The notes under the pieces: model-generated
Database searches by the model: none
What the model saw: only the letters and a program-made list of their open reading frames with translations
Told to the model about the DNA's origin: nothing
NCBI GenBank assembly: GCA_020059605.1
Contig: JAGVBT010000074.1
Coordinates: 1 to 64,000 of the forward strand
From: Deltaproteobacteria bacterium
GTDB lineage: Bacteria; Desulfobacterota; BSN033; UBA1163
Length of the DNA: 64,000 nucleotides
Direction: 5' to 3'
Program-made: the position numbers and the translations under genes
In this document: in pieces, positions 1 to 64,000 of the stretch
Layout of the letters: each line of letters starts with the position of its first letter
Position numbering within the stretch: the stretch's first letter is position 1

Positions 1-8
1 AGAAGCGA

Positions 9-1538
9 ATGGAGGAAAGGGAGATTAACTTTCTCCGCCTGGTCCGAAAGGGGATTTTCGGCTATCCCAAAAGTCCTTATCTCCCCCTGCTGAAGTTGGT
101 CCATTGCGAGATGGGCGATATCGAAAACATGGTCAGGGACAAAGGGCTGGAAAATACACTTCGAACGTTAAAAGAGTCTGGCGTCTACGTTACCTTTGAG
201 GAGTTCAAAGGCCGTACGCCAATCGTCCGGGATGGCCGGGTGTTCCACATCAAACCCCATGATTTTGACAATCCCTATCTGAGTGCGTATTACACTGCAA
301 AAACGGGCGGAACAACAGGGGCGGGAACGAGGGTGATGATTGATTTGGACCATATTGCTGACAATGCTCCTTATTTGATGATCGCTTACGACACCTACGG
401 AGTCCTCGACGCCCCGATTGCGCTATGGCGTGGGATTCTTCCCGACACCAGTGGAGTTTGGCATATATTATTAGGATGTCGCATGGGACGCATTCCAAAA
501 AAATGGTTCACTCCCATTACACATCAGGATATCCCCATCCCACTTAAAAACCGCCTTGCGACGCGTTATTTCCTTCTCCTGGGACGACTGCTTGGTGTGC
601 CCATCCCCTCGCCCGAGCCGATCCGTCTGGATCAGGCGGCTCTCATCGCTCAGTGGGCGGTTGATATGTCAAAAGTCCACGGAGCTTGCCTGATTCGCGC
701 CGGGGTGAGCACAGGGCTCAGGATATGCATCGCTGCTCAGGAGCGCGGGTTGGACCTCACCCGTGTAACCCTTGTCGGAGGCGGTGAACCTCCTACCCCG
801 GCCAAGTTGAAGCCGATTGACCGTAGCGGTGCTCGCTGGTTTCCCCATTATACCATCTCGGAAGCAGGCATGATCGGATTAGGTTGCGGGAATCCTATAG
901 ATGGGAACGATCTTCACTTTTTAAAGGATTCCCTCGCCCTGATTCAATCTCCGCGTGTGGTGCCTGGAATAGAAATCAAAGTGGATGCCTTTTACTTTAC
1001 AGCTCTTTTATCTTCGTCGCCAAAAATGTTTTTGAATGTGGAGAGCGACGATTATGGTTTCGTTGAAAAACGAACATGCGGTTGCCCATTGGAAAATTAT
1101 GGGTTCACGGAGCACTTACGGCATATCCGAAGTTTTCGAAAGTTGACAGGGGAAGGAGTCACCCTGATTGGCAGTGAAATGATTCATATCCTGGAGGAAA
1201 TACTCCCCTCCCATTTTGGGGGTAGCCCTCTGGATTACCAACTCCTGGAAGAAGAAGACGAGCATGGGTACACAAAGCTCAGCTTGATCATCAGTCCCAA
1301 GATTGATATCAAAGATGAAACCGAAGTCATCAACACACTCTTACAAGCCTTAGGGAAAAGCAGCATTGCCGCTGACCTGGCTCGATCCCTTTGGAAACAA
1401 GCCGGAACTTTAAGGGTTAAAAGAATGGAACCCATCTGGACCGCCCGGGGGAAACTTAATCCTCTTTATTTGGTGCGAGACTCCAAATCCTCCTTCCAGA
1501 CCTCTTCGATTTGTTCGAACCGCTCCCTAAATTCATAG
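9..1538 (+). CDS. PaaK/CapK-like AMP-forming acyl ligase
   Basis: Member of the adenylate-forming phenylacetate-CoA ligase (PaaK)/CapK superfamily, which activates a carboxylate with ATP. The family ATP-binding loop is visible near residue 100 (TGGTTGAGTR), followed by conserved stretches GGGEPP (near 258) and HYTISEAG (near 280). A Cys pair, TCGCP, lies near residue 357. The protein ends with a domain typical of the family (TARGKLNPLYLV). At 509 residues it is somewhat longer than typical PaaK (about 430). No ribosome site can be checked because only 8 bases precede the ATG and the frame is open to the window edge, so the real start may be upstream. The last 24 codons overlap the convergent gene at 1466-2002. 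The substrate is unknown; nothing nearby indicates phenylacetate catabolism. Confidence 0.75.
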   Translation: MEEREINFLRLVRKGIFGYPKSPYLPLLKLVHCEMGDIENMVRDKGLENTLRTLKESGVYVTFEEFKGRTPIVRDGRVFHIKPHDFDNPYLSAYYTAKTGGTTGAGTRVMIDLDHIADNAPYLMIAYDTYGVLDAPIALWRGILPDTSGVWHILLGCRMGRIPKKWFTPITHQDIPIPLKNRLATRYFLLLGRLLGVPIPSPEPIRLDQAALIAQWAVDMSKVHGACLIRAGVSTGLRICIAAQERGLDLTRVTLVGGGEPPTPAKLKPIDRSGARWFPHYTISEAGMIGLGCGNPIDGNDLHFLKDSLALIQSPRVVPGIEIKVDAFYFTALLSSSPKMFLNVESDDYGFVEKRTCGCPLENYGFTEHLRHIRSFRKLTGEGVTLIGSEMIHILEEILPSHFGGSPLDYQLLEEEDEHGYTKLSLIISPKIDIKDETEVINTLLQALGKSSIAADLARSLWKQAGTLRVKRMEPIWTARGKLNPLYLVRDSKSSFQTSSICSNRSLNS

Positions 1539-2002
1539 AGAAAGTTCATTTCGTTGAGATAGTCCTCCAGCGAATGGGCGGTGACGATTTCAATAAATCT
1601 CTTGCAGGTCTTTCTAAGACTCGGCCGGAGTTGATCACATCCGATCGCCTGCACGAAGGGCGCCGTTGTGGGCAGGGTCTCGAAAGCTGCCCCCAGCCGG
1701 TCATAAAACCTGGCATGGATGCAACGAAGGCACTTGTTCTTCCTCAACCGAATGGCCCGGTCGATCTCTTTATCCACAACTTTCCGGACCATCCTCCTGA
1801 GAAAGGCGGCCTTCTCTTGTCGGCCCATCGTCCGGGTTAACTGAGCGACCTCTTTTTGGGTCTCTACGATCGAATGGCTGATCTCATCCGTCACGATCCC
1901 CGGGGGAGACGCCTGCCCTGTCCGGAGGAGACGAATCTCCAGGGAAACGAGGGCCTGGATTTTCAATCGAACAGCCTCTATGAATTCCTTGTCCGGCGGC
2001 AT
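1466..2002 (-). CDS. hypothetical protein, Cys-containing helical protein
   Basis: I do not recognise this 178-residue protein. It is highly charged and predicted mostly helical, with no signal peptide or membrane segment. Four cysteines are present, two as a CLRC pair near residue 90 (KNKCLRCIHARF) and two in a distal segment (IGCDQ, RKTCKRF), which could bind a metal. The C-terminal third is rich in Glu and Arg (LYEFRERFEQIEEVW). No clear ribosome site precedes the ATG. The 3' end overlaps the convergent ligase gene by 73 bp. Sustained open frame and protein-like composition support a real gene, but no function can be given. Confidence 0.6.
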   Translation of the reverse strand: MPPDKEFIEAVRLKIQALVSLEIRLLRTGQASPPGIVTDEISHSIVETQKEVAQLTRTMGRQEKAAFLRRMVRKVVDKEIDRAIRLRKNKCLRCIHARFYDRLGAAFETLPTTAPFVQAIGCDQLRPSLRKTCKRFIEIVTAHSLEDYLNEMNFLYEFRERFEQIEEVWKEDLESRTK

Positions 2003-2065
2003 AGAAATCTCATACCAAAAAAAAAGGAGCTTTGCAAGATGATAAAAAGAATGCCCGCCCCCCCC

Positions 2066-2482
2066 CTATGGCCTCAAGGTTGGAAGGGAAAGGAGGTAGA
2101 CCGATACCCCCATAGCGATCAGGATCAAAACGATCTTAGCGATCAGGGGATGGATGACGAAAATAACCGAGGACAGGATGGTCGCCCAGATGAGAGAAAT
2201 AGCCGTCACTTTGGCCCGGAGTGGAATTCCCTTCCCTTCCCGGTAAGGCCGAATATATTTTGCCAGCCAACGGTGGTTCAGGAGCCAGTGATAAAACCGT
2301 TCCGAGCTCCGCGCATAGCAAACCGCCGCAAGAAGCAAAAAGGGGGTTGTTGGCAAAACAGGCAAAAAAATCCCGATTATCCCGATCCCGACAAAAACCG
2401 TGCCGCCAACTACCAATAGCTTCCTCGCCCATTGATTCTTATGGATCATTTTAGAACTGCCGAATTTTGACTTTTGTTTCAT
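2066..2482 (-). CDS. DUF454 (YbaN-like) inner membrane protein
   Basis: Small integral membrane protein of the YbaN/DUF454 family, whose function is unknown. The family signature is clear: a first hydrophobic segment followed by GIFLPVLPTTPFLLLAA, then a short polar region with CYARSS and RWLAKYIRPYREG, then two more hydrophobic segments. The frame is open further upstream to a TTG at 2560. I prefer the ATG at 2482 because AAGGA lies 4 bases before it; an ATG at 2494 is an alternative. The stop codon adjoins a run of nine C on the plus strand (2058-2066). The gene is divergent from the response regulator at 2696. Confidence 0.85.
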   Translation of the reverse strand: MKQKSKFGSSKMIHKNQWARKLLVVGGTVFVGIGIIGIFLPVLPTTPFLLLAAVCYARSSERFYHWLLNHRWLAKYIRPYREGKGIPLRAKVTAISLIWATILSSVIFVIHPLIAKIVLILIAMGVSVYLLSLPTLRP

Positions 2483-2629
2483 CCTGTCCTTCATTCCGAA
2501 AGCGGTTTCGCCTCTGCCTTTGGGCTCAAGCAGGATCTCTTCTCCCCCGGCCTCAGGCAACGCTCAAAAGGTCATTATCATTCTACCATAACTTACTCCA
2601 GGGGTCTATCCGCTTCCAATGCCAAGATA

Positions 2630-2657
2630 TTGCTTTTTTTTATAATCAATTTATAAT
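2630..2657 (+). promoter_or_regulatory. putative sigma-70 promoter of the two-component operon
   Basis: TTGCTT at 2630-2635 and a perfect TATAAT at 2652-2657 are separated by 16 bases. The predicted transcription start falls near 2664, about 30 bases before the ATG at 2696. This argues against the in-frame ATG at 2663 as the regulator start. Confidence 0.55.
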
Positions 2658-2695
2658 GGTAAATGGATTCGGCCCTCCCGGACGGGGAATCAAAG

Positions 2696-3373
2696 ATGAG
2701 GATTCTGGTTGTCGAAGACGAAATTAAAGTCGCCAATTTTATTAAGAAAGGCCTTGAGGAAGAGCATTACGCCGTGGACACCGCTCACGACGGAGAGTCC
2801 GGCCTTTATCTGTCCGAAGTTAATGACTATGACTTGATTGTGCTCGACCTGATGATTCCTAAAATAGACGGCCTGGAGGTTTTACGAAAAATTCGGAGCC
2901 ATAAAAACAATGTTCCTATTCTGGTGGTCACCGCAAAGGATTCCACCGAAGACATTGTAAAAGGATTGGATTCCGGATGTGATGACTATTTAACTAAACC
3001 TTTTGAATTTAAAGTGCTTTTGGCCAGGGTCCGAGCCCTTTTACGGCGCGAGAGGGCGGATGCCGAGCCCGTGTTGAAATTGGCCGACCTCGCCCTCTCA
3101 CCGGTGACCCACAAGGTGACGCGTGGGGGAAAAGAAATCGAACTCACGAGCAAGGAATACGCTTTATTGGAATATTTCATGACAAACCCCAACCGGGTGC
3201 TCACCCGGACGATGATTTCAGAGCACGTCTGGGATTATCACTTCGATTCGATGACGAATGTGATCGATGTCTATGTCAACTACCTCAGGAAAAAGATCGA
3301 CAAGGGATTCGAACCCAGATTGATCCATACCATCCGGGGAGTCGGATATATCCTCTCGCCCGATCGACCCTGA
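2696..3373 (+). CDS. OmpR/PhoB-family response regulator
   Basis: DNA-binding response regulator of 225 residues. The receiver domain (about 1-120) begins MRILVVEDE and has the phospho-acceptor Asp at residue 51 (LIVLDLMIP), the Thr/Ser switch in VVTAKD and the Lys in TKPF. The C-terminal winged helix (about 125-222) is OmpR-type, with TSKEYALLEYF, RTMISEHVWDY and HTIRGVGYIL. The start at 2696 is chosen because the protein then begins exactly at the receiver and lies 30 bases behind a good promoter; the in-frame ATG at 2663 would coincide with the predicted transcript start. It forms an operon with the histidine kinase downstream (66-bp gap). The sequence resembles CusR/CopR-type regulators, but no metal-efflux genes are adjacent, so the signal is unknown. 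Confidence 0.92.
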   Translation: MRILVVEDEIKVANFIKKGLEEEHYAVDTAHDGESGLYLSEVNDYDLIVLDLMIPKIDGLEVLRKIRSHKNNVPILVVTAKDSTEDIVKGLDSGCDDYLTKPFEFKVLLARVRALLRRERADAEPVLKLADLALSPVTHKVTRGGKEIELTSKEYALLEYFMTNPNRVLTRTMISEHVWDYHFDSMTNVIDVYVNYLRKKIDKGFEPRLIHTIRGVGYILSPDRP

Positions 3374-3439
3374 ACCTATCCTGGTACCGGGCAGGCCCTG
3401 ACCAAACAGAGTCCCGGGGAGAGTGAAAAAAGGGAACGA

Positions 3440-4918
3440 ATGGATTTCAGAAGCCTTCGGTTTAAGCTGACACTATGGTATGTTCTCATCCTCGGGGTCC
3501 TATTGATCTCCTTCAGCGGTTTGCTGTACCTCACCCTTTCGCGAAGTCTTTACCGCGACGTGGATCATAAATTGAGGTCCCTTGCCGAGTTAATCGCCAC
3601 GGAATCGACCTCGCCGCTCAATAAATTCGGCTTCGGGAATATCGATCAAACCCTTGAAGCTGCGATGAATTTAAAGCCAGTCGGGAAATTCATCCAGGTC
3701 CTGGACGAATCTGGGAGAATCGGAAGGAAGTCGGAAAACTTGAAGAATGTCAGGCTCCCCATCAGCCTGCAGGCCCTCCGGAATGCCTCGAATGGTTCGA
3801 TCTCATACGAAACCACTCATTCCTTCGGCAACACTCCACTTCGCATCATTACCTACCCCGTGAAAGAGAACAACCAGGTGGCGAAAATAATCCAGGTGGC
3901 CTCCTCTCTCGAAGACGTGGAAGATGCCCTGAACACTCTCTTTGTCATCCTGGCGGTCACTGTCCCATCGATCCTCATGATTGCCAGTCTCGGGGGCCTG
4001 TTTCTTGCAAATAAGGCCTTGAAGCCGGTGGACCGCATCACTCAAACGGCCCGAATGATCACATCCCGGAATTTGAACCAGAGGATTCAGACCCTGAAGG
4101 TGAAGGATGAGATATCGCGATTGGTCGATACCTTCAACGAGATGATCTCCAGGTTGGATCATTCCTTCCGGCAAATCAAGCAATTTACCGCGGATGCCTC
4201 GCACGAATTGAAAACCCCCCTGACCATCCTCAAGGGAGAGGTGGAGGTGACCCTCCGCAAAAAAAGAATGCCCCATGAATACGAGCAGATCCTGGTGAGC
4301 AACCTGGAAGAGATCAACCGGATGTCAAAAATTGTCGAAGACCTCCTGCTCCTCTCCAGAGCGGATATCGGTGAGATCCGGTTAAACAAGGAGGACATCC
4401 ATTTGAATCGGTTCATTCAGGGATTGACCGAACAGATGAAGATCCTTGCGCAACCTAAGAACATCCGGATCGAAATATCGAATCATCAGGAAGAAATCCA
4501 TGTCTTTGGGGATGCCCTCCGGATGAGGGAGCTTTTTATCAATTTAATCGAAAACGGAATAAAATATACCGAAGAGGGAGGAAGCATTCTGATTACACTG
4601 ACCCAAGAGGCGGAACCCCCTGCGCATCCTCTGACTCCGGCCGATAAGAGACCGGTCCATTTCGCCAAGGTGATCGTTACAGACACAGGCATCGGAATTG
4701 CCAAAGACGATCAGGAGAGGATTTTTAACCGATTTTTCAGAGTTGACAAGGCCCGTTCGAGGGAGCAGGGAGGAAGCGGTCTCGGACTCAGCATCTGTAG
4801 GTGGATCGTCGAGGCCCATCAGGGTGATATCACCGTTAAAAGCGAACCCGGGAAAGGAAGTTCCTTCATCGTCAGGCTCCCCATTCCAAATCAAGAGCAG
4901 GGCATGGTCAATTATTAA
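3440..4918 (+). CDS. heavy-metal-sensor-like histidine kinase
   Basis: Membrane sensor kinase of 492 residues that should phosphorylate the regulator encoded just upstream. Two transmembrane segments (about 8-30 and 165-190) flank a periplasmic sensor domain. A HAMP linker (about 190-243) follows, then the HisKA domain with the phospho-acceptor His near residue 255 (DASHELKTP). The ATPase domain has the N box (LIENGIKYT), G1 (VTDTGIGI), F box (IFNRFFRVD) and G2 (GGSGLGLSI). The layout matches CusS/CopS-type kinases. An AAGGGA ribosome site precedes the ATG. The ligand cannot be told from sequence. Confidence 0.92.
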   Translation: MDFRSLRFKLTLWYVLILGVLLISFSGLLYLTLSRSLYRDVDHKLRSLAELIATESTSPLNKFGFGNIDQTLEAAMNLKPVGKFIQVLDESGRIGRKSENLKNVRLPISLQALRNASNGSISYETTHSFGNTPLRIITYPVKENNQVAKIIQVASSLEDVEDALNTLFVILAVTVPSILMIASLGGLFLANKALKPVDRITQTARMITSRNLNQRIQTLKVKDEISRLVDTFNEMISRLDHSFRQIKQFTADASHELKTPLTILKGEVEVTLRKKRMPHEYEQILVSNLEEINRMSKIVEDLLLLSRADIGEIRLNKEDIHLNRFIQGLTEQMKILAQPKNIRIEISNHQEEIHVFGDALRMRELFINLIENGIKYTEEGGSILITLTQEAEPPAHPLTPADKRPVHFAKVIVTDTGIGIAKDDQERIFNRFFRVDKARSREQGGSGLGLSICRWIVEAHQGDITVKSEPGKGSSFIVRLPIPNQEQGMVNY

Positions 4919-5015
4919 CCAGCGAAACTCCTCCAGGCAGCCCCCTCCTCAAGGTTCAAAATTTCTAAGACTTAATTAATGTAATCAAATCAAAGATTTA
5001 AAAAATTGTCAAAAA

Positions 5016-5032
5016 TTGGCACTCATCTTGCT
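5016..5032 (+). promoter_or_regulatory. sigma-54 (-24/-12) promoter upstream of pilB
   Basis: TTGGCACTCATCTTGCT matches the consensus YTGGCAC-N5-TTGCW. The invariant GG (5018-5019) and GC (5030-5031) have the correct spacing. It lies about 90 bases before the pilB start and no other gene intervenes. The downstream pilR gene encodes a sigma-54 activator, which fits. Confidence 0.8.
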
Positions 5033-5121
5033 TCTTTCACTTAAGTGATTCATCCTGATTTGATCGGACTTCAAGGTTTCATTGTTTTCATAAATGACCA
5101 TCCGTAGCTGGAGGATCTAAC

Positions 5122-6915
5122 TTGTCGGAACGATTGGGTGACTTGCTCATAAGAAGAAATTTTATTACCTCTGAGCAATTGAAAAAGGCGCAGGAAGAGC
5201 AGAAGTTGAAAGGCGGCCGGTTAGAGTCAAACCTGATCAAACTGGGGTATATCAAAGAGGATGAACTTCTCTCTTTTTTAAGCGCCCAGTATCGAGTTCC
5301 CTCCGTCAAGCTCTCCAAAATCGAAATTAACCAAAATGTCGTCAAATTGATCCCTTCGAGCATCTCCAAAAAATATTTCATCTTGCCCATTAACCGTGTC
5401 GGTCCCAAATTGACGCTGGCGATGGCCGACCCAAGCAATATCGTCGTCATTGACGAGATCAAGTTTATGACCGGTTTCAATGTCGAGCCAGTGGTCGCCT
5501 CCGAAACGGAAATCGTCGATGCCATAAAAAAATATTACGGCGGAGGCGGGAATGTGGCTGGAATGGGGACGATGAGTTTCCAGGCCATCGATTACTCCAT
5601 GGATGAAGAGAAATCTTCGGACCACGATTTCGATTTAATCGACAACAGTTTGGTCGATGTCGACGAGTTTGATAAGTTGGTCCATGGAGCCGTCGATAAT
5701 GTCGAGATCGTTGAAAACCAGACAACGGATGAAACGGAAGAGATCGGAGGCCCGATCATCAAGATCGTCAACGGCGTCCTGATCAAGGCGATCAAATTGG
5801 GCGCCAGCGACGTCCATTTTGAACCCTACGAACGGAGCTTTCGCGTCCGGTACCGTGTCGATGGCGTCATGAGGCGGGAGATGACGCTCCCCATCCAGAT
5901 CAAAAACGCCATCGTTTCCCGTTTAAAAATCATGTCCAAACTGGATATCGCCGAAAGGCGACTGCCGCAGGACGGGAGGATCAAATTGCGTCTCGGCAAA
6001 GGCCGGGAGATGGACTTTCGGGTCTCCACCGTTCCCGTCCTTTTCGGTGAAAAGGTGGTTCTCCGTCTTCTCGACAAATCGGCTTTACAACTGGATATGA
6101 CCAAGCTGGGCTTTGAGGAATCGTCCCTTGAGGATTTTAAAAATGCTCTTCGAAAACCGGTCGGAATGATTCTGGTAACAGGACCCACCGGAAGTGGAAA
6201 GACGACCACCCTCTATTCCGCCCTCTCCGAATTAAATAAAGAAAGTGAGAATATTACCACGGCCGAAGACCCCGTCGAGTATAACTTTATGGGGATCAAC
6301 CAGGTCCAGATGCATGAGGAGATCGGCCTCACCTTTGCCTCCTCGCTCCGGGCTTTCCTCAGGCAGGATCCCGATATCATCATGGTCGGCGAGATCCGGG
6401 ACTTTGAAACCGCTCAAATCGCAGTTCAGGCGGCCCTTACCGGACACCTCGTCCTGAGCACCGTCCATACCAACGATGCCCCCGGAACCGTGACCCGGTT
6501 GATCGATATGGGGATTGAGCCCTTTCTGATTTCATCCGCCGTCATCCTCATCCTTGCTCAGAGGTTAATCCGGAAGGTCTGCATGGAATGCCGTGAACCC
6601 GCCAAAGTCCATCCCCAGCTCCTGATCGATCTCGGCGTTGCGCCGGATGAAGTAAAAACCTTCCCCGTTTACAAGGGGAAAGGCTGCCCGATCTGCAACA
6701 ACACGGGGTATAAAGGCCGGGTCGGCCTTTATGAGGTGATGGCTATCAAAGAGGAGATCAAAGAGCTGATCCTGTCCCGGGCATCGACCTCCGAAGTAAA
6801 GAAGGAAGCCATGCGCCTGGGGATGAAGACGCTCAGGCAGAGCGGGATCATCAAGATCCGGGAAGGGTTGACCACCATCGAAGAAGTGCTCCGGTCAACC
6901 ATGGACGACAGGTGA
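5122..6915 (+). CDS. pilB: type IV pilus assembly ATPase PilB
   Basis: Cytoplasmic hexameric ATPase that powers pilus extension (597 residues, usual length about 570). The N-terminal MshEN/GspE-N domain (about 1-140) is followed by the secretion-ATPase core. Visible motifs are Walker A GPTGSGKTTT near 354, the Asp box AEDPVEY near 380, Walker B DPDIIMVGEIRD near 416, and the His box LSTVHTNDA near 445. Two Cys pairs (CMEC near 487, CPIC near 522) form the zinc site typical of extension ATPases. It begins at a TTG with GGAGG 7 bases upstream. It is the first gene of pilB-pilT-pilC-pilS-pilR, behind a sigma-54 promoter. Confidence 0.96.
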   Translation: MSERLGDLLIRRNFITSEQLKKAQEEQKLKGGRLESNLIKLGYIKEDELLSFLSAQYRVPSVKLSKIEINQNVVKLIPSSISKKYFILPINRVGPKLTLAMADPSNIVVIDEIKFMTGFNVEPVVASETEIVDAIKKYYGGGGNVAGMGTMSFQAIDYSMDEEKSSDHDFDLIDNSLVDVDEFDKLVHGAVDNVEIVENQTTDETEEIGGPIIKIVNGVLIKAIKLGASDVHFEPYERSFRVRYRVDGVMRREMTLPIQIKNAIVSRLKIMSKLDIAERRLPQDGRIKLRLGKGREMDFRVSTVPVLFGEKVVLRLLDKSALQLDMTKLGFEESSLEDFKNALRKPVGMILVTGPTGSGKTTTLYSALSELNKESENITTAEDPVEYNFMGINQVQMHEEIGLTFASSLRAFLRQDPDIIMVGEIRDFETAQIAVQAALTGHLVLSTVHTNDAPGTVTRLIDMGIEPFLISSAVILILAQRLIRKVCMECREPAKVHPQLLIDLGVAPDEVKTFPVYKGKGCPICNNTGYKGRVGLYEVMAIKEEIKELILSRASTSEVKKEAMRLGMKTLRQSGIIKIREGLTTIEEVLRSTMDDR

Positions 6916-6941
6916 TTTCAAAATGAAGGAGAGGATAAAAG

Positions 6942-8048
6942 ATGATTGAATTACAGAAACTGCTTGAGGTGATGATAGAGAAGAAAGCCTCCGATTTGCA
7001 CATCACCACGGGGTCCCCCCCCCAGTTCAGGATCGATGGGAGATTGATGACCTTTGACACGACCGTCCTCGCCGCTCCCGACACCAAAAGGCTTTGCTAC
7101 AGTGTGCTCACCGATGCCCAGCGCCATAAGTTTGAAGAGGAGACGGAGCTGGACTTTTCTTTCGGCATCAAAGGCCTCAGCCGATTCCGGGGAAACATTT
7201 ACATGCAGCGCGGAGCCGTGGCAGGGGCCTTCCGGGCCATCTCGTTCGACATCCTCAACTTTTCAGAACTGGGCATTCCTCCCATCGTGAATGAGTTGAT
7301 CAAGAAACCAAAGGGCCTTGTCCTGGTGACGGGACCCACCGGCACCGGGAAATCCACTACCCTGGCCGCCATGATCGACAAGATCAACAACGAACAAAAT
7401 GCCCATATCATCACCATCGAGGACCCGATCGAGTATCTCCACCGCCACAAAAATTGCATTGTCAATCAGAGGGAGGTCAACTCCGACACAAAAAGCTTCA
7501 CCCATGCCCTTCGCCACGTCCTCCGGCAGGATCCCGACATCATCCTCATCGGTGAGATGAGAGACCTCGAGACCATTCAGGCGGCCCTTGTGACCGCCGA
7601 AACTGGCCATCTCACCTTTGCCACCCTCCACACGAACTCCTGCGTGGAAACGGTCAATCGAATCATCGATGTTTTTCCCCCCCACCAGCAGCAACAGGTG
7701 CGGACTCAACTCTCCTTTGTTCTCGAAGGCATCTTATCCCAGCAGCTCATCGCCAAGCTGGGAGGGAAAGGCCGCGCCCTGGCCATGGAGGTCCTGATTC
7801 CGAACCCGGCCATCCGGAACCTGATCCGGGAGGACAAGATTCAGCAACTCTATTCGCTCATGCAGGTCGGCCAGGCCAAATTCGGTATGCAGACGATGAA
7901 CCAGGCCCTCCTCTCTCTTGTGGAGCGCCATTTTATCTCCCTGGATGACGCGATGGAACGGAGCCATAATCTCGAGGAATTCCGTCAGATGCTGGCCAAT
8001 TCGGGCATCCACGGAGGGAAAAGAGACAGACACTTCAAAACAGCCTAA
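6942..8048 (+). CDS. pilT: type IV pilus retraction ATPase PilT
   Basis: Retraction motor of the type IV pilus, 368 residues as usual. It shows the PilT N-terminus (KKASDLHITTGSPPQFRIDG), Walker A GPTGTGKSTT near residue 131, EDPIEY, Walker B DPDIILIGEMRD, a His box (FATLHTNSC) and the PilT-specific AIRNLIRE motif near 290. This motif separates it from PilB. GGAG precedes the ATG by about 9 bases. A run of nine C (7015-7023) falls in codons 25-28; a one-base slip there would truncate the protein. Confidence 0.96.
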   Translation: MIELQKLLEVMIEKKASDLHITTGSPPQFRIDGRLMTFDTTVLAAPDTKRLCYSVLTDAQRHKFEEETELDFSFGIKGLSRFRGNIYMQRGAVAGAFRAISFDILNFSELGIPPIVNELIKKPKGLVLVTGPTGTGKSTTLAAMIDKINNEQNAHIITIEDPIEYLHRHKNCIVNQREVNSDTKSFTHALRHVLRQDPDIILIGEMRDLETIQAALVTAETGHLTFATLHTNSCVETVNRIIDVFPPHQQQQVRTQLSFVLEGILSQQLIAKLGGKGRALAMEVLIPNPAIRNLIREDKIQQLYSLMQVGQAKFGMQTMNQALLSLVERHFISLDDAMERSHNLEEFRQMLANSGIHGGKRDRHFKTA

Positions 8049-8069
8049 ATACTTACGGACAGGTGAAAT

Positions 8070-9275
8070 ATGCCGATTTACAAATGGGAAGGAAAGACGT
8101 TGAAGGGAACGATGAAGAAGGGGGAGATGGAAGCTCCAAGCGAGGCGGCCATACGCATCCACCTCCGTCAGCAGAGTATCATTCCGACCAAAATCGCAGC
8201 CAAAGGAAAAGAGTTCAACATCTCGTTGCCGGTCCGAAAGAAGGTGAACCAACGTTCCATTGCAATCTTTACCCGGCAACTGGCAACCATGATCGATGCC
8301 GGATTGCCCCTGGTTCAATCGCTGGACATCCTGTCCTCCCAGCAGGAGCATAAGGCGTTCAAAAATATCATCCGCGACATCAGAGAGGATGTGGAAGGAG
8401 GATCCACCTTTGCCGGAGCCCTAAAAAAACACCCCGCCACTTTCGACGATCTTTACACGAACCTTGTGGTCGCCGGCGAGGAGGGGGGCATTCTCGACAA
8501 TATCCTCACCCGGCTGGCCAACTATATTGAAAAGGCGGAAGCCCTGAAAAAGAAGGTGAAATCGGCCATGATCTATCCGGCCATCATTGTCTCGGTGGCC
8601 ATCCTGGTCGTGATTATCCTGATGATCTTCGTGATCCCTGTTTTTGAGACGATGTTCAAATCGGCGGGCCAGGCCCTTCCGCTCCCCACCCTGATCGTTC
8701 TGACCATGAGCAAAATAATCAAAAAATATATCGTCGTCATCCTTCCTGCGGCGATTCTTCTCATCTTTCTTTTTAAGAGGTTTTACAAGACCGAGACGGG
8801 AAAGACCCTGATCGACCGGCTCACCCTAAAATTGCCCGTCTTCGGGATGCTCCTCAAAAAAGTCTCCGTAGCCCGATTTGCCAGAACACTGGGAACGCTG
8901 GTGAGCAGCGGTGTTCCCATTCTCGACGGCCTCCTGATCGTCTCCAAGACGGCCGGAAACAGGACGATCGAAACGGCAATCATGAACGCAAGGGCCAGCA
9001 TCCGGGAGGGCGAAACCATTGCAGACCCTCTGGGCCGCAGCAATATCTTTCCCCCCATGGTGATCCAGATGATCTCCGTCGGGGAATCGACGGGAGCCCT
9101 CGACTCGATGCTGACAAAAATTGCGGATTTCTACGACGACGAGGTCGATGTGGCCGTAAGCAATCTGACCTCCCTCCTGGAGCCTTTTCTGATGGTCTTC
9201 CTGGGGGTGGTGATCGGAGGAGTGGTCATTGCGATGTACCTGCCGATCTTCCAGATGGCCTCGGCCATACATTAA
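8070..9275 (+). CDS. pilC: type IV pilus inner membrane platform protein PilC
   Basis: Inner-membrane platform protein that couples PilB and PilT to the growing pilus; 401 residues, normal for PilC/GspF. There are two GspF/T2SSF domains (about 65-190 and 270-395). Each cytoplasmic part has the family signature (FTRQLATMIDAGLPLVQSL and FARTLGTLVSSGVPILDGL). Transmembrane segments are seen at about 166-193, 222-240 and 372-395. AGGTG precedes the ATG. It lies 21 bp after pilT. Confidence 0.95.
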   Translation: MPIYKWEGKTLKGTMKKGEMEAPSEAAIRIHLRQQSIIPTKIAAKGKEFNISLPVRKKVNQRSIAIFTRQLATMIDAGLPLVQSLDILSSQQEHKAFKNIIRDIREDVEGGSTFAGALKKHPATFDDLYTNLVVAGEEGGILDNILTRLANYIEKAEALKKKVKSAMIYPAIIVSVAILVVIILMIFVIPVFETMFKSAGQALPLPTLIVLTMSKIIKKYIVVILPAAILLIFLFKRFYKTETGKTLIDRLTLKLPVFGMLLKKVSVARFARTLGTLVSSGVPILDGLLIVSKTAGNRTIETAIMNARASIREGETIADPLGRSNIFPPMVIQMISVGESTGALDSMLTKIADFYDDEVDVAVSNLTSLLEPFLMVFLGVVIGGVVIAMYLPIFQMASAIH

Positions 9276-9280
9276 AAAAA

Positions 9281-9358
9281 GGGACAGGCTACTTTTTTAA
9301 AACATCCATTCATGCTGCAATTGGGCCACGATCATATAATAAAAAAGGTGCCTGTCCC
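9281..9358. repeat. REP-like inverted repeat, GGGACAGGC type
   Basis: The arms GGGACAGGCTACTTTTTT (9281-9298) and the complement of 9341-9358 match at 16 of 18 positions around a 42-base spacer. It sits exactly in the pilC-pilS gap. A hairpin of this type can act as a weak terminator or mRNA stabiliser. The GGGACAGGC ends resemble intergenic palindromes mobilised by REP-associated tyrosine transposases, but no such gene is in the window. Confidence 0.7.
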
Positions 9359-9372
9359 TATGACGGAGTCCT

Positions 9373-11109
9373 ATGAATTCGAACCCGAGCTTGCCTCCCG
9401 ACACCCGGCCAAAAAGGCTTAACACCGCAAAAGGGCTGATGCTCTGCCGGATCATCATCCTCACCCTGTTGCTTGCCATCGCCCACATCTTTCAGCTCTC
9501 CGAGAAGAAGTACTTCTTCATCTCCATGACCAACTCGTTCTACTATTTCGTCAGCCTCTTTTACCTGGTTACGATTGCCTATGCCTTTCTCCTCCATCGG
9601 GTCAAAGATCTCCGCCGTTTTATCTTCCTCCAGGTGGCGATCGATCATCTCTTCATCGCGGGCCTCATCTACTATACCGGTGGCAAGGACAGTTTTTTCC
9701 CCATCGCCTACGTCTTCACCATCATCGGCGGCAGCATCCTTTTCTATAAGCGGGGGGCCTTCTATTCGGCCTCGTTCTCCACCTTTCTCTACGGCCTGAT
9801 CCTCCTGCTTCAGCTCTATGAATGGATTCGCCCCCCGGGCCAGCCCGCCACGCCCGAACCCAGCCAGGTTTTCTTTTCCCTCATCATCTACCTGGCCGCT
9901 TTTTATATCGTCGCCTTCCTGAGCAGTACGATCTCCGAAGAGTTGAAAAAGAAGAAGAGCGAACTGATTCAAAAAGAGGACGACTATAACCAGCTCGAAA
10001 CCTTCAACCGGAACATCATCCAAAGCCTTGACAGCGGACTGCTCACCATCGATCTCAGCGGGAGGATGAACTTCCTCAACCGGACCGCCGAAAAGATCCT
10101 GAACCGGAGGGAGGAGGATTTAAAAAACGTTTCCATCCATGACTTCTTTCCCGGGATCGCCGGGGTTCTTAAGGATCTCAAGAAGAAGGCCGCCGATCTG
10201 CCTCCGGATTCCCGGCGTTACGAAATTGCCTATTCCAACGAGAGGAGAGGGAAAACCTATCTCGGCTTTTCCATCTCTCCGCTGACCGACCCTGCCGAAT
10301 CTCTGATCGGTTACACCCTCATCTTCCAGGACATCACCCGTTTCAAGGAAATGGAAGAGCAGATGAAGCGGTACGATCGGATGGCGGCCATCGGCTCCCT
10401 GGCCGCGGGGATGGCCCACGAGATTCGAAACCCCCTTGCCTCTCTAAGCGGCTCCATTCAGATGTTGAAATCGGAGCTCTCCCTCGACGAGCATCAGGAA
10501 CATTTAATGGAGATCACGCTCAGGGAGTCGGAAAGGCTCAACGCATTGATCACCGACTTCCTCCTCTTTGCCCACCCCCCCCAGATCCGTCAATCCTCAA
10601 TGGAGATTGGGGAAATTCTCGATGAAACGGTTGAGCTTTTCACCCACTCCCCTGTCTTTCACGAGGACATCCGCATCTGCCGGACTCATCGAAACGGAAA
10701 GGCCGAGGCCATGGTAGACCCCGACCAGATGAGGCAGGTCTTTTGGAACCTTCTGATCAATGCGGCCCAGGCCCTCCCGGACGGCGGCGATATCCGGATT
10801 CAGGTCGAAAAAACAAACGAGGCCTGTAAGGGAAATGCCTCATTCCAATCGCCGGGGAGGGAGATGGATTGGGTGAAGATTGCGATCGCCGATTCCGGAA
10901 ACGGGATCGCACCGAAGGAAAAAGAGAAGATCTTCGAGCCTTTCTACACGACCAAGGAAGGGGGCACTGGATTGGGCCTCTCCATCGTCCATAAAATTGT
11001 TGAAAACCATAATGGAGTCATCAGGGTAGACAGCGATGTCGGGAGAGGAACGGTCTTCACCCTCTTTTTGCCGTCGGGCTCCGCTGTTGGCGAAACCGTT
11101 GAACATTGA
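9373..11109 (+). CDS. pilS: PilS-type sensor histidine kinase
   Basis: Membrane histidine kinase of 578 residues, partner of PilR. About six transmembrane helices occupy residues 15-195, as in PilS. A short coiled linker leads to a PAS domain (about 210-330). The NtrB-type HisKA has the H box AHEIRNPLASL near residue 346. The ATPase domain has N box FWNLLINAAQALPDGG, G1 ADSGNGIA near 507 and GGTGLGLSI. The start is supported by GGAG 4 bases before the ATG. In PilS/PilR systems the kinase senses pilin levels in the membrane. The pilS-pilR gap is only 11 bp, so the two are translated together. Confidence 0.9.
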   Translation: MNSNPSLPPDTRPKRLNTAKGLMLCRIIILTLLLAIAHIFQLSEKKYFFISMTNSFYYFVSLFYLVTIAYAFLLHRVKDLRRFIFLQVAIDHLFIAGLIYYTGGKDSFFPIAYVFTIIGGSILFYKRGAFYSASFSTFLYGLILLLQLYEWIRPPGQPATPEPSQVFFSLIIYLAAFYIVAFLSSTISEELKKKKSELIQKEDDYNQLETFNRNIIQSLDSGLLTIDLSGRMNFLNRTAEKILNRREEDLKNVSIHDFFPGIAGVLKDLKKKAADLPPDSRRYEIAYSNERRGKTYLGFSISPLTDPAESLIGYTLIFQDITRFKEMEEQMKRYDRMAAIGSLAAGMAHEIRNPLASLSGSIQMLKSELSLDEHQEHLMEITLRESERLNALITDFLLFAHPPQIRQSSMEIGEILDETVELFTHSPVFHEDIRICRTHRNGKAEAMVDPDQMRQVFWNLLINAAQALPDGGDIRIQVEKTNEACKGNASFQSPGREMDWVKIAIADSGNGIAPKEKEKIFEPFYTTKEGGTGLGLSIVHKIVENHNGVIRVDSDVGRGTVFTLFLPSGSAVGETVEH

Positions 11110-11120
11110 GGAAAAAGAAG

Positions 11121-12512
11121 ATGGGAAAGGATCACTTATTGGTCGCTGATGATCAAAGGAGCATGAGGGAGTTTTTGGACATCATGCTCAAGAAAGAGGG
11201 CTACAGGGTCACCCTCGCCTCCAACGGCGAGGAGGTCTTCAGGCTGCTTGAAAAGGACCTCTTTGACCTGGCCCTTTTGGACATTCGCATGCCCAGGCAG
11301 GACGGCATCTCGGCCCTGAAAAGGATTAAAACGGTCTCTCCCGAAACGATTGTGATCATGATGACGGCCTATGCCTCCGCCGATACCGCCATCAAAGCCA
11401 TGAAGGAAGGGGCCTACGATTACATTACGAAACCCTTTAAGATCGACGAAATCAAACTGATCATCCAGAATGCCCTCGAGAAGCGACACCTCCGTGAGGA
11501 GAATCTCCTGCTCAAGCAGGTGGTCAGAGAACGGTATCATTTCGGAAACATCATCGGCCAAAGCCCGAAGATGCTGGAGCTCTATGACTTCCTGGAGAAG
11601 GTCGCCCCCACCAAAACCAATATCCTGATTACGGGGGAGAGCGGAACCGGAAAGGAGCTGGTCGCCAAGGCGATTCACTACAACAGCCCGCGCAGGGACA
11701 AACCTTTTGTCACCTTAAACTGTGGAGCCATTCCCGAATCCCTGATCGAAAGCGAACTTTTCGGCCACATGAGGGGAGCCTTCACCGACGCCATTGCGAC
11801 CAAAAAAGGCCTCTTCGAAGTGGCCGACGAGGGAACCCTCTTCCTCGATGAGATCAGCGAGATTCCCCTGATGATGCAGGTCAAACTGCTCCGTGTCCTG
11901 CAGGACAGGGAGTTCAAGCGGGTGGGAGGAACCGAAGACATCCGGGTCGACGTCCGGATCATCTCGGCGACGAACAAAGACCTGGAGGAAGCCGTCAGGG
12001 AAAAACAGTTTCGGGAAGATCTCTTCTACCGGCTCAATGTCATCCAGATCAGGCTTGCCTCCCTGCGGGAACGGAAGGAGGACATTCCTCTCCTGGCCGA
12101 CCATTTTTTGAAGAAATACTCGGAAGAGCTGGGCAAACCGATTTCCGGGATCTCTCCTGAAGCCCTCCGGATCCTGGTCCAGTATGACCACCCTGGAAAC
12201 GTGAGGGAGCTCCAGAACATTATCGAAAGGGCGGTCGCCCTCGAAACCTCCAGTGAGTTATCCTCCCACAATCTCAGCTCTTATCTTGAAGAACAGCTTC
12301 CTTTCAGAAAGAGGCCCATCGATCTGGAAATCCCGACCGAGGGGATCAGCCTTGAAAAGGTTGTGGAGGATGTGGAAAGGACTCTTTTGATCAAGGCCCT
12401 TGATCGAACAAAAGGGATTAAAAAAAAGGCGGCGGAATTACTGCATATCAATTTCCGGTCCATGCGCTACCGGCTGGAAAAATACGGCCTGAACCATACC
12501 GACGAATCATAA
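11121..12512 (+). CDS. pilR: sigma-54-dependent response regulator PilR
   Basis: NtrC-family activator of 463 residues. The receiver (about 1-120) has its phospho-Asp near residue 54 (LALLDIRMP). The AAA+ domain has Walker A GESGTGKE near 172, the sigma-54 contact loop as GAFTDA (instead of the commoner GAFTGA) near 219, and Walker B GTLFLDEI. The C-terminal Fis-type helix-turn-helix is seen in KKKAAELLHINFRSMRYRL. GAGG precedes the ATG at 11121; a TTG 15 bases earlier in frame overlaps pilS and is less likely. It should activate the -24/-12 promoter at 5016 and probably a pilin gene elsewhere. Its 3' end overlaps the convergent mutL end by 6 bp. Confidence 0.9.
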   Translation: MGKDHLLVADDQRSMREFLDIMLKKEGYRVTLASNGEEVFRLLEKDLFDLALLDIRMPRQDGISALKRIKTVSPETIVIMMTAYASADTAIKAMKEGAYDYITKPFKIDEIKLIIQNALEKRHLREENLLLKQVVRERYHFGNIIGQSPKMLELYDFLEKVAPTKTNILITGESGTGKELVAKAIHYNSPRRDKPFVTLNCGAIPESLIESELFGHMRGAFTDAIATKKGLFEVADEGTLFLDEISEIPLMMQVKLLRVLQDREFKRVGGTEDIRVDVRIISATNKDLEEAVREKQFREDLFYRLNVIQIRLASLRERKEDIPLLADHFLKKYSEELGKPISGISPEALRILVQYDHPGNVRELQNIIERAVALETSSELSSHNLSSYLEEQLPFRKRPIDLEIPTEGISLEKVVEDVERTLLIKALDRTKGIKKKAAELLHINFRSMRYRLEKYGLNHTDES

Positions 12513-14264
12513 CCCCCCCCGGTTCCGCTTGAACTGCCTGTTCATTTCCTCAAGAGAAAAAAGAAAGAAGATGGGGCGGCCGTGCGGGCAGGTCGTCGAA
12601 GGGTTGAAGGGCGACAGATTCCCGATCAGTTCCTCCATCTCCTCCCTTCTTAACGGGAAATTGGCCCGGATGGCCGAATGGCAGGCCAGGGAAACCAGAA
12701 GGGCATGGAGCGGCGCCGATCCCTCCCCTCCCTTTTTTAAAAAAGAGAGCTCTTCGAGCATCGTTCTCACTCTCTCCCCGGCCTCCTTTGCCTCGACATA
12801 GGAGGGGATGGAACGAATGGCATAAAGCCTCTCCCCCACCGACTCGATTTCAAACCCGATGGCCTCAAAATCTTTTCCGGCCGAATCGAGAAGAAGCGAC
12901 TCCTCGGCCGACAATTCGACGAGAACGGGAAGAAGCAACCTTTCTGTCATGAGGGACCGTTCCTCAAACTCTTTTTTCAATTTCTCAAACCGAACCCTTT
13001 CATGGGCGGCATGTTGGTCAATGAAGATGAGATGTCCCTCCGCTTCACAGAGGATATACGTTCCCCAGAGCTGGCCGACAATGCGGTACCCCCCCCGCTT
13101 CTCCGTCTCCCATCCGGGCCCTTCCCTCTCTCCCGCCTTCGGGGGGAGAACCTGCGCTCCCCGGCCTTTCATATAGGGTTTCCATGAATTTGGGAAAGAA
13201 AAAGAGGCTTGCGGTTCCCCGTCCCGGGTCTCCCCCTCCCTTTTTTCCGGGAAGATCCGTTCTGCAGGTTGAGGAACCTCTTCCAGGGCCCTTCGGATCG
13301 AAGCCGATACGGCCTGATAGACCCTCTCGGGTTCCTTAAATTTGACCTCCGCCTTGGCGGGATGAACATTTACATCAACATCGGAGGGTGAAAGGGCGAC
13401 GAACAAAATGGAAACCGGGTATCTGACGGCGGGAAGGATATGCCGGTAAGCTTCCAGGACGGCCCGGTAAATGATCCGATCCCTCACATATCTGTGGTTG
13501 ACGTAAAGGGAGATCCCGTCTCCTGTTCCCTTCGAAAAGGGAGGAAGGCTCGTGAAACCGTCAATCCGAATCCGGTCTTCCTCATGCCGGATGGGCCGGA
13601 GATGATCACAACTCTCTCTTCCCAGAACCCCTTCGATCCGGACCAGGGAAGACTCCGTTTTCAGCAATTCCTGCAACCGTCGCCCATCATGAATCAACTT
13701 GAACGTAATCGAGGGATGGGCAAGCGCGACCCTGAGAAAGTGGTGGAGGACAACCCGGAGTTCCGCCCGGATCGATTTTAAAAATTTTCTCCGCACCGGG
13801 AGATTGTAGAAGAGATGATGGACTTCCACCTCTGTCCCGACCGGACAGCCGATCTCTGAGACGCTTTTGATCTCCCCTCCTTCGGAGACGGCTTGTGTTC
13901 CGCTGACCGAATGCGGAGGCCGGGTCTTGAGAACCATCCGTGAAACGGAGGCGATGCTGGGCAGCGCCTCTCCCCTGAATCCCAATGTTTCAACGGCATA
14001 AAGGTCTTCGGCCCTGCGTATCTTGCTGGTGGCAAATCGCCGGAGGGAAAGCGGAACATCTTCCGACACCATTCCCTCCCCGTTATCGACCACCCGGATG
14101 AGGCGGAGTCCTCCCGATTCGAGCTCCACCACAATCTCCGAGGCCCCGGCATCGATCGCATTCTCCATCAACTCTTTCACAACGGAAGCCGGCCTTTCAA
14201 CAACCTCGCCGGCGGCGATCTTCTGGGCAATGCCCTCCGATAACACCTGGATTTTCCCTTTCAT
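12507..14264 (-). CDS. mutL: DNA mismatch repair protein MutL
   Basis: MutL homologue of 585 residues. The N-terminal GHKL ATPase has ELMENAIDAG, VVDNGEGM and TLGFRGEAL. The C-terminal domain holds the endonuclease motif DQHAAHERVRFE and CPHGRP near the end, so this MutL should nick DNA itself, unlike E. coli MutL. I start at the ATG at 14264, 22 bases after the accA stop, where MKGKIQVLSEGIAQKIAAGE aligns with the usual N-terminus; an in-frame ATG at 14336 inside accA is less likely. No strong ribosome site is seen. Runs of eight C occur at 13089-13096 and 12513-12520. It is the third gene of a dnaE-accA-mutL operon. Confidence 0.95.
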   Translation of the reverse strand: MKGKIQVLSEGIAQKIAAGEVVERPASVVKELMENAIDAGASEIVVELESGGLRLIRVVDNGEGMVSEDVPLSLRRFATSKIRRAEDLYAVETLGFRGEALPSIASVSRMVLKTRPPHSVSGTQAVSEGGEIKSVSEIGCPVGTEVEVHHLFYNLPVRRKFLKSIRAELRVVLHHFLRVALAHPSITFKLIHDGRRLQELLKTESSLVRIEGVLGRESCDHLRPIRHEEDRIRIDGFTSLPPFSKGTGDGISLYVNHRYVRDRIIYRAVLEAYRHILPAVRYPVSILFVALSPSDVDVNVHPAKAEVKFKEPERVYQAVSASIRRALEEVPQPAERIFPEKREGETRDGEPQASFSFPNSWKPYMKGRGAQVLPPKAGEREGPGWETEKRGGYRIVGQLWGTYILCEAEGHLIFIDQHAAHERVRFEKLKKEFEERSLMTERLLLPVLVELSAEESLLLDSAGKDFEAIGFEIESVGERLYAIRSIPSYVEAKEAGERVRTMLEELSFLKKGGEGSAPLHALLVSLACHSAIRANFPLRREEMEELIGNLSPFNPSTTCPHGRPIFFLFSLEEMNRQFKRNRGGL

Positions 14265-14286
14265 CACAGGTTCGGCGTTCAATCCT

Positions 14287-15258
14287 CTATTTTCCTCGTT
14301 CTTCAAGAAAAGTTCCCATCTTCCTGAATTTTTCATAACGATCCGTCAACAGGGAATTCACGTCCATCTTTTCCAGTTCCGCCAGGTGACGCTCCAACAC
14401 CTCTTTCAAACGGTAGGCCATCCCCAACGGATCTCGGTGGGCGCCGCCCAGGGGCTCCTCGACCACCTCATCGGTCACGCCCAATCCGAACAGGTCACGG
14501 GCCGTCAATTTGAGGGAATCGGCGGCCAGGGCCTTGCCCTTTTCGCCATCCTTCCAGAGGATCGCCGCGCATCCTTCCGGAGAGATGACCGAATAGATCG
14601 AATACTCCAGCATGAGCACCCGGTTTCCTACTCCGATCGCCAGAGCGCCCCCGCTTCCTCCTTCCCCAATGACGACGGTGAGGACCGGTATCCGGAGCAT
14701 TGCCATCATTCTGAGATTCCTGGCAATGGCCTCCGCCTGCCCCCGCTCTTCCGCTCCGACCCCGGGAAAAGCGCCCGGGGTGTCGATCATCGTGATGAGG
14801 GGTTTTTTAAATACCTCGGCCATTTTCATCAACCTCAAGGCCTTCCGGTATCCCTCCGGGTGAGGCATTCCGAAATTACGGTATGCCATCTCTTTCATAT
14901 CGGCTCCCTTCTGGTGAGCCAGCAAGACGACCGTTCTTTGATCCAGCCGGGCCACTCCTCCGATCATGGCCGGGTCATCCCCATAAAGTCGGTCTCCGTG
15001 AAGTTCGATAAAATCTTTGAAGATCGATTGAATATAATAGGAGGCTTTAGGCCGGTCGATATGACGGGCCAGTTGCGTGATTTGCCACCCGTTCAGGCCT
15101 GCAAAGATTTCTCTTCGCAACCGGAGAAGTTTCTCTTCCAGGCTCCTGATCTGCCCGTCGAAATGAAGCTGCTTCCCTTTTGAAAACCTCTTTAAACGTT
15201 CGATCTCGTTTTCCAGTTCAATCAGTGGTTTCTCAAAATCGAGATAATGTTTGACCAT
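14287..15258 (-). CDS. accA: acetyl-CoA carboxylase carboxyltransferase subunit alpha
   Basis: Alpha subunit of the carboxyltransferase that transfers CO2 from biotin to acetyl-CoA to make malonyl-CoA, the first step of fatty acid synthesis. At 323 residues it has the expected length. The N-terminus (YLDFEKPLIELENEIERL) and the crotonase-like core (HQKGADMKEMAYRNFGMPHP, DTPGAFPGVGAEERGQAEAI, GEGGSGGALAIG) are typical. It begins 3 bp after the dnaE stop, so the two are almost certainly co-translated. The accD and biotin carboxylase genes are not in this window. Confidence 0.96.
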   Translation of the reverse strand: MVKHYLDFEKPLIELENEIERLKRFSKGKQLHFDGQIRSLEEKLLRLRREIFAGLNGWQITQLARHIDRPKASYYIQSIFKDFIELHGDRLYGDDPAMIGGVARLDQRTVVLLAHQKGADMKEMAYRNFGMPHPEGYRKALRLMKMAEVFKKPLITMIDTPGAFPGVGAEERGQAEAIARNLRMMAMLRIPVLTVVIGEGGSGGALAIGVGNRVLMLEYSIYSVISPEGCAAILWKDGEKGKALAADSLKLTARDLFGLGVTDEVVEEPLGGAHRDPLGMAYRLKEVLERHLAELEKMDVNSLLTDRYEKFRKMGTFLEERGK

Positions 15259-15261
15259 CTT

Positions 15262-18200
15262 CTAACTCCATTCCATGGAGAGGTCCGGAGAAGAGAACAG
15301 CCTTCTGATGCGGCTCCGGAAACCGGGAGAGGGATCCACCCGGTACTCATCGGAAAAAGCGATGACGGTCTCCCGGTGGTTCCCATTCGTAATATGAAGG
15401 AAAACCCGGCAGGCCCCCTTGTGTGCAAGGATCGCTTCTTTCAGTTCAACCAGGCCCGGAGGCGTTAAAGAAGCGTGAGGAACCTTCAAATGAAAGGCCC
15501 TCAGAGGTGAGCCGGCCAATCCCGAAAGGGATTTCACCTCCATGGCCTTGATCTTGATGCGGTCCTCGGAAAGATCGAGGGCGCCGCGAATCAGGAGGGG
15601 CTCTCCTCCCCGGACATCCTTCTGGGCGTTCTTAAACACCTCCGGGAAAAGAATGACCTCTACGAATCCTTTCATGTCCTCGAGGTTCAAAAAAGCCATA
15701 CGGTCCCCCTTTTTAGTGACGATCTCCTTCAGACTGTTGACCAGGCCGCAGACCTTCACCTCCTGACCGTTCCGGAGGTGGGGCAGGGCCGCGGTGTCTT
15801 CATCCGTATGTCTCCTGATCTCCTCCTGATACGCGGACAGGGGGTGGCGGGAGATATAAAAGCCGATCGTCTCCTTTTCAAAGAGGATCAGCTGGTTTTC
15901 GGGAAACTCTTCGATCTCAGGGTAGGTCTCCCCTTTCTCGGACAGAGCCGTATCCCACATACTCATCTGCGTCGTATCCCTTTTCCGCTGGGCCCCCTGC
16001 GACCGCTCCAGAAGTTCTTCCAGGACGGCCAGCATCGCGGACCGGCGGACTCCCGAGAAATCGAACGCCCCGCATTTGATCAGACTCTCGATCACCCGGC
16101 GGTTCACCTTTCTCAAATCAACCCTCCGGCAGAAATCGCGAAGCGATTCGAATATCCCCTTTTCCTCTTTCTCTCTGAGGATCGCTTCAATGGCGGCATC
16201 CCCGACATTCTTGACCGCGGCCAATCCGAACCGGATTTGATTTCCGGCAACCGTGAAATCTCTCTGGCTTTCATTGATGTCCGGAGGCAGGATGGGGATC
16301 GACAGGTCGCGGCACTCGGCGATATACCGCATCATCTTGTCGGCATTTTGCATCTCGCTGGTCAGCAGGGCAGCCATAAATTCGATCGGATAGCGGGTTT
16401 TCAAATAGGCGGTCTGGTAGGCGATGAGGGCGTAAGCCGCACTGTGTGATTTATTGAATCCATAGCGGCCGAAGGTTTCCATCTGTTCAAAGATCTTTTC
16501 AGCCTTTTTCGGAGAGATCCGGTTCTTTTTCGATCCTTCCAGAAACTTCTCTTTCTGTCTTTCCATTTCCACTGGATCCTTCTTGGCCATCGCCCTCCGC
16601 AGGTTATCCGCATCTTCAAGCGTAAAACTGGCCAGGGCGCTCGCAATCCGCATCACCTGCTCCTGGTAGACGATGACCCCGTAGGTGTCCTTCAGAATCG
16701 CTTCAAGGGCTGGGACTTCATAGGAGATGGCCACCTTACCGTGCCTCCGCTTGACAAATTCCTCGACCATTCCGCTGTCAAGAGGGCCCGGACGGTAGAG
16801 GGCCACCAGGGCGATAATATCCTTGAAACTCTCCGGTTTGAGCTTGACCAGGAGGTCTCTCATTCCCGAACTTTCCAGCTGGAAGACGCCGAGATTCGAG
16901 CCGGCGCTGAGGGAGCCAAAAACCTCCGGATCGTCAAGGGGAATTTCAAAGAGTTCGATCTTTCTTCCCCGGTTCCTCTCAATGAGCCGAACCGTGTGGT
17001 TTACCATCGTCAGGGTCTTGAGCCCTAAGAAATCGAACTTGACCAGTCCGATGGCCTCCACCTCCTTCATCGCATATTGAGTGACCACCTCGCCGTCCTG
17101 GCCGCGGTAGAGGGGAAGGTAATCCGTCAGCGGCCGGTTCGCAATCACCACTCCTGCCGCATGGGTCGAGGCATGGCGCGTTAGGCCTTCAAGGGATCGG
17201 GCCACCTTGAAGAGAGCGGCGACGGTCGTATTTTTCTGAATCATCTCCTTCAATTGAGGTTCTTTTTCGGAGGCCTCTTCGAGACTGATATTCGGACCGC
17301 CGGGAATAAGTTTGGCGATCCGGTCCACCTCGGCATAAGGGATTCCCATGACCCGGCCCACGTCCCGCAATACCGCCCTCGCCTGCATCTTCCCGAAGGT
17401 GATGATCTGGGCGACATTTTCCTTGCCGTATTTTTCCATCACATAGCGAATGACTTCGTCCCTTCCATCCATACAGAAATCGACATCCACATCCGGCATG
17501 CTGTTCTTGCGTCCCGGATTCAAAAATCTTTCAAAAATGAGGTCGTATTCGATCGGATCGAGATCCGTAATGCTGAGCGTATAGGCGACCAGGCTTCCGG
17601 CCACCGATCCTCTTCCCGGCCCGACCGGGATCCCTTGCTGCTTGGCGTAATGGATGAAATCCGCCACGATTAAAAAATATCCCGGGTATCCCATGGACTT
17701 GATGATGTTGAGCTCTTCTTCCAACCGGGCGCGGTATCTCGAGGCCCGCTCCTGGAAATGCTCCGTATCCCGATAGGGAAGGAGCCTTCTTTCCAATCCC
17801 TCCCTTGCAAGCCGTTCAAGATGGCTGTCGGGCGACTCTCCGGAAGGGACGACGATCCGCGGGATGTGCTTCTCGTCAAACTTCAAGTCCAGGTTGCATC
17901 TCTCCGCGATCTCCATCGTGTGGGCAATCGCCTCCGGCGTATTCCTGAAGAGGTCCATCATCTCCTCGGGGGACCTGAAATAGAACTCATCCGAAGAAAA
18001 TCTCATCCGTTCGCTATCGCTGAGCGTCTTGCCGGTCTGGATGCATAGAAGGACTTCGTGGGCCCGGGCGTCTTCCCGGTGAAGATAGTGGCAATCATTG
18101 GTCGCCGTTACGGGGAGAAAAAGCTCGTGGCCGACCTCGAGGAGCCGCTCATTGACCAGGGGCTGTTTTTCAACCCCGTTGTTCATGAGTTCGATGAAAA

Positions 18201-18720
18201 ACCGCCGGTCATCAAAGATAGTCCGATATTCCTCCGCCGCTTGAAGGGCTTTCTTCATCTCCCCCCGGCCGACCAGGGAGGCGACCTCTCCCTTCAGGCA
18301 GCCGCTGAGGCAGATCAACCCTTCCTGGTATTTCATCAGAAGTTCTTTATCCACCCTCGGCTTATAGTAAAATCCCTCGAGATACGCGAGGCTGACCAAT
18401 TTGACGAGGTTGAAGTAGCCCGTCCGGTTTTTGATCAGAAGGGTCAGATGAAAAGTCCCCTCCGTCCCTTCCCCCGTCTTCTTCTCAAACCGACTTCCAG
18501 GAGCCACATACACCTCGCATCCCAGAATCGGCTTGATCCCATGCTTGATGGCCGATTGATAGAACTCGATGGCCCCGAACATATTTCCGTGATCGGTTAG
18601 CGCCAGCGCATTCATCCGGTATTGCTTCGCTAAATCGAAGGCCTCGTCAAACCGGATGGCGCCATCCAGCAGGCTGTACTGGCTGTGGAGATGGAGATGG
18701 ATAAAATCAATAGGAGACAT
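15262..18720 (-). CDS. dnaE: DNA polymerase III subunit alpha
   Basis: Replicative polymerase catalytic subunit of 1152 residues, normal for DnaE1. The N-terminal PHP domain starts FIHLHLHSQYSLLDGAI. The palm holds the catalytic acidic motif PDVDVDFCMDGRDE near 395. A helix-hairpin-helix region is followed by a C-terminal OB-fold (VCGLVNSLKEIVTKKGDRMA near 985). It ends 3 bp before accA. AGGAGA precedes the ATG. It is the first gene of the dnaE-accA-mutL unit. Confidence 0.97.
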   Translation of the reverse strand: MSPIDFIHLHLHSQYSLLDGAIRFDEAFDLAKQYRMNALALTDHGNMFGAIEFYQSAIKHGIKPILGCEVYVAPGSRFEKKTGEGTEGTFHLTLLIKNRTGYFNLVKLVSLAYLEGFYYKPRVDKELLMKYQEGLICLSGCLKGEVASLVGRGEMKKALQAAEEYRTIFDDRRFFIELMNNGVEKQPLVNERLLEVGHELFLPVTATNDCHYLHREDARAHEVLLCIQTGKTLSDSERMRFSSDEFYFRSPEEMMDLFRNTPEAIAHTMEIAERCNLDLKFDEKHIPRIVVPSGESPDSHLERLAREGLERRLLPYRDTEHFQERASRYRARLEEELNIIKSMGYPGYFLIVADFIHYAKQQGIPVGPGRGSVAGSLVAYTLSITDLDPIEYDLIFERFLNPGRKNSMPDVDVDFCMDGRDEVIRYVMEKYGKENVAQIITFGKMQARAVLRDVGRVMGIPYAEVDRIAKLIPGGPNISLEEASEKEPQLKEMIQKNTTVAALFKVARSLEGLTRHASTHAAGVVIANRPLTDYLPLYRGQDGEVVTQYAMKEVEAIGLVKFDFLGLKTLTMVNHTVRLIERNRGRKIELFEIPLDDPEVFGSLSAGSNLGVFQLESSGMRDLLVKLKPESFKDIIALVALYRPGPLDSGMVEEFVKRRHGKVAISYEVPALEAILKDTYGVIVYQEQVMRIASALASFTLEDADNLRRAMAKKDPVEMERQKEKFLEGSKKNRISPKKAEKIFEQMETFGRYGFNKSHSAAYALIAYQTAYLKTRYPIEFMAALLTSEMQNADKMMRYIAECRDLSIPILPPDINESQRDFTVAGNQIRFGLAAVKNVGDAAIEAILREKEEKGIFESLRDFCRRVDLRKVNRRVIESLIKCGAFDFSGVRRSAMLAVLEELLERSQGAQRKRDTTQMSMWDTALSEKGETYPEIEEFPENQLILFEKETIGFYISRHPLSAYQEEIRRHTDEDTAALPHLRNGQEVKVCGLVNSLKEIVTKKGDRMAFLNLEDMKGFVEVILFPEVFKNAQKDVRGGEPLLIRGALDLSEDRIKIKAMEVKSLSGLAGSPLRAFHLKVPHASLTPPGLVELKEAILAHKGACRVFLHITNGNHRETVIAFSDEYRVDPSPGFRSRIRRLFSSPDLSMEWS

Positions 18721-18905
18721 ATTTCTCCTAAATCCGAAATTCGAATATCGAATATCGAAACAAATTCGAATGTTTAAAACTCAAAGCTTATAAACCCCGA
18801 TTGGTTTCAAACATATAAACTTTGGTCATTTCCACCCAAGGCGGATCCGCTTTTGGCGGATGAGATTGTTTCGAATTTCGTGCTTCGGATTTCGATATTT
18901 CTTCA
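18721..18905. repeat. large imperfect intergenic palindrome, ATTCGAA family
   Basis: The gap between dnaE and guaA is filled by an AT-rich imperfect palindrome. The left arm is made of ATTCGAA/ATATCGAA words and the right arm has their complements (TTTCGAATTTCG, TTTCGATA). A centre contains TTTGGTCATT (18821-18830) and a small hairpin of GGCGGATCCGCTTTTGGCGG type. The same centre word occurs in the gaps at 47128-47137 and 62606-62615. Confidence 0.7.
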
Positions 18906-18907
18906 GT

Positions 18908-20467
18908 CTATTCCCATTCAATGGTGCTGGGCGGCTTGGAACTGACATCATAGACCACCCGATTCACTTTTTTCACCTCGTTGATGATACGGTTGGACAT
19001 CTGTTCCAGGACCCGGTGAGGAAGCTTCATCCAATCTGCGGTCATGCCATCCAGGCTTTCTACGATTCGGAGGGCGACCACATGTTCATAGGTCCGAAAA
19101 TCCCCCATCACGCCTACGGTCTTGATGGGAAGGAGAATGGCAAAGGATTGCCACACCCGGTTCATGGGATCATTCTTGCTTATTTCTTCCATGACGATCT
19201 CATCCGCATCCCTTAAAATCTCCAGCCTTTCCTTATTGACTTCCCCGATGATCCGGATGGCAAGTCCTGGACCCGGAAAGGGCTGCCGGTGGATTACCTC
19301 GGGTGGGAGGCCCAGCTCTTTTCCAAGCAATCTAACTTCGTCCTTAAACAACTCCCGCAGGGGTTCCACCAGCCTCAGCCTCATCTTCCTTGGCAACCCT
19401 CCGACATTATGGTGGCTTTTGATCGTGGCGGAGGGACCCTTCCAGGAAACGCTTTCGACCACATCGGGATACAGGGTCCCCTGGGCCAGGAAGTCCACTT
19501 TGCCGATTTTCCGCGCCTCCCTTTCGAAAATGGCAATGAACTCCTTTCCGATCTTCTTCCTTTTTTCTTCCGGATCGGTCACTCCCTGGAGCTGTTTCAG
19601 AAAACGTTTCTCTTCATCGACATGGATGAGCGGGATATGGAACCGGTGGCGGAACAGATCGGCGACCTGAGAGGCCTCATGCCGCCTCAAGAGCCCGTTA
19701 TTCACAAAGACGCAACTCAAGCGGTCCCCGATCACCCGGTGGAGGAGGAGGGCGACGACCGTGGAATCCACCCCTCCGCTCAGGCCGCAGATCACTCTCC
19801 CCGGACCGATCGTTTTCTTCAGAGCTTTTTCGGCCTCCGCAAGAAAAGACCGCATGTCCCAGAGATGACGGCATTCGCAAACCTGGAAGAGAAAATTACG
19901 GATGAGGTCGATCCCCTTATCAGTATGAACCACCTCCGGATGGAACTGAAGCCCATAGATATTTTTCACGGGCTCTTCGATGGCGGCAAAGGCCGTATTG
20001 CTGGAACGGGCGATCGATCGGAATCCCGGAGGCAGCCTCCGGATCTGATCTCCATGGCTCATCCACACCTGAAGCGCACTTCCTTTTTTCCCGATCCCTT
20101 TAAACAGTCTTCCCCCGCGTTCGATCATCAACCTCACTTTTCCGTATTCCCGCTTCTCGGAATGGGCGACCTCCCCTCCCAGAAGGTCTCCGATCAATTG
20201 CATCCCGTAACAGATCCCTAAAACGGGGATCCCCAGCCGCAGGAGCCGGGGATCGCAACGGGGAGATCCTCGCTCATAAACGCTGGAAGGGCCTCCGGAG
20301 AGGATGATTCCCTTCGGCGACAGGGCCCGGATCCTCTCCAAGGGAAAATCGTAGGGCTGGATCTCGCTGTAGATCCGGCATTCCCTCACGCGTCGGGCAA
20401 TCAGCTGAGTATATTGAGACCCAAAGTCAAGTATAAGGATCTTATCGAAGATCGATGAACCTTCCAT
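18908..20467 (-). CDS. guaA: GMP synthase (glutamine-hydrolysing)
   Basis: Converts XMP to GMP using glutamine and ATP; 519 residues. The class I amidotransferase domain (about 1-200) shows GGPSSVY, the nucleophile Cys in GICYGMQ, and the His/Glu pair in LQFHPEVVHT. The ATP pyrophosphatase domain has the P-loop SGGVDST, and the dimerisation domain ends with PPSTIEWE. The start at 20467 places MEGSSIFDKILILDFGSQY at the normal N-terminus, with AAGGA 5 bases upstream; an in-frame start at 20530 would overlap the previous gene. It is the last gene of a run guaB-TPR-DUF4388-guaA. Confidence 0.96.
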   Translation of the reverse strand: MEGSSIFDKILILDFGSQYTQLIARRVRECRIYSEIQPYDFPLERIRALSPKGIILSGGPSSVYERGSPRCDPRLLRLGIPVLGICYGMQLIGDLLGGEVAHSEKREYGKVRLMIERGGRLFKGIGKKGSALQVWMSHGDQIRRLPPGFRSIARSSNTAFAAIEEPVKNIYGLQFHPEVVHTDKGIDLIRNFLFQVCECRHLWDMRSFLAEAEKALKKTIGPGRVICGLSGGVDSTVVALLLHRVIGDRLSCVFVNNGLLRRHEASQVADLFRHRFHIPLIHVDEEKRFLKQLQGVTDPEEKRKKIGKEFIAIFEREARKIGKVDFLAQGTLYPDVVESVSWKGPSATIKSHHNVGGLPRKMRLRLVEPLRELFKDEVRLLGKELGLPPEVIHRQPFPGPGLAIRIIGEVNKERLEILRDADEIVMEEISKNDPMNRVWQSFAILLPIKTVGVMGDFRTYEHVVALRIVESLDGMTADWMKLPHRVLEQMSNRIINEVKKVNRVVYDVSSKPPSTIEWE

Positions 20468-20526
20468 TTTTTTCCTTCGGAATGATGAGATGAGGGAGGC
20501 GCGCAAAAAACCTGGAATGGCTTGCT

Positions 20527-21639
20527 TCAATGCTTCAAAATATATTGCCTGTCTTTTAACTCATATTGATAGGAAACGCCTTTGCGATAGAAAAGGTCGT
20601 TTTTCCGGAGGAGCCGGGCGGCGACCAGATCCTCCAGGTTTCGAGGGTAGGTCCCTTTCTCCAGATAGAATATTTCAAGAGCGTTCCTGATCCGTTCGAG
20701 TTGAGCCTTTTGGACAAACAGGGCGGGCGCTTCGATGTCGACCCGCTCGATCTTCGAACCCATGAAGAGAGGTAAAAAATTGGGTTTGAAATAGATCAGA
20801 AAGAGGAAGAGGAAGATGAAAAAAGCCCCGTAATAGACGAAGGGAAGCGCCTCCCTGAAATTGATCATCTTCACCTTCTTGACCAGGCTTGGGGTTTGGA
20901 CGCCGGAGACCTCGATGAAACCCATCTCCATGAGATTAAGCAAGATCTCGCTCGTATTGAACTTCCCCAGGAGGCTTCGGTCGATGATCTCCTGCACCGT
21001 CCGGGTCCCATCGATCAGGTTGTGGATCAATTCCTGCTCGGAGGTTAATTTTTCTCTCATCAGTCTCTGGGGAGACAGGGCGCCTCCGGATTTTAACTCG
21101 GTTCCGAGCGCTCTTCGAAAGACCAGGTGCGGAGAAAAGATCTTTTTTTCGATCTCCGACCATTCATCGACCATCCGGAGAATATTCAGCAGCACCTGTT
21201 CGGTGCTGAGGGCAAACGGAATTTTTTGATAGCTTTCAACCAGTTTGAGATCGAAGTTGAAAATCCCGTCCTCCCACCAGAATAATTCGTAGATGGTCTC
21301 ATAGGTCTGGGTCGTGATCACCTTGAGGATATCCTCTTTTGTCAGCAACCCGAGTTCGACAAGGATTTCTCCCAAATATTTGAGGGTTTCTTTCTGCACC
21401 TTGAGGACTCTTTCGAGCTGTTCTTCCGTGATCAGCCGGGCCTTGACCAGGATCTCGCCGATGAGGTCCTTCTTCCCCCGGTAATTGGAGTAAACATGGA
21501 CGATCATGCCGTCGACAAAAGAAATCTCTGCCAGATTCTTTCCGCGGCGTATCTTTAAGACTCCTGTTTTGAGCTGCTGCCCGATGAGCTGGATGATCTC
21601 CGTGATGCTGAAATCTTTCAGTGTCCCTTGAAGAGCCAT
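20527..21639 (-). CDS. DUF4388 (PATAN-like) domain membrane protein
   Basis: Protein of 370 residues. The N-terminal DUF4388 domain (about 1-100; GTLKDFSITEIIQLIGQQLK, GVLKIRRG, GEILV) is common in deltaproteobacterial and cyanobacterial signalling proteins. It is followed by a second helical segment with GEILVELGLLTKEDIL, as in the MshEN family. A single transmembrane segment lies near 270-290 (FVYYGAFFIFLFLFLIYF). The C-terminal tail (RNALEIFYLEKGTYPRNLEDL) resembles the exposed domain of GspG-like pseudopilins. AGGAG precedes the ATG by 7 bases. It starts 12 bp after the TPR gene stop. The function is unknown. Confidence 0.75.
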   Translation of the reverse strand: MALQGTLKDFSITEIIQLIGQQLKTGVLKIRRGKNLAEISFVDGMIVHVYSNYRGKKDLIGEILVKARLITEEQLERVLKVQKETLKYLGEILVELGLLTKEDILKVITTQTYETIYELFWWEDGIFNFDLKLVESYQKIPFALSTEQVLLNILRMVDEWSEIEKKIFSPHLVFRRALGTELKSGGALSPQRLMREKLTSEQELIHNLIDGTRTVQEIIDRSLLGKFNTSEILLNLMEMGFIEVSGVQTPSLVKKVKMINFREALPFVYYGAFFIFLFLFLIYFKPNFLPLFMGSKIERVDIEAPALFVQKAQLERIRNALEIFYLEKGTYPRNLEDLVAARLLRKNDLFYRKGVSYQYELKDRQYILKH

Positions 21640-21651
21640 CAATTTCTCCTC

Positions 21652-23589
21652 TTATTTGGGAATCTCAAACTGCGGCTTCTGTCGCCGGATCCGCCGGAAG
21701 GAAAAGAAGTAAAAAAGGAGGAAGAGGCCTCCCCAGACAAAGAGCCTTCCGGGGGGAGAAAACACCCCGAAACCGGAATCCGGAAGGATACCATTCCAGA
21801 ACAAGAACCGTAAAACAAAGACGAAGAAAACGGAGAGAAGAAAAAGTCCCTTTAACGGACGCCCTCTCCACAGGTCTCCGAATCCGATGAGAAAGTAGGA
21901 GAGGATTTTCCCCGTCAGGAAGTCCTGTTTTTGAAACTGGGCGGCCTGAAGGGCCTTCTTCTGCCCGATCTTCGGATGAAGCTTCTCCCTCTGGACAAAA
22001 AGGCGAAAACAATTAAAACAAATGAATTTCTGGTCGGGGGTGTCCTCGGCGCTTAAATAGAACCGGTGGGTTCCGCTTCCGCACATCGGACACCGCGTGA
22101 GGAAACGCTTCGATCGCGTATATCGCGACATCCCGATGATAAGAGCTAAGAAAAGGATGGGCGCCAGCAGGGGAGCGGCGGAGGGAATCCTTTCAAACCA
22201 GGCCTTAAAGAGACGGAACAGCAGTCCCTCCTTTCCGATGAACTGGTCTAAAAACCTGTTCCGGAGCATCCCGGCCGTCAGGGTTTCATCGATGACCATC
22301 CGATTAATGTTGGAAGAATCGATCTTCGAATAATACTGGACCAGTGCGGGGGCGAGTTTCCTTGCCTTCTCGAAGGCCCGGTCCGACTTTCCCGAGAGAA
22401 AGGTCTCCTGCGAATAGGCCCGGTAGAGATTGTAATGATAGGCCCCTTTCTCCGGGCGAAGATCGACGGCCCGTTGATAGGCATCGATGGCCGCCGGAAT
22501 CTGTTTTTGGGCAAGATAGACATTCCCCAGATTGGAAAAGGCTTCGCTCATATCGGGATCACGGTCAATCGCTCTCCGGTAAAAATCCTCCGCCTGCGCA
22601 TAGCGTGCCTTCTTTTTTTCGATCAGCCCCAGAGTAAAGAGAACCTCCGGATCATCGGTTTTGGAGAGCGCCCAGGCTTTCAGGTTATCCTCCGTGCTCC
22701 TCTCCCAGTTTTCATGGTTGGCCTTATGCATCTCCAGGATGATTTCCGAAGCGGCCCCGTCCAAAAAAGAGGAGGCCGTGCGAAGGAAGAAGGGAAGGTA
22801 GACCAAGGCAATGAGAAAGACGACGACGAACCGCCTCTCCCGGTCCCCCAGGTAGCCCCATAGCAGGACGGACCAGAAGAGAATGGCCCACAAGAGATCA
22901 AGTCGCAGAAACAATGGAAGGAGCAGAATGAAGACTTTCAGCCCGTTGACGAAAAGGACGGAGACCTCCTGGGTCAGGTTTCTCCGGATATCGGAGAAAT
23001 AGAGGCGGGCATGTCTCCAGAGGATGACGATTCCGAAAATGAGGAAAGCCATCAGGATGGCATTGGAGAGTATGTAGAAAAAATGGTAAAAGAGGTTCAG
23101 TGAAGTGGGATAATGGCGGAAGGCCGCTTGGCACCCTTTCAGGATTTCGGGCAGAACCCGGCCGAGCTGCAACGGGCTCTGCTTCCAGAGCGCCCATGCC
23201 AGTTCGTAATAGGGCCGGGGAAGGTCGGGCGAGAGGCGGACGGCATAATCCGCCAGTTCAACAGCCCGATCCGGGTCCCCCGCCTCCCGGGCTCTTTTGG
23301 CATCCCGGATCAGCGACAGGGAAAGGATCGGGAGATTTCGGATCCCCTTGTCCAATTTCAGTTGATGGAGTTGATCCAGATCCTTTCTCTCAAGCGAAAG
23401 GGGTTTGCCCTCCGCCAGCTTCTGAACCGCCCCCAACCGTTTCAAATCCAGGGTCTGCTCTGCCGCGGAAGAAGTTTCCGTGGAAAAGAACTCCCTGGAT
23501 AGAGGAAGCATCTTCTTTCGCGCCGGAAAACCCAGATAGTAAGCCAGGGAGAGAATGATGAGGAGAAAGAGCAATATGATCTTTTTCAA
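21652..23589 (-). CDS. TPR and zinc-ribbon membrane protein
   Basis: Uncharacterised protein of 645 residues. It has an N-terminal membrane anchor (ILLFLLIILSLAYYLGF), an amphipathic region, several transmembrane helices at about 175-290, then TPR repeats at about 310-420 (SEAFSNLGNVYLAQKQIPAA, IDAYQRAVDLRPEKGAYHYN). Another membrane helix follows, then a zinc-ribbon with two CxxC pairs (RCPMCG and FICFNCF), and two C-terminal helices. The layout suggests a membrane scaffold. It sits between guaB (92-bp gap) and the DUF4388 gene (12 bp), and is probably cotranscribed with both. Confidence 0.75.
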   Translation of the reverse strand: MKKIILLFLLIILSLAYYLGFPARKKMLPLSREFFSTETSSAAEQTLDLKRLGAVQKLAEGKPLSLERKDLDQLHQLKLDKGIRNLPILSLSLIRDAKRAREAGDPDRAVELADYAVRLSPDLPRPYYELAWALWKQSPLQLGRVLPEILKGCQAAFRHYPTSLNLFYHFFYILSNAILMAFLIFGIVILWRHARLYFSDIRRNLTQEVSVLFVNGLKVFILLLPLFLRLDLLWAILFWSVLLWGYLGDRERRFVVVFLIALVYLPFFLRTASSFLDGAASEIILEMHKANHENWERSTEDNLKAWALSKTDDPEVLFTLGLIEKKKARYAQAEDFYRRAIDRDPDMSEAFSNLGNVYLAQKQIPAAIDAYQRAVDLRPEKGAYHYNLYRAYSQETFLSGKSDRAFEKARKLAPALVQYYSKIDSSNINRMVIDETLTAGMLRNRFLDQFIGKEGLLFRLFKAWFERIPSAAPLLAPILFLALIIGMSRYTRSKRFLTRCPMCGSGTHRFYLSAEDTPDQKFICFNCFRLFVQREKLHPKIGQKKALQAAQFQKQDFLTGKILSYFLIGFGDLWRGRPLKGLFLLSVFFVFVLRFLFWNGILPDSGFGVFSPPGRLFVWGGLFLLFYFFSFRRIRRQKPQFEIPK

Positions 23590-23612
23590 GGCGACCCCTT
23601 CCCCCTTTCCGC

Positions 23613-23679
23613 TCCGTTAGAAAATCCCTTGATCTTACACAGGGACGGGTTGTGTTTAAATCCTGTCCTCTCTAACGGA
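23613..23679. repeat. inverted repeat, CCGTTAGA family
   Basis: Perfect 9-base arms, TCCGTTAGA (23613-23621) and TCTAACGGA (23671-23679), flank about 49 bases containing a smaller imperfect hairpin (CAGGGACGGG against AATCCTGTCC). It lies between guaB and the TPR gene. Related arms occur at 39687-39726 and 53848-53947. Confidence 0.7.
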
Positions 23680-23681
23680 AT

Positions 23682-25151
23682 CTACTCCAGTCGGTAATTT
23701 GGAGCTTCTTTGGTGATAATCACATCATGGACATGGCTCTCTTTCAATCCGGAGGAGGTGATCCGGATGAATCTTGCCCTTCGCCGCATCTCCTCAATAT
23801 TGCCGGCTCCCATATACCCCATGCCGGCCTTGAGTCCTCCGATGAGCTGATGGATGCAGAAAGAGAGGGCTCCTCGATAGGGGACCCTCCCCTCGATCCC
23901 CTCCGGAACCAATTTTGTTTCACTCTCCACATCACCCTGCATATACCGGTCCTTGCTTCCTTCTTTCATCGCCTCCAGAGACCCCATGCCTCGATAAACC
24001 TTATAGCTTCGCCCCTGGTAGAGTACAATTTCTCCCGGGCTTTCGTCCGCACCGGCAAATAGGTTTCCGATCATCACTGAATTGGCGCCGGCGGCGAGGG
24101 CCTTGGTGAGGTCTCCGGAGAACTTAATACCCCCGTCGGCGATGAGCGGAATGTCATATTCCCTCGTCACCTCCGAAACCTCCATGATTGCGGAAAGTTG
24201 TGGGACGCCCACTCCCGCGATAATCCGTGTCGTACAGATCGAACCCGGCCCCACTCCGACCTTGATGCCGTCCACCCCGGCCTTGACCAGATCGAGCATT
24301 GCTTCTCTGGTGGCGATGTTGCCGCCGATCAACTGGCAATCCGGAAAATTTTTCTTAGTATCCCGGATGGCCTCCAGGACATCCTCCGTGTGACCATGGG
24401 CCGTATCGATGACCAGAACATCAAGCCCTGCCCGCAGGAGCGCCTCGGTTCTCTGTTCCCTGTCCTTCCCTGGACCGATGGCCGCTCCCACCCGGAGGCG
24501 GCCATGGGAGTCTTTGCAGGAATTCGGGTATTTTCTCATCTTTTCAATGTCTTTGATCGTAATCAGGCCTTTTAAGTTGTTGGATTCGTCAACCACCAGC
24601 AATTTTTCGATCCTGTTCTTGTGGAGGATCTCCTTGGCCTGTTCAAGCGTCGTCCCCACGGGAACGGTGATGAGACGGTCCTTGGTCATCACTACCGAAA
24701 TTTTTTCATCCAGTCTCTTTTCAAACCTCAAGTCCCGGTTCGTGAGGATGCCGACGAGCTTCCCTTCTTTTGTGATGGGCACTCCCGAAATCCTGTACCG
24801 TCTCATGATCTCCAGGGCTTCATGGATTCGTTGATCGGGATTCATCGTGATTGGGTTGAGGATCATTCCGCTCTCGGATTTCTTCACCTTATCCACTTCC
24901 ATTGCCTGATCGGCGATGGAGAGATTGCGGTGAATGATGCCAATGCCTCCCTCCTGGGCCATTGCAATGGCCGTTCTTGCCTCCGTCACCGTGTCCATTG
25001 CCGCACTGACCAGCGGGATGTTTAACCGGATCTCTCGTGTCAATTGCGAGCTGATATCGACTTCCTTGGGTAAAACCTCGGAATAGCTGGGAACAAGCAA
25101 AACATCATCAAACGTAAGATATTCCGGTATCCGGCGGTCAGGGTTTTCCAT
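23682..25151 (-). CDS. guaB: inosine-5'-monophosphate dehydrogenase
   Basis: Oxidises IMP to XMP with NAD+, the step before GuaA; 489 residues. The N-terminal TIM-barrel part ([17 protein letters not shown]) is interrupted by two CBS domains (about 95-215) and resumes with the substrate loop GPGSICTTR, whose Cys is catalytic. GGIKFSGD and the flap region ([10 protein letters not shown]) are also normal. The ATG follows an A/G-rich stretch ending AGAGG. It heads the four-gene guaB...guaA run. Confidence 0.97.
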
Positions 25152-25241
25152 CCTCTTTCCTCTTTCCGGGTGCTTGTCACGCCGGGAATTCAGCCGTTGA
25201 GACTCGAAACCGAGCAGGCCATGATTCCCAACGGGGTAAAT

Positions 25242-26963
25242 TTATTTAGATATATCAAACCAATCCCGGTTTGTCAACTCCGATTCCCCATCCGGCGACT
25301 TCGGATTTCCAAGGGATTCAACTTCCCACAATTTTTTCCCCAGGACCTCAAAAAATTTAGAGAGACTTTCGGGCCGGAGGGCCGAGATGGAAACCGCTCC
25401 ATATCTTTTACAGAGCGCCCTCATCTCTTCCGGATCCGCCCTGTCCTCTTTATTAAAGACCAGGAGTCTCGGATGCTCTTCCAATCCCATCTCCAGCAGG
25501 ATTTTCTCGACCGCTTCAATATGGTCCGAGGATCTCGGGCTGCCGGCATCGACCAGGTGAATCAATAGGTCCGAGTCCCTGAGCTCGTCAAAGGTGGGAC
25601 GAAAGGCTCCCGTCAAATCTCTGGGCAGGTCCTTCATGAAACCAACCGTATCAGTAACAACGATCTCCCGACTCCGGTTTTTCATCCGGAGAGGGATCGA
25701 AAACTTTATCCTCCGCGTGGCCGTATCCAGCGTGGCAAAGAGTTGTTCATCCGCTTTGAAATGGCTGCTGGTGAGGAGATTAAAAAGGGTTGACTTCCCC
25801 GCGTTGGTATATCCGATGATGGAGAGGATGGGAATTCCGGCCTTTTTCCGGAGTGCCCTTTGCTGCTCTCTCCTCCGTCCCAACCTTTCCAGTTCCTTTT
25901 CCAGGAGATGAATTCTTTCCCTCACTCTCCGGCGATCGATCTCCAACTTCGTTTCCCCCGGTCCGCGCCCTCCGATCCCCCCGGTCAGCCTTGAGAGGGC
26001 CAATGTTTTCCTGCCAAGGCGCGGAAGGAGGTATTTCAACTGGGCCAGTTCAACCTGGGTTTTACCGTCCCGGGTTTGCGCCCGTTGAGCAAAGATGTCC
26101 AGGATAAGCTGGGTCCGATCAATGACCCTCAGCTCCGTCAGATCAGAGATCGTCGCCATCTGCCCGGGTGTCAGATTCTGATCGAAGATGATCAGGTCCA
26201 CTCCGGATTGCATGCATTTTACCAGCAGTTCTTTTAGCTTCCCCTCTCCCATCAGGGTGGATTGGGAAATATTCTGAGGCCTCTGGATGATCCTCTCGGT
26301 TACCCAAACGCCGCTGGATTCGGCCAGGTCTTTTAACTCCTCCATCGAGTTTTCCAAAACCGCCCTGTTCTCCCGGCTTACCGAGAGGAGGATCGCTCTC
26401 TCCCCGGATCTCCGGGTGGGAAGGACTCTCTGTCCTTTTTGAAATTGATCTTCCAGAGATTGAACCCATCTTAAAAAATCCATATCGATCTGCCTCAGCG
26501 AAGAGGGTGGGTTGATCTCCCACACCCTCTTCTCGGGATTGTCGGGCAGAAGATAGGCGGAGTGGACCGATTCCTGGTCGGTTTTCCCATGGGTTAAAAG
26601 CGCAACCATCATGTCGAGTCTTAAAAGGACAAGGTCGGTTAGATCTTCTTCCGTCAGGGGTTCTCCCTGGAGATGCGTGTGGATCAGCCTCAAACCTCTT
26701 AACCGTGGAATTCCGGTCCGATACCTTGAAAGATCGGGGACCGTTATCCCCCTTTGGTCCCCGACCATGACCATTTCGATCGACCCCCTTCTTCCCACAA
26801 GGATACCAATCTGGCGGCGGATTTCATTCGAAAGATCTATTAGAAGGCGGGCCAACTCAGGCGTGATCATCTTGTTGGGGGGGATTTTTCTCCGGTAGAT
26901 AAATTCAATCCGTTTGACCTGACCGGGTTTTAAACCGAGGGTGTTTCCGAAGACCTTGCTAAT
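25242..26963 (-). CDS. hflX: ribosome-associated GTPase HflX, apparent ATT start
   Basis: HflX GTPase, which splits stalled ribosomes. The N-terminal domain is followed by a helical linker with the family glycine-rich motif (LTGGIGGRGPGETKLEIDRR). The G domain has G1 GYTNAGKSTLFN near 380, G3 DTVGFMKDLP and G4 NKED. The first in-frame ATG (26870) has no ribosome site. Translation upstream stays open for 31 more codons (SKVFGNTLGLKPGQVKRIEF and on), as in related HflX proteins. At its head AAAGGAGG (26969-26976) lies 5 bases before an ATT codon (26961-26963). No ATG, GTG or TTG occurs in frame between the upstream stop (26997) and 26870. I therefore extend to 26963, giving 573 residues. Confidence 0.85.
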   Translation of the reverse strand: MSKVFGNTLGLKPGQVKRIEFIYRRKIPPNKMITPELARLLIDLSNEIRRQIGILVGRRGSIEMVMVGDQRGITVPDLSRYRTGIPRLRGLRLIHTHLQGEPLTEEDLTDLVLLRLDMMVALLTHGKTDQESVHSAYLLPDNPEKRVWEINPPSSLRQIDMDFLRWVQSLEDQFQKGQRVLPTRRSGERAILLSVSRENRAVLENSMEELKDLAESSGVWVTERIIQRPQNISQSTLMGEGKLKELLVKCMQSGVDLIIFDQNLTPGQMATISDLTELRVIDRTQLILDIFAQRAQTRDGKTQVELAQLKYLLPRLGRKTLALSRLTGGIGGRGPGETKLEIDRRRVRERIHLLEKELERLGRRREQQRALRKKAGIPILSIIGYTNAGKSTLFNLLTSSHFKADEQLFATLDTATRRIKFSIPLRMKNRSREIVVTDTVGFMKDLPRDLTGAFRPTFDELRDSDLLIHLVDAGSPRSSDHIEAVEKILLEMGLEEHPRLLVFNKEDRADPEEMRALCKRYGAVSISALRPESLSKFFEVLGKKLWEVESLGNPKSPDGESELTNRDWFDISK

Positions 26964-27046
26964 TGAAACCTCCTTTTTTGTAACCCCCCAATTGAGTCAA
27001 AAATTTGTAACACTTTAGCGGTTTGAAAACCTTTGTAAAATCCCTC

Positions 27047-27210
27047 CCCCGCCTACGCCGAAGCGCCTGCCCTCCGCAAGGCTTCTGGAGGCGGGGCTTC
27101 GCGCAGGCAGGCCACCTCCCTTTGCTCGCCGCGCAAGCGCTGGCGCAGCGGGCTAAAGGGAGGAGATAGGAATTTCCCCTTTTGGCAAAGGGGGATTAAG
27201 GTGGATTTTA
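27047..27210. repeat. composite intergenic palindromes
   Basis: The roughly 430-bp gap before the MBL gene holds no gene. A GC-rich block has nested hairpins: CCTCCCTTT-type and AAAGGGAGG-type arms (27113-27165) around a GCGC-rich centre, and a CGCCTGC/GCAGGC pair before it. This is followed by a C4-T4 / A3-G5 hairpin (27175-27195). The remaining 27211-27387 is AT-rich, with nothing I recognise beyond the MBL ribosome site. Confidence 0.55.
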
Positions 27211-27399
27211 TGATAATTCTTTTTGTCAATTGACTCATGAAACTCATCTTTTCAAAAAGCTAAATTGATACCCTTTTTTTTAAAATTCTAATATGCCCTA
27301 AAAATCAAGTCAACCCTTTGCCAAAAAATAAGAGGGGGTTTGAAATGATCTCATTTTTTATGTTAGTTTTGATGTCATCTTACAATTGGAGGCATCACC

Positions 27400-28155
27400 T
27401 TGCCTGAATTGGTTATTCTCGGATCAGGAACCGGAATTCCCTCCTTGCGAAGGGGGGCCCCGGGCATCCTTCTCATCTCTAAAAACGGGCGGACGGTAAT
27501 CGATAGCGGGTCCGGCGCCATGAGAAACATGCTGAAGGCGGGGATCACCTACCGGGAGATCGACCTTCTCCTCTACACCCACATTCACCCGGACCATACC
27601 GCGGACCTCGTCCCGATTCTCTTCGCGTGTAAATACGGGGATCTCCCGCGGGAAAAGGGGTTGACCTGCGCCGGAGGACCCGGATTCAGGCGCCATTTTA
27701 ATAAGATAAGGAGGCTTTACGGGTCCTGGATCGAACCTGCCACCTACCCTTTGACGATCAAAGAGATCCTTTCAAAACCCCTTCAGTGGGGGGAAATGAA
27801 GGTTTCTTCGAAATCCATGACTCATCTCCCGGGAAGTGTGGGGTATCGAATCGAATGGAGTGACGGGCGTTCGGTTGTCATCTCCGGAGATACGGATGTT
27901 TGTGAAAATATTGTAAGCCTCGCCTCCGGGGCGGACCTCCTCATCCTGGAATGTTCCTTTCCCGATGAGAAAAAAGTGGAAGGTCACCTCACCCCGTCTC
28001 TTGCAGGGAGAATCGCCAGGGAATCCGGATGTCGGAGACTCCTCCTCACCCACCTCTATCCCGTCTGCGATCAATATGACATTGTCCATCAATGCAGGCA
28101 GGTTTATTCAGGCGAAGTCATACTCGGAGAAGACTTGATGAGAATAAAAATTTGA
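27400..28155 (+). CDS. metallo-beta-lactamase fold hydrolase, RNase Z-like
   Basis: MBL-fold protein of 251 residues. It begins MPELVILGSGTGIPSLRRGA, typical of the RNase Z/arylsulfatase branch. The metal site is HIHPDHTAD near residue 62. A second metal Asp lies in ISGDTDVC, with a His in GHLTP and another in LLTHLYPV near the C-terminus. It starts at a TTG with GGAGG 7 bases before. It is shorter than RNase Z (about 305) and lacks a recognisable long exosite arm, so a general phosphodiesterase or other hydrolase is possible. It lies 69 bp before nfeD but a promoter intervenes. Confidence 0.85.
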   Translation: MPELVILGSGTGIPSLRRGAPGILLISKNGRTVIDSGSGAMRNMLKAGITYREIDLLLYTHIHPDHTADLVPILFACKYGDLPREKGLTCAGGPGFRRHFNKIRRLYGSWIEPATYPLTIKEILSKPLQWGEMKVSSKSMTHLPGSVGYRIEWSDGRSVVISGDTDVCENIVSLASGADLLILECSFPDEKKVEGHLTPSLAGRIARESGCRRLLLTHLYPVCDQYDIVHQCRQVYSGEVILGEDLMRIKI

Positions 28156-28172
28156 TTGAAGAGGCGGGGCAT

Positions 28173-28201
28173 TTGACAATCCCATCTTTTTAGGATAAAA
28201 G
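28173..28201 (+). promoter_or_regulatory. putative sigma-70 promoter of nfeD-slipin
   Basis: A perfect TTGACA at 28173-28178 is followed after 17 bases by TAAAAG at 28196-28201. It lies just upstream of the AAAGGAG ribosome site of nfeD. Confidence 0.5.
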
Positions 28202-28224
28202 GATTAGTTACAAAGGAGAACGAC

Positions 28225-29523
28225 TTGAAAAAACAGACCTTTTGCATCCACGCAATTTTTATCTTCATCTCTCTCTTCCTGTCCATGGGCTTCCCTGCCT
28301 ATTCCCAGGAAAAAGCCCCGATCTATGTCATCGAAGTAGACGGGATCATCAACCCGGCCACGGCCAAATTTATTGTGGAATCGGTTGATAAGGCCACCGA
28401 GCAGGGAGCTCAGTGCATCGTGATCCAGCTGGATACTCCCGGAGGCCTGATGGAATCGATGAGAACCATTGTCAAACGAATCATGACGGCTCCCATACCT
28501 GTCATTGTTTATGTGGGGCCGAGCGGAGGGAGGGCGGCTTCTGCCGGCGTTTTCATCACGATGTCTGCTCACATTGCCGTCATGGCCCCCGGCACCCATA
28601 TCGGGGCGGCTCATCCCGTCTCCCTCGGGGAAGGGAAAGAGAGCAAGACGATGTCCGAAAAGATCGTCAATGATACGGTCTCCTATATCAAGACGATCGC
28701 CAAAACGAGGGGGAGAAATGTTGATTGGGGTGAAAAGGCGGTGGTAAAGAGCGCTTCCATCACGGAAGAAGAAGCGGTAAAGTTAAATGTCGTCGATTTT
28801 ATCAGTCCTGATCTACAGGATCTTCTGTCCAGGATCGACGGAAAGGTAGTCAAGTTCGACGGGGTCACTCGGACCCTGATGACCAAAGGAGTCCAGCCTC
28901 GATCTCTTGAGATGAGCTGGCGTTTCCGGTTTCTTGATATCATTTCCAACCCATCGATTGCCTACATCCTCTTGATGTTAGGGATTTACGGTATCTTCTT
29001 CGAACTCTCCAACCCCGGGGCCATCCTTCCGGGGGTTGTCGGCGGGATCTTCCTGATCCTCGCTTTTTACGCCCTGCAGATGCTTCCGATCAATTTTGCG
29101 GGTTTGGCGCTGATCCTCTTTGCCATCATCCTTTTCATTGCGGAGATCAAGGTTGTGAGCCACGGATTGCTATCCGTCGGAGGTGTCATCTCGCTCTTTT
29201 TGGGCTCTTTGATGCTCATTGACAGCCCGGTGGAGTATATGAGAATATCCTTAAGCGTCATCATCCCTGCCGTAGTCGTCAGCGCGGCCTTCTTCATATT
29301 CGCGGTGACCAAGGCCATCGGAGCTCGACTGACCAAACCGACCACCGGCATCGAGGGACTCACCGGGGAAATCGGAACGGTTGTAGCAGGACTCAACCTG
29401 GAAGGAAAGGTGGCCGTCCACGGGGAATACTGGAATGCCGAATCGGATCAGCCTATCGACGTAGGGGAAAAGGTCCGGGTGATCGGCGTAAACAATCTGA
29501 TCTTGAAAGTCAAAAAAATTTAA
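28225..29523 (+). CDS. NfeD-type membrane serine protease
   Basis: Long-form NfeD (432 residues) with a signal peptide (residues 1-27), a ClpP-class serine protease domain in the periplasm (about 30-210), four or five transmembrane helices (about 240-375) and a C-terminal OB-fold NfeD domain. Catalytic candidates are the Ser in GGRAASAGVF and a Lys in the SYIKTIAKTRGRN helix, forming a Ser-Lys dyad as in the Pyrococcus homologue. It starts at a TTG with AAAGGAG 7 bases upstream. The slipin gene follows at 15 bp; NfeD and slipin/stomatin form a conserved pair, and the protease is known to cleave the stomatin C-terminus. Confidence 0.93.
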   Translation: MKKQTFCIHAIFIFISLFLSMGFPAYSQEKAPIYVIEVDGIINPATAKFIVESVDKATEQGAQCIVIQLDTPGGLMESMRTIVKRIMTAPIPVIVYVGPSGGRAASAGVFITMSAHIAVMAPGTHIGAAHPVSLGEGKESKTMSEKIVNDTVSYIKTIAKTRGRNVDWGEKAVVKSASITEEEAVKLNVVDFISPDLQDLLSRIDGKVVKFDGVTRTLMTKGVQPRSLEMSWRFRFLDIISNPSIAYILLMLGIYGIFFELSNPGAILPGVVGGIFLILAFYALQMLPINFAGLALILFAIILFIAEIKVVSHGLLSVGGVISLFLGSLMLIDSPVEYMRISLSVIIPAVVVSAAFFIFAVTKAIGARLTKPTTGIEGLTGEIGTVVAGLNLEGKVAVHGEYWNAESDQPIDVGEKVRVIGVNNLILKVKKI

Positions 29524-29538
29524 GGAGGAGGGAACCAC

Positions 29539-30294
29539 ATGGGCGTACCAGGACTACCGTCGGGATTGTTTTTTCTCATCGTCTTTCTATTCATTTTAGC
29601 CGCTTCTGCGATCAAGATTCTCAGGGAGTATGAAAGGGGCGTTGTTTTCCGTCTGGGAAGGCTGATCGGCGCAAAGGGGCCGGGTTTGATCATTATCATC
29701 CCCGGGATTGATAAGTTGATCAAAGTGAGCCTCCGGACCATCGCCCTCGACATTCCCCCCCAGGATGTCATCACCAAGGACAACGTATCCATCAAGGTGA
29801 ATGCCGTGGTCTATTTCCGGGTGATCGACCCGAATAAAGCGTTGACTGAGATCGAAAACTATCATTATGCCACCTCCCAACTTGCCCAGACCACTCTAAG
29901 AAGTGTTGTCGGTCAGTCCGACCTGGATGATTTACTCTCCCGTCGGGATAAGATCAATATTCAACTTCAGGAGATCCTGGACAAACATACGGATCCCTGG
30001 GGCATCAAGGTATCGCTGGTGGAGACCAAGGGTGTGGATCTACCCGTAGAAATGCAGAGGGCCATTGCAAAACAGGCCGAAGCAGAAAGAGAGAGGAGGT
30101 CTAAGATCATCCATGCGGAGGGTGAGGCACAGGCTGCAGAAAAACTAGCCCAGGCCGGCGAGGTGGTCAGTAGAAATCCGGCTACGATCCAATTGAGGTT
30201 TCTTCAGACCTTAACCGAGGTGGCCACAGAGAAGAATTCAACCATTATCTTTCCTGTGCCCATCGACCTGCTCACACCCTTCTTAAAGAAGTAG
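29539..30294 (+). CDS. slipin (SPFH/stomatin-family membrane protein)
   Basis: Stomatin-like protein of 251 residues. An N-terminal membrane hairpin (about 6-28) is followed by the SPFH/band 7 domain with [30 protein letters not shown] and [20 protein letters not shown]. The C-terminal coiled coil is Ala/Glu-rich ([20 protein letters not shown]). It likely forms oligomeric membrane microdomains with NfeD. A strong AAGGAGG ribosome site is present. The C-terminus is a usual site for cleavage by the partner protease. Confidence 0.95.
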
Positions 30295-30316
30295 TAACTC
30301 GGGGTATGGTTGGTTT

Positions 30317-30354
30317 GAGGGGTAGGAGCGATTCATGAATCGCCCCTACCCCTC
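30317..30354. repeat. palindrome with GCGATTCATGAATCGC core
   Basis: Eighteen-base-pair arms plus a palindromic core centred at 30335/30336, with one mismatch (30327/30344). This hairpin type recurs in many bacterial genomes. It overlaps the 3' end of the convergent trmJ gene and supplies its stop codon, and it also lies right after slipin, so it may act as a two-way terminator or mRNA end. Confidence 0.8.
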
Positions 30355-31100
30355 CTCAATACCCAATCGACCCTGCTCCATATGCCCTGGAGAATTTGGA
30401 CATCCCTTTCCTCCATCTGGGTCCTTCCAAAGAACCGTCTGAGCGTCCTCATGATCCTTTTCGGGTTATCGGACTCCAGAAATCCGATATCCTGTAACGT
30501 TTTTTCCATATGCTCAAACATTTTTTCAATCTGTTCGGAAGAAGCTAACCCGACAGGAAGTGCCAAAGCCATCGTTGGAGATCGAAAGAGTTCGTAACAG
30601 ATCAACATCACTGCCTGGGCCAGATTGAGGGATGGGAAAGACATTGAAGTGGGAACTCGGACATAATGGTGGCACAGGAAGAGCTCCTCGTTGGTCAGCC
30701 CCTCTTTTTCCGAACCGAAAATCAGTCCGATGAGATTCTCTTTCGAAATGGGAATCAGTTTCTGAACCAACTCTTCCGGGGTCAGGAGCGGCATTCTCTC
30801 TTTTCCCTGCCGGGAGGTTGTTCCCACCACGCATCCCATCCCGGAGACAGCCTCATGGAGATCGGGAAATTCCTCCGCCCTTTCCAGGATATCTTCCGCC
30901 CCCGAAGCCAACTTATAGGCGTTCATATGAAGAGGAGAACAGCCGTCGACTACGATCAGTCGATGGATCCCCATATTCTTCATCGCCCTTGCCGCCGATC
31001 CGATATTTTCAGGAAATCGGGGCCTCACCAGGATGATTGAGATCGCATCGAGAATGATCTTGGCTTGCATATCTCTCACAATATTTTCTTGACTATCCAT
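30333..31100 (-). CDS. trmJ: tRNA 2'-O-methyltransferase TrmJ
   Basis: SPOUT-fold (SpoU/TrmH) RNA methyltransferase resembling TrmJ, which methylates the ribose at tRNA position 32. The signature motifs are LVRPRFPENIGSAARAMKNMG, split in motif 1 near residue 22, GLIFGSEKEGLTNEEL, and VPTSMSFPSLNLAQAVMLI, the AdoMet knot. The frame is open to 31256, but the ATG at 31100 gives a normal N-terminus (255 residues); an ATG at 31070 is also possible. No strong ribosome site is present at either. The last residues (RRGRGDS) are encoded by an intergenic palindromic repeat. It is divergent from the aminotransferase gene. Confidence 0.88.
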   Translation of the reverse strand: MDSQENIVRDMQAKIILDAISIILVRPRFPENIGSAARAMKNMGIHRLIVVDGCSPLHMNAYKLASGAEDILERAEEFPDLHEAVSGMGCVVGTTSRQGKERMPLLTPEELVQKLIPISKENLIGLIFGSEKEGLTNEELFLCHHYVRVPTSMSFPSLNLAQAVMLICYELFRSPTMALALPVGLASSEQIEKMFEHMEKTLQDIGFLESDNPKRIMRTLRRFFGRTQMEERDVQILQGIWSRVDWVLRRGRGDS

Positions 31101-31152
31101 GTTTTTTATCTTATTTTCAAGTCCGTATTTTTCCCGAAAGATCGGAGTCGCC

Positions 31153-32319
31153 ATGAAGATGAAAGTCCCTTTTTTCGACCTGAAACCACAATCCTTCGCT
31201 CTGAGAAAAGAAATCCAATCAGCCATCGATGAAGTCTTTGAAACCCAGCAATTCATCCTGGGATCCCAGGTCGATGCCCTTCAAAAGAGAGTCGCTCAAT
31301 ACTGCCAGGCCGTTTATGCCATCGGGGTAGCCTCGGGATCGGACGCCCTCCTCCTCTCCTTGATGGCGTTGAACATCGGGCCCGGAGATGAGGTCATTCT
31401 TCCCTCTTTCACCTTCTTTGCCACAGCGGGTTCGGTCTCCCACATCGGAGCCATTCCGGTTTTTGTGGATATTGATCCCGAAACCTATAACATCGATCCT
31501 TTAAAAATTGAACAAAAGATCACGACAAGGACAAAAGCCATCCTGCCTGTCCATCTCTTCGGACAGTGCGCGGATATGGACCCCATCCTGCGGATCGCTG
31601 AATCCAGAGGGCTTCATGTGATCGAGGATGCGGCCCAAGCGCTGGGCTCGGAATATAACCCGCCCTCCGGTCCAAAAGGACGGAGGGCAGGGCAGATGGG
31701 TGATTTAGGATGCTTTTCCTTCTATCCCACAAAGAATTTGGGCGCCTTCGGAGATGCCGGCATGGTGGTCGCGAATGATCCTCATCTGGCAGAAAAGGTT
31801 CGACTCCTGAGGGTCCATGGAAGCCAGCCCAAATATTATCACAGGTGGGTCGGGGTCAACAGCCGCCTCGATACGCTCCAGGCGGCCATCCTCCTGGTCA
31901 AATTCAAATACCTTGACGATTGGACGGAGGCAAGGCAAAACCATGCTAAAAAATACAAAGAGCTCTTTCGGGATATTTTGACACGGGTCGAGGGAATAAA
32001 ACTTCCGGGGGTCCTGCACGAAAATCGTCACATTTTCAATCAATATGTCATCCGGGTTCCCAAGAGGGATCAACTCCGTAAGTTCCTTGCTGACGAAGGA
32101 ATCGGAACGGACATCTATTATCCCCTTCCCCTTCACTTGCAGGAATGCTTCTCTTCCCTAAAATACCGGCGGGGAGACCTTCCCGCCTCCGAGAAAGCCT
32201 CCGAGGAGACCCTTGCATTGCCCATCTACCCTGAGTTGCAAGAAGATCAGCAGGAGATGGTCGTGGACCGGATAAAGGCCTTTTACCGGAATCCCCCCCC
32301 TATTCCCCCCTTACAGTAA
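31153..32319 (+). CDS. DegT/DnrJ/EryC1-family sugar aminotransferase
   Basis: PLP-dependent aminotransferase of 388 residues that adds an amino group to a nucleotide-linked keto sugar. It shows FFDLKPQ at the N-terminus, SGSDALLLSL, the Asp-containing VIEDAAQALGS, and the PLP Lys in FYPTKNLGAFGDAG. The C-terminal part (FNQYVIRVP, YYPLPLHLQECF) is also typical. The ATG at 31153 has GGAG 5 bases before it; an ATG 6 bases on is an alternative. The last residues (NPPPIPPLQ) are encoded by a C-rich repeat. It lies 22 bp before a nucleotide-sugar dehydrogenase; both likely feed surface polysaccharide synthesis. Confidence 0.93.
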   Translation: MKMKVPFFDLKPQSFALRKEIQSAIDEVFETQQFILGSQVDALQKRVAQYCQAVYAIGVASGSDALLLSLMALNIGPGDEVILPSFTFFATAGSVSHIGAIPVFVDIDPETYNIDPLKIEQKITTRTKAILPVHLFGQCADMDPILRIAESRGLHVIEDAAQALGSEYNPPSGPKGRRAGQMGDLGCFSFYPTKNLGAFGDAGMVVANDPHLAEKVRLLRVHGSQPKYYHRWVGVNSRLDTLQAAILLVKFKYLDDWTEARQNHAKKYKELFRDILTRVEGIKLPGVLHENRHIFNQYVIRVPKRDQLRKFLADEGIGTDIYYPLPLHLQECFSSLKYRRGDLPASEKASEETLALPIYPELQEDQQEMVVDRIKAFYRNPPPIPPLQ

Positions 32320-32337
32320 GGGGGGATAAAAGGGGGG
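32293..32337. repeat. C/G-run palindrome, CCCCCCTTA-TAAGGGGGG
   Basis: Arms CCCCCCTTA (32305-32313) and TAAGGGGGG (32317-32325) flank a 3-base loop, with an outer C8 (32293-32300) and G6 (32332-32337). It spans the end of the aminotransferase gene and the ribosome-site region of the dehydrogenase gene. A simpler relative is at 27175-27195. Confidence 0.75.
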
Positions 32338-32341
32338 TTAA

Positions 32342-33685
32342 ATGAACCGGAAAATGATAAAAACGAATAAGTTAGACAGCCTGATTACGAGGATACTTCG
32401 GAAGGAAGTCTTGGTGGGTGTGATCGGCCTTGGGTATGTCGGCCTCCCTCTTGTCCTGAGGTTTTGCGAAGAAGGGTTCAGGGTTTTAGGGTTTGATGTC
32501 GATCCCAAGAAGGTTGCCACCCTGAGAAAAGGCAAAAGTTATTTAAAATCCATAATCCCTGCTTCCATTTCTCAATGGGTGAAGAACCATTCCCTGGAGG
32601 TCACAGATGACTTCACCAGGCTGATCGAACCGGATGCCATCCTCATCTGTGTTCCCACCCCCTTAACCGAAAAAAAAGAGCCCGACCTGCAATATATCGA
32701 AAAGACAACCCGCTCCATTCAACCGTGCCTGAGGAAAGGCCAACTGATCATTCTCGAAAGCACCACCTACCCCGGCACAACGGAAGAATTGATCCTGCCC
32801 CGGCTGGAATCGACGGGCTTGAAGGTCGGTAAGGACTTCTTCCTCGGCTATTCCCCGGAGAGGGAGGATCCCGGAAATAGGCAATTTACCACATCGGGGA
32901 TCCCAAAAGTGGTCTCCGGCGTCACCCCATCGTGCCGGAAGGCAACTGCCGCACTCTACGGCCAGGCCATCAAAAAAGTCGTTACTGTCTCCTCGCCCAG
33001 GGTGGCCGAATTGACCAAACTTCTTGAAAATATCTACCGGAGCGTCAACATCGCCCTGGTCAACGAACTGAAGATGCTTGCGGACCGGATGGGAATCGAC
33101 ATCTGGGAGGTGATTGAAGCGGCAAGCACAAAACCTTTCGGGTTTACCCCCTTCTATCCGGGGCCTGGGATGGGGGGACACTGTATTCCGATTGATCCCT
33201 ATTACCTTTCTTGGAAAGCCCAGGAGTATGACTTCACAACAAGGTTTATCTTCCTGGCGGGAGAGATCAATGTTCACGTTCCTTATTATGTCGTTTCAAA
33301 GATTCAGGACACCCTCAATGGAAGGGGCAAAAGCCTGAAAGGGGCAAGGGTCCTGATCCTTGGGGTGGCCTATAAGAAAGATGTGGACGATGCCCGGGAA
33401 TCCCCTGCCCTCGCCATCATGGACCTTCTCCGGAAAAAGGGAGCCGTCCTTCACTACCACGATCCTTTTATTCCCATTCTCCCTCTTTTCCGGAAATACC
33501 ATTTTAAGCTTAAATCCTCTCCCCTCACGAGGCAACTGCTTCGCCGGATCGATGCCGTCGTGGTTGTCACAGACCATAGCCGGATAGACTATGAATGGGT
33601 CGTTGCCAATTCGCCTCTCGTCATCGACACCCGCAATGTGACAAAAAATCTAAAAAAATGGAAGCATAAGATTGTTAAGGCGTAA
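32342..33685 (+). CDS. nucleotide-sugar 6-dehydrogenase (WbpA/UDP-HexNAc type)
   Basis: NAD-dependent UDP-sugar dehydrogenase of 447 residues, which oxidises C6 to a carboxylate (UDP-GlcNAc or UDP-ManNAc dehydrogenases are closest by motif). The Rossmann motif is VGVIGLGYVGLPLVLRF near 25; VPTPLTEKKEPDLQYI and ESTTYPGTTEE follow. The catalytic Cys is in GMGGHCIPIDPYYL, and the C-terminal domain starts VLILGVAYKKDVDDARESP. The only ribosome site is a G6 tract from the repeat upstream (AGGGGGG). It overlaps the convergent glycosylase gene by 11 bp. Glycosyltransferases are not in this window. Confidence 0.92.
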   Translation: MNRKMIKTNKLDSLITRILRKEVLVGVIGLGYVGLPLVLRFCEEGFRVLGFDVDPKKVATLRKGKSYLKSIIPASISQWVKNHSLEVTDDFTRLIEPDAILICVPTPLTEKKEPDLQYIEKTTRSIQPCLRKGQLIILESTTYPGTTEELILPRLESTGLKVGKDFFLGYSPEREDPGNRQFTTSGIPKVVSGVTPSCRKATAALYGQAIKKVVTVSSPRVAELTKLLENIYRSVNIALVNELKMLADRMGIDIWEVIEAASTKPFGFTPFYPGPGMGGHCIPIDPYYLSWKAQEYDFTTRFIFLAGEINVHVPYYVVSKIQDTLNGRGKSLKGARVLILGVAYKKDVDDARESPALAIMDLLRKKGAVLHYHDPFIPILPLFRKYHFKLKSSPLTRQLLRRIDAVVVVTDHSRIDYEWVVANSPLVIDTRNVTKNLKKWKHKIVKA

Positions 33686-34496
33686 ATCGTTGGTTTCGCC
33701 AGAAGTGGTAAAGGTAGAGCTGGGCGTAGCCTGCATAACGGCTGAAATGACCCCGGACAAATTCCTCCATCCTCTTTTCTCCAACTTTCTCCCCGTTAAA
33801 ATAAGCCTTCCGTAATCCCCTTTTCATCCAGGTGTCGATGGGAAAGGCCTCAAGAAAATCCAGGGAGTAAAGGAGCACGCAATCCGCCACCTTCTTTCCC
33901 ACGCCGGAAAGTTTCATTAACTCCTTTCTTGCCTCCTCGTAGTCCAATGCTTTAAGGGAAAGCAGTTGAGGACGATCCATGCACCGGCTCACGTTCACCA
34001 GATATCCTGTTCTGAACCCAGCTTTAACCGGTTCCAATTGCAGATCGTTCTCGATGGCACGGGGTTCAGGAAAAGCATACCCTACAAAATGGCCGGAAAA
34101 AATCTTCTCCCCCGATGCTTTGCAAAGGGATTCGATCATGGCCCGGATCTGGGGGATCGCCTTGGCGGAGGAGCATAAGAAGGAGAGCAAACACTCCCAG
34201 GGATCTTGCCGGATCAACCTTAAACCCCGGTATTTCCGGATCGCGCAACGAATCACGGAATCCCGGTCGATCTCTTTTAGAATCCGATCAAGATCCTCAT
34301 CCAGCCTGAAAAAATGACGGATATAAGAATCCTCTACCCCGTCATAAAAGAGGGAGTCTCCCTTCTGGTAAATCGAAAAGATCCGTCCGGCGTTGTGAAC
34401 CAGGTAAGTATCCAGCGCCCTGGTAAATCGAAAGAATTGCCCGCATTCCAGGGAATCCCTAAGAGAAAAGGAGTCAATCCGCATCCGGGAGGTCAT
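33675..34496 (-). CDS. ogg: 8-oxoguanine DNA glycosylase, OGG type
   Basis: HhH-GPD DNA glycosylase of 273 residues that removes oxidised guanine and can cut the strand. The OGG N-terminal beta domain is visible (FSLRDSLECGQFFRF). The helix-hairpin-helix LSGVGKKVADCVLL contains the catalytic Lys, and the following PIDTWMKR contains the catalytic Asp. There is no Fe-S cluster Cys set at the C-terminus, which separates it from Nth/MutY. Its ATG overlaps the M16 peptidase stop (ATGA), so translation is coupled; an ATG 12 bases later is possible. Confidence 0.9.
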   Translation of the reverse strand: MTSRMRIDSFSLRDSLECGQFFRFTRALDTYLVHNAGRIFSIYQKGDSLFYDGVEDSYIRHFFRLDEDLDRILKEIDRDSVIRCAIRKYRGLRLIRQDPWECLLSFLCSSAKAIPQIRAMIESLCKASGEKIFSGHFVGYAFPEPRAIENDLQLEPVKAGFRTGYLVNVSRCMDRPQLLSLKALDYEEARKELMKLSGVGKKVADCVLLYSLDFLEAFPIDTWMKRGLRKAYFNGEKVGEKRMEEFVRGHFSRYAGYAQLYLYHFWRNQRFTP

Positions 34497-37138
34497 TCTT
34501 TCTTCGCTTCCGGAGGTCGGACAATGGCCAGGGTATAGGCATCCAATGTGAAATACTTCTTTGCCACCCGATGGACCTCCTCCTTCGACACCTTCCGGAT
34601 TTCATCGGCATATCTCCCGTAATGGTCATATCCCAGGCCATAGAGTTCATCCGCAGAGATCTGGCCGGCTTGGGCTCCATTGGTCTGAAGTCCGATTTCG
34701 AAATTGCCGATGAGATATTTCTTCGCCCTCTCCACCTCTTCGCCAGACAACCCTTCTTCTTTGACTTTCTTCAGTTCCCGGAGAACGCCGGCAATGGCCT
34801 GAGCGAGTTTGTCGGGATGGGTTCCCATGTATACGCAGATGTATCCCGGGTCCAGGTTCGTATTGTTGATGAAGGCAAGGGCATAGGCCAGACTTTCCTT
34901 ATCCCTTAATTCGTAAAATAATCTTCCCCCCATCCCCGAGAGGGCGGCATCCAGAACCTCGAGGGCGTATCGATCCTGGTGTTGAAGGGTGGTTCCCAAA
35001 AATCCAAGGACAAAATGGGCTTGTTCCTTCTCTTTGTAAACTTCCTGTTTTCTTATCCCGGTCAAGGGAGGTTCCCCCGGAATTTCAGGGGAAGAAAATG
35101 GTTTCGGCTCCATTGTCCCGAACTCCCTCTGAACCGCAAGGGCGACCTGGTTTGCATCCACATCTCCCACCACCGTGAAGATCATATTCTGAGGCACGGC
35201 GATCTTCCTGTAATATTCTTTCATCTCCTTCTGCGTGATCGCCCGGAGGGAATCGAGGGTTCCGATGCTATCCATCCGGTAGGGATGTTTTTCATAAAGA
35301 ACCCTCCTGAAAAGTCGAAAAGCCGTTCGCGCGGGATCATCTTCCTGCCTCCGGATGGCTGCCAGGATGGGGCCTCTTCTCCTCTCCATCTCGTCCGGGT
35401 CAAAAGAAGGAGACAGGATGACTTCGGAAAGGAGGGAAAGGGCCTCGTCAAAATGTTGGCTTAGGAAGGTGAAGGTCAAACCAAAACTGTTGAAACCTGA
35501 AAATCCGTCGAGCGCGCCCGCCATCCGTTCCACTTTTTTGGCCAATTCAACCGCGCCCTGTTTTTCCGTTCCTTTGGTAATCATCACCGCCATAAACTGG
35601 TTGATTCCATTCAGGGCCTCCTCCTCATATCGCACTCCCCCAAGAAAAGAGACCTGCAGGGAGGCAATCGGGAGGCCTCTATTCTCTTTGACGATGAGGC
35701 GGATTCCATTGCCGAGGACCTTCCTGAAAACCGGGGAATGGACTTGTTTCTCTGCGGAGACTACCGGTAAGCCCGCTTTTTGAACAAGCGTTCCGAACGG
35801 AACTCTACTTAAGATCTCCGCCTTCCCTGCCGGCCCCAGAACGCTGAAACTCCAACGGGAGGGAAGAAGATGCTTTTCCCCAATCCTCTGGATATCTTCG
35901 CTTTGAAGCAGGGCGACTCTCTGCAAATATTTCCTTCCGAAATCGATGTCTCCCGTGGCAACCTCGTAATAACCGATATTTCTTGCCTGTCCCTGGACGG
36001 TCTGCCGGTTATAGATAAAATCGCTCTCAATGTTCACCCTGACCCGGTAGAGTTCTTCCGCCGTTACTCCTTCCCCCACAAGCCGGTGAATTTCCCTCAA
36101 AATCTCCGTGACGGCTTTTTCAAGGTTCTCCGAGGGCAGGGTCGCATCGATGATCAGCGCACCCGGATCCTTGGGCGTATAGGCGGAGGCTGAGATCGTA
36201 TGGACCAGCCCTTTCTCTAACTTGACTTTTTGCACCAGGCGGGAGGTCTCTCCTCCTCCTAAAATCTGGGCCAACGTGTCGAGGCCGGGAGTATCCTCGT
36301 GGACATACGAAACGATGGGGATGGCCATCTGGAAGTAAGTCTCCTTGAAATCGCCCAGGGAGATCCGGGAGCGCGGTTCGTTCTGCTCCGGTTCCTTTGC
36401 CCTTTCAGGAAAGCTTCCCTGGTCTCTCTTAAACTCCCGAAACGAGGCTCTCACCTGATTCTCCATTCGTTCAAGGTCCATGTCTCCTGCAGCAACCAAT
36501 ACGATCCGTTCCGGGGTATACCATTTCTTAAAGAAAGAGACCATCCGGTCTCTTGTGACCGCCCTGACGGTTTTCTCATAACCGATAACCGGCCTCCGGT
36601 ATGGGTGACTCTGGAAAACAGTGGCCATGGTCTGCCGGATGAGCTTTCTCGAAGGACTGTCTTCTCCCATTCGAATCTCCTCAAGAACCACTTCTCTTTC
36701 CTTTTCGAGCTCAACCGGGTCAAACGTTGAGTGTTGAACCGCATCGGCCAGGATATCGAGCGCCACGTCGGCGTAACGGCTCGCAATGGTGATATGATAA
36801 ACGGTTTGATCATACGACGTATAGGCATTGATCGATCCGCCCAGGGATTCGACCTCTTTCGCCATCTCCCCCACCTTTCTCTTCCCCGTTCCCTTGAAGA
36901 TCATATGTTCGATGAAATGGCACATTCCCGCTTCCTCGTCCGTTTCATCGGCGCTTCCCACCTTCACCCAGACCTGGAGGGCAACGACCGGTGCATTCCG
37001 GTTTTCTGAAAGGATCACCCTCAGGCCGTTCTCCATCGTGAAGGGATGCAAGCGGTTTCTTGACCAACCCTCCTCGAGCCCAATAAAAAGGTGCAATACC
37101 AGAAAGAACGCCAAGAAAAAGAATCGGAATCGTCTCAT
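34493..37138 (-). CDS. M16 family zinc metallopeptidase (two-domain, secreted)
   Basis: Pitrilysin-like protease of 881 residues with two M16 halves fused. A signal peptide (RFRFFFLAFFLVLHLFIGL) places it in the periplasm. The N-terminal half has the inverted zinc motif HFIEH near residue 78 and the distal Glu in VVLEEIRMGED. The C-terminal half (starting near LGNGIRLIVKENRGLPIAS) lacks HxxEH and is the usual inactive partner. The ATG at 37138 follows GGAGGTGAGG, better than the in-frame GTG at 37147. It overlaps the glycosylase gene by 4 bp. It is preceded by a terminator, so it is separate from iorAB. Confidence 0.94.
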   Translation of the reverse strand: MRRFRFFFLAFFLVLHLFIGLEEGWSRNRLHPFTMENGLRVILSENRNAPVVALQVWVKVGSADETDEEAGMCHFIEHMIFKGTGKRKVGEMAKEVESLGGSINAYTSYDQTVYHITIASRYADVALDILADAVQHSTFDPVELEKEREVVLEEIRMGEDSPSRKLIRQTMATVFQSHPYRRPVIGYEKTVRAVTRDRMVSFFKKWYTPERIVLVAAGDMDLERMENQVRASFREFKRDQGSFPERAKEPEQNEPRSRISLGDFKETYFQMAIPIVSYVHEDTPGLDTLAQILGGGETSRLVQKVKLEKGLVHTISASAYTPKDPGALIIDATLPSENLEKAVTEILREIHRLVGEGVTAEELYRVRVNIESDFIYNRQTVQGQARNIGYYEVATGDIDFGRKYLQRVALLQSEDIQRIGEKHLLPSRWSFSVLGPAGKAEILSRVPFGTLVQKAGLPVVSAEKQVHSPVFRKVLGNGIRLIVKENRGLPIASLQVSFLGGVRYEEEALNGINQFMAVMITKGTEKQGAVELAKKVERMAGALDGFSGFNSFGLTFTFLSQHFDEALSLLSEVILSPSFDPDEMERRRGPILAAIRRQEDDPARTAFRLFRRVLYEKHPYRMDSIGTLDSLRAITQKEMKEYYRKIAVPQNMIFTVVGDVDANQVALAVQREFGTMEPKPFSSPEIPGEPPLTGIRKQEVYKEKEQAHFVLGFLGTTLQHQDRYALEVLDAALSGMGGRLFYELRDKESLAYALAFINNTNLDPGYICVYMGTHPDKLAQAIAGVLRELKKVKEEGLSGEEVERAKKYLIGNFEIGLQTNGAQAGQISADELYGLGYDHYGRYADEIRKVSKEEVHRVAKKYFTLDAYTLAIVRPPEAKKE

Positions 37139-37179
37139 GTGCCTCACCTCCGGCTATGTAAATTATAAATGGTCGGGAT

Positions 37180-37216
37180 AAAAAAACAAAGGGGCGAAGA
37201 GATGGCTCTTCGCCCC
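37180..37216 (-). terminator. rho-independent terminator of iorAB
   Basis: On the minus strand a perfect 11-bp stem, GGGGCGAAGAG with its complement (37191-37201 and 37206-37216), has a 4-base loop and is followed by a T-rich tract (37180-37190). It lies 25 bp after the iorB stop. Confidence 0.9.
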
Positions 37217-37241
37217 ACTGAATCGCAAACGCTCGGTATGA

Positions 37242-37826
37242 TCAAATAGCCTTCTTCCCTTCCCTGAAGGCATGGAGGTTCAACTGGTGGACTTTTTCGG
37301 GAAGGTGGAGAAGGAGGTTTCGCTCCCAGACCTCGTCTTCGATCTTGAAGAAATTGGAGAAAGCCCCCAGCGAGACGATATTGACGGCCCTCGCATCCCC
37401 ACACGTGATAGCGATGGCCAGACCGTCAATTATAAAGGCATTCCCTTTAAAGAATTTCTTAAATGTCCCGGCCACCTCTCCGGGGTATTTCATCTTTCCG
37501 AGGTTGACGGCGGGAGGAAACACCTCTTGAGCGTTGAGGAGGACCTTGCCCCCTTTCTTCACCCAGTTGAGATATCGCAGTCCCTCCAGAAGTTCAAATG
37601 AGATGAGAAAATCGACATCCCCGTATTTGATCAGGGGAGAGTAAACCTTCTTTCCGAACCGGAAATGAGTGGTTACGTCCCCCCCCCTCTGGGCCATTCC
37701 GTGGACTTCGCTCTTTTTTACATCATAACCGACTTCGTGAAAGACCGAACAGAGGATATCGCTGGCGAGAATCGTTCCCTGCCCGCCGACCCCCGATAAC
37801 AGAACATTGGTTACTTTCTCTTCCAT
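37242..37826 (-). CDS. iorB: indolepyruvate:ferredoxin oxidoreductase, beta subunit
   Basis: Small (gamma-type) subunit of 194 residues of the 2-oxoacid oxidoreductase that converts aryl pyruvates to aryl-acyl-CoA with ferredoxin. The family N-terminus is clear (VLLSGVGGQGTILASDIL, then SEVHGMAQRGGDVTTHFRFG). GGAGGAG lies 5 bases before the ATG at 37826; upstream residues in the open frame do not fit. It begins 10 bp after iorA. A run of nine C on the plus strand (37679-37687) falls in the conserved QRGGD codons. Confidence 0.94.
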   Translation of the reverse strand: MEEKVTNVLLSGVGGQGTILASDILCSVFHEVGYDVKKSEVHGMAQRGGDVTTHFRFGKKVYSPLIKYGDVDFLISFELLEGLRYLNWVKKGGKVLLNAQEVFPPAVNLGKMKYPGEVAGTFKKFFKGNAFIIDGLAIAITCGDARAVNIVSLGAFSNFFKIEDEVWERNLLLHLPEKVHQLNLHAFREGKKAI

Positions 37827-37836
37827 GGTCTCCTCC

Positions 37837-39651
37837 TTATGCCTTTCCGGGAACGATCGCTTCAAACTTGCAGATCTGCTGGCAAACGCCGCAACCCGGG
37901 CATTGCGAACGATTGATATAAACGATGCCTTTACGCTTGTGCCCATCCCTGGTCAAGGCCTCATCCTCTTTCACATCTCTCCAGCTGATGGCCGGGCATC
38001 CGATATCGAGGCACATCGTACAGCCCCGGCAATTCTCACTGACGACTTCGTAATACGAGTTTTCAAATTTCCTCTTCTCTCTCCGGTGAAGGATGCAGGG
38101 GCCGTTGGTCGTAATGATCACGGAGGGCTCATCCCTCTCGATCTCCTCTTTGATGACGTCCATCGTTTCGTTAATGTGATACGGGTCGACCTTCCTTACA
38201 TTCTTGACGCCAAGCGCCCTTACCAGGGACTCAAGATCAATCATATTCGTTGGCGTCCCCGTAATCGTAAAGCCCGTTCCCGGATGCTCTTGAAGGCCGG
38301 TCATCCCGGTGGTCCGGTTGTCGAGGATGATGGTCGTGGCATTCCCCTTGTTATAAACGATATCCATCAGGGGGGTGATTCCTCCGTGAAGAAAGGTGGA
38401 ATCTCCGATGACCGAGCAGACCTTCCCGAGGCCCTTCCCTTCAAGGACCTTCGTCGCGCCAAAAGCCTCCCCCACGCCCGCCCCCATGCAGACCGTGGCA
38501 TGAATCGCATTCAGAGGAGGTGCAGCGGCCAGGGTGTAACACCCGATGTCTCCGAAGACGAAAACCCCTAACTTCTTGAGGGCATAGAAAAGAGGCCGGT
38601 GCGAGCAGGCCGAGCAGAGGTTGGGGGGCCTTTTGGGAAGTTCTTCGGCTTTGATTCTCTCCGCCGGGGGTTTATATCGCTTTCCTTTGAGCGACTTTTC
38701 GATGATCTCCGGGCTGAATTCATAAACACGCGGCAAAACATCCTTCCCGTGGAAAATTTTATGACCCATTGCCCTGATCTCGGTCTCAAGGAACGGATCG
38801 AGTTCTTCGACGATGATTACCTTTTTTACCTTCTTAAAGAATTCGCCAATCATCTTTTGGGGAAGAGGCCAGACCATCCCTAATTTGAGATACGAGTATT
38901 CCGGAAAAACCTCCTTCGTATATTGGTAGGAGACGCCGCTCGTAATCACCCCGACCCGTGGATCATTGATCTCCATCACATTATACTTGAACTCATCGGC
39001 ATAGGCTTCCAACTTCCTCATCCTTTCCTCCACGATGAGGCGCCTTTCCCGGACGTAGATGGGAACCATCGTATATTTGGGCGCTTCTTTAAGGTCCAGT
39101 CCGATCGGGACGGTCGACTCCTTTCGGTCTTCCAGGATCACGGGAGAAAAGGAGTGCGAAATCCGTGTCTCGCTTCTGATGAGCGCCGGGGTATCAAACT
39201 GTTCGCTCAGGTCAAAGGCCAGCTTGGTAAAATCCTTGCACTCCTGAGAATCGGAAGGTTCGATCATCGGGACCTTTCCGAATCGCGCCCAGTGGCGGCT
39301 GTCCTGCTCATTTTGCGAACTGTGGGCATAAGGGTCATCAGCGACGAAAATCACCAGCCCGCCCTTAACGCCGGTATAAGAAAGCGTCATGAAAGGATCT
39401 GAGGCCACATTTAAACCTACATGCTTCATGCAGACCAGAGCCCTTGCGCCGGCGATCGAAGCTCCGCTTCCCACCTCGAGGGCCACCTTCTCATTTGGAG
39501 ACCACTCCGCCTGTATATCATCCTTATACAGACTGGAAATGGCAAGAAGGATTTCACTGCTTGGGGTTCCAGGATAGGCGCAAGCCACCTTAACGCCTGC
39601 TTCCCACGCTCCCCTTGCAACCGCATAATTTCCTTGAAGTATTTTATCCAT
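37837..39651 (-). CDS. iorA: indolepyruvate:ferredoxin oxidoreductase, alpha subunit
   Basis: Large TPP-dependent subunit of 604 residues, which oxidatively decarboxylates aryl pyruvates during anaerobic amino acid use, or works in reverse to make aromatic amino acids. It has the pyrimidine-binding domain (ACAYPGTPSSEI), CMKHVGLNVASDPF, and a TPP-binding domain (GDSTFLHGGITPLMD, GNATTIILDNRTTGMTG). At the C-terminus are two 4Fe-4S motifs (CRGCTMCLDIGCP and CPGCGVCQQICK). ATGs occur at 39654 and 39651; GGAGG is 2 and 5 bases away respectively, so 39651 is preferred. A promoter is visible upstream. Confidence 0.95.
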   Translation of the reverse strand: MDKILQGNYAVARGAWEAGVKVACAYPGTPSSEILLAISSLYKDDIQAEWSPNEKVALEVGSGASIAGARALVCMKHVGLNVASDPFMTLSYTGVKGGLVIFVADDPYAHSSQNEQDSRHWARFGKVPMIEPSDSQECKDFTKLAFDLSEQFDTPALIRSETRISHSFSPVILEDRKESTVPIGLDLKEAPKYTMVPIYVRERRLIVEERMRKLEAYADEFKYNVMEINDPRVGVITSGVSYQYTKEVFPEYSYLKLGMVWPLPQKMIGEFFKKVKKVIIVEELDPFLETEIRAMGHKIFHGKDVLPRVYEFSPEIIEKSLKGKRYKPPAERIKAEELPKRPPNLCSACSHRPLFYALKKLGVFVFGDIGCYTLAAAPPLNAIHATVCMGAGVGEAFGATKVLEGKGLGKVCSVIGDSTFLHGGITPLMDIVYNKGNATTIILDNRTTGMTGLQEHPGTGFTITGTPTNMIDLESLVRALGVKNVRKVDPYHINETMDVIKEEIERDEPSVIITTNGPCILHRREKRKFENSYYEVVSENCRGCTMCLDIGCPAISWRDVKEDEALTRDGHKRKGIVYINRSQCPGCGVCQQICKFEAIVPGKA

Positions 39652-39686
39652 CATTACCTCCAGAGTTGAATAGTTCATCCAGTCGG

Positions 39687-39726
39687 CCCCGTTAGCCATA
39701 ACGCCTTGCTGTTATTTCTAACGGGG
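39687..39726. repeat. inverted repeat, CCCCGTTAG family
   Basis: Perfect 9-base arms, CCCCGTTAG (39687-39695) and CTAACGGGG (39718-39726), lie in the leader region of iorA, with an inner CATAAC/GTTAT pair. The resulting hairpin would be in the iorA transcript. Related loci are 23613-23679 and 53848-53947. Confidence 0.7.
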
Positions 39727-39748
39727 TTTTCATGTAATTTTTATCACA

Positions 39749-39776
39749 AATTTACTGAAATAATAATATTTGTCAA
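39749..39776 (-). promoter_or_regulatory. putative sigma-70 promoter of iorAB
   Basis: On the minus strand a perfect TTGACA (39771-39776) is followed after 16 bases by TAAATT (39749-39754). The leader to iorA is about 90 bases and contains the CCCCGTTAG hairpin. Confidence 0.5.
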
Positions 39777-40033
39777 GTGAAATATTTAACTTGCTGTAAT
39801 CTTTCAGAAATATCGAGGCGCTATTGACTCAAAAGGGTTGGCAGGTTCACCCTTCAAAACCCTGAATAGCGGTCATGTGAGTCATGTCAATCGACCTTCT
39901 TGTCGTTTGAATCGTGATTTTCCGAAGAGGGCCTGAGCAGTTCAACGGATTGAGGTTTCGCTTCAAGGTTTTCTCGGAAGAACCTCCCAACCCTGTTCTC
40001 TTTCGTTAACTGAGAGATTAAAAATGAATGTTA
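39777..40033. other. intergenic, no gene recognised
   Basis: This stretch follows the iorA promoter and lies downstream of the TPR gene. I see no ribosome site with an open frame, no tRNA and no strong terminator. Confidence 0.5.
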
Positions 40034-40735
40034 TCATTTCTCCAAAACAGATATTTTCCTGAGAACGAAATGATTCGATGACGATTTTGGAGAGACATTT
40101 AAAAAAGTCCTGTAATTCTCAAGGGCTTTATCGTTTTTACCGAGATTCTCGTAACACCTCGCCAGGTTTAAATGGGCGCCCGCCCAATAATAACTTTCCC
40201 CCCATCTGATAATCTTCTGATAAATTTCCGCCGCCTTTTCATAATCTTTTTTTCCCTCATGTGCATATCCCAGGCTCTCAAGAGCGAACAGCTGATAAAG
40301 CCTCTCTTTGCCCGCCTTTTTTAGAAAGGCTTCGCAAGCCTGAATGGCCTCATCCAATTCGCCCAGGCGGAGATGAATGGCTCCTTTATAAATTAAGGAA
40401 ATCCTTCCCGAAGACGTCCGTGGATAGGCTTGGGCGATCGTTTCAAATTCTTCCAGCGCCTTTTTATACTCGACCGGAGAACCTTCACGGTAGGGAGCAT
40501 TGACCGTCGAATAGATCTCAAGGGCTGCAATAAACTTCTGACTTGCCGCCTCCTCTCTTCTTTCATCCCACATGCGAAATAAAAAAAAGGACAAGAAAAG
40601 CAGAAGGACGAGTGCGGCGGCGGCAGCAATTTTTTTAATATGCCGGTTGACCATGAAAAAGGACCTTTCCGTAAATGTGAGGAATTCATCCGGTTGTTTT
40701 AACTTCTTTTTCGTGATCTTTTTCTGCACCTTCAT
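40034..40735 (-). CDS. YfgM-like membrane-anchored TPR protein
   Basis: Protein of 233 residues with a basic cytoplasmic N-terminus, one transmembrane segment (about 37-53, AAAAALVLLLFLSFFLF) and a periplasmic TPR domain (about 85-215). The repeats read LIYKGAIHLRLGELDEAIQ and AHLNLARCYENLGKNDKALE. The layout matches YfgM/TPR_21 proteins, which act near the Sec translocon or in envelope stress. AAAGGGG precedes the ATG by 6 bases. No neighbour indicates its role. Confidence 0.78.
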   Translation of the reverse strand: MKVQKKITKKKLKQPDEFLTFTERSFFMVNRHIKKIAAAAALVLLLFLSFFLFRMWDERREEAASQKFIAALEIYSTVNAPYREGSPVEYKKALEEFETIAQAYPRTSSGRISLIYKGAIHLRLGELDEAIQACEAFLKKAGKERLYQLFALESLGYAHEGKKDYEKAAEIYQKIIRWGESYYWAGAHLNLARCYENLGKNDKALENYRTFLNVSPKSSSNHFVLRKISVLEK

Positions 40736-40768
40736 GATGGACCCCTTTCTAAAATTTTAAGGGTTTTG

Positions 40769-40883
40769 CCTAACGGCAACGGGAACGATGCCCGTATCGT
40801 CTGTAAAAGACTACGGCTGTCGTGTTTAATCCTTTTAAACTTAGCCGTTACCGAACGACGAAACGGGCTTCGTAGCCGTAACC
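40769..40883. repeat. imperfect palindrome, ACGAAGCCCGT family
   Basis: The left arm (40769-40800; TAACGGC, ACGATGCCCGTATCGT) pairs imperfectly with the right arm (40852-40883). The right arm shares 19 of 21 bases with 59706-59726, so the two are copies of one dispersed repeat. It fills the gap between selB and the TPR gene. Confidence 0.7.
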
Positions 40884-40904
40884 ATGACCTTGGCCCGTTA
40901 GTAT

Positions 40905-42824
40905 TCAACTCTCTTTGCCGGCCCTTAAAACTCTCTTATCTCCTAACCGGAGGGTAACCTTGATCTGATCAAAATATTCGATCAGAGGGATGGCATACTT
41001 CCGGGAGATCCCGGTCATCTCCTTGAATTGAGGAGTCGTGATCTCCTTGTTCTTTTTTAAAAAGTGGATCAGATTCTCCTTCAATTTTTCAAAAGCCGCC
41101 CGGTGAAAAAAGATTCCGCCCTTGATCTTCACAAGCGTCCCCTCATGGACAAGGTGCTCAAAGATCGCCTGAATCCCCTCCTCCTTCTCGGACCAGGCCT
41201 CGGACAGCTCCCTGAAAGAGGGGGGCTGGAGGCCTCCGTTCAGAATCGCTTCTTCCACTTTTTTAACCAGCCCTTTTTCGTCTGAGGAAGATACCCGGTG
41301 TTCCGGCAATCTTAATTTATCTTTTTCCAGAACGATCTTTCCTGACTGAATGAGATCATTGATCAGAATTTGGAAAAGCTTGATATCCGCATCTGCCGGA
41401 AGCTTTGTCCTCAATTCCTCCTTGGCCAGCCCCGACTTCATCGGACACTTTCCATGGAATTCCTTCAATTGATCCAGCACCGTCTCCTTCAGTTCCCGGT
41501 ATTGAGACAGATCGACAACTTTAAGCTTCTCCGGATCGATCAGGAGAAGGTCTCCCTTCTCAACCCTCTCCCTGAGAATCGCCTGGACCTCGTGGGGGGA
41601 CAGCGCGACCCGTTTCAAGAGGTCTTCCAGAACCATTCCTCCTATGCCTGAGCGAAGGATATGTTGATGCAGGGCTTCCTCTCCCGTTCCGTCTCTGAGG
41701 AGGGTTAATTCAGAGACGACTGCCTGTGAAAACCGTTTGCGCCTTTCGGGGTGGGTATCCAGGACCACCCCTCCCCCGCAGGTCTGAATCACCGACGACC
41801 CCCGGATCACAAACCGGTCCTGAGGCAAAGCCACGACCGGCCGGTCCAACCTCAACTGAACGAACCCTCCTTCTCCCGGAGAAAGTTCCTCCCGATCGAG
41901 CAGGTAGATCGACGCGGTGGCAAGATTTGTCCCGATATGGAATCTCTGAATTGTTCTATTTCTGAGCGGTCTCGCGGCGCCGGGTAAATACTCCAGATAG
42001 GCGTCGATCATTTTTGTCGGGGTAAGGGTATGGGGCCGGGTAATCACATCCCCCCTGTTGATCTGGGCACTTTCAACCCCCTGGATATTGATGGCCGCCC
42101 GCTGTCCGGCCTCGGCCATCTCCACCGACTGGTTATGGACCTGTATATTTCTGATCTTTCCTTCCCTTCCGGAAGGAAGAACCTCCACGGTCTCCCCGAG
42201 CGTAATTCTTCCCGAAACGACCGTGCCAGTCACCACCGAGCCAAACCCTTTGATAATGAAAACCCTGTCGACAGGCAGCCGGAAAAGACCCTCGGAGGAC
42301 CTCTCTTCCACCTCTTTCGAAAGATCGTCAAGGACCGAAAGCAATTCCGGAATACCCTGGCCTGTGGTGGAAGAAACGGTCAATATCGGGGCATCCTTTA
42401 AAAAGGTGTGCTTGACCGCATCGGTCACTTCCTCCTCCACCAGCTCAAGGAGTTCCAACTCGACCAGGTCGACCTTAGTGAGGATGATCAATCCGTTTTT
42501 GACCCTCAGGATCGTGCAAATATCAAGATGTTCCCTGGTCTGCGGCATTACCCCCTCATCGGCAGCAATAACGAGGGCGACCAGGTCAATCCCCCAGGCT
42601 CCGGCCACCATATGTTTCACAAATCGTTCATGACCCGGCACATCGACGATACCCAGGCGTATTCCGCTCGGAAGGTCCAGAAAGGTGAACCCCAGCTCAA
42701 TCGTAATTCCTCTTTCTTTCTCCTCCTTCAACCGGTCGGTATCCACCCCGGTAAGGGCTTTGACAAGGGAAGTCTTTCCATGGTCGATATGCCCTGCGGT
42801 GCCCAGGACAACATGCTTCATCAT
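40905..42824 (-). CDS. selB: selenocysteine-specific elongation factor SelB
   Basis: GTPase of 639 residues that delivers Sec-tRNA to in-frame UGA codons by binding the SECIS hairpin. The G domain has [40 protein letters not shown] and LTKVDLV. EF-Tu-like domains 2 and 3 follow ([19 protein letters not shown]). The C-terminal half (about 380-639) contains the winged-helix repeats that bind SECIS RNA. ATGs at 42824 and 42821 share one ribosome site (AGGTG). No selA, selC or selD is in the window, and no in-frame UGA gene was recognised. Confidence 0.95.
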
Positions 42825-43418
42825 CTATCACCTTATTGTTCTTGCCTAAACGATAACAAAAAGCCCACTCTCTTTCAACCCCGTCATTCGAACTCCCCTC
42901 CGCCACAAACCCTATCTCGGTCTTTCCAGAAGAGGAGTCAACCCCGTGAGAAATTTTTCTACTTTCTAACAGTAAGGCCCACATGGGGCCAGCAGCGGGG
43001 CTTTCGAACGGGGCAAAGGAATGGGTTGATTTTCCGGCTCTCCGGGAGAGAAGAGTCATCTCTCATCGGTGTTACCTGTGTTAGCGACGAAGATAGCAGG
43101 CAATCATTTTAAAATCAAGCCGAAGAAAGGGATGCGCCCCTGGAAGCCAAGAAAATCAAGGGCCGGAGAATGACGGCATAAGGATGTGTAAATCTTGTTG
43201 AAAAAAAATTTTTTTTTCTCTCAACCCCTTCATTTCATTGAAAAAAAAGGAGGCAGCCAATGGGGTCATTAAAATAATACTTTTATTTCAACGAGTTACA
43301 TCGTTTTTCCTCTGTTAAATAAAAATACAATAAATTGGGATATTTTTCTTGCCTTATCGGCTGCCAATGTTCATAACCTGTTTAAATATCTACCCTGAGG
43401 AACGCCGTTGTCTCTCTA
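42825..43418. other. long intergenic region upstream of selB
   Basis: About 590 bp without a convincing gene. I looked for selC (tRNA-Sec) because it often neighbours selB and found no tRNA arms. The stretch 43195-43418 is strongly AT-rich with A and T runs. Arms GGCAGCC and GGCTGCC, about 100 bases apart, are followed on the minus strand by TCC and eight T. A structured RNA is possible but unsupported. An open frame at 42697-43059 overlaps selB on the same strand and looks spurious. Confidence 0.4.
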
Positions 43419-43467
43419 TTTTAGATTAAAAAAAGGGGAGTCCTCCTCCCCTTTTTTTAATCTAAAA
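43419..43467. terminator. bidirectional rho-independent terminator
   Basis: A perfect 22-base palindrome (43419-43440 and 43446-43467) with a 5-base loop. The core GGGGAG/CTCCCC is followed by seven T on either strand. It is about 160 bp downstream of the HU gene on the minus strand; on the plus strand it would end any transcript from the selB gap. Confidence 0.85.
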
Positions 43468-43472
43468 AGTAT

Positions 43473-43607
43473 TGATGATCTCGTAAAAAGTCAAAAAACA
43501 AGAAAGATGTCATGCTGAACTTGTTTCAGCATCCAACAGTTTCAAGAACTTACGAGACCCTGAAACGAGTTCAGGGTGACAGGTCGGGACTTTTTACGAG
43601 ACCATCA
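43473..43607. mobile_element. MITE-like element with TCTCGTAAAAAGTC ends
   Basis: A 135-bp element with 20-base terminal inverted repeats matching at 19 of 20 positions: TGATGATCTCGTAAAAAGTC (43473-43492) and the complement of 43588-43607. Inside are CATGCTGAACTTGTTTCAGC and CTGAAACGAGTTCAGGGTGA, an internal imperfect palindrome. It encodes no protein. It lies between the HU stop and the terminator. Confidence 0.8.
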
Positions 43608-43625
43608 GTATTGTAATTTTTAAGA

Positions 43626-43898
43626 TTACTTTACTGCGCTTTTCAAAACGCTCCCTGCCTTAAATCTTGCCACTTTTGCTGCAGGAATCTTAATCTCCTT
43701 CCCGGTTTGAGGATTCCTCCCTATCCTCGCCTTCCGTTTGGTCACAGAAAAAGTCCCAAACCCTGGAAGGGTTAACCTGTCTCCCTTTTTCAAAGCCTTT
43801 GTCACCGCCCCCGTAAACGCATTTAGGGATTTCCCGGCGGCCGCTTTAGAGATTTTTGCCTCTTTCCCAATCGCCGCAATCAATTCCGCCTTGGTCAT
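43626..43898 (-). CDS. hup: DNA-binding protein HU
   Basis: Histone-like nucleoid protein of 90 residues, the family's exact length. It begins MTKAELIAAIGKEAKISKAA, has GDRLTLPGFGTFSV in the core and the DNA-binding arm around RKARIGRNPQTGKEIKIPA with the conserved Pro. AGGAGGTGATTTAA precedes the ATG. A promoter lies just upstream (43952-43981), so it is expressed on its own. Confidence 0.97.
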   Translation of the reverse strand: MTKAELIAAIGKEAKISKAAAGKSLNAFTGAVTKALKKGDRLTLPGFGTFSVTKRKARIGRNPQTGKEIKIPAAKVARFKAGSVLKSAVK

Positions 43899-43951
43899 TT
43901 AAATCACCTCCTCTTTCCTTGCTTATTTTTTGCCGATTCAAAATGATGCCC

Positions 43952-43981
43952 ATCATAAATCACCCGTATTTTAAAAGTCAA
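43952..43981 (-). promoter_or_regulatory. putative sigma-70 promoter of the HU gene
   Basis: On the minus strand TTGACT (43976-43981) and TATGAT (43952-43957) are 18 bases apart, between the HD gene stop and the HU ribosome site. Confidence 0.5.
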
Positions 43982-43988
43982 GCTTTTT

Positions 43989-44609
43989 TTATTTAAAATC
44001 CTTTTCTCTTTTTACGTCCGATGAGAGCATGTAACATTCTCCGCTATCCCTTCCATGCCCGTCCTCCGTTTCAGGTAAAAGTCTTTCAAGAAGATCGGGA
44101 TCGATCCCAAGGACGGAAAAAATCCTTCTCTCAATCTTCAGGGTGACCTCTCTCAACTCTTCCAATAATTCAAGGGCCCTCTCCCCTTTTCCATATCGTC
44201 TCTTGAGGTCTTCGAATCTTTCCTCAAGAGAGACGATCCGGTCATGCCGGACCCGTTTGTCGGCATAATTGACCACTTCTTCTTCCGATATCCGGAAGGA
44301 ATCTGTTTTGTTTGATATCCGGATATGCTCCCCGATCACCTGCCCCACCCTTTCATAGCCGATCTCTCTTAAGAGCCTCGATCCTGTCAGGGCATGGTCC
44401 GCTTTCGTCCTGAGACATTCCGTCTTGGTCAGGTCATGAAGCAGAGCGGCAGCTTCCACCAGGGCAAGATCGATCTTCTCTCCCTTCCGGTTTAACTCCG
44501 AGGAAAGAACGAGGGCCACCCTTGCCACTTCGATGCTATGATCCATGATATGCTCAAGCATCCCGTAACGGAACATCAGCCTTAAACAGTCTTCTCGTGT
44601 CGGAATCAT
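43989..44609 (-). CDS. HD-domain phosphohydrolase
   Basis: Protein of 206 residues with an HD domain (about 18-125): HSIEVARVAL, the metal pair ALLHDLTKTEC, and HALTGSRLLREIG. It continues with EHIRISNKT and NYADKRVRHDRIVSLEERF, a layout seen in small HDIG hydrolases. The substrate is unknown. Its ATG overlaps the rmuC stop (ATGA), so the two are co-translated. The C-terminal tail is charged and not recognised. Confidence 0.88.
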   Translation of the reverse strand: MIPTREDCLRLMFRYGMLEHIMDHSIEVARVALVLSSELNRKGEKIDLALVEAAALLHDLTKTECLRTKADHALTGSRLLREIGYERVGQVIGEHIRISNKTDSFRISEEEVVNYADKRVRHDRIVSLEERFEDLKRRYGKGERALELLEELREVTLKIERRIFSVLGIDPDLLERLLPETEDGHGRDSGECYMLSSDVKREKDFK

Positions 44610-45748
44610 TCCATCTTCCCATTCTTTGATTCATTTCCTCCAGGCAAAGGAAGGGCGGGCGGACTTTCAATCTGTTCGAGTTTAAGCCCGAATTTGTCCA
44701 GACGCCTCCTCGCCTCCTCGTATTTATTCCACGCATTGGTAATATGTTTCCCGACCAGCTGGAAGTCGCCCTGGAAGGCGTCTAATTCCTTATTCAGGCC
44801 CGAAAGCGAATCCAGTATTTTATGGGCATCCTTTTCGATCTTCAACCCTCTTAGGCCCAGGACGATCACCTGGAGGTAGGCAAAGAAAGAATTGGGCGAG
44901 ACAGGGATCACCTTCTTTTTCAGCGCATAATTCAAAACTCCTTTCTCCTCGCCGAATGCTTCGTCCTTGGTAATCGTCTCATAATAAACGTTTTCGGCCG
45001 GGATATAGAGCAGGGCAAAATCGTAAGTCCCTTCCTGGGGCAGAATGTATTTGTTTGCGATATCATCAATATGCTTTTTCACATCTTTTGAAAAGGTCTT
45101 CTGGTAAGCCTTCTTCTCGTCTTCGGTTTTGCATTCCACGATCCTCTTGAAATTATCGAGCGGAAACTTGGAATCGATGGGAACCAGCCTCTCTCCCAGT
45201 TTCACCACGGCGTCCACCCTCTCCCCGCTGGAAAACGGGTATTGGAGGGTGAAAAATTCAGGGGGGAGAATCTGGGAGAGTAGTTCCCCCAGAAACTGCT
45301 CTCCCAATCCGCCTCTCAATTTCGGAGGCTGAAGAATCTCCTGGAGCGAGGCGATGTCCTTCCCAACCTCAAAGATCCTCTTGCTCGCTTCCGAGAGCTC
45401 CCCGATATTCCTCTGGACATCCCCGATCACCCTTGCGGCGTTATCCAGCCGCTTGCTGATCTCTCCGCTGGAGGACTGAAGCTGCCGGTTGACCTGATCC
45501 GTCATCCCCCTGAGCTGTGCATTGATGGCATCCTGTTGTTGGGTCATCTGAGAAATATTTTTCGAAAGGCCGTCATTCATCTGCTCTCTTAGCTTCTCCA
45601 TCTGCTGCTGGAGCAAGGCCCAGACGACCTGGGAAGACGGGTCTTTCCGAATCTCATCGGTGATCTTCCTCCACCGGTGCTCCGTGAGGAAAAAGAAAAA
45701 GAGCACCAGGACAATGATCACTCCCGAGAGAATATAAAATCCTTCCAT
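44606..45748 (-). CDS. rmuC: DNA recombination protein RmuC
   Basis: RmuC homologue of 380 residues, linked genetically to limiting DNA inversion and carrying a nuclease-like core. It has an N-terminal membrane anchor (YILSGVIIVLVLFFFFLT), a long coiled coil (about 30-135), and the core with LRGGLGEQFLGELLSQILP, VDAVVKLGERLVPIDSKFPLDNF and YDFALLYIPAENVYYE. The DSKFP motif is the family's candidate active site. It overlaps the HD gene by 4 bp. Confidence 0.94.
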   Translation of the reverse strand: MEGFYILSGVIIVLVLFFFFLTEHRWRKITDEIRKDPSSQVVWALLQQQMEKLREQMNDGLSKNISQMTQQQDAINAQLRGMTDQVNRQLQSSSGEISKRLDNAARVIGDVQRNIGELSEASKRIFEVGKDIASLQEILQPPKLRGGLGEQFLGELLSQILPPEFFTLQYPFSSGERVDAVVKLGERLVPIDSKFPLDNFKRIVECKTEDEKKAYQKTFSKDVKKHIDDIANKYILPQEGTYDFALLYIPAENVYYETITKDEAFGEEKGVLNYALKKKVIPVSPNSFFAYLQVIVLGLRGLKIEKDAHKILDSLSGLNKELDAFQGDFQLVGKHITNAWNKYEEARRRLDKFGLKLEQIESPPALPLPGGNESKNGKME

Positions 45749-45923
45749 GATTATTCCTCAACCATCGTACAGAATCATACCGAGTTAGAGTTCCCCTGTC
45801 AAATCGATCTCTCTCTTGTTACGGAATGTTCTGTCCTCATGTCCTTATTCTCCTTAAGGACAGGGGAGTCTTCGTCTGGCAATTTTATCCATTTATGGGT
45901 CGAAAAATCAACGGGGATTTTTA

Positions 45924-45961
45924 TTCTCAGGAAACACTTTCTCAGGAACTTTCTCAGGAAA
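45924..45961. repeat. short direct repeats upstream of threonine aldolase
   Basis: CTCAGGAA occurs three times (starting at about 45926, 45941 and 45953). The 273-bp gap 45749-46021 also has a small hairpin TGTCCTTA/TAAGGACA. I find no other feature there. Confidence 0.5.
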
Positions 45962-46021
45962 CCTTGACACTCCAATGTTTAAATTGTATTTTAACGAAAA
46001 AACAGCCCTCGGAGATGAAAG

Positions 46022-47056
46022 ATGGAAAGATGGATCGATTTGAGAAGCGATACGGTGACGCGGCCCACTCCTGCCATGAGGAAGGCGATGGCTGAAGCCG
46101 AGGTCGGCGATGACGTCTTCGGCGAAGACCCTACGGTCAATACCCTCCAGGAGAGAGTGGCTAAATTGCTCGGTCAGGAGGCGGCCCTTTTCGTTCCCTC
46201 GGGAACCATGGCCAACCAGCTGGCGATTAAATCCCATACTCAACCGGGCGATGAGGTAATCATTGAAGCCACATCCCATCCTTATAACTTTGAGGGAGGA
46301 GGATCGGCTGCCCTGTCGGGGGTCCAGTTTTTTTGTCTGAAGGGCCTCCGGGGCATTCTCGATGCTTCCCAGGTCGAAGAAGCCATACGGCCCGATGACC
46401 ACCACTTTCCCGTCACCCGACTGATCTGCCTCGAAAATACTCATAACCGCGGGGGGGGGGCCATTTATCCGATAGAGAAAATGGCAGAGATCTACCGTTT
46501 GGCAAAATCAAAAGGTCTTCTCGTTCATCTCGATGGGGCACGGCTCTGGAATGCTTCCGTAGTCGCCGGGATCAGCCCCCATGAATACGGTCAATGGGCC
46601 GACTCCGTGTCGGTCTGTCTCTCCAAAGGGTTGGGGGCCCCTGTCGGGTCCCTGGTGACAGGCTCCAAAATATTTATTGACCGGGTCCACCGTTTTAGAA
46701 AGATGTTTGGAGGGGGAATGCGACAGGTCGGAATCATCGCAGCCGCCGGCCACTATGCCCTCGATCACCACATCGAGCGTCTCAAGGAAGACCATCGGAA
46801 TGCAAAACGGCTGGCCATCGGTTTAAAAGAGATGAAGGGGGTTTCCATTCATCCGGATCATGTGGAGACCAATATCGTTATCTTCGACGTCAGTCAGACC
46901 GGAATGACGGCGTCCCAACTGTCCGAGGCAATGAAGGAAAAAGGCATCCTCATCCATGCCTTCGGAAAAACCCAGGTCCGCCTGGTCACTCATCTGGATG
47001 TTACTGGGGAGGATATAGAGATGGCCATCAAGGCATTCAAAAAGGTATTAGGTTGA
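46022..47056 (+). CDS. ltaE: low-specificity L-threonine aldolase
   Basis: PLP enzyme of 344 residues that splits L-threonine or allo-threonine into glycine and acetaldehyde. It has [18 protein letters not shown] at the N-terminus, [11 protein letters not shown], the PLP-contact [10 protein letters not shown], and the PLP Lys in [18 protein letters not shown] lies about 8 bases before the ATG. A run of ten G (46451-46460) encodes GGG in NRGGGAIYP and could slip. Confidence 0.95.
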
Positions 47057-47059
47057 AGG

Positions 47060-47225
47060 AGATTGAGACTCAATAACCAAATAACCACCAATGACCAAAA
47101 TTTTTAAAACGATTTAAGAATTTTTGCTTTGGTCATTTGAACATGGGTTATTGGAGCTTATTGGGATATTGGGGTTTGGTTATTGGAATTTACCAGACTC
47201 CGGCTGTAATGCTAACCCTTTGTTA
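47060..47225. repeat. imperfect palindrome, CCAATAACC/TTTGGTCATT family
   Basis: Between ltaE and cutA the left arm (AATAACCAAATAACC, AATGACCAAA) is complemented by the right arm (TTTGGTCATTTGAAC, GGTTATTGG repeats). The core TTTGGTCATT is at 47128-47137, shared with the repeats at 18821 and 62606. Confidence 0.65.
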
Positions 47226-47237
47226 ATATGGATAAAG

Positions 47238-47558
47238 ATGAAACTCGAACCCATTGTGGTCCTGGTCACCTGCGGGTCCGAAGAAGAAGCGGTAAAAATT
47301 TCAAATGCCCTTGTGGAGGAGCATCTGGCGGCCTGTGTCAATCTCATCTCTCCGGTTCGTTCCATCTATCGCTGGGAGGGAAAGGTGTCGGATGAGAAGG
47401 AATGGCTCCTGATGATGAAGACCCAAAGAGAAAGGTTTAAGGAGATCGAAGCGAAGGTCAAGTCCCTCCATTCCTACTCCGTTCCTGAAATCATTGCCCT
47501 GCCCATCGTGGAAGGGTCTTCTTCTTATCTTAACTGGATCGATGAAAATACAAAGTAA
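47238..47558 (+). CDS. cutA: divalent-cation tolerance protein CutA
   Basis: CutA1 homologue of 107 residues, a very stable trimeric PII-like protein linked to copper tolerance. It has VLVTCGSEEEAVKISNALVE, LAACVNLI, SIYRWEGKVSDEKEWLLMMKT and the C-terminal HSYSVPEIIALPI. The ATG at 47238 gives the normal N-terminus; the frame is open through the repeat upstream but those residues do not fit the family. Confidence 0.94.
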   Translation: MKLEPIVVLVTCGSEEEAVKISNALVEEHLAACVNLISPVRSIYRWEGKVSDEKEWLLMMKTQRERFKEIEAKVKSLHSYSVPEIIALPIVEGSSSYLNWIDENTK

Positions 47559-47560
47559 TT

Positions 47561-47633
47561 GTTGAGTTTAAAGATTCAAGGAGTTAAGGGGTGGATAAAA
47601 CTTGAACCCTCGAATCCTCGACCCCTTGACCCC
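47561..47633. repeat. word-like palindromic repeat at gatA/cutA convergent ends
   Basis: The gap has TTCAAGGAGTTAAGGGGT and, after AAACTTGAACC, CTCGAATCCTCG and the tandem words CCCCTTGACCCCTTAG, which pair with the first arm. It lies between two converging genes and could end both transcripts. Confidence 0.5.
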
Positions 47634-49097
47634 TTAGGTAATATTTGGTTTCTTGAGATGAAAGTCGGTGTTTTGTTCAAAGGCATGGGCCACCCGTAAA
47701 ATTTTCCCTTCATCAAAATGTTTTCCCATGATCTGAAGGCCGATGGGCAGCCCTTGCCGGTTGAACCCACAGGGGACGGAGATAGCAGGAAGTCCGGCCA
47801 GGTTGACCGGAATGGTTAAAATGTCGGAGAGATACATCTGGAGCGGATCCTCCACTTTTTCTCCGATTCGGAAAGCGGGTGTGGGCGCGGTTGGAGTCGC
47901 AATCACATCCACTTTTTTAAAGGCTTCTTCAAAATCGCTCCTCATCAGGGTCCTGACCTGGGAAGCCTTGCGATAGTAGGCATCATAATATCCCGCGGAC
48001 AGAACATAGGTCCCCAGGATGATCCTTCGCTTTACCTCTTTTCCGAACCCCTCCGCACGGGTCCGGGCGTACATCTCCAGAAGGTCATGATACCGGTTGG
48101 AGCGGAACCCATATTTGACCCCATCGTACCGGGCCAAATTGGAACTGGCCTCTGCGGTGCAGATGACATAATAGACCGCCACGGCATACGGGGTATGGGC
48201 GAGTGAAATGGTTTGTACCTCCGCCCCCATCCCCCTGAAAAGATCGATCGCCTCTTTAACCAATCCCTCCACATCGGGGTCCATCCCCGCGATGAAATAT
48301 TCGTCCGGGATTCCAATGCGGACCCCTTTCACATTTCCCGCCAAGAACCGCCTATAATCAGGGACCTCCATATCGATTGAGGTGGAATCACGGGGATCAT
48401 AACCGCTGATGCCCCTTAGCAAGATAGCGCAATCCTCCACATCCTTTGTGATCGGACCGATCTGGTCCAGCGAAGAGGCAAAGGCAACCAGTCCGTACCT
48501 GGACACCCTGCCATAGGTTGGCTTCAAACCGACCACCCCGCAACAGGAGGCGGGTTGCCGGATTGATCCCCCGGTATCTGTCCCGAGGGCGGCGATGCAT
48601 TCATCCGCAGCCACAGCGGCCGCAGACCCACCGCTCGATCCACCCGGGATCCGGTCGAGGCCCCAGGGGTTCCGTGTGGTGAAAAATCCCGAATTTTCAG
48701 TCGAGGAACCCATGGCAAACTCGTCCATATTTAATTTCCCGAGAAAAACAGCCTCCTTCTCTTTCAGTTTTCTGACCACGGTGCCGTCATAAAAAGGAAC
48801 ATAATTGTCCAAAATCTTAGAGCCGCAGGTCGTTCGGATCCCCTTGGTGCAGAGAATATCTTTCAGTCCGATCGGAATCCCCGAAAGGTCTCCTATCTTC
48901 TCTCCCCTGATGATCTTCCGGTCCACTTCATCCGCCTGGCGAAATGCCTCCTCCTGGGTTAGCAGGAGATAGGCCTTGATCCTCCCGTCCACCTCTCCGA
49001 TCCGGCGATAGAGGGCTTCCGTCACCTCTCGTGAGGTCACCTCTTTCTTAACCAAGAGGTCATGAAGTTGGTGGATGGTTAATGAATGAAGATCCAT
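47634..49097 (-). CDS. gatA: aspartyl/glutamyl-tRNA amidotransferase subunit A
   Basis: Amidase subunit (487 residues) of GatCAB, which converts Glu-tRNA(Gln) or Asp-tRNA(Asn) to the amide form. The Ser-cisSer-Lys triad is visible in [22 protein letters not shown] and [12 protein letters not shown]. The ATG at 49097 has TGGAG 5 bases before; upstream residues do not fit. It lies 170 bp after gatC with a repeat in between. gatB is not in this window. Confidence 0.96.
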
Positions 49098-49104
49098 GTT
49101 TACT

Positions 49105-49266
49105 CCACAGTGAAAAAAGTGACTAAAGTTCAAAGTGAGCTAAAGTGACTAAAGTTAAATATGATCGAAGAATATTGTTCTACCTTTTGGCATTTTAGTA
49201 TTTGGTTCACAAATCACGGTTTTCCACTTTAGGCACTTATAACTTTAGATCACTTTAGTCACTTTA
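49105..49266. repeat. palindromic repeat, AGTGACTAAAGT family
   Basis: Between gatC and gatA, AAAGTGACTAAAGT and AAGTGAGCTAAAGTGA on one side are complemented by ATCACTTTAGTCACTTTA on the other, around an AT-rich centre. It would fold in the gatCA mRNA. Confidence 0.65.
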
Positions 49267-49267
49267 T

Positions 49268-49546
49268 TTATTCAATAATTCTTGGCACCTTAAAATGGTC
49301 GTCCTCCTGGTCGGGCGAAATGTCCAGGACCTCTTTCCTTTGAAATGAAGGCTTCACCTCATCTTCCCTGAAGACATTGTCAATGGGAATGGCATGGGAG
49401 GTAGGTTCCACCCCTGCCGTATCGACCCGATTCAGCTGCTCCATGTAGGTGAGGATTTGTTCCAGCTGGTCTCCGAAGGTCTCCTTCTCCCCTTCAGTTA
49501 ATTCGAGCCGGGCCAGCCTTGCCACTTTTTCAATATCCATTTTCAT
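49268..49546 (-). CDS. gatC: aspartyl/glutamyl-tRNA amidotransferase subunit C
   Basis: Small GatC subunit of 92 residues that links GatA and GatB. It begins KMDIEKVARLARLELTEGE, has LEQILTYMEQLNRVDTAGVEPTSH, cut here for length, and ends DDHFKVPRIIE, all typical. GGAG lies 9 bases before the ATG at 49546; a second ATG 6 bases on aligns as well. gatA follows after a repeat. Confidence 0.94.
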   Translation of the reverse strand: MKMDIEKVARLARLELTEGEKETFGDQLEQILTYMEQLNRVDTAGVEPTSHAIPIDNVFREDEVKPSFQRKEVLDISPDQEDDHFKVPRIIE

Positions 49547-49615
49547 CGTTTGCGACTCCGATAGAGTTAATGACGCTTTTATAAAAGAGCATGGTCAGGG
49601 ACATTTTGAAATTCG

Positions 49616-49641
49616 AAATCCGAATTTCGTAATTCGGATTT
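49616..49641 (-). terminator. stem-loop abutting the valS stop
   Basis: A perfect 11-base stem, AAATCCGAATT (49616-49626) and AATTCGGATTT (49631-49641), with a 4-base loop, lies directly after the valS stop codon. It is AT-rich with no clean T run on the minus strand, so termination is uncertain; it is of the same ATTCGAA word type as the longer palindromes. Confidence 0.5.
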
Positions 49642-52311
49642 TTATTTCAGCATCTCTCTGACTTTAACCAGGCTCTCTTCGAGTTTTCGGCGCTGTGATG
49701 CATGGTCGATGGCCTTCCCTTTCACTTCCCGAACCACCTCCGGGGGCGCCTTCAAAAGGAACTGCTCGTTGGAGAGTTTTTTGATGACAAAGGCGCTTTC
49801 CTTCTCAATCTTCAGGATCTCCTTTTGAAGCCTTTTGGCCTCTTCTTCCATGCGGGCCCGGTCCATCGGCACAAAAATCTCGACATCCCGCACAAGCGCA
49901 TAGGCGCTGTAAAGGGGTTTTTCGATATCATTCCCGACGTTCAACTGCCCCGCCTGGGCAAGAAACCGGATAAAGGAGTCCTGTTTTTGCAAACGTCTCT
50001 CCGCCTCTCGACTCTTCGTGCGGATATGGACGGAGATCTGTTCCGAGGGAGGAAGGTTCATCTCTCCGCGTATGTTCCGCAGGGCATCGACCACTTCGAT
50101 GATCCATGCCATCTCATCCTCCACCCCTGGGTCATCATAGCGGTGATCGGGCTCCGGAAACTTCGCCACCATGATCGATTCATTCTCTTTCCGCTGAGGG
50201 AGTTGCTGCCAGATCTCTTCGGTGATAAAGGGCATGAATGGATGGAGCAAGCGGAGAATCGCATCGAGCGTCTCCGAAAGCGTCCTCCGGGTGAGGTCCT
50301 GTCTCTTCTGATCCCCTTCCCGGTAAAGATAGAGTTTGGTCATCTCCAGATACCAGTCGCAGAATTCATGCCAGATAAACTGGTAAAGGAAGTGGCAGGC
50401 CTCATTGAATTTATACTCAGCGAGGCCCTTACGCACGGACCGTATCGTCTGATTCAGTCTTCCCCGGATCCACCGGTCCGGGAGGCTGAATTCCTCCGGA
50501 GAGGCCGGGGCTGCCATCCCGTTTGGACTGAACGTTTCAAGGTTCATCAGGACAAAACGGGAAGCGTTCCAGATCTTATTGGCAAAGTGGCGGTAGCCCT
50601 CGGTCCGCGACTCGGAAAGTTTCAAATCGCTTCCGGGCATGGTCAAAGCCGCAAGCGTGAAACGGAGGGCGTCTGCGCCGAACCGGTCGATCAGTTCAAG
50701 CGGATCCACTACGTTTCCCCGGGTCTTCGAATACTTTTCCCCTTTTTCATCCCTGACCAGTCCGTGGATGTAAACATCCCTGAAAGGGACATCTCCCATA
50801 AACTTCAGCCCCATCATCATCATCCTCGCCACCCAGAAAAAGAGGATGTCGAAACCCGTGACCAGAACAGAGGTCGGATAAAAAATCTTCAACTCGGCTG
50901 TCTTTTCAGGCCATCCCATGGTCGAAAAAGGCCAGAGGGCGGAACTGAACCACGTGTCCAGGACATCGGTCTCCTGCCTCAATTGATCGGATTGACATTG
51001 GGAACAGGATCGAGGTTCCTCTTTTGACACGATGACCGCGCCGCACACCTCACAATACCATGCAGGGATGCGATGGCCCCACCAGATCTGACGGGAAATG
51101 CACCAATCCTTTATATTCTCCATCCATTCATAGTAGGTCTTCTCCCAGAGTTCAGGGACGATCCGTGTGCGGCCTGTCCGCACCGCCTCAACGGCGGCTT
51201 GGGCCAGGGGCTGGGTTCGGACAAACCATTGGAGGGAAAGATTGGGTTCCACAATCGTCTTGCAACGGTAGCAGTGGCCTACCTTGTGGTGATAATCCTC
51301 CGTCTTGATCAGCACGCCGTCCTGTTTAAAATCTTCGACGATCCTCTCCCGGCAATCAAAACGGTCCATTCCCCGATAGGGCCCGGCATGTTCGTTCATC
51401 TTTCCTTCTTCATCAATGACTTTGACCTGGGCAAGGCCGTGTTTCAATCCGATCTCAAAATCATTGAAATCATGGGCGGGAGTGATCTTAAGACACCCCG
51501 TCCCGAACTCCATATCCACGTAGGGGTCGGCGATGACCGGTATCTCCCTGCCAAGGACGGGGAGAATCACCTTTTTTCCGATGTCCACCGTATAGCGCTC
51601 GTCTTCCGGGTGAACAGCAACAGCCGTATCACCCAACACCGTCTCAGGCCTCGTCGTCGCGACGACGACGGACCGGCCTCCCTCCTTGAAGGGATACCGC
51701 AGGTGATAGAGCATCCCCGAAATGTCATGATGTTCGACTTCGAGGTCGGACAGGGCGGTCTGACATCTCGGGCACCAGTTGATAATATAATGGCTGCGGT
51801 AGATCAGCCCTTCCTGGTAGAGTCGGATAAAGACCTCCCTGACCGCTTCGGAAAGCCCCTCGTCCATGGTAAAACGTTCCCTGGACCAGTCGCAGGAGGC
51901 CCCTAATTTCTTTAACTGGCTGATAATCGTCCCGCCCGATTGCTCCTTCCACTTCCATACCCGTTCGATGAATTTATCTCTTCCCAGTCCGTGCCGGTCA
52001 AGGCCTTCTTCCATAAGCTGCCGTTCCACCACATTCTGCGTGGCAATGCCGGCATGGTCCGTTCCGGGCATCCAGAGGACATTGCAGCTTTCCATTCTTT
52101 TGAACCGTATGAGAATGTCCTGAAGGGTATTATTCAGGGCGTGCCCGATATGAAGGACACCGGTGACATTCGGAGGCGGGATGACAATAGAATAGGACGG
52201 ATGGTTTGAATCCTCATCCGCCCGGAAGTAATTTCGCTCCATCCAGAAGCGGTACCATTTTTCCTCCACCTGGTGGGGGTCATAGGATTTATCCAAGATT
52301 TTTGAACCCAT
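49642..52311 (-). CDS. valS: valyl-tRNA synthetase
   Basis: Class I synthetase of 889 residues that charges tRNA-Val. It has the HIGH-type motif NVTGVLHIGHALN near 49, the editing domain with TTRPETVLGDTAVAVHP, and the anticodon-binding domain. The C-terminal coiled coil (residues about 820-889) matches the bacterial type. The KMSKS loop reads EKYSKTRGN instead of KMSKS. The upstream pseudo-receiver gene ends 20 bp before the ATG. Confidence 0.96.
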   Translation of the reverse strand: MGSKILDKSYDPHQVEEKWYRFWMERNYFRADEDSNHPSYSIVIPPPNVTGVLHIGHALNNTLQDILIRFKRMESCNVLWMPGTDHAGIATQNVVERQLMEEGLDRHGLGRDKFIERVWKWKEQSGGTIISQLKKLGASCDWSRERFTMDEGLSEAVREVFIRLYQEGLIYRSHYIINWCPRCQTALSDLEVEHHDISGMLYHLRYPFKEGGRSVVVATTRPETVLGDTAVAVHPEDERYTVDIGKKVILPVLGREIPVIADPYVDMEFGTGCLKITPAHDFNDFEIGLKHGLAQVKVIDEEGKMNEHAGPYRGMDRFDCRERIVEDFKQDGVLIKTEDYHHKVGHCYRCKTIVEPNLSLQWFVRTQPLAQAAVEAVRTGRTRIVPELWEKTYYEWMENIKDWCISRQIWWGHRIPAWYCEVCGAVIVSKEEPRSCSQCQSDQLRQETDVLDTWFSSALWPFSTMGWPEKTAELKIFYPTSVLVTGFDILFFWVARMMMMGLKFMGDVPFRDVYIHGLVRDEKGEKYSKTRGNVVDPLELIDRFGADALRFTLAALTMPGSDLKLSESRTEGYRHFANKIWNASRFVLMNLETFSPNGMAAPASPEEFSLPDRWIRGRLNQTIRSVRKGLAEYKFNEACHFLYQFIWHEFCDWYLEMTKLYLYREGDQKRQDLTRRTLSETLDAILRLLHPFMPFITEEIWQQLPQRKENESIMVAKFPEPDHRYDDPGVEDEMAWIIEVVDALRNIRGEMNLPPSEQISVHIRTKSREAERRLQKQDSFIRFLAQAGQLNVGNDIEKPLYSAYALVRDVEIFVPMDRARMEEEAKRLQKEILKIEKESAFVIKKLSNEQFLLKAPPEVVREVKGKAIDHASQRRKLEESLVKVREMLK

Positions 52312-52331
52312 ATCTGCAACTTCCCGCCTCC

Positions 52332-53831
52332 TTATCCCTTTTCATCCTTTTCTTCCTTTTGAAGCCGGCGCAATTCCTCCTGAATCGCCTTCTCCGCCAA
52401 ATCGGGAACAACTTCTCTCACTGTCTTCTCAATCCGTTCCATGGTAAGGGCGACAATGTTCCCAGTGATATCGGGAAGAACCCGGGTCATAAAGTCCTGC
52501 AACATTTCCTCCATCCCTTTCGAAAGAGCTTCTTCGACCCTCCTGTCTAAACGCACTGCCGGAGGAGCGGTCTCTTCCACATGCGGTTGGGGAATTTCGA
52601 TGAACCCGGGGGTTTCCTCCTCGAGTTCCCGAAGCTCCTCCAGAGGAGCCACCTCTTCCAACATCGGTCCCGAAGGCTGGACACCCAGATCGAGAAGCTC
52701 AGAGATCTCTTCCTCCTCGGTCGTCTCCGGTTCCGCCTCCGCGGCCGCCTCTCCAGGTATGGATTCCTTTTCTTCAAGCCTTTCCAATTCTTCTTCAAGC
52801 TCCTCAAGAAAAAATTCCGGAAATTCTTCCTCCGAAAGCTCCTGGAGCTCAATTTCCACAGGGGCTTCTTCAGGAACAACCGTTTTCAGCCCTTCCTGTC
52901 TCGTCTCTTCGAAGGAAAAAAGTTGAAATTTTTCTTCCTCCGGCTCGGTCTTCACGGCGCCCTGGAGGGCGGTTTCGAACTCCTCAAGAACGCCGTATTG
53001 CTCGTCGGCCTTCGAATGGGCGGGCGCGATCTCCACCGGGGTCTTTTCGCCTTTCTCAACCGGCCACTCTTTTTCAATGGAGGGTGAGAGTCGCTCCATC
53101 TTTTGGAGAATCTCCTCCATTTCGATTTTCTCAAAGAGTTCGTCTTCGGTAGAAACCTTCTTCTCTACGACCTCTTCCTCGAATCTCAAAGAGACCTCTT
53201 CCTCCTTGATCCCCTCCTCTTTCGCCCCCTGCTTTTCCCAGGATTCAATGGGAGAAATTTCTCCGATCGGTTCAACTCTTTCCTGGAGGGCAAAATCGTC
53301 GATGCTCATCCTCGATTCAGGCTCTTCCACCACATCCACCAGCTCGATGATCTCTTCCTCTCCCCCTCCGAATTCATTCATGGAAAACCCCTTTTCCTTT
53401 CCGGCTTTTGTTTTCCCGATGTCAGCAAAGGACTTCCCGTACGAACCTTCCTCAAAGAAAATCGCCGCCTCTTCCGTTTCCTCTTTTGCCCCTCCGCCAA
53501 GACGGTCCACCACGCGGAGGATCTCCTCCTCATCGAGCGGCCTGGATATCATCCCATCCGCATGGAGGAATGTCTGCTCCATCTCCGAGAGATCCTCAAA
53601 AAGATCGAGAAGGATGACAAACGGAATATGTTCCAGCTCCCGGTCGGCCTTGACCGCCTGGCATAGATCCTTTCCCCCGATAATGAGATCCGGTTTAAAA
53701 AGTTTCCCCCGAAGGAGAGCTTCTTCGTCATTGGTCGTAAAGAGGAGGTGGTGATCGGTCGCTTTAAAAATTCGTTCAAACTCCTTTTGAGCGATCATAT
53801 CCGAATCGGCGATGAGGATTTCTTTTGCCAT
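52332..53831 (-). CDS. Glu-rich protein with degenerate receiver domain
   Basis: Protein of 499 residues. The N-terminal part (about 1-115) has the fold pattern of a response-regulator receiver (MAKEILIADSDMIAQKEFER, PFVILLDLFEDLSE, ADGMISRPLDEEEI). However, the usual phospho-Asp strand reads PDLIIGGKDLC, so the acceptor Asp is missing. A long acidic, low-complexity region (about 118-415, largely Glu with Pro) follows. The C-terminal segment (about 425-499; RRVEEALSKGMEEMLQDFMT, VREVVPDLAEKAIQEEL) is amphipathic helical, a tail seen in deltaproteobacterial regulators. AAAGGAGAG precedes the ATG. The role is unknown. Confidence 0.8.
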   Translation of the reverse strand: MAKEILIADSDMIAQKEFERIFKATDHHLLFTTNDEEALLRGKLFKPDLIIGGKDLCQAVKADRELEHIPFVILLDLFEDLSEMEQTFLHADGMISRPLDEEEILRVVDRLGGGAKEETEEAAIFFEEGSYGKSFADIGKTKAGKEKGFSMNEFGGGEEEIIELVDVVEEPESRMSIDDFALQERVEPIGEISPIESWEKQGAKEEGIKEEEVSLRFEEEVVEKKVSTEDELFEKIEMEEILQKMERLSPSIEKEWPVEKGEKTPVEIAPAHSKADEQYGVLEEFETALQGAVKTEPEEEKFQLFSFEETRQEGLKTVVPEEAPVEIELQELSEEEFPEFFLEELEEELERLEEKESIPGEAAAEAEPETTEEEEISELLDLGVQPSGPMLEEVAPLEELRELEEETPGFIEIPQPHVEETAPPAVRLDRRVEEALSKGMEEMLQDFMTRVLPDITGNIVALTMERIEKTVREVVPDLAEKAIQEELRRLQKEEKDEKG

Positions 53832-53847
53832 TTTCCGACTCTCCTTT

Positions 53848-53947
53848 ACCCCGTTAGAAGTGATGGACCGTTGCTCTGCAGCGGGGAGTTGCTTTTATGA
53901 ATTGTTCCGATAAGGGGCCCACCTTCCCCCGGAACGTCTAACGGGGT
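53848..53947. repeat. inverted repeat, ACCCCGTTAGA family
   Basis: Perfect 11-base arms, ACCCCGTTAGA (53848-53858) and TCTAACGGGGT (53937-53947), enclose about 78 bases with an inner imperfect hairpin. It fills the gap upstream of the pseudo-receiver gene. Related loci are 23613-23679 and 39687-39726. Confidence 0.75.
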
Positions 53948-53994
53948 GAATTTCCTTATTAATTCAAGCTAATTATCATAAGCAAAGCCGAATG

Positions 53995-55347
53995 TCAACC
54001 TTTGGGGCCAATTTTATCTTTCAAAAAATCTTCGATGACAGGCTCAAGGTCAACGTCAAAACCGTAACTTACCCTTGCGGCGGGTTGATCAATTCGTATC
54101 CTCCTCCTCAGGTCAGCAGGGGTGGCAATGACCACCGCATCGCAGACCGACCGTTTTACCGTTTCTTCGAGGTCCCGGACCTGCTCTTCGGAATATCCCA
54201 TCGCCGGAAGAACCTTTCCGATATGAGAATATTTCTCGAAAACTTCTTTCAGCGAACCGACCGCATAGGGCCTCGGATCGACAAGCTCCCGCGCCAACTT
54301 TCTCGAAATCGAGGCCCCTGCTCCGTCGGGCATGTCTCCATGCGTAACGGTGGGGCCATCTTCAATCACCAACACCCTTTTCCCCTCGATCCATTCCGGA
54401 TGATCCACACGGATGATCGAAGGGGCTTCGAGCACGTTTGCCCCGGGATTGGACCGGGCGATATTCTCCCTGATCCGGTCCAGGGATTCCTCTCTCCCTT
54501 CGTTCACCTTCGTGATGATGAGAAGGTGAGCCCTTCTGAGATTCACCTCCCCGGGGTAGTAAAGTTTCTCATGCCCGGGCCGCAACGCATCCAGGAGGAC
54601 GATCTCCAGGTCGGGCCGGACAAAGGGTAAGTCGTTATTGCCTCCATCCCAGATGATCACCCGGGATTCTTTCTCCGCTTCCTTCAAAACTTCCTTGTAA
54701 TCAATGCCGGCATAGACGGTGATTCCCATCTCGACAAGCGGCTCGAATTCCTCCTTCTCTTCGATCGTGCAGGCCTCCTGATCCACATCCTCCATTTTCG
54801 AAAACCGGAGGACCGGTTTAAAGGTGCAATAAGCCATAGGATGCCGGATCACCGACACGGCTACTCCCCTTTTCTTCAAGATGGAAGCAATCTTGCGCGT
54901 GACCACCGACTTTCCACAGCCCGTCCTCACGGCGCAAACAGAGATCGTTGGGATACGGCTTGGGAGCATTGTCTCTTCCGGCCCGAGAAGGACAAACCGT
55001 TTGCCCTCGGATAGAACGAGGGATGCCTTATGCATCAATTCCACATAAGAAATGTCGCTGTAAGAAAATACGACCTGCCGGACGGGCATTTCGGAAAGAA
55101 GCCGGTGAAGGTCCTCCTCGGGAAAGATGGGGATCCCTTCCGGATACAAGGCTCCGCTCAATTCCGTGGGATAGGTTCGATTTGCAATATAAGGAATTTG
55201 AGTCGCCGTAAAAGCGACGACCCGGTAGCCCGGACGGTCTTTGAAACAAGTGTTGAAATTGTGAAAATCCCTCCCTCCGGCTCCCAGGAGAATGACTGGA
55301 ACGACCCCCTCTACCGGGGGATCATCTCTTCTTTTTCCCGATTTCAT
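53995..55347 (-). CDS. cyclic 2,3-diphosphoglycerate synthetase-like P-loop protein
   Basis: Protein of 450 residues resembling archaeal cyclic 2,3-DPG synthetase (CpgS). The N-terminal part has a Rossmann-like [15 protein letters not shown]-loop domain follows ([19 protein letters not shown]), then [22 protein letters not shown] and an ending with [13 protein letters not shown]. The product is known in methanogens but the bacterial role is unclear. The ATG at 55347 overlaps the dgt stop (ATGA); an in-frame ATG at 55359 is the alternative. It is not part of the pyrimidine cluster but lies in the same nucleotide-rich region. Confidence 0.8.
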
Positions 55348-56450
55348 AAGATCACCCATGGCAGCGGCAGGAAGAGTTTTTCATAGAGATTGAAGGCGTA
55401 ACGGTCGGTCATGCCGGCTAAAAAATCGGAGATGCAGCGTTGCAGCGAATCGTAAAGAGATTCCCTTTCGATCAGGGCCAAGAAAGAATCCGGCTTTTCC
55501 ATAAAATATTGATAGAGTTCCTTTAAAATTTTAGCCGCCTTGTGAAAATCGGCGTGAACGGCTTGATTCTCATAAACTCTCTCCCAGAGAAAATCTCTCA
55601 GGGTCCACATCGCCGAAAGAACCCCCCCCGAAATGGAGAGGCGCCCGCCTCCTTCTCTCAAGGTCTCCGAGACGATGTCATTAACCATCGTATCAATCCG
55701 TTTCGAATGGGTGCTCCCGAGGCGGGTCAAGCAATCCTCCGGAATATCCTTGACGGAGATGACCCCGCCCCGTATCGCATCATCGATATCGTGATTGATA
55801 TAGGCGATGATATCGGCCAGCCGGACCACCTGGCCTTCCAGCGTGGCGGCCATGATTCCGGGGTCCCGGCAGAGGATTTCGCCCTTCCCCTTCGTATGCT
55901 TTAAGATGCCATCCCTCACTTCAAAGGTGAGGTTCAACCCCCTTCCATCCTTTTCCAGAAGATCGACGATTCTCAGGCTTTGATCGGAGTGGCTAAATCC
56001 GTCCGGAAGAATTTCGTTCAATGTCTCCTCGCCTGCATGACCGAAAGGGGTATGGCCCAGGTCGTGGCCCAGCGAAATGGCCTCGGTCAGGTCTTCATTA
56101 AGCCGGAGGGCTTTGGAGATGGTCCGTGCAATCTGAGAAACTTCAAGCGTATGGGTCAATCGGGTGCGGTAATGATCTCCTGCCGGGGCGAGAAAAACCT
56201 GGGTTTTATGTTTCAACCTCCTGAAGGATTTGGAATGGATAATCCGGTCCCGGTCGTGCTGAAAGGCTGGCCGGAGAGGACATTCCTCTTCAACGGAGAG
56301 CCGCCCCCTTGTCGTTGAACTCAAGGCTGCAAACGGGGAGAGGATTTTTTTCTCCTGTTCTTCCAGTTCTTCCCGGATTGTTTTTTTATTTCCGGACCGC
56401 AATGGCAATTGACAAGCCTCCCTTCCATCGTCTATCCTGTATGAGTCCAT
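55344..56450 (-). CDS. dgt: deoxyguanosinetriphosphate triphosphohydrolase-like protein
   Basis: HD-domain dNTPase of 368 residues that hydrolyses dGTP (or other dNTPs) to nucleoside and triphosphate. It has [20 protein letters not shown], cut in two around HSKSFRRL, the metal-binding [31 protein letters not shown], and [19 protein letters not shown] place the start at the ATG at 56450; the frame is open to a TTG at 56483 that abuts the divergent CCA gene start. Neither has a clear ribosome site. It is translationally coupled to the CpgS-like gene. Confidence 0.9.
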
Positions 56451-56483
56451 TGCAAAAATATCATAAATCCGAAACTTAATCAA

Positions 56484-57941
56484 ATGGAATCCGGGATGGA
56501 TGAAAAAGAGTTGATCAAGAGGGTCCTTGACGACCCGATCCTTTTCAAACTCTCCACCCTAACCAGGGAAAAGGGGGTTCCTCTTTATCTCGTCGGGGGA
56601 TACCTTCGCGACCTGCTTCTCGAAATCCAGTCCTCATCCCAACCGGGGGCCGGGCAGACAGGAATGGATTATGACTTCGCCCTTCCCAGGGAATTCTCCT
56701 CCTTTCTTTCAACGATGGAGAAAGCCCTTCAATTTCGCTTTTTTAAAGCGGGGAAAGTCGATAAGACCCGACCACGGGAGGAGGCGGGGACGGTTACCTT
56801 TCGGATGATCCGGAAAGGAATATCGATTGACGTCACCCTCTTTCAGGGAGACACGCTGGACGAGGACCTCCTGAGAAGGGACTTCACCATCAACGCCATG
56901 GCTCTTTCCCTGTACGACCGGACCTGTCGGGTGGTCCAGGGGGCTCTGGATGATATGAAGAATAAGTGTATCCGTGCGGTCTCTCCCCGATCCATCGATC
57001 AGGACCCCTTGCGCATGCTGCGGGCAATCCGCTATGTCTGCACCCTCAGGGGATTTACAATGGATATCAAACTGGAAGAGGAGATCTCTTCAAAGAAAGA
57101 GTGGATTCGTAACCTGCCGGGCGAAAGGGTCAGGATGGAACTGGACCGGATTCTTCTCTCTCCCATGCCGGGCCTCGGAATCAAATCCCTTTATGAACTG
57201 GGGCTTCTTTTTGTTCTCATGCCCGAATTAAGCGGGCTAGAACATCTCGGCCAAAACAGGCACCACCATCTCCGCGTCCTCCCCCACGTTCTCCTCATGG
57301 CGGATAAAATTTCCTGGGCTTTGGAATGGGTGGCCCGGAATGAAAAATTGATTTTTTTAACGCAGGAAGAGAAGCTCACCCTCTATTATGCCGCCCTTTT
57401 CCACGATCTGGGGAAACAGGACACCTATTCCCGGGACGAGAAAGGAACGGTTCATTTTTACCACCATGAATCCTTTTCCTGCGAGAGGGCGGAGACGATC
57501 ATGGAAAGGTTGAGATTCTCCAACCCGATGAAGGGCAGAGTCCTTCACCTCATCAAGCATCATATGAGAATCCTCAACCTCTCCCCGGAGACCGGAGAGT
57601 CGGCCCTCAAGCGGTTGGTTAACCAGGTGGGAGACCAAACGCCCCTGCTCGTCCTTCATACCCTTGCGGATAAGGAGGCAAGCCGCGGGATTCTATCGGT
57701 CCAGATCGATGAGATCGTCGAGGGACATTGCCTTCGTATTCTTCAGTTATTCGGAGAGAAAGGGATCGTCCATCCCCCTCCTTTGATCACCGGCCACGAT
57801 GTGATGGCCCTGGGCTATCCCTCCGGACCGAAAGTGGGTGAAATCTTAAATTTCATCCGTGAAAAACAGGTTGAGGGCGAGATCCGGACCAGGGAAGAAG
57901 CTTTACGGGTATTAAAAGAAAGGTTCGAAAAAGGAGGTTAA
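56484..57941 (+). CDS. CCA tRNA nucleotidyltransferase / poly(A) polymerase family, HD domain
   Basis: Nucleotidyltransferase of 485 residues that adds or repairs the tRNA CCA end (family includes poly(A) polymerases and A-adding enzymes). The head domain has VGGYLRDLL, the catalytic Asp pair in MDYDFALP, and [13 protein letters not shown] with RAIRYVCTL in the neck. The HD domain has [16 protein letters not shown] and IKHHMRIL. An in-frame ATG at 56496 fits as well (GGGA upstream). It is divergent from dgt with no space for a long promoter. Confidence 0.9.
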
Positions 57942-57953
57942 ATAAAAAAATCG

Positions 57954-58235
57954 GGGACGTTGGTTCAAATACAACTTTGCATTGCAAAAGAAAAGATCTT
58001 AACCGCTGCTCGCCAACGCGGATACCGGGTCAAACAGAAATTGACATTGCCGAATGGGGGGAGTAGGATACACATAGATGCTAAGATAACCGAGAGGTTT
58101 ATGACATAATGATAGATGGGCTGATGCCATAACAGGGAGTCGAAGTTGAGACGGAGGGTCCCGGAGTTAACGTTATCGTCGGGAGAAGTGGCTGACAGAT
58201 GGACAAGGATAAAGTTGCATTTGAACCAACGTCCC
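57954..58235. mobile_element. MITE-like element with GGGACGTTGGTTCAAAT ends
   Basis: A 282-bp non-coding element with long terminal inverted repeats. The left end (from 57954, GGGACGTTGGTTCAAATACA) and the complement of the right end (to 58235) match over about 25 bases with a single difference. The interior shows no open frame of note. It begins just after the CCA gene and ends 4 bases before the purF leader with AGGAGG. The GGGAC ends resemble the repeat at 9281-9358. Confidence 0.8.
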
Positions 58236-58258
58236 TATTCTATAGGAGGTTAAATTAG

Positions 58259-59602
58259 ATGTGCGGCATCTTCGGTATCTACGATCACGCAGAGGCATCC
58301 AACCATGCTTATTTAGGCCTTTACGCCCTCCAGCATCGAGGCCAGGAGAGCGCCGGGATCGTCTCGTCGGACGAAAAACAGCTTTACCACTATCGGCAGA
58401 TGGGATTGGTCTCCGAAGTTTTTTCGCGAGACATCCTGAGAAGACTCCACGGAAGGAGCGCCATCGGGCATGTCCGGTATTCCACGGCAGGTTCAAGCGA
58501 CCTGAAGAATGCCCAACCTTTTTTGGTAAACTATGCAAAAGGAATGGTCTCGATTGCCCATAACGGCAATCTGACCAATGCCTTTCTAATCCGGAGCGAA
58601 CTGGAGTCCCGGGGTTCGATCTTTCAGTCGAATATGGATACGGAAGTCATTGTCCACCTTATTGCCCGCTCAAAGGAAAAAACTTTTCTGGATCGAACCG
58701 TCCATGCCCTCAGGCAGGTCGAGGGCGCCTACTCCCTCCTTTTTCTCACGGAGAAGGAGATGGTGGCGGCGAGAGACCCCATGGGTTTCAGGCCGCTGAT
58801 TCTCGGCTCCCTTAAAGACTCGCCGGTGGTTGCATCCGAAACCTGCGCCTTCGACCTCATCGGCGCCAAATTCATCCGGGAGATTGAACCCGGGGAAATT
58901 CTCCTCGTCAATGATGCCGGAATTAAATCTTACAAACCCTTTCCTCACAAGCAGCTTCGTCAATGCATCTTCGAATTCATCTATTTCGCACGTCCGGACA
59001 GCTTTATCTTCAATCATAATGTCTACGAGATCAGGAAATCGCTTGGAGCCCAGCTCGCCCGGGAGGCGCCCGCAGAAGCGGATATGGTGATTCCCATTCC
59101 AGACTCCGGATTCCCGTCAACGCTGGGTTATGCTTCCGAGTCAAAACTCCCTTTCGAGATCGGAATGATACGAAATCACTATATCGGCCGGACTTTCATC
59201 GAACCCGAGCAGAGAATCCGTCACTTTGGGGTCAAGATTAAACTGAATCCCGTGAAAGAACTGTTAAAGGGAAAACGGATCGTCACAGTGGATGACTCCA
59301 TCGTTCGGGCAACCACCAGCCGGAAGATCAACAGGATGATTCGAAATGCAGGGGTCAAAGAGGTCCATGTCCGGATCAGTTCCCCGCCCATCACCGGCCC
59401 TTGCTTCTTCGGCATTGATACGCCTAAAAAATCGGAATTGATCGCCTCCTCCCATAACCTCAGAGAGATTCAGAAATTTATTCATGCCACTTCTTTAAAT
59501 TACTTGAGCATCGGGGGGTTGAAAAAGTGCGTCAGGGGCGAGGAAGAAAACTTCTGCTACGCCTGTTTTACAGGCGATTACCCCTATCCGTTCCTAAAAT
59601 AA
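58259..59602 (+). CDS. purF: amidophosphoribosyltransferase
   Basis: First enzyme of purine synthesis, converting PRPP and glutamine to phosphoribosylamine; 447 residues. Cys-2 (MCGIFGIY) is the glutaminase nucleophile and is directly exposed after Met removal, so there is no propeptide. Cys residues of the 4Fe-4S (Bacillus-type) enzyme are present in CIFEFIYFARPDS, PCFFGIDTP and FCYACFTGDYP. The PRPP loop reads VDDSIVRATTSR, with Ala where Gly is usual. AGGAGG precedes the ATG. Confidence 0.95.
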   Translation: MCGIFGIYDHAEASNHAYLGLYALQHRGQESAGIVSSDEKQLYHYRQMGLVSEVFSRDILRRLHGRSAIGHVRYSTAGSSDLKNAQPFLVNYAKGMVSIAHNGNLTNAFLIRSELESRGSIFQSNMDTEVIVHLIARSKEKTFLDRTVHALRQVEGAYSLLFLTEKEMVAARDPMGFRPLILGSLKDSPVVASETCAFDLIGAKFIREIEPGEILLVNDAGIKSYKPFPHKQLRQCIFEFIYFARPDSFIFNHNVYEIRKSLGAQLAREAPAEADMVIPIPDSGFPSTLGYASESKLPFEIGMIRNHYIGRTFIEPEQRIRHFGVKIKLNPVKELLKGKRIVTVDDSIVRATTSRKINRMIRNAGVKEVHVRISSPPITGPCFFGIDTPKKSELIASSHNLREIQKFIHATSLNYLSIGGLKKCVRGEEENFCYACFTGDYPYPFLK

Positions 59603-59619
59603 TAAAAGTCTGAAGGTAT

Positions 59620-59726
59620 GGGTAACGAGGCCCGTTTCGGTTACCGGTAACGGTTACGTGTAAAAAGAGAATTAAAAACGGTAAACGTAACCTTTTATGA
59701 ACGATACGGGCTTCGTCACCGTAACC
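59620..59726. repeat. imperfect palindrome, ACGAAGCCCGT family
   Basis: GGTAACGAGGCCCGTTTCG (from 59621) pairs with the complement of 59700-59726, with further GGTAACGGTTACG words inside. The right arm shares 19 of 21 bases with 40863-40883. It lies between the convergent purF and pyrE genes. Confidence 0.7.
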
Positions 59727-59785
59727 GATTGACCCTAAGATTAAAATTCCGGGGTGAGCAAGGGAATGATAATGAGGGTTTTACT

Positions 59786-60472
59786 TTAGGCGGGGGTGGC
59801 CTGGGAAGATTTGCTTTCATCCTCGATATATTCTTTTACCGTTTCGTGGATTTTATCGCCTATCAATCCAACTCGATGAAGCCAGTCCATGGCATCCGAT
59901 ATTTTAAACAGGACATGGGGTTCGATACGGGAGGCCTTGAGCCTCTCCCTTCCTCCCTGCTCACGGTCCAGCAAAACGACAAGTTCGTTGACCACACCGC
60001 CCTGATCCCTGACCACTTCTGACGCTTCAATGACGCTCTCGCCGGTTGTGATAAGATCATCCACGATGAGGACCCGGTCGTTCCGATCCAGAGTGCCCTC
60101 GATCTTCTTTCGGACACCGTGTTCCTTCCGTGCCTGGCGATAGTAAATGAGGGGAATCCCTAACTTCTGGCTGACCATTGTGGCAAAAGGAACCCCCGCG
60201 GTAGGGACTCCCAATATCCGGTCGACCTTATCCTTCCCGATCTCATTGATAACGATTCTCGTTAGGGAGTTGGCGATCCAGTCCATGGTGATCGGGCTCG
60301 AGATGGTTAATCTCAGATCGATATAGTAGGGGCTTTTTTTCCCCGAGGCCAGGATATAGTCCCCGAATTTGATGGCGTCATGTTTGATGAGGAGAATCCC
60401 GACCTGTTTCGTCAGGAAGAGCTTCTCTTCCTCCCAGACCTTCTTCTCAATCTCTTCAATCCCCAGGATCAT
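59786..60472 (-). CDS. pyrE: orotate phosphoribosyltransferase
   Basis: Joins orotate and PRPP to make OMP in pyrimidine synthesis; 228 residues. It has FGDYILASGKKSPYYIDLR, GVPTAGVPFATMVS, the Lys/Arg loop YYRQARKEHGVRKKIEG, and the PRPP motif VLIVDDLITTGESVIEA. AAGGGA precedes the ATG. It is last of the minus-strand run hydantoinase-pyrB-carbamate kinase-pyrE, 40 bp after the kinase gene. Confidence 0.95.
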   Translation of the reverse strand: MILGIEEIEKKVWEEEKLFLTKQVGILLIKHDAIKFGDYILASGKKSPYYIDLRLTISSPITMDWIANSLTRIVINEIGKDKVDRILGVPTAGVPFATMVSQKLGIPLIYYRQARKEHGVRKKIEGTLDRNDRVLIVDDLITTGESVIEASEVVRDQGGVVNELVVLLDREQGGRERLKASRIEPHVLFKISDAMDWLHRVGLIGDKIHETVKEYIEDESKSSQATPA

Positions 60473-60512
60473 ATTCCCTTTTTATAAAAATCTAACCATT
60501 AAGTCAAGAAAA

Positions 60513-61457
60513 TTATTTTATAAGGGTTGTTCCGGCTTCACCATTTAGCGCTTTTAGAAGGTTTTCTGGTGAGGTAATGACCGCTTTTTGACCGCCGGCT
60601 TCGAGAAACGCAATGATGGCTTCGATCTTGGGCTTCATGGAACCGGGTTTGAAATGACCCTCGACTAAATATTGCTTTATTTCGGGAAGTGTGGCATGAC
60701 GGATCGGTCTCTGATCTTCCTTTCCGAAGTTCAAATAGACCGCATCCACTGCGGTTGAAATGATAAAGGTATCCGCTCCGATATTCCGGGCTAGCAGGGA
60801 AGAACTGAGGTCTTTATCAATCACCGCTTCAACGCCTTCGAGGTCTCCCCTCTCATTCCTGATGACAGGGATTCCCCCTCCCCCCGCGGCGATCACAGTG
60901 TAGCCGCTTTCCACCAATAACCGGATCACATCCAGTTCGATGATTTCCTTGGGCAAGGGGGAAGGCACAACCCGCCTGAATCCCCTGCCCGCATCTTCCA
61001 TCACCTGCCAATTCATTTCCGTTTTACGGCTAAGGGCTTCCCCCTCCTTCATAAAAGAGCCGATGGGTTTGGTCGGGTTTTGAAACGATGGGTCCTCCCT
61101 GTCCACGACGGTGTTGGTAACGATGGCAGCCACTTTTTTTCCCACTCCCATTCTTCGAAATTCATTCAGAAGAGCCATTTGAATCATATACCCGATCGCC
61201 CCTTGCGTATCCGCTCCGCAGATATCCAGGGGGATCAGGGGAAGCTCGTGCCGGGCAAGCTCCCCTCTCCTGTAAATGAATCCCACCTGGGGGCCATTGC
61301 CGTGGGTGATCACTAAGCTCAGCCCTTCTGCGATCAAGCGGGCAATGTATGTTGAAGTGTCCTGGATCGCTTCATACTGGGACGACAGGGCGATATGGTC
61401 TTTATCTTTGATGAGTGAATTTCCGCCGATGGCAAGAACCGCCAGTAATGATTTCAT
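60513..61457 (-). CDS. arcC: carbamate kinase
   Basis: Interconverts carbamoyl phosphate + ADP with carbamate + ATP; 314 residues, the usual length. It has AIGGNSLI at the N-terminus, THGNGPQVGF, CGADTQGAIGYMIQ, and AAGGGGIPVIRN followed by VEAVIDKDLSSSLLA. AGAGG is 7 bases before the ATG at 61457. It sits between pyrB and pyrE rather than with arginine deiminase genes, so it may supply carbamoyl phosphate to PyrB or remove it for ATP. Confidence 0.93.
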   Translation of the reverse strand: MKSLLAVLAIGGNSLIKDKDHIALSSQYEAIQDTSTYIARLIAEGLSLVITHGNGPQVGFIYRRGELARHELPLIPLDICGADTQGAIGYMIQMALLNEFRRMGVGKKVAAIVTNTVVDREDPSFQNPTKPIGSFMKEGEALSRKTEMNWQVMEDAGRGFRRVVPSPLPKEIIELDVIRLLVESGYTVIAAGGGGIPVIRNERGDLEGVEAVIDKDLSSSLLARNIGADTFIISTAVDAVYLNFGKEDQRPIRHATLPEIKQYLVEGHFKPGSMKPKIEAIIAFLEAGGQKAVITSPENLLKALNGEAGTTLIK

Positions 61458-61501
61458 GAAATGGCCTCTTTTAATCTTGGATAATGTCACCCTCACCCCA
61501 G

Positions 61502-61524
61502 CCCTCTCCCGTCAAGGGAGAGGG
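61502..61524. repeat. CCCTCTCCC hairpin repeat
   Basis: A perfect 9-base stem CCCTCTCCC/GGGAGAGGG with a GTCAA loop lies in the pyrB-arcC gap. It matches a hairpin type widespread in proteobacterial genomes. Confidence 0.75.
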
Positions 61525-61537
61525 TAAATATTTGTTA

Positions 61538-62467
61538 TCATCGTTTACCAAAAATCATGGCGAGGAGGGCCATCCTGATAAAGACACCATTCTTCATCTG
61601 TCTGAAATAAGCGGCTCCGGAATAGGTATCCACATCTGGGTGAATCTCATCCACTCTCGGCAGAGGATGAAGGATGGTAATTTTTTTCTTCAATTTTTCG
61701 AGGAATGTCTGATCAATGATAAAGCTGCCCTTAACCTTCTCATATTCCGAGAGGTCAGCAAACCTCTCCTTCTGGATTCGGGTCATATAGATGAGATGGC
61801 TTGAACGGGCGGCCTCCATCATATTTTCTGTTTCAACGATCTTCATTCCTTTTCCTCTTAAACTTGCAGTAATTTCTCCCGGCATCCGAAGGAGACTTGG
61901 AGAGACAAAATAGAGTTTCGACTGGAAAAGGGATAAAACCTCAACCAGGGCATGAACCGTCCTTCCATTTTTAAGATCCCCAACCAATGAAATCGTCAAG
62001 TTCTTCAGGGAACCCAGTTCTTTCTGGATGGTGTAAACATCGAGCAGGGCCTGGGTGGGGTGCTGTCCGGCTCCGTCCCCGGCATTGATCACGGGAATCG
62101 GAACGGCATCCGCCGCTTCTTTTGCCGAACCGAGTCGCGGATGGCGCAGCACAATGACATCCGCGTACTGGGCGACGGTCCGGGCTGTGTCCGCCAGGGT
62201 TTCTCCCTTTGCCACGGAGGAACTCTCGACCGAGCCCATCCCGATCACGCCGCCCCCGAGTCTCTGCATGGCCGCCTCGAAAGAGAGACGTGTCCGGGTG
62301 CTCGGTTCAAAAAAGAGGGTGGCCAGGATCTTGCCCTTTAAAAGGGGAAGGCTATCCTTTTTCTTTAGCCCTTTTTCAAACTCCGAAGCCGTCTTCAGAA
62401 TGGCTTCAACATCTTTCTTCGTGAACTGATTCCCGTGGAGAATGTCTTTTCCTTTGAGAATGGCCAT
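61538..62467 (-). CDS. pyrB: aspartate carbamoyltransferase catalytic subunit
   Basis: Condenses carbamoyl phosphate and aspartate to carbamoyl aspartate; 309 residues. It has the carbamoyl phosphate site FFEPSTRTRLSFE, the loop SVAKGETLADTA, HPTQALLDVYTI, and HPLPRVDEI. GGGAGG precedes the ATG by 5 bases. The motifs match ATCase more than ornithine carbamoyltransferase, though residues alone do not exclude another amine substrate. No pyrI is present. Confidence 0.93.
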   Translation of the reverse strand: MAILKGKDILHGNQFTKKDVEAILKTASEFEKGLKKKDSLPLLKGKILATLFFEPSTRTRLSFEAAMQRLGGGVIGMGSVESSSVAKGETLADTARTVAQYADVIVLRHPRLGSAKEAADAVPIPVINAGDGAGQHPTQALLDVYTIQKELGSLKNLTISLVGDLKNGRTVHALVEVLSLFQSKLYFVSPSLLRMPGEITASLRGKGMKIVETENMMEAARSSHLIYMTRIQKERFADLSEYEKVKGSFIIDQTFLEKLKKKITILHPLPRVDEIHPDVDTYSGAAYFRQMKNGVFIRMALLAMIFGKR

Positions 62468-62484
62468 TTTAACCTCCCTCTTTA

Positions 62485-62672
62485 ATCAATCCGAAATCCG
62501 AATCTCGGGCAAAGCTTCCCGAAGGGATCAACTCGAAACAATTTCGAAATTCAAATGACCCGATTTTCAAAACATGATTATTTTTTTTGTTTAGAACCTT
62601 CTCGTTTTGGTCATTCGGATTTGTTTCGAAATTCGCCACGGTTCGGGCGGTCGTACCGACCGAATTTCGTGC
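62485..62672. repeat. large imperfect palindrome, ATTCGAA/TTTGGTCATT family
   Basis: Between pyrB and the hydantoinase gene the left arm (AATCCGAAATCCGAATC, CGAAACAATTTCGAAATTC) pairs with the right arm (TTTGTTTCGAAATTCG, GAATTTCGTGCTTCGAG). Small hairpins TCGGGCAAAGCTTCCCGA and CGGTCGTACCG are nested in the arms. The core TTTGGTCATT is at 62606-62615. It would be transcribed with the operon. Confidence 0.7.
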
Positions 62673-62679
62673 TTCGAGT

Positions 62680-64000
62680 TTATAATTTTACTTTTGTGAT
62701 TTTCGTCGGCAGAAACTTCCCGTCACCGGGTTTTCCTTTGATTTCTCCATTCTCGACCAATATTTTCCCCCTCTGCATAACGAGGACCGGTTTTCCCTTA
62801 CACCTTCTGCCCTCGTAAAGCGTATAAAGGGCTCCGGAGTGCTGGGTCCGCTGCCGGATGGTATGGATCCGTTCAGGATCGAAGAGGAGAAGGTCGGCGT
62901 CCGCCCCTTTCTGAATCGTCCCCTTTTTCGGATAAAGGCCGAAGATCCTGGCAGGGTTCTCTGAAAAAAGCCGGACCAATTGATTGGGCTTGACCCTTGC
63001 CCTGTTGACCGCTTCGTCGTAGACGACCGTAAGCATCGTCTCTGTTTGAGGAGAACCATAAGGAGATTCAAAAAAGGGATCATCGATCTTCTTCGACTTC
63101 GGGGCATGGTCGCTTGCCACGGTGTCGACCACGCCTCTCCGGATCGCGTCCCAGAGGGCAAGCCGGTCTTTCTCCGTCCGGAGAGGGGGACCGACCTTTG
63201 CCAAGGGGCCCAGTTTCTGGAGTTTGGCGTCGGTCATCATGAGGTATTGAGGGCAGGTCTCCACATAGACCGTCTGCCCCTCTGCCTTTGCCTGCCGAAT
63301 CGGAAGTATCCCCCTTGCTGTGCTGAGATGGACCACATAGAGGGGGCAACGGGTGACGGCTGCAATCGATATGGCCCGAAAGATCGCCTCTGCCTCCAGG
63401 TAATCCGGCCTCGTTTCCAGAAAAACCGCCTTCTGGTCTTCACCTCTCTTCAAAGAACGATCCTCCAGATAATCAGTAACCAGACCATTCTCCGCGTGAA
63501 CCATGGCCATCCCGCCGCACTCTGCGATCAGGTCCATGGCCTTGGCGAGGTGATAATCATCGGTCATCCATTTCAGTTTGGCATAGGCCATGAACATCTT
63601 GAACGAAGCAACACCGAGATCGAAAGCCCCGGGGATCTCTTCGATCTGCGAGGCCGGATCGAACAGGGTCCCGTGAATCCCAAAATCGAGATACGATTTT
63701 TTTGAGCCCTCTTCCTGAAATTGCTTGATCGTATCGATCAGTTTCATCCCCGGTTTTGCATACGCAAAATGGATAAGCGTGGTCACCCCTCCGTGGGCCG
63801 CGGTCATCGAGAGTCCGCCCATATCATCCTCATAGACGGGATGCGCATGGACATCGATGACCCCTGGCATGACATACTTGCCGGACGCATCAATCACCCT
63901 GCCTGCTTCTTCCTTTTTTAACCCGGTCTCGACTCGTATAATCTTCTCCCCTCGGATTGCGACATCAGCCCTTCGGACCCCCAAGCCTGAAACAAGCAGG
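62680..64000 (-). CDS. hydantoinase/dihydropyrimidinase-family cyclic amidase (partial)
   Basis: Amidohydrolase of at least 440 residues, cut by the window edge: the frame continues past the first start-like codon (63984) with residues LLVSG. All metal ligands of the D-hydantoinase type are present: VIDVHAHP, the carboxylated Lys in ASFKMFMAY, His in MVHAENG and VVHLSTARG, and Asp in VASDHAP. The C-terminal part (GTIQKGADADLLLFDPER) is typical. The sequence fits dihydropyrimidinase/hydantoinase better than PyrC, but in this gene order a dihydroorotase role is possible. It is upstream of pyrB with a repeat between. Confidence 0.9.
   Translation of the reverse strand, partial: LLVSGLGVRRADVAIRGEKIIRVETGLKKEEAGRVIDASGKYVMPGVIDVHAHPVYEDDMGGLSMTAAHGGVTTLIHFAYAKPGMKLIDTIKQFQEEGSKKSYLDFGIHGTLFDPASQIEEIPGAFDLGVASFKMFMAYAKLKWMTDDYHLAKAMDLIAECGGMAMVHAENGLVTDYLEDRSLKRGEDQKAVFLETRPDYLEAEAIFRAISIAAVTRCPLYVVHLSTARGILPIRQAKAEGQTVYVETCPQYLMMTDAKLQKLGPLAKVGPPLRTEKDRLALWDAIRRGVVDTVASDHAPKSKKIDDPFFESPYGSPQTETMLTVVYDEAVNRARVKPNQLVRLFSENPARIFGLYPKKGTIQKGADADLLLFDPERIHTIRQRTQHSGALYTLYEGRRCKGKPVLVMQRGKILVENGEIKGKPGDGKFLPTKITKVKL

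Follow-up and report, generated by a model that had tools for sequence, protein, structure and literature searches.

The window, a 64,000-nucleotide stretch taken as a whole, carries a long-form hflX gene on its minus strand (Table 1). Its product matches TIGR03156 over residues 189-544 (E 1e-121), and the curated cut-off is passed (406 bits against 216.75). Read along the minus strand, an upstream in-frame TGA is followed by a Shine-Dalgarno (SD) sequence, AAAGGAGG, then TTTCA, ATT and AGC AAG GTC, and from that ATT the frame runs uninterrupted down to 25242. The initial annotation had taken this ATT as the start codon, and its placement relative to AAAGGAGG was exact to the base. It had also stated that the open frame holds no ATG, GTG or TTG before the ATG at 26870 and that this ATG has no ribosome site; reading the frame bore out both points, with the bases preceding the ATG, CCCCAACAAG, containing no SD. 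The gene order guaB, hflX, divergent MBL-fold gene (23682-28155) is kept in same-family relatives and in some members of the class.

Table 1 Features at the hflX start in the window
Feature	Position	Strand	Basis
ATT start codon of hflX	26961..26963	-	Sequence reading and comparison with relatives
Shine-Dalgarno AAAGGAGG, 5 nt ahead of the ATT	26969..26976	-	Sequence reading and relatives
hflX coding sequence, long form, 573 aa counted from the ATT	25242..26963	-	TIGR03156; Pfam GTP-bdg_N, GTP-bdg_M, MMR_HSR1
In-frame stop TGA upstream of the hflX start	26997..26999	-	Sequence reading
First in-frame ATG of hflX (residue 32), without SD, not conserved	26868..26870	-	
N-terminal domain, about 185 aa, predicted JAB/MPN-like fold (residues 30-165)	26409..26963	-	Predicted structure

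The N-terminal region of hflX was found in 50 of 59 related genomes. At the 17 same-family loci the aligned start is ATT (15) or ATC (2), preceded by AAGGAG(G) at 5 nt in 16 and by GGAGG at 8 nt in the remaining one. The alignment with relatives proposed earlier as a check thus returned ATT/ATC at the same residue. The outcome that would have refuted the start, a conserved ATG at 26870 without homology upstream of it, did not materialize: homology reaches upstream of 26870, and the position of the window's first ATG is occupied by I or V in most relatives. Given this shared start, the upstream homology and the absence of a conserved ATG, we regard the ATT start of the window's hflX as well supported by comparative sequence evidence.

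To survey start codons more widely, we assembled a census of long-form hflX across Desulfobacterota, Nitrospirota, Nitrospinota and Acidobacteriota from phylum loci, named GTDB contigs (skewed towards query-like sequences), an Acidobacteriota group and relatives of a Nitrospiria genome, which yielded 157 loci after removal of duplicates, 153 of them callable. Near-cognate starts were called at 132 of the 153 (ATC 59, ATT 55, ATA 13, ACG 4, CTG 1), so that ATT, ATC and ATA together account for 127, and canonical starts at 21 (ATG 13, TTG 7, GTG 1). Because start calling relied on SD position, we repeated the count on one fixed column of the alignment, with no selection applied, and obtained a similar outcome (ATT 52, ATC 50 and ATA 11 versus ATG 13 and TTG 7). 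A sample across the phylum covered 27 genomes, each from a different genus (L025-L051); by the fixed-column call, 22 had a near-cognate start and 5 a canonical one. In some clades the start has shifted to codon -4, -6 or -7, always to an ATH codon, and in some Acidobacteriota clades it is displaced outwards by one or two codons or inwards by one, still as ATC/ATT behind an SD. As judged from these alignments, the codon class is conserved while its position drifts, and the near-cognate start is kept in at least three bacterial phyla. Other phyla were sampled unevenly, by single records only: the long HflX of Fusobacterium starts at ATG with an SD, and hits in Nonomuraea and Acetoanaerobium did not show the long N-terminus. 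The hflX on one contig labelled Omnitrophota (L083) is a near-identical match to the copy in a Syntrophobacterales genome (L080), and binning contamination is likely.

Within the family, codons 2-31, which precede the window's first ATG, have pN 0.14 and pS 0.77, resembling codons 32-100 (pN 0.11, pS 0.72), whereas codons -16 to -1 before the ATT (pN 0.49, pS 0.60) show no clear protein constraint. On these rates the protein-coding constraint of hflX begins at the ATT, which is indirect evidence for the protein start. The ATG at 26870 is the only nearby canonical start and probably the one that gene finders would choose, and translation could in principle begin there or at another canonical codon, leaving the ATT stretch untranslated. 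We consider this very improbable, since the 31 codons upstream of 26870 evolve as protein, and since a start at 26870 would remove the first 31 residues of the N-terminal domain and with them the conserved GNTxGLKxxQ motif. Moreover, across the 132 near-cognate loci the first downstream canonical codon is scattered from 3 to 137 codons in (median 32), with an SD-like 5-mer at only 9. An ATG hidden by assembly error, conceivable in a draft genome of 167 contigs and raised earlier as a possible refutation, can be set aside with near certainty: the same codon class recurs in more than 100 independent genomes, and independent assemblies share ATT/ATC.

The region ahead of hflX is also informative. 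In 15 of the 17 same-family loci a TTGACW-N17-TANNAT promoter lies 19-22 nt ahead of the start, and 12 of 17 reach a promoter score of at least 10, compared with 0.4% of shuffles. Same-family loci with this promoter are predicted to have an hflX leader of about 12-16 nt, barely longer than the SD. The family's conserved promoter is absent from the window, in which the gene-proximal sequence has diverged; a palindromic, GC-rich dispersed repeat occupies 27030-27200, between hflX and the divergent gene, and is matched 42 times, in full or in part, in the window's genome. Initiation further upstream, or in another frame with entry by frameshift, might be entertained on the grounds that 36 of the 132 near-cognate loci have a canonical codon upstream in frame, but an SD-like motif accompanies just one of them. 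We give it scarcely any credence: there is no protein constraint upstream of the ATT, the short leaders predicted in the 15 family loci contain no ATG, GTG or TTG, and in several relatives (9 loci in the census) a TAA immediately precedes the ATT/ATC, so that no upstream in-frame start is possible there.

The SD distinguishes near-cognate from ATG starts. An SD of at least 5 nt at proper spacing precedes 105 of the 132 near-cognate starts, compared with 134 of 1,589 internal Ile codons of these genes (8%), and was found at none of the 13 ATG-start loci. The contrast between ATG and near-cognate loci is strong when kinship is ignored (Fisher p 1e-8; 9e-9 at the fixed column without selection). 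On a 133-row tree of the N-terminal domain, only three independent ATG/non-ATG pairs were available (sign test p 0.25), with which significance is unreachable; the tree holds only about three independent origins of ATG, not enough for a phylogenetic test. Parsimony required 4 changes between the near-cognate and canonical classes, the canonical groups being Desulfobacterales (ATG/TTG), Desulfomonilaceae (TTG) and two single ATG loci, one each from Nitrospirota and Acidobacteriota. The tree omits rows of fewer than 120 residues (most of L032-L051, with five canonical starts), and the true number of changes is therefore somewhat higher. The near-cognate codon appears to be the older state within the sampled groups; outer groups are not in the sample.

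At one of the ATG loci, a Nitrospirota hflX without SD (L208), TTGACA-N16-GATAAT ends 7 nt before the ATG, and we predict that its mRNA is leaderless. We had considered that all canonical-ATG hflX loci might be leaderless, and dropped the idea because a fitting promoter was present only at L208.

As controls we examined two other genes of the same genomes. infC starts at ATC, ATA or ATT in most genomes where its start is readable, including the window's own (GAAGGAGGTGGGAATT-ATC), whereas nearly all of the 30 obg loci start at ATG or GTG. The sole near-cognate case among the obg controls, L229, has an apparent ATC start (IKFVDEAKIFVKAGDGGNGC) one codon past an in-frame stop and without an SD. 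At most of the short-form HflX loci compared, a canonical start is available: TTG in E. coli and Bacillus, GTG in Xanthomonas, and likewise among short forms from Acidobacteriota and Desulfobacterota. By this rough comparison, the near-cognate start seems linked to the long form of HflX.

The roughly 185 N-terminal residues of this HflX gave no hit in Pfam, and sequence comparison turned up no relative of known structure. An AlphaFold2 model of the domain (pLDDT 91), compared with known structures over residues 30-165, gave a best Z of 8.1 to 5ld9 (rmsd 3.7, 112 residues aligned), and nearly all of the best 50 structural matches were JAMM/MPN/RadC proteins. Support from Foldseek alone was weak (E 0.014), and a Z of about 8 is moderate; the modelled JAB/MPN (JAMM) fold is therefore only likely, and it does not imply enzymatic activity. 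The canonical JAMM metal motif is EXnHS/THX7SXXD; residues 95-107, HTHLQGEPLTEED, read HTH-x6-T/S-x2-D, one residue shorter, with H95, H97 and D107 invariant. In the literature, no HflX carrying a JAB/JAMM domain was found among the papers listed. At G020:C1:689229-689357, residues 1-43 of the HflX N-terminus recur as a partial second copy with 58% identity, within a 181-codon frame that may represent the N-terminal domain standing alone. Annotation pipelines restricted to ATG, GTG and TTG truncate HflX in these phyla, hiding part of the conserved N-terminal domain.

IF3 disfavours initiation at codons outside the AUG, GUG and UUG set and antagonises leaderless mRNAs (PMC4611024), and as an anti-association factor it keeps 30S subunits from rejoining 50S (PMC4611024; PMC9067457). 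E. coli HflX recycles 70S ribosomes under stress by splitting them (PMC9067457); for the long form, splitting is only inferred. We favour, with some reservation, a reading in which the near-cognate start places long-form hflX under IF3 control, the IF3 dependence itself being inferred. The AUU would presumably be decoded by fMet-tRNA, because the strong SD places the codon in the P site. As IF3 rejects near-cognate codons, HflX production should track the 30S-to-IF3 ratio. Were IF3 scarce, subunits would join as 70S ribosomes that stand idle or are stuck, and the joint release of infC and hflX would restore the anti-association factor and supply a 70S-splitting factor. Comparison of sequences establishes the position, codon class, SD and conservation of the start; fMet decoding, IF3 repression and feedback are all three inferences, with no support from expression measurements, proteomics or IF3 mutants. 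The link to IF3 on the model of infC, suggested in the initial annotation, gains from the shared codon set, the strong SD and the ATC start of the genome's own infC, and is still an inference; the spread of the trait over several phyla had not been seen there.

Consistent with IF3 control are the combination of a near-cognate codon with an SD, the constraint that sets in at the ATT, the few switches on the tree, and near-cognate infC alongside canonical obg. Against it, some clades use ATG, which shows that the near-cognate codon can be replaced; ATG loci lack the SD; and short-form HflX is canonical. In the main competing reading, the near-cognate start is real but merely sets a low, constant level of HflX, with IF3 sensitivity a by-product of no regulatory use, which we regard as possible though doubtful. 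The loss of the SD where ATG is used (0/13 against 105/132) is as compatible with simple selection for weak initiation as with IF3 control. Weak output can, however, be reached otherwise, through GTG or TTG, a weak SD or a weak promoter, and an AAGGAGG SD with a consensus-like promoter (in the family) and an ATH codon across phyla would be an odd route to weakness. Conservation of the start across phyla suggests that cells may deliberately throttle HflX at translation initiation. Returning to IF3 control, we put forward only tentatively an ancient circuit of two genes, hflX and infC, with IF3 acting at the start codon as its readout, in which a shortage of IF3 relative to 30S would raise both factors; ATG lineages may keep IF3 sensitivity by other means, as at L208, whose predicted leaderless mRNA belongs to a class antagonised by IF3.

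AUU is a very rare start codon, familiar chiefly from infC, and to our knowledge few bacterial genes besides infC start at codons disfavoured by IF3. A literature search for hflX with an AUU or other non-canonical start found nothing relevant, with subscription literature largely uncovered; most likely, hflX is to be added to the infC-type genes. With such a start, a single base change would suffice to test whether initiation fidelity and ribosome splitting are directly linked. infC, which encodes IF3, starts at AUU in E. coli, AUC in Streptomyces and AUA in S. aureus, and is autoregulated by its own product. hflX resembles it in having a near-cognate AUN start and a strong SD, kept over great distances, and a product that acts on subunit association, but regulation of hflX, which encodes a 70S-splitting GTPase, would be in trans. 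Listeria hflXr, an HflX paralogue, likewise responds in its expression to the state of translation, but through transcription attenuation via the rli80 leader and not through its start codon (PMC9067457). In S. aureus, ccpN (AUA) and cvfC1 (AUU) yield about 10% of the output of AUG, with ccpN reaching up to about 30% in rich medium; their non-canonical starts are conserved, as in hflX, and lie behind an extended SD, but these are Firmicutes genes of other functions, and hflX is not mentioned (PMC13009471). Repression by IF3 has been proven for the GUC start of Streptomyces sigR, which shares with hflX a conserved non-canonical start and has an extended SD (PMC5472188). sigR encodes a sigma factor and the trait is confined to Streptomyces (32 of 34 GTC, 2 GTT; PMC5472188), whereas that of hflX spans phyla.
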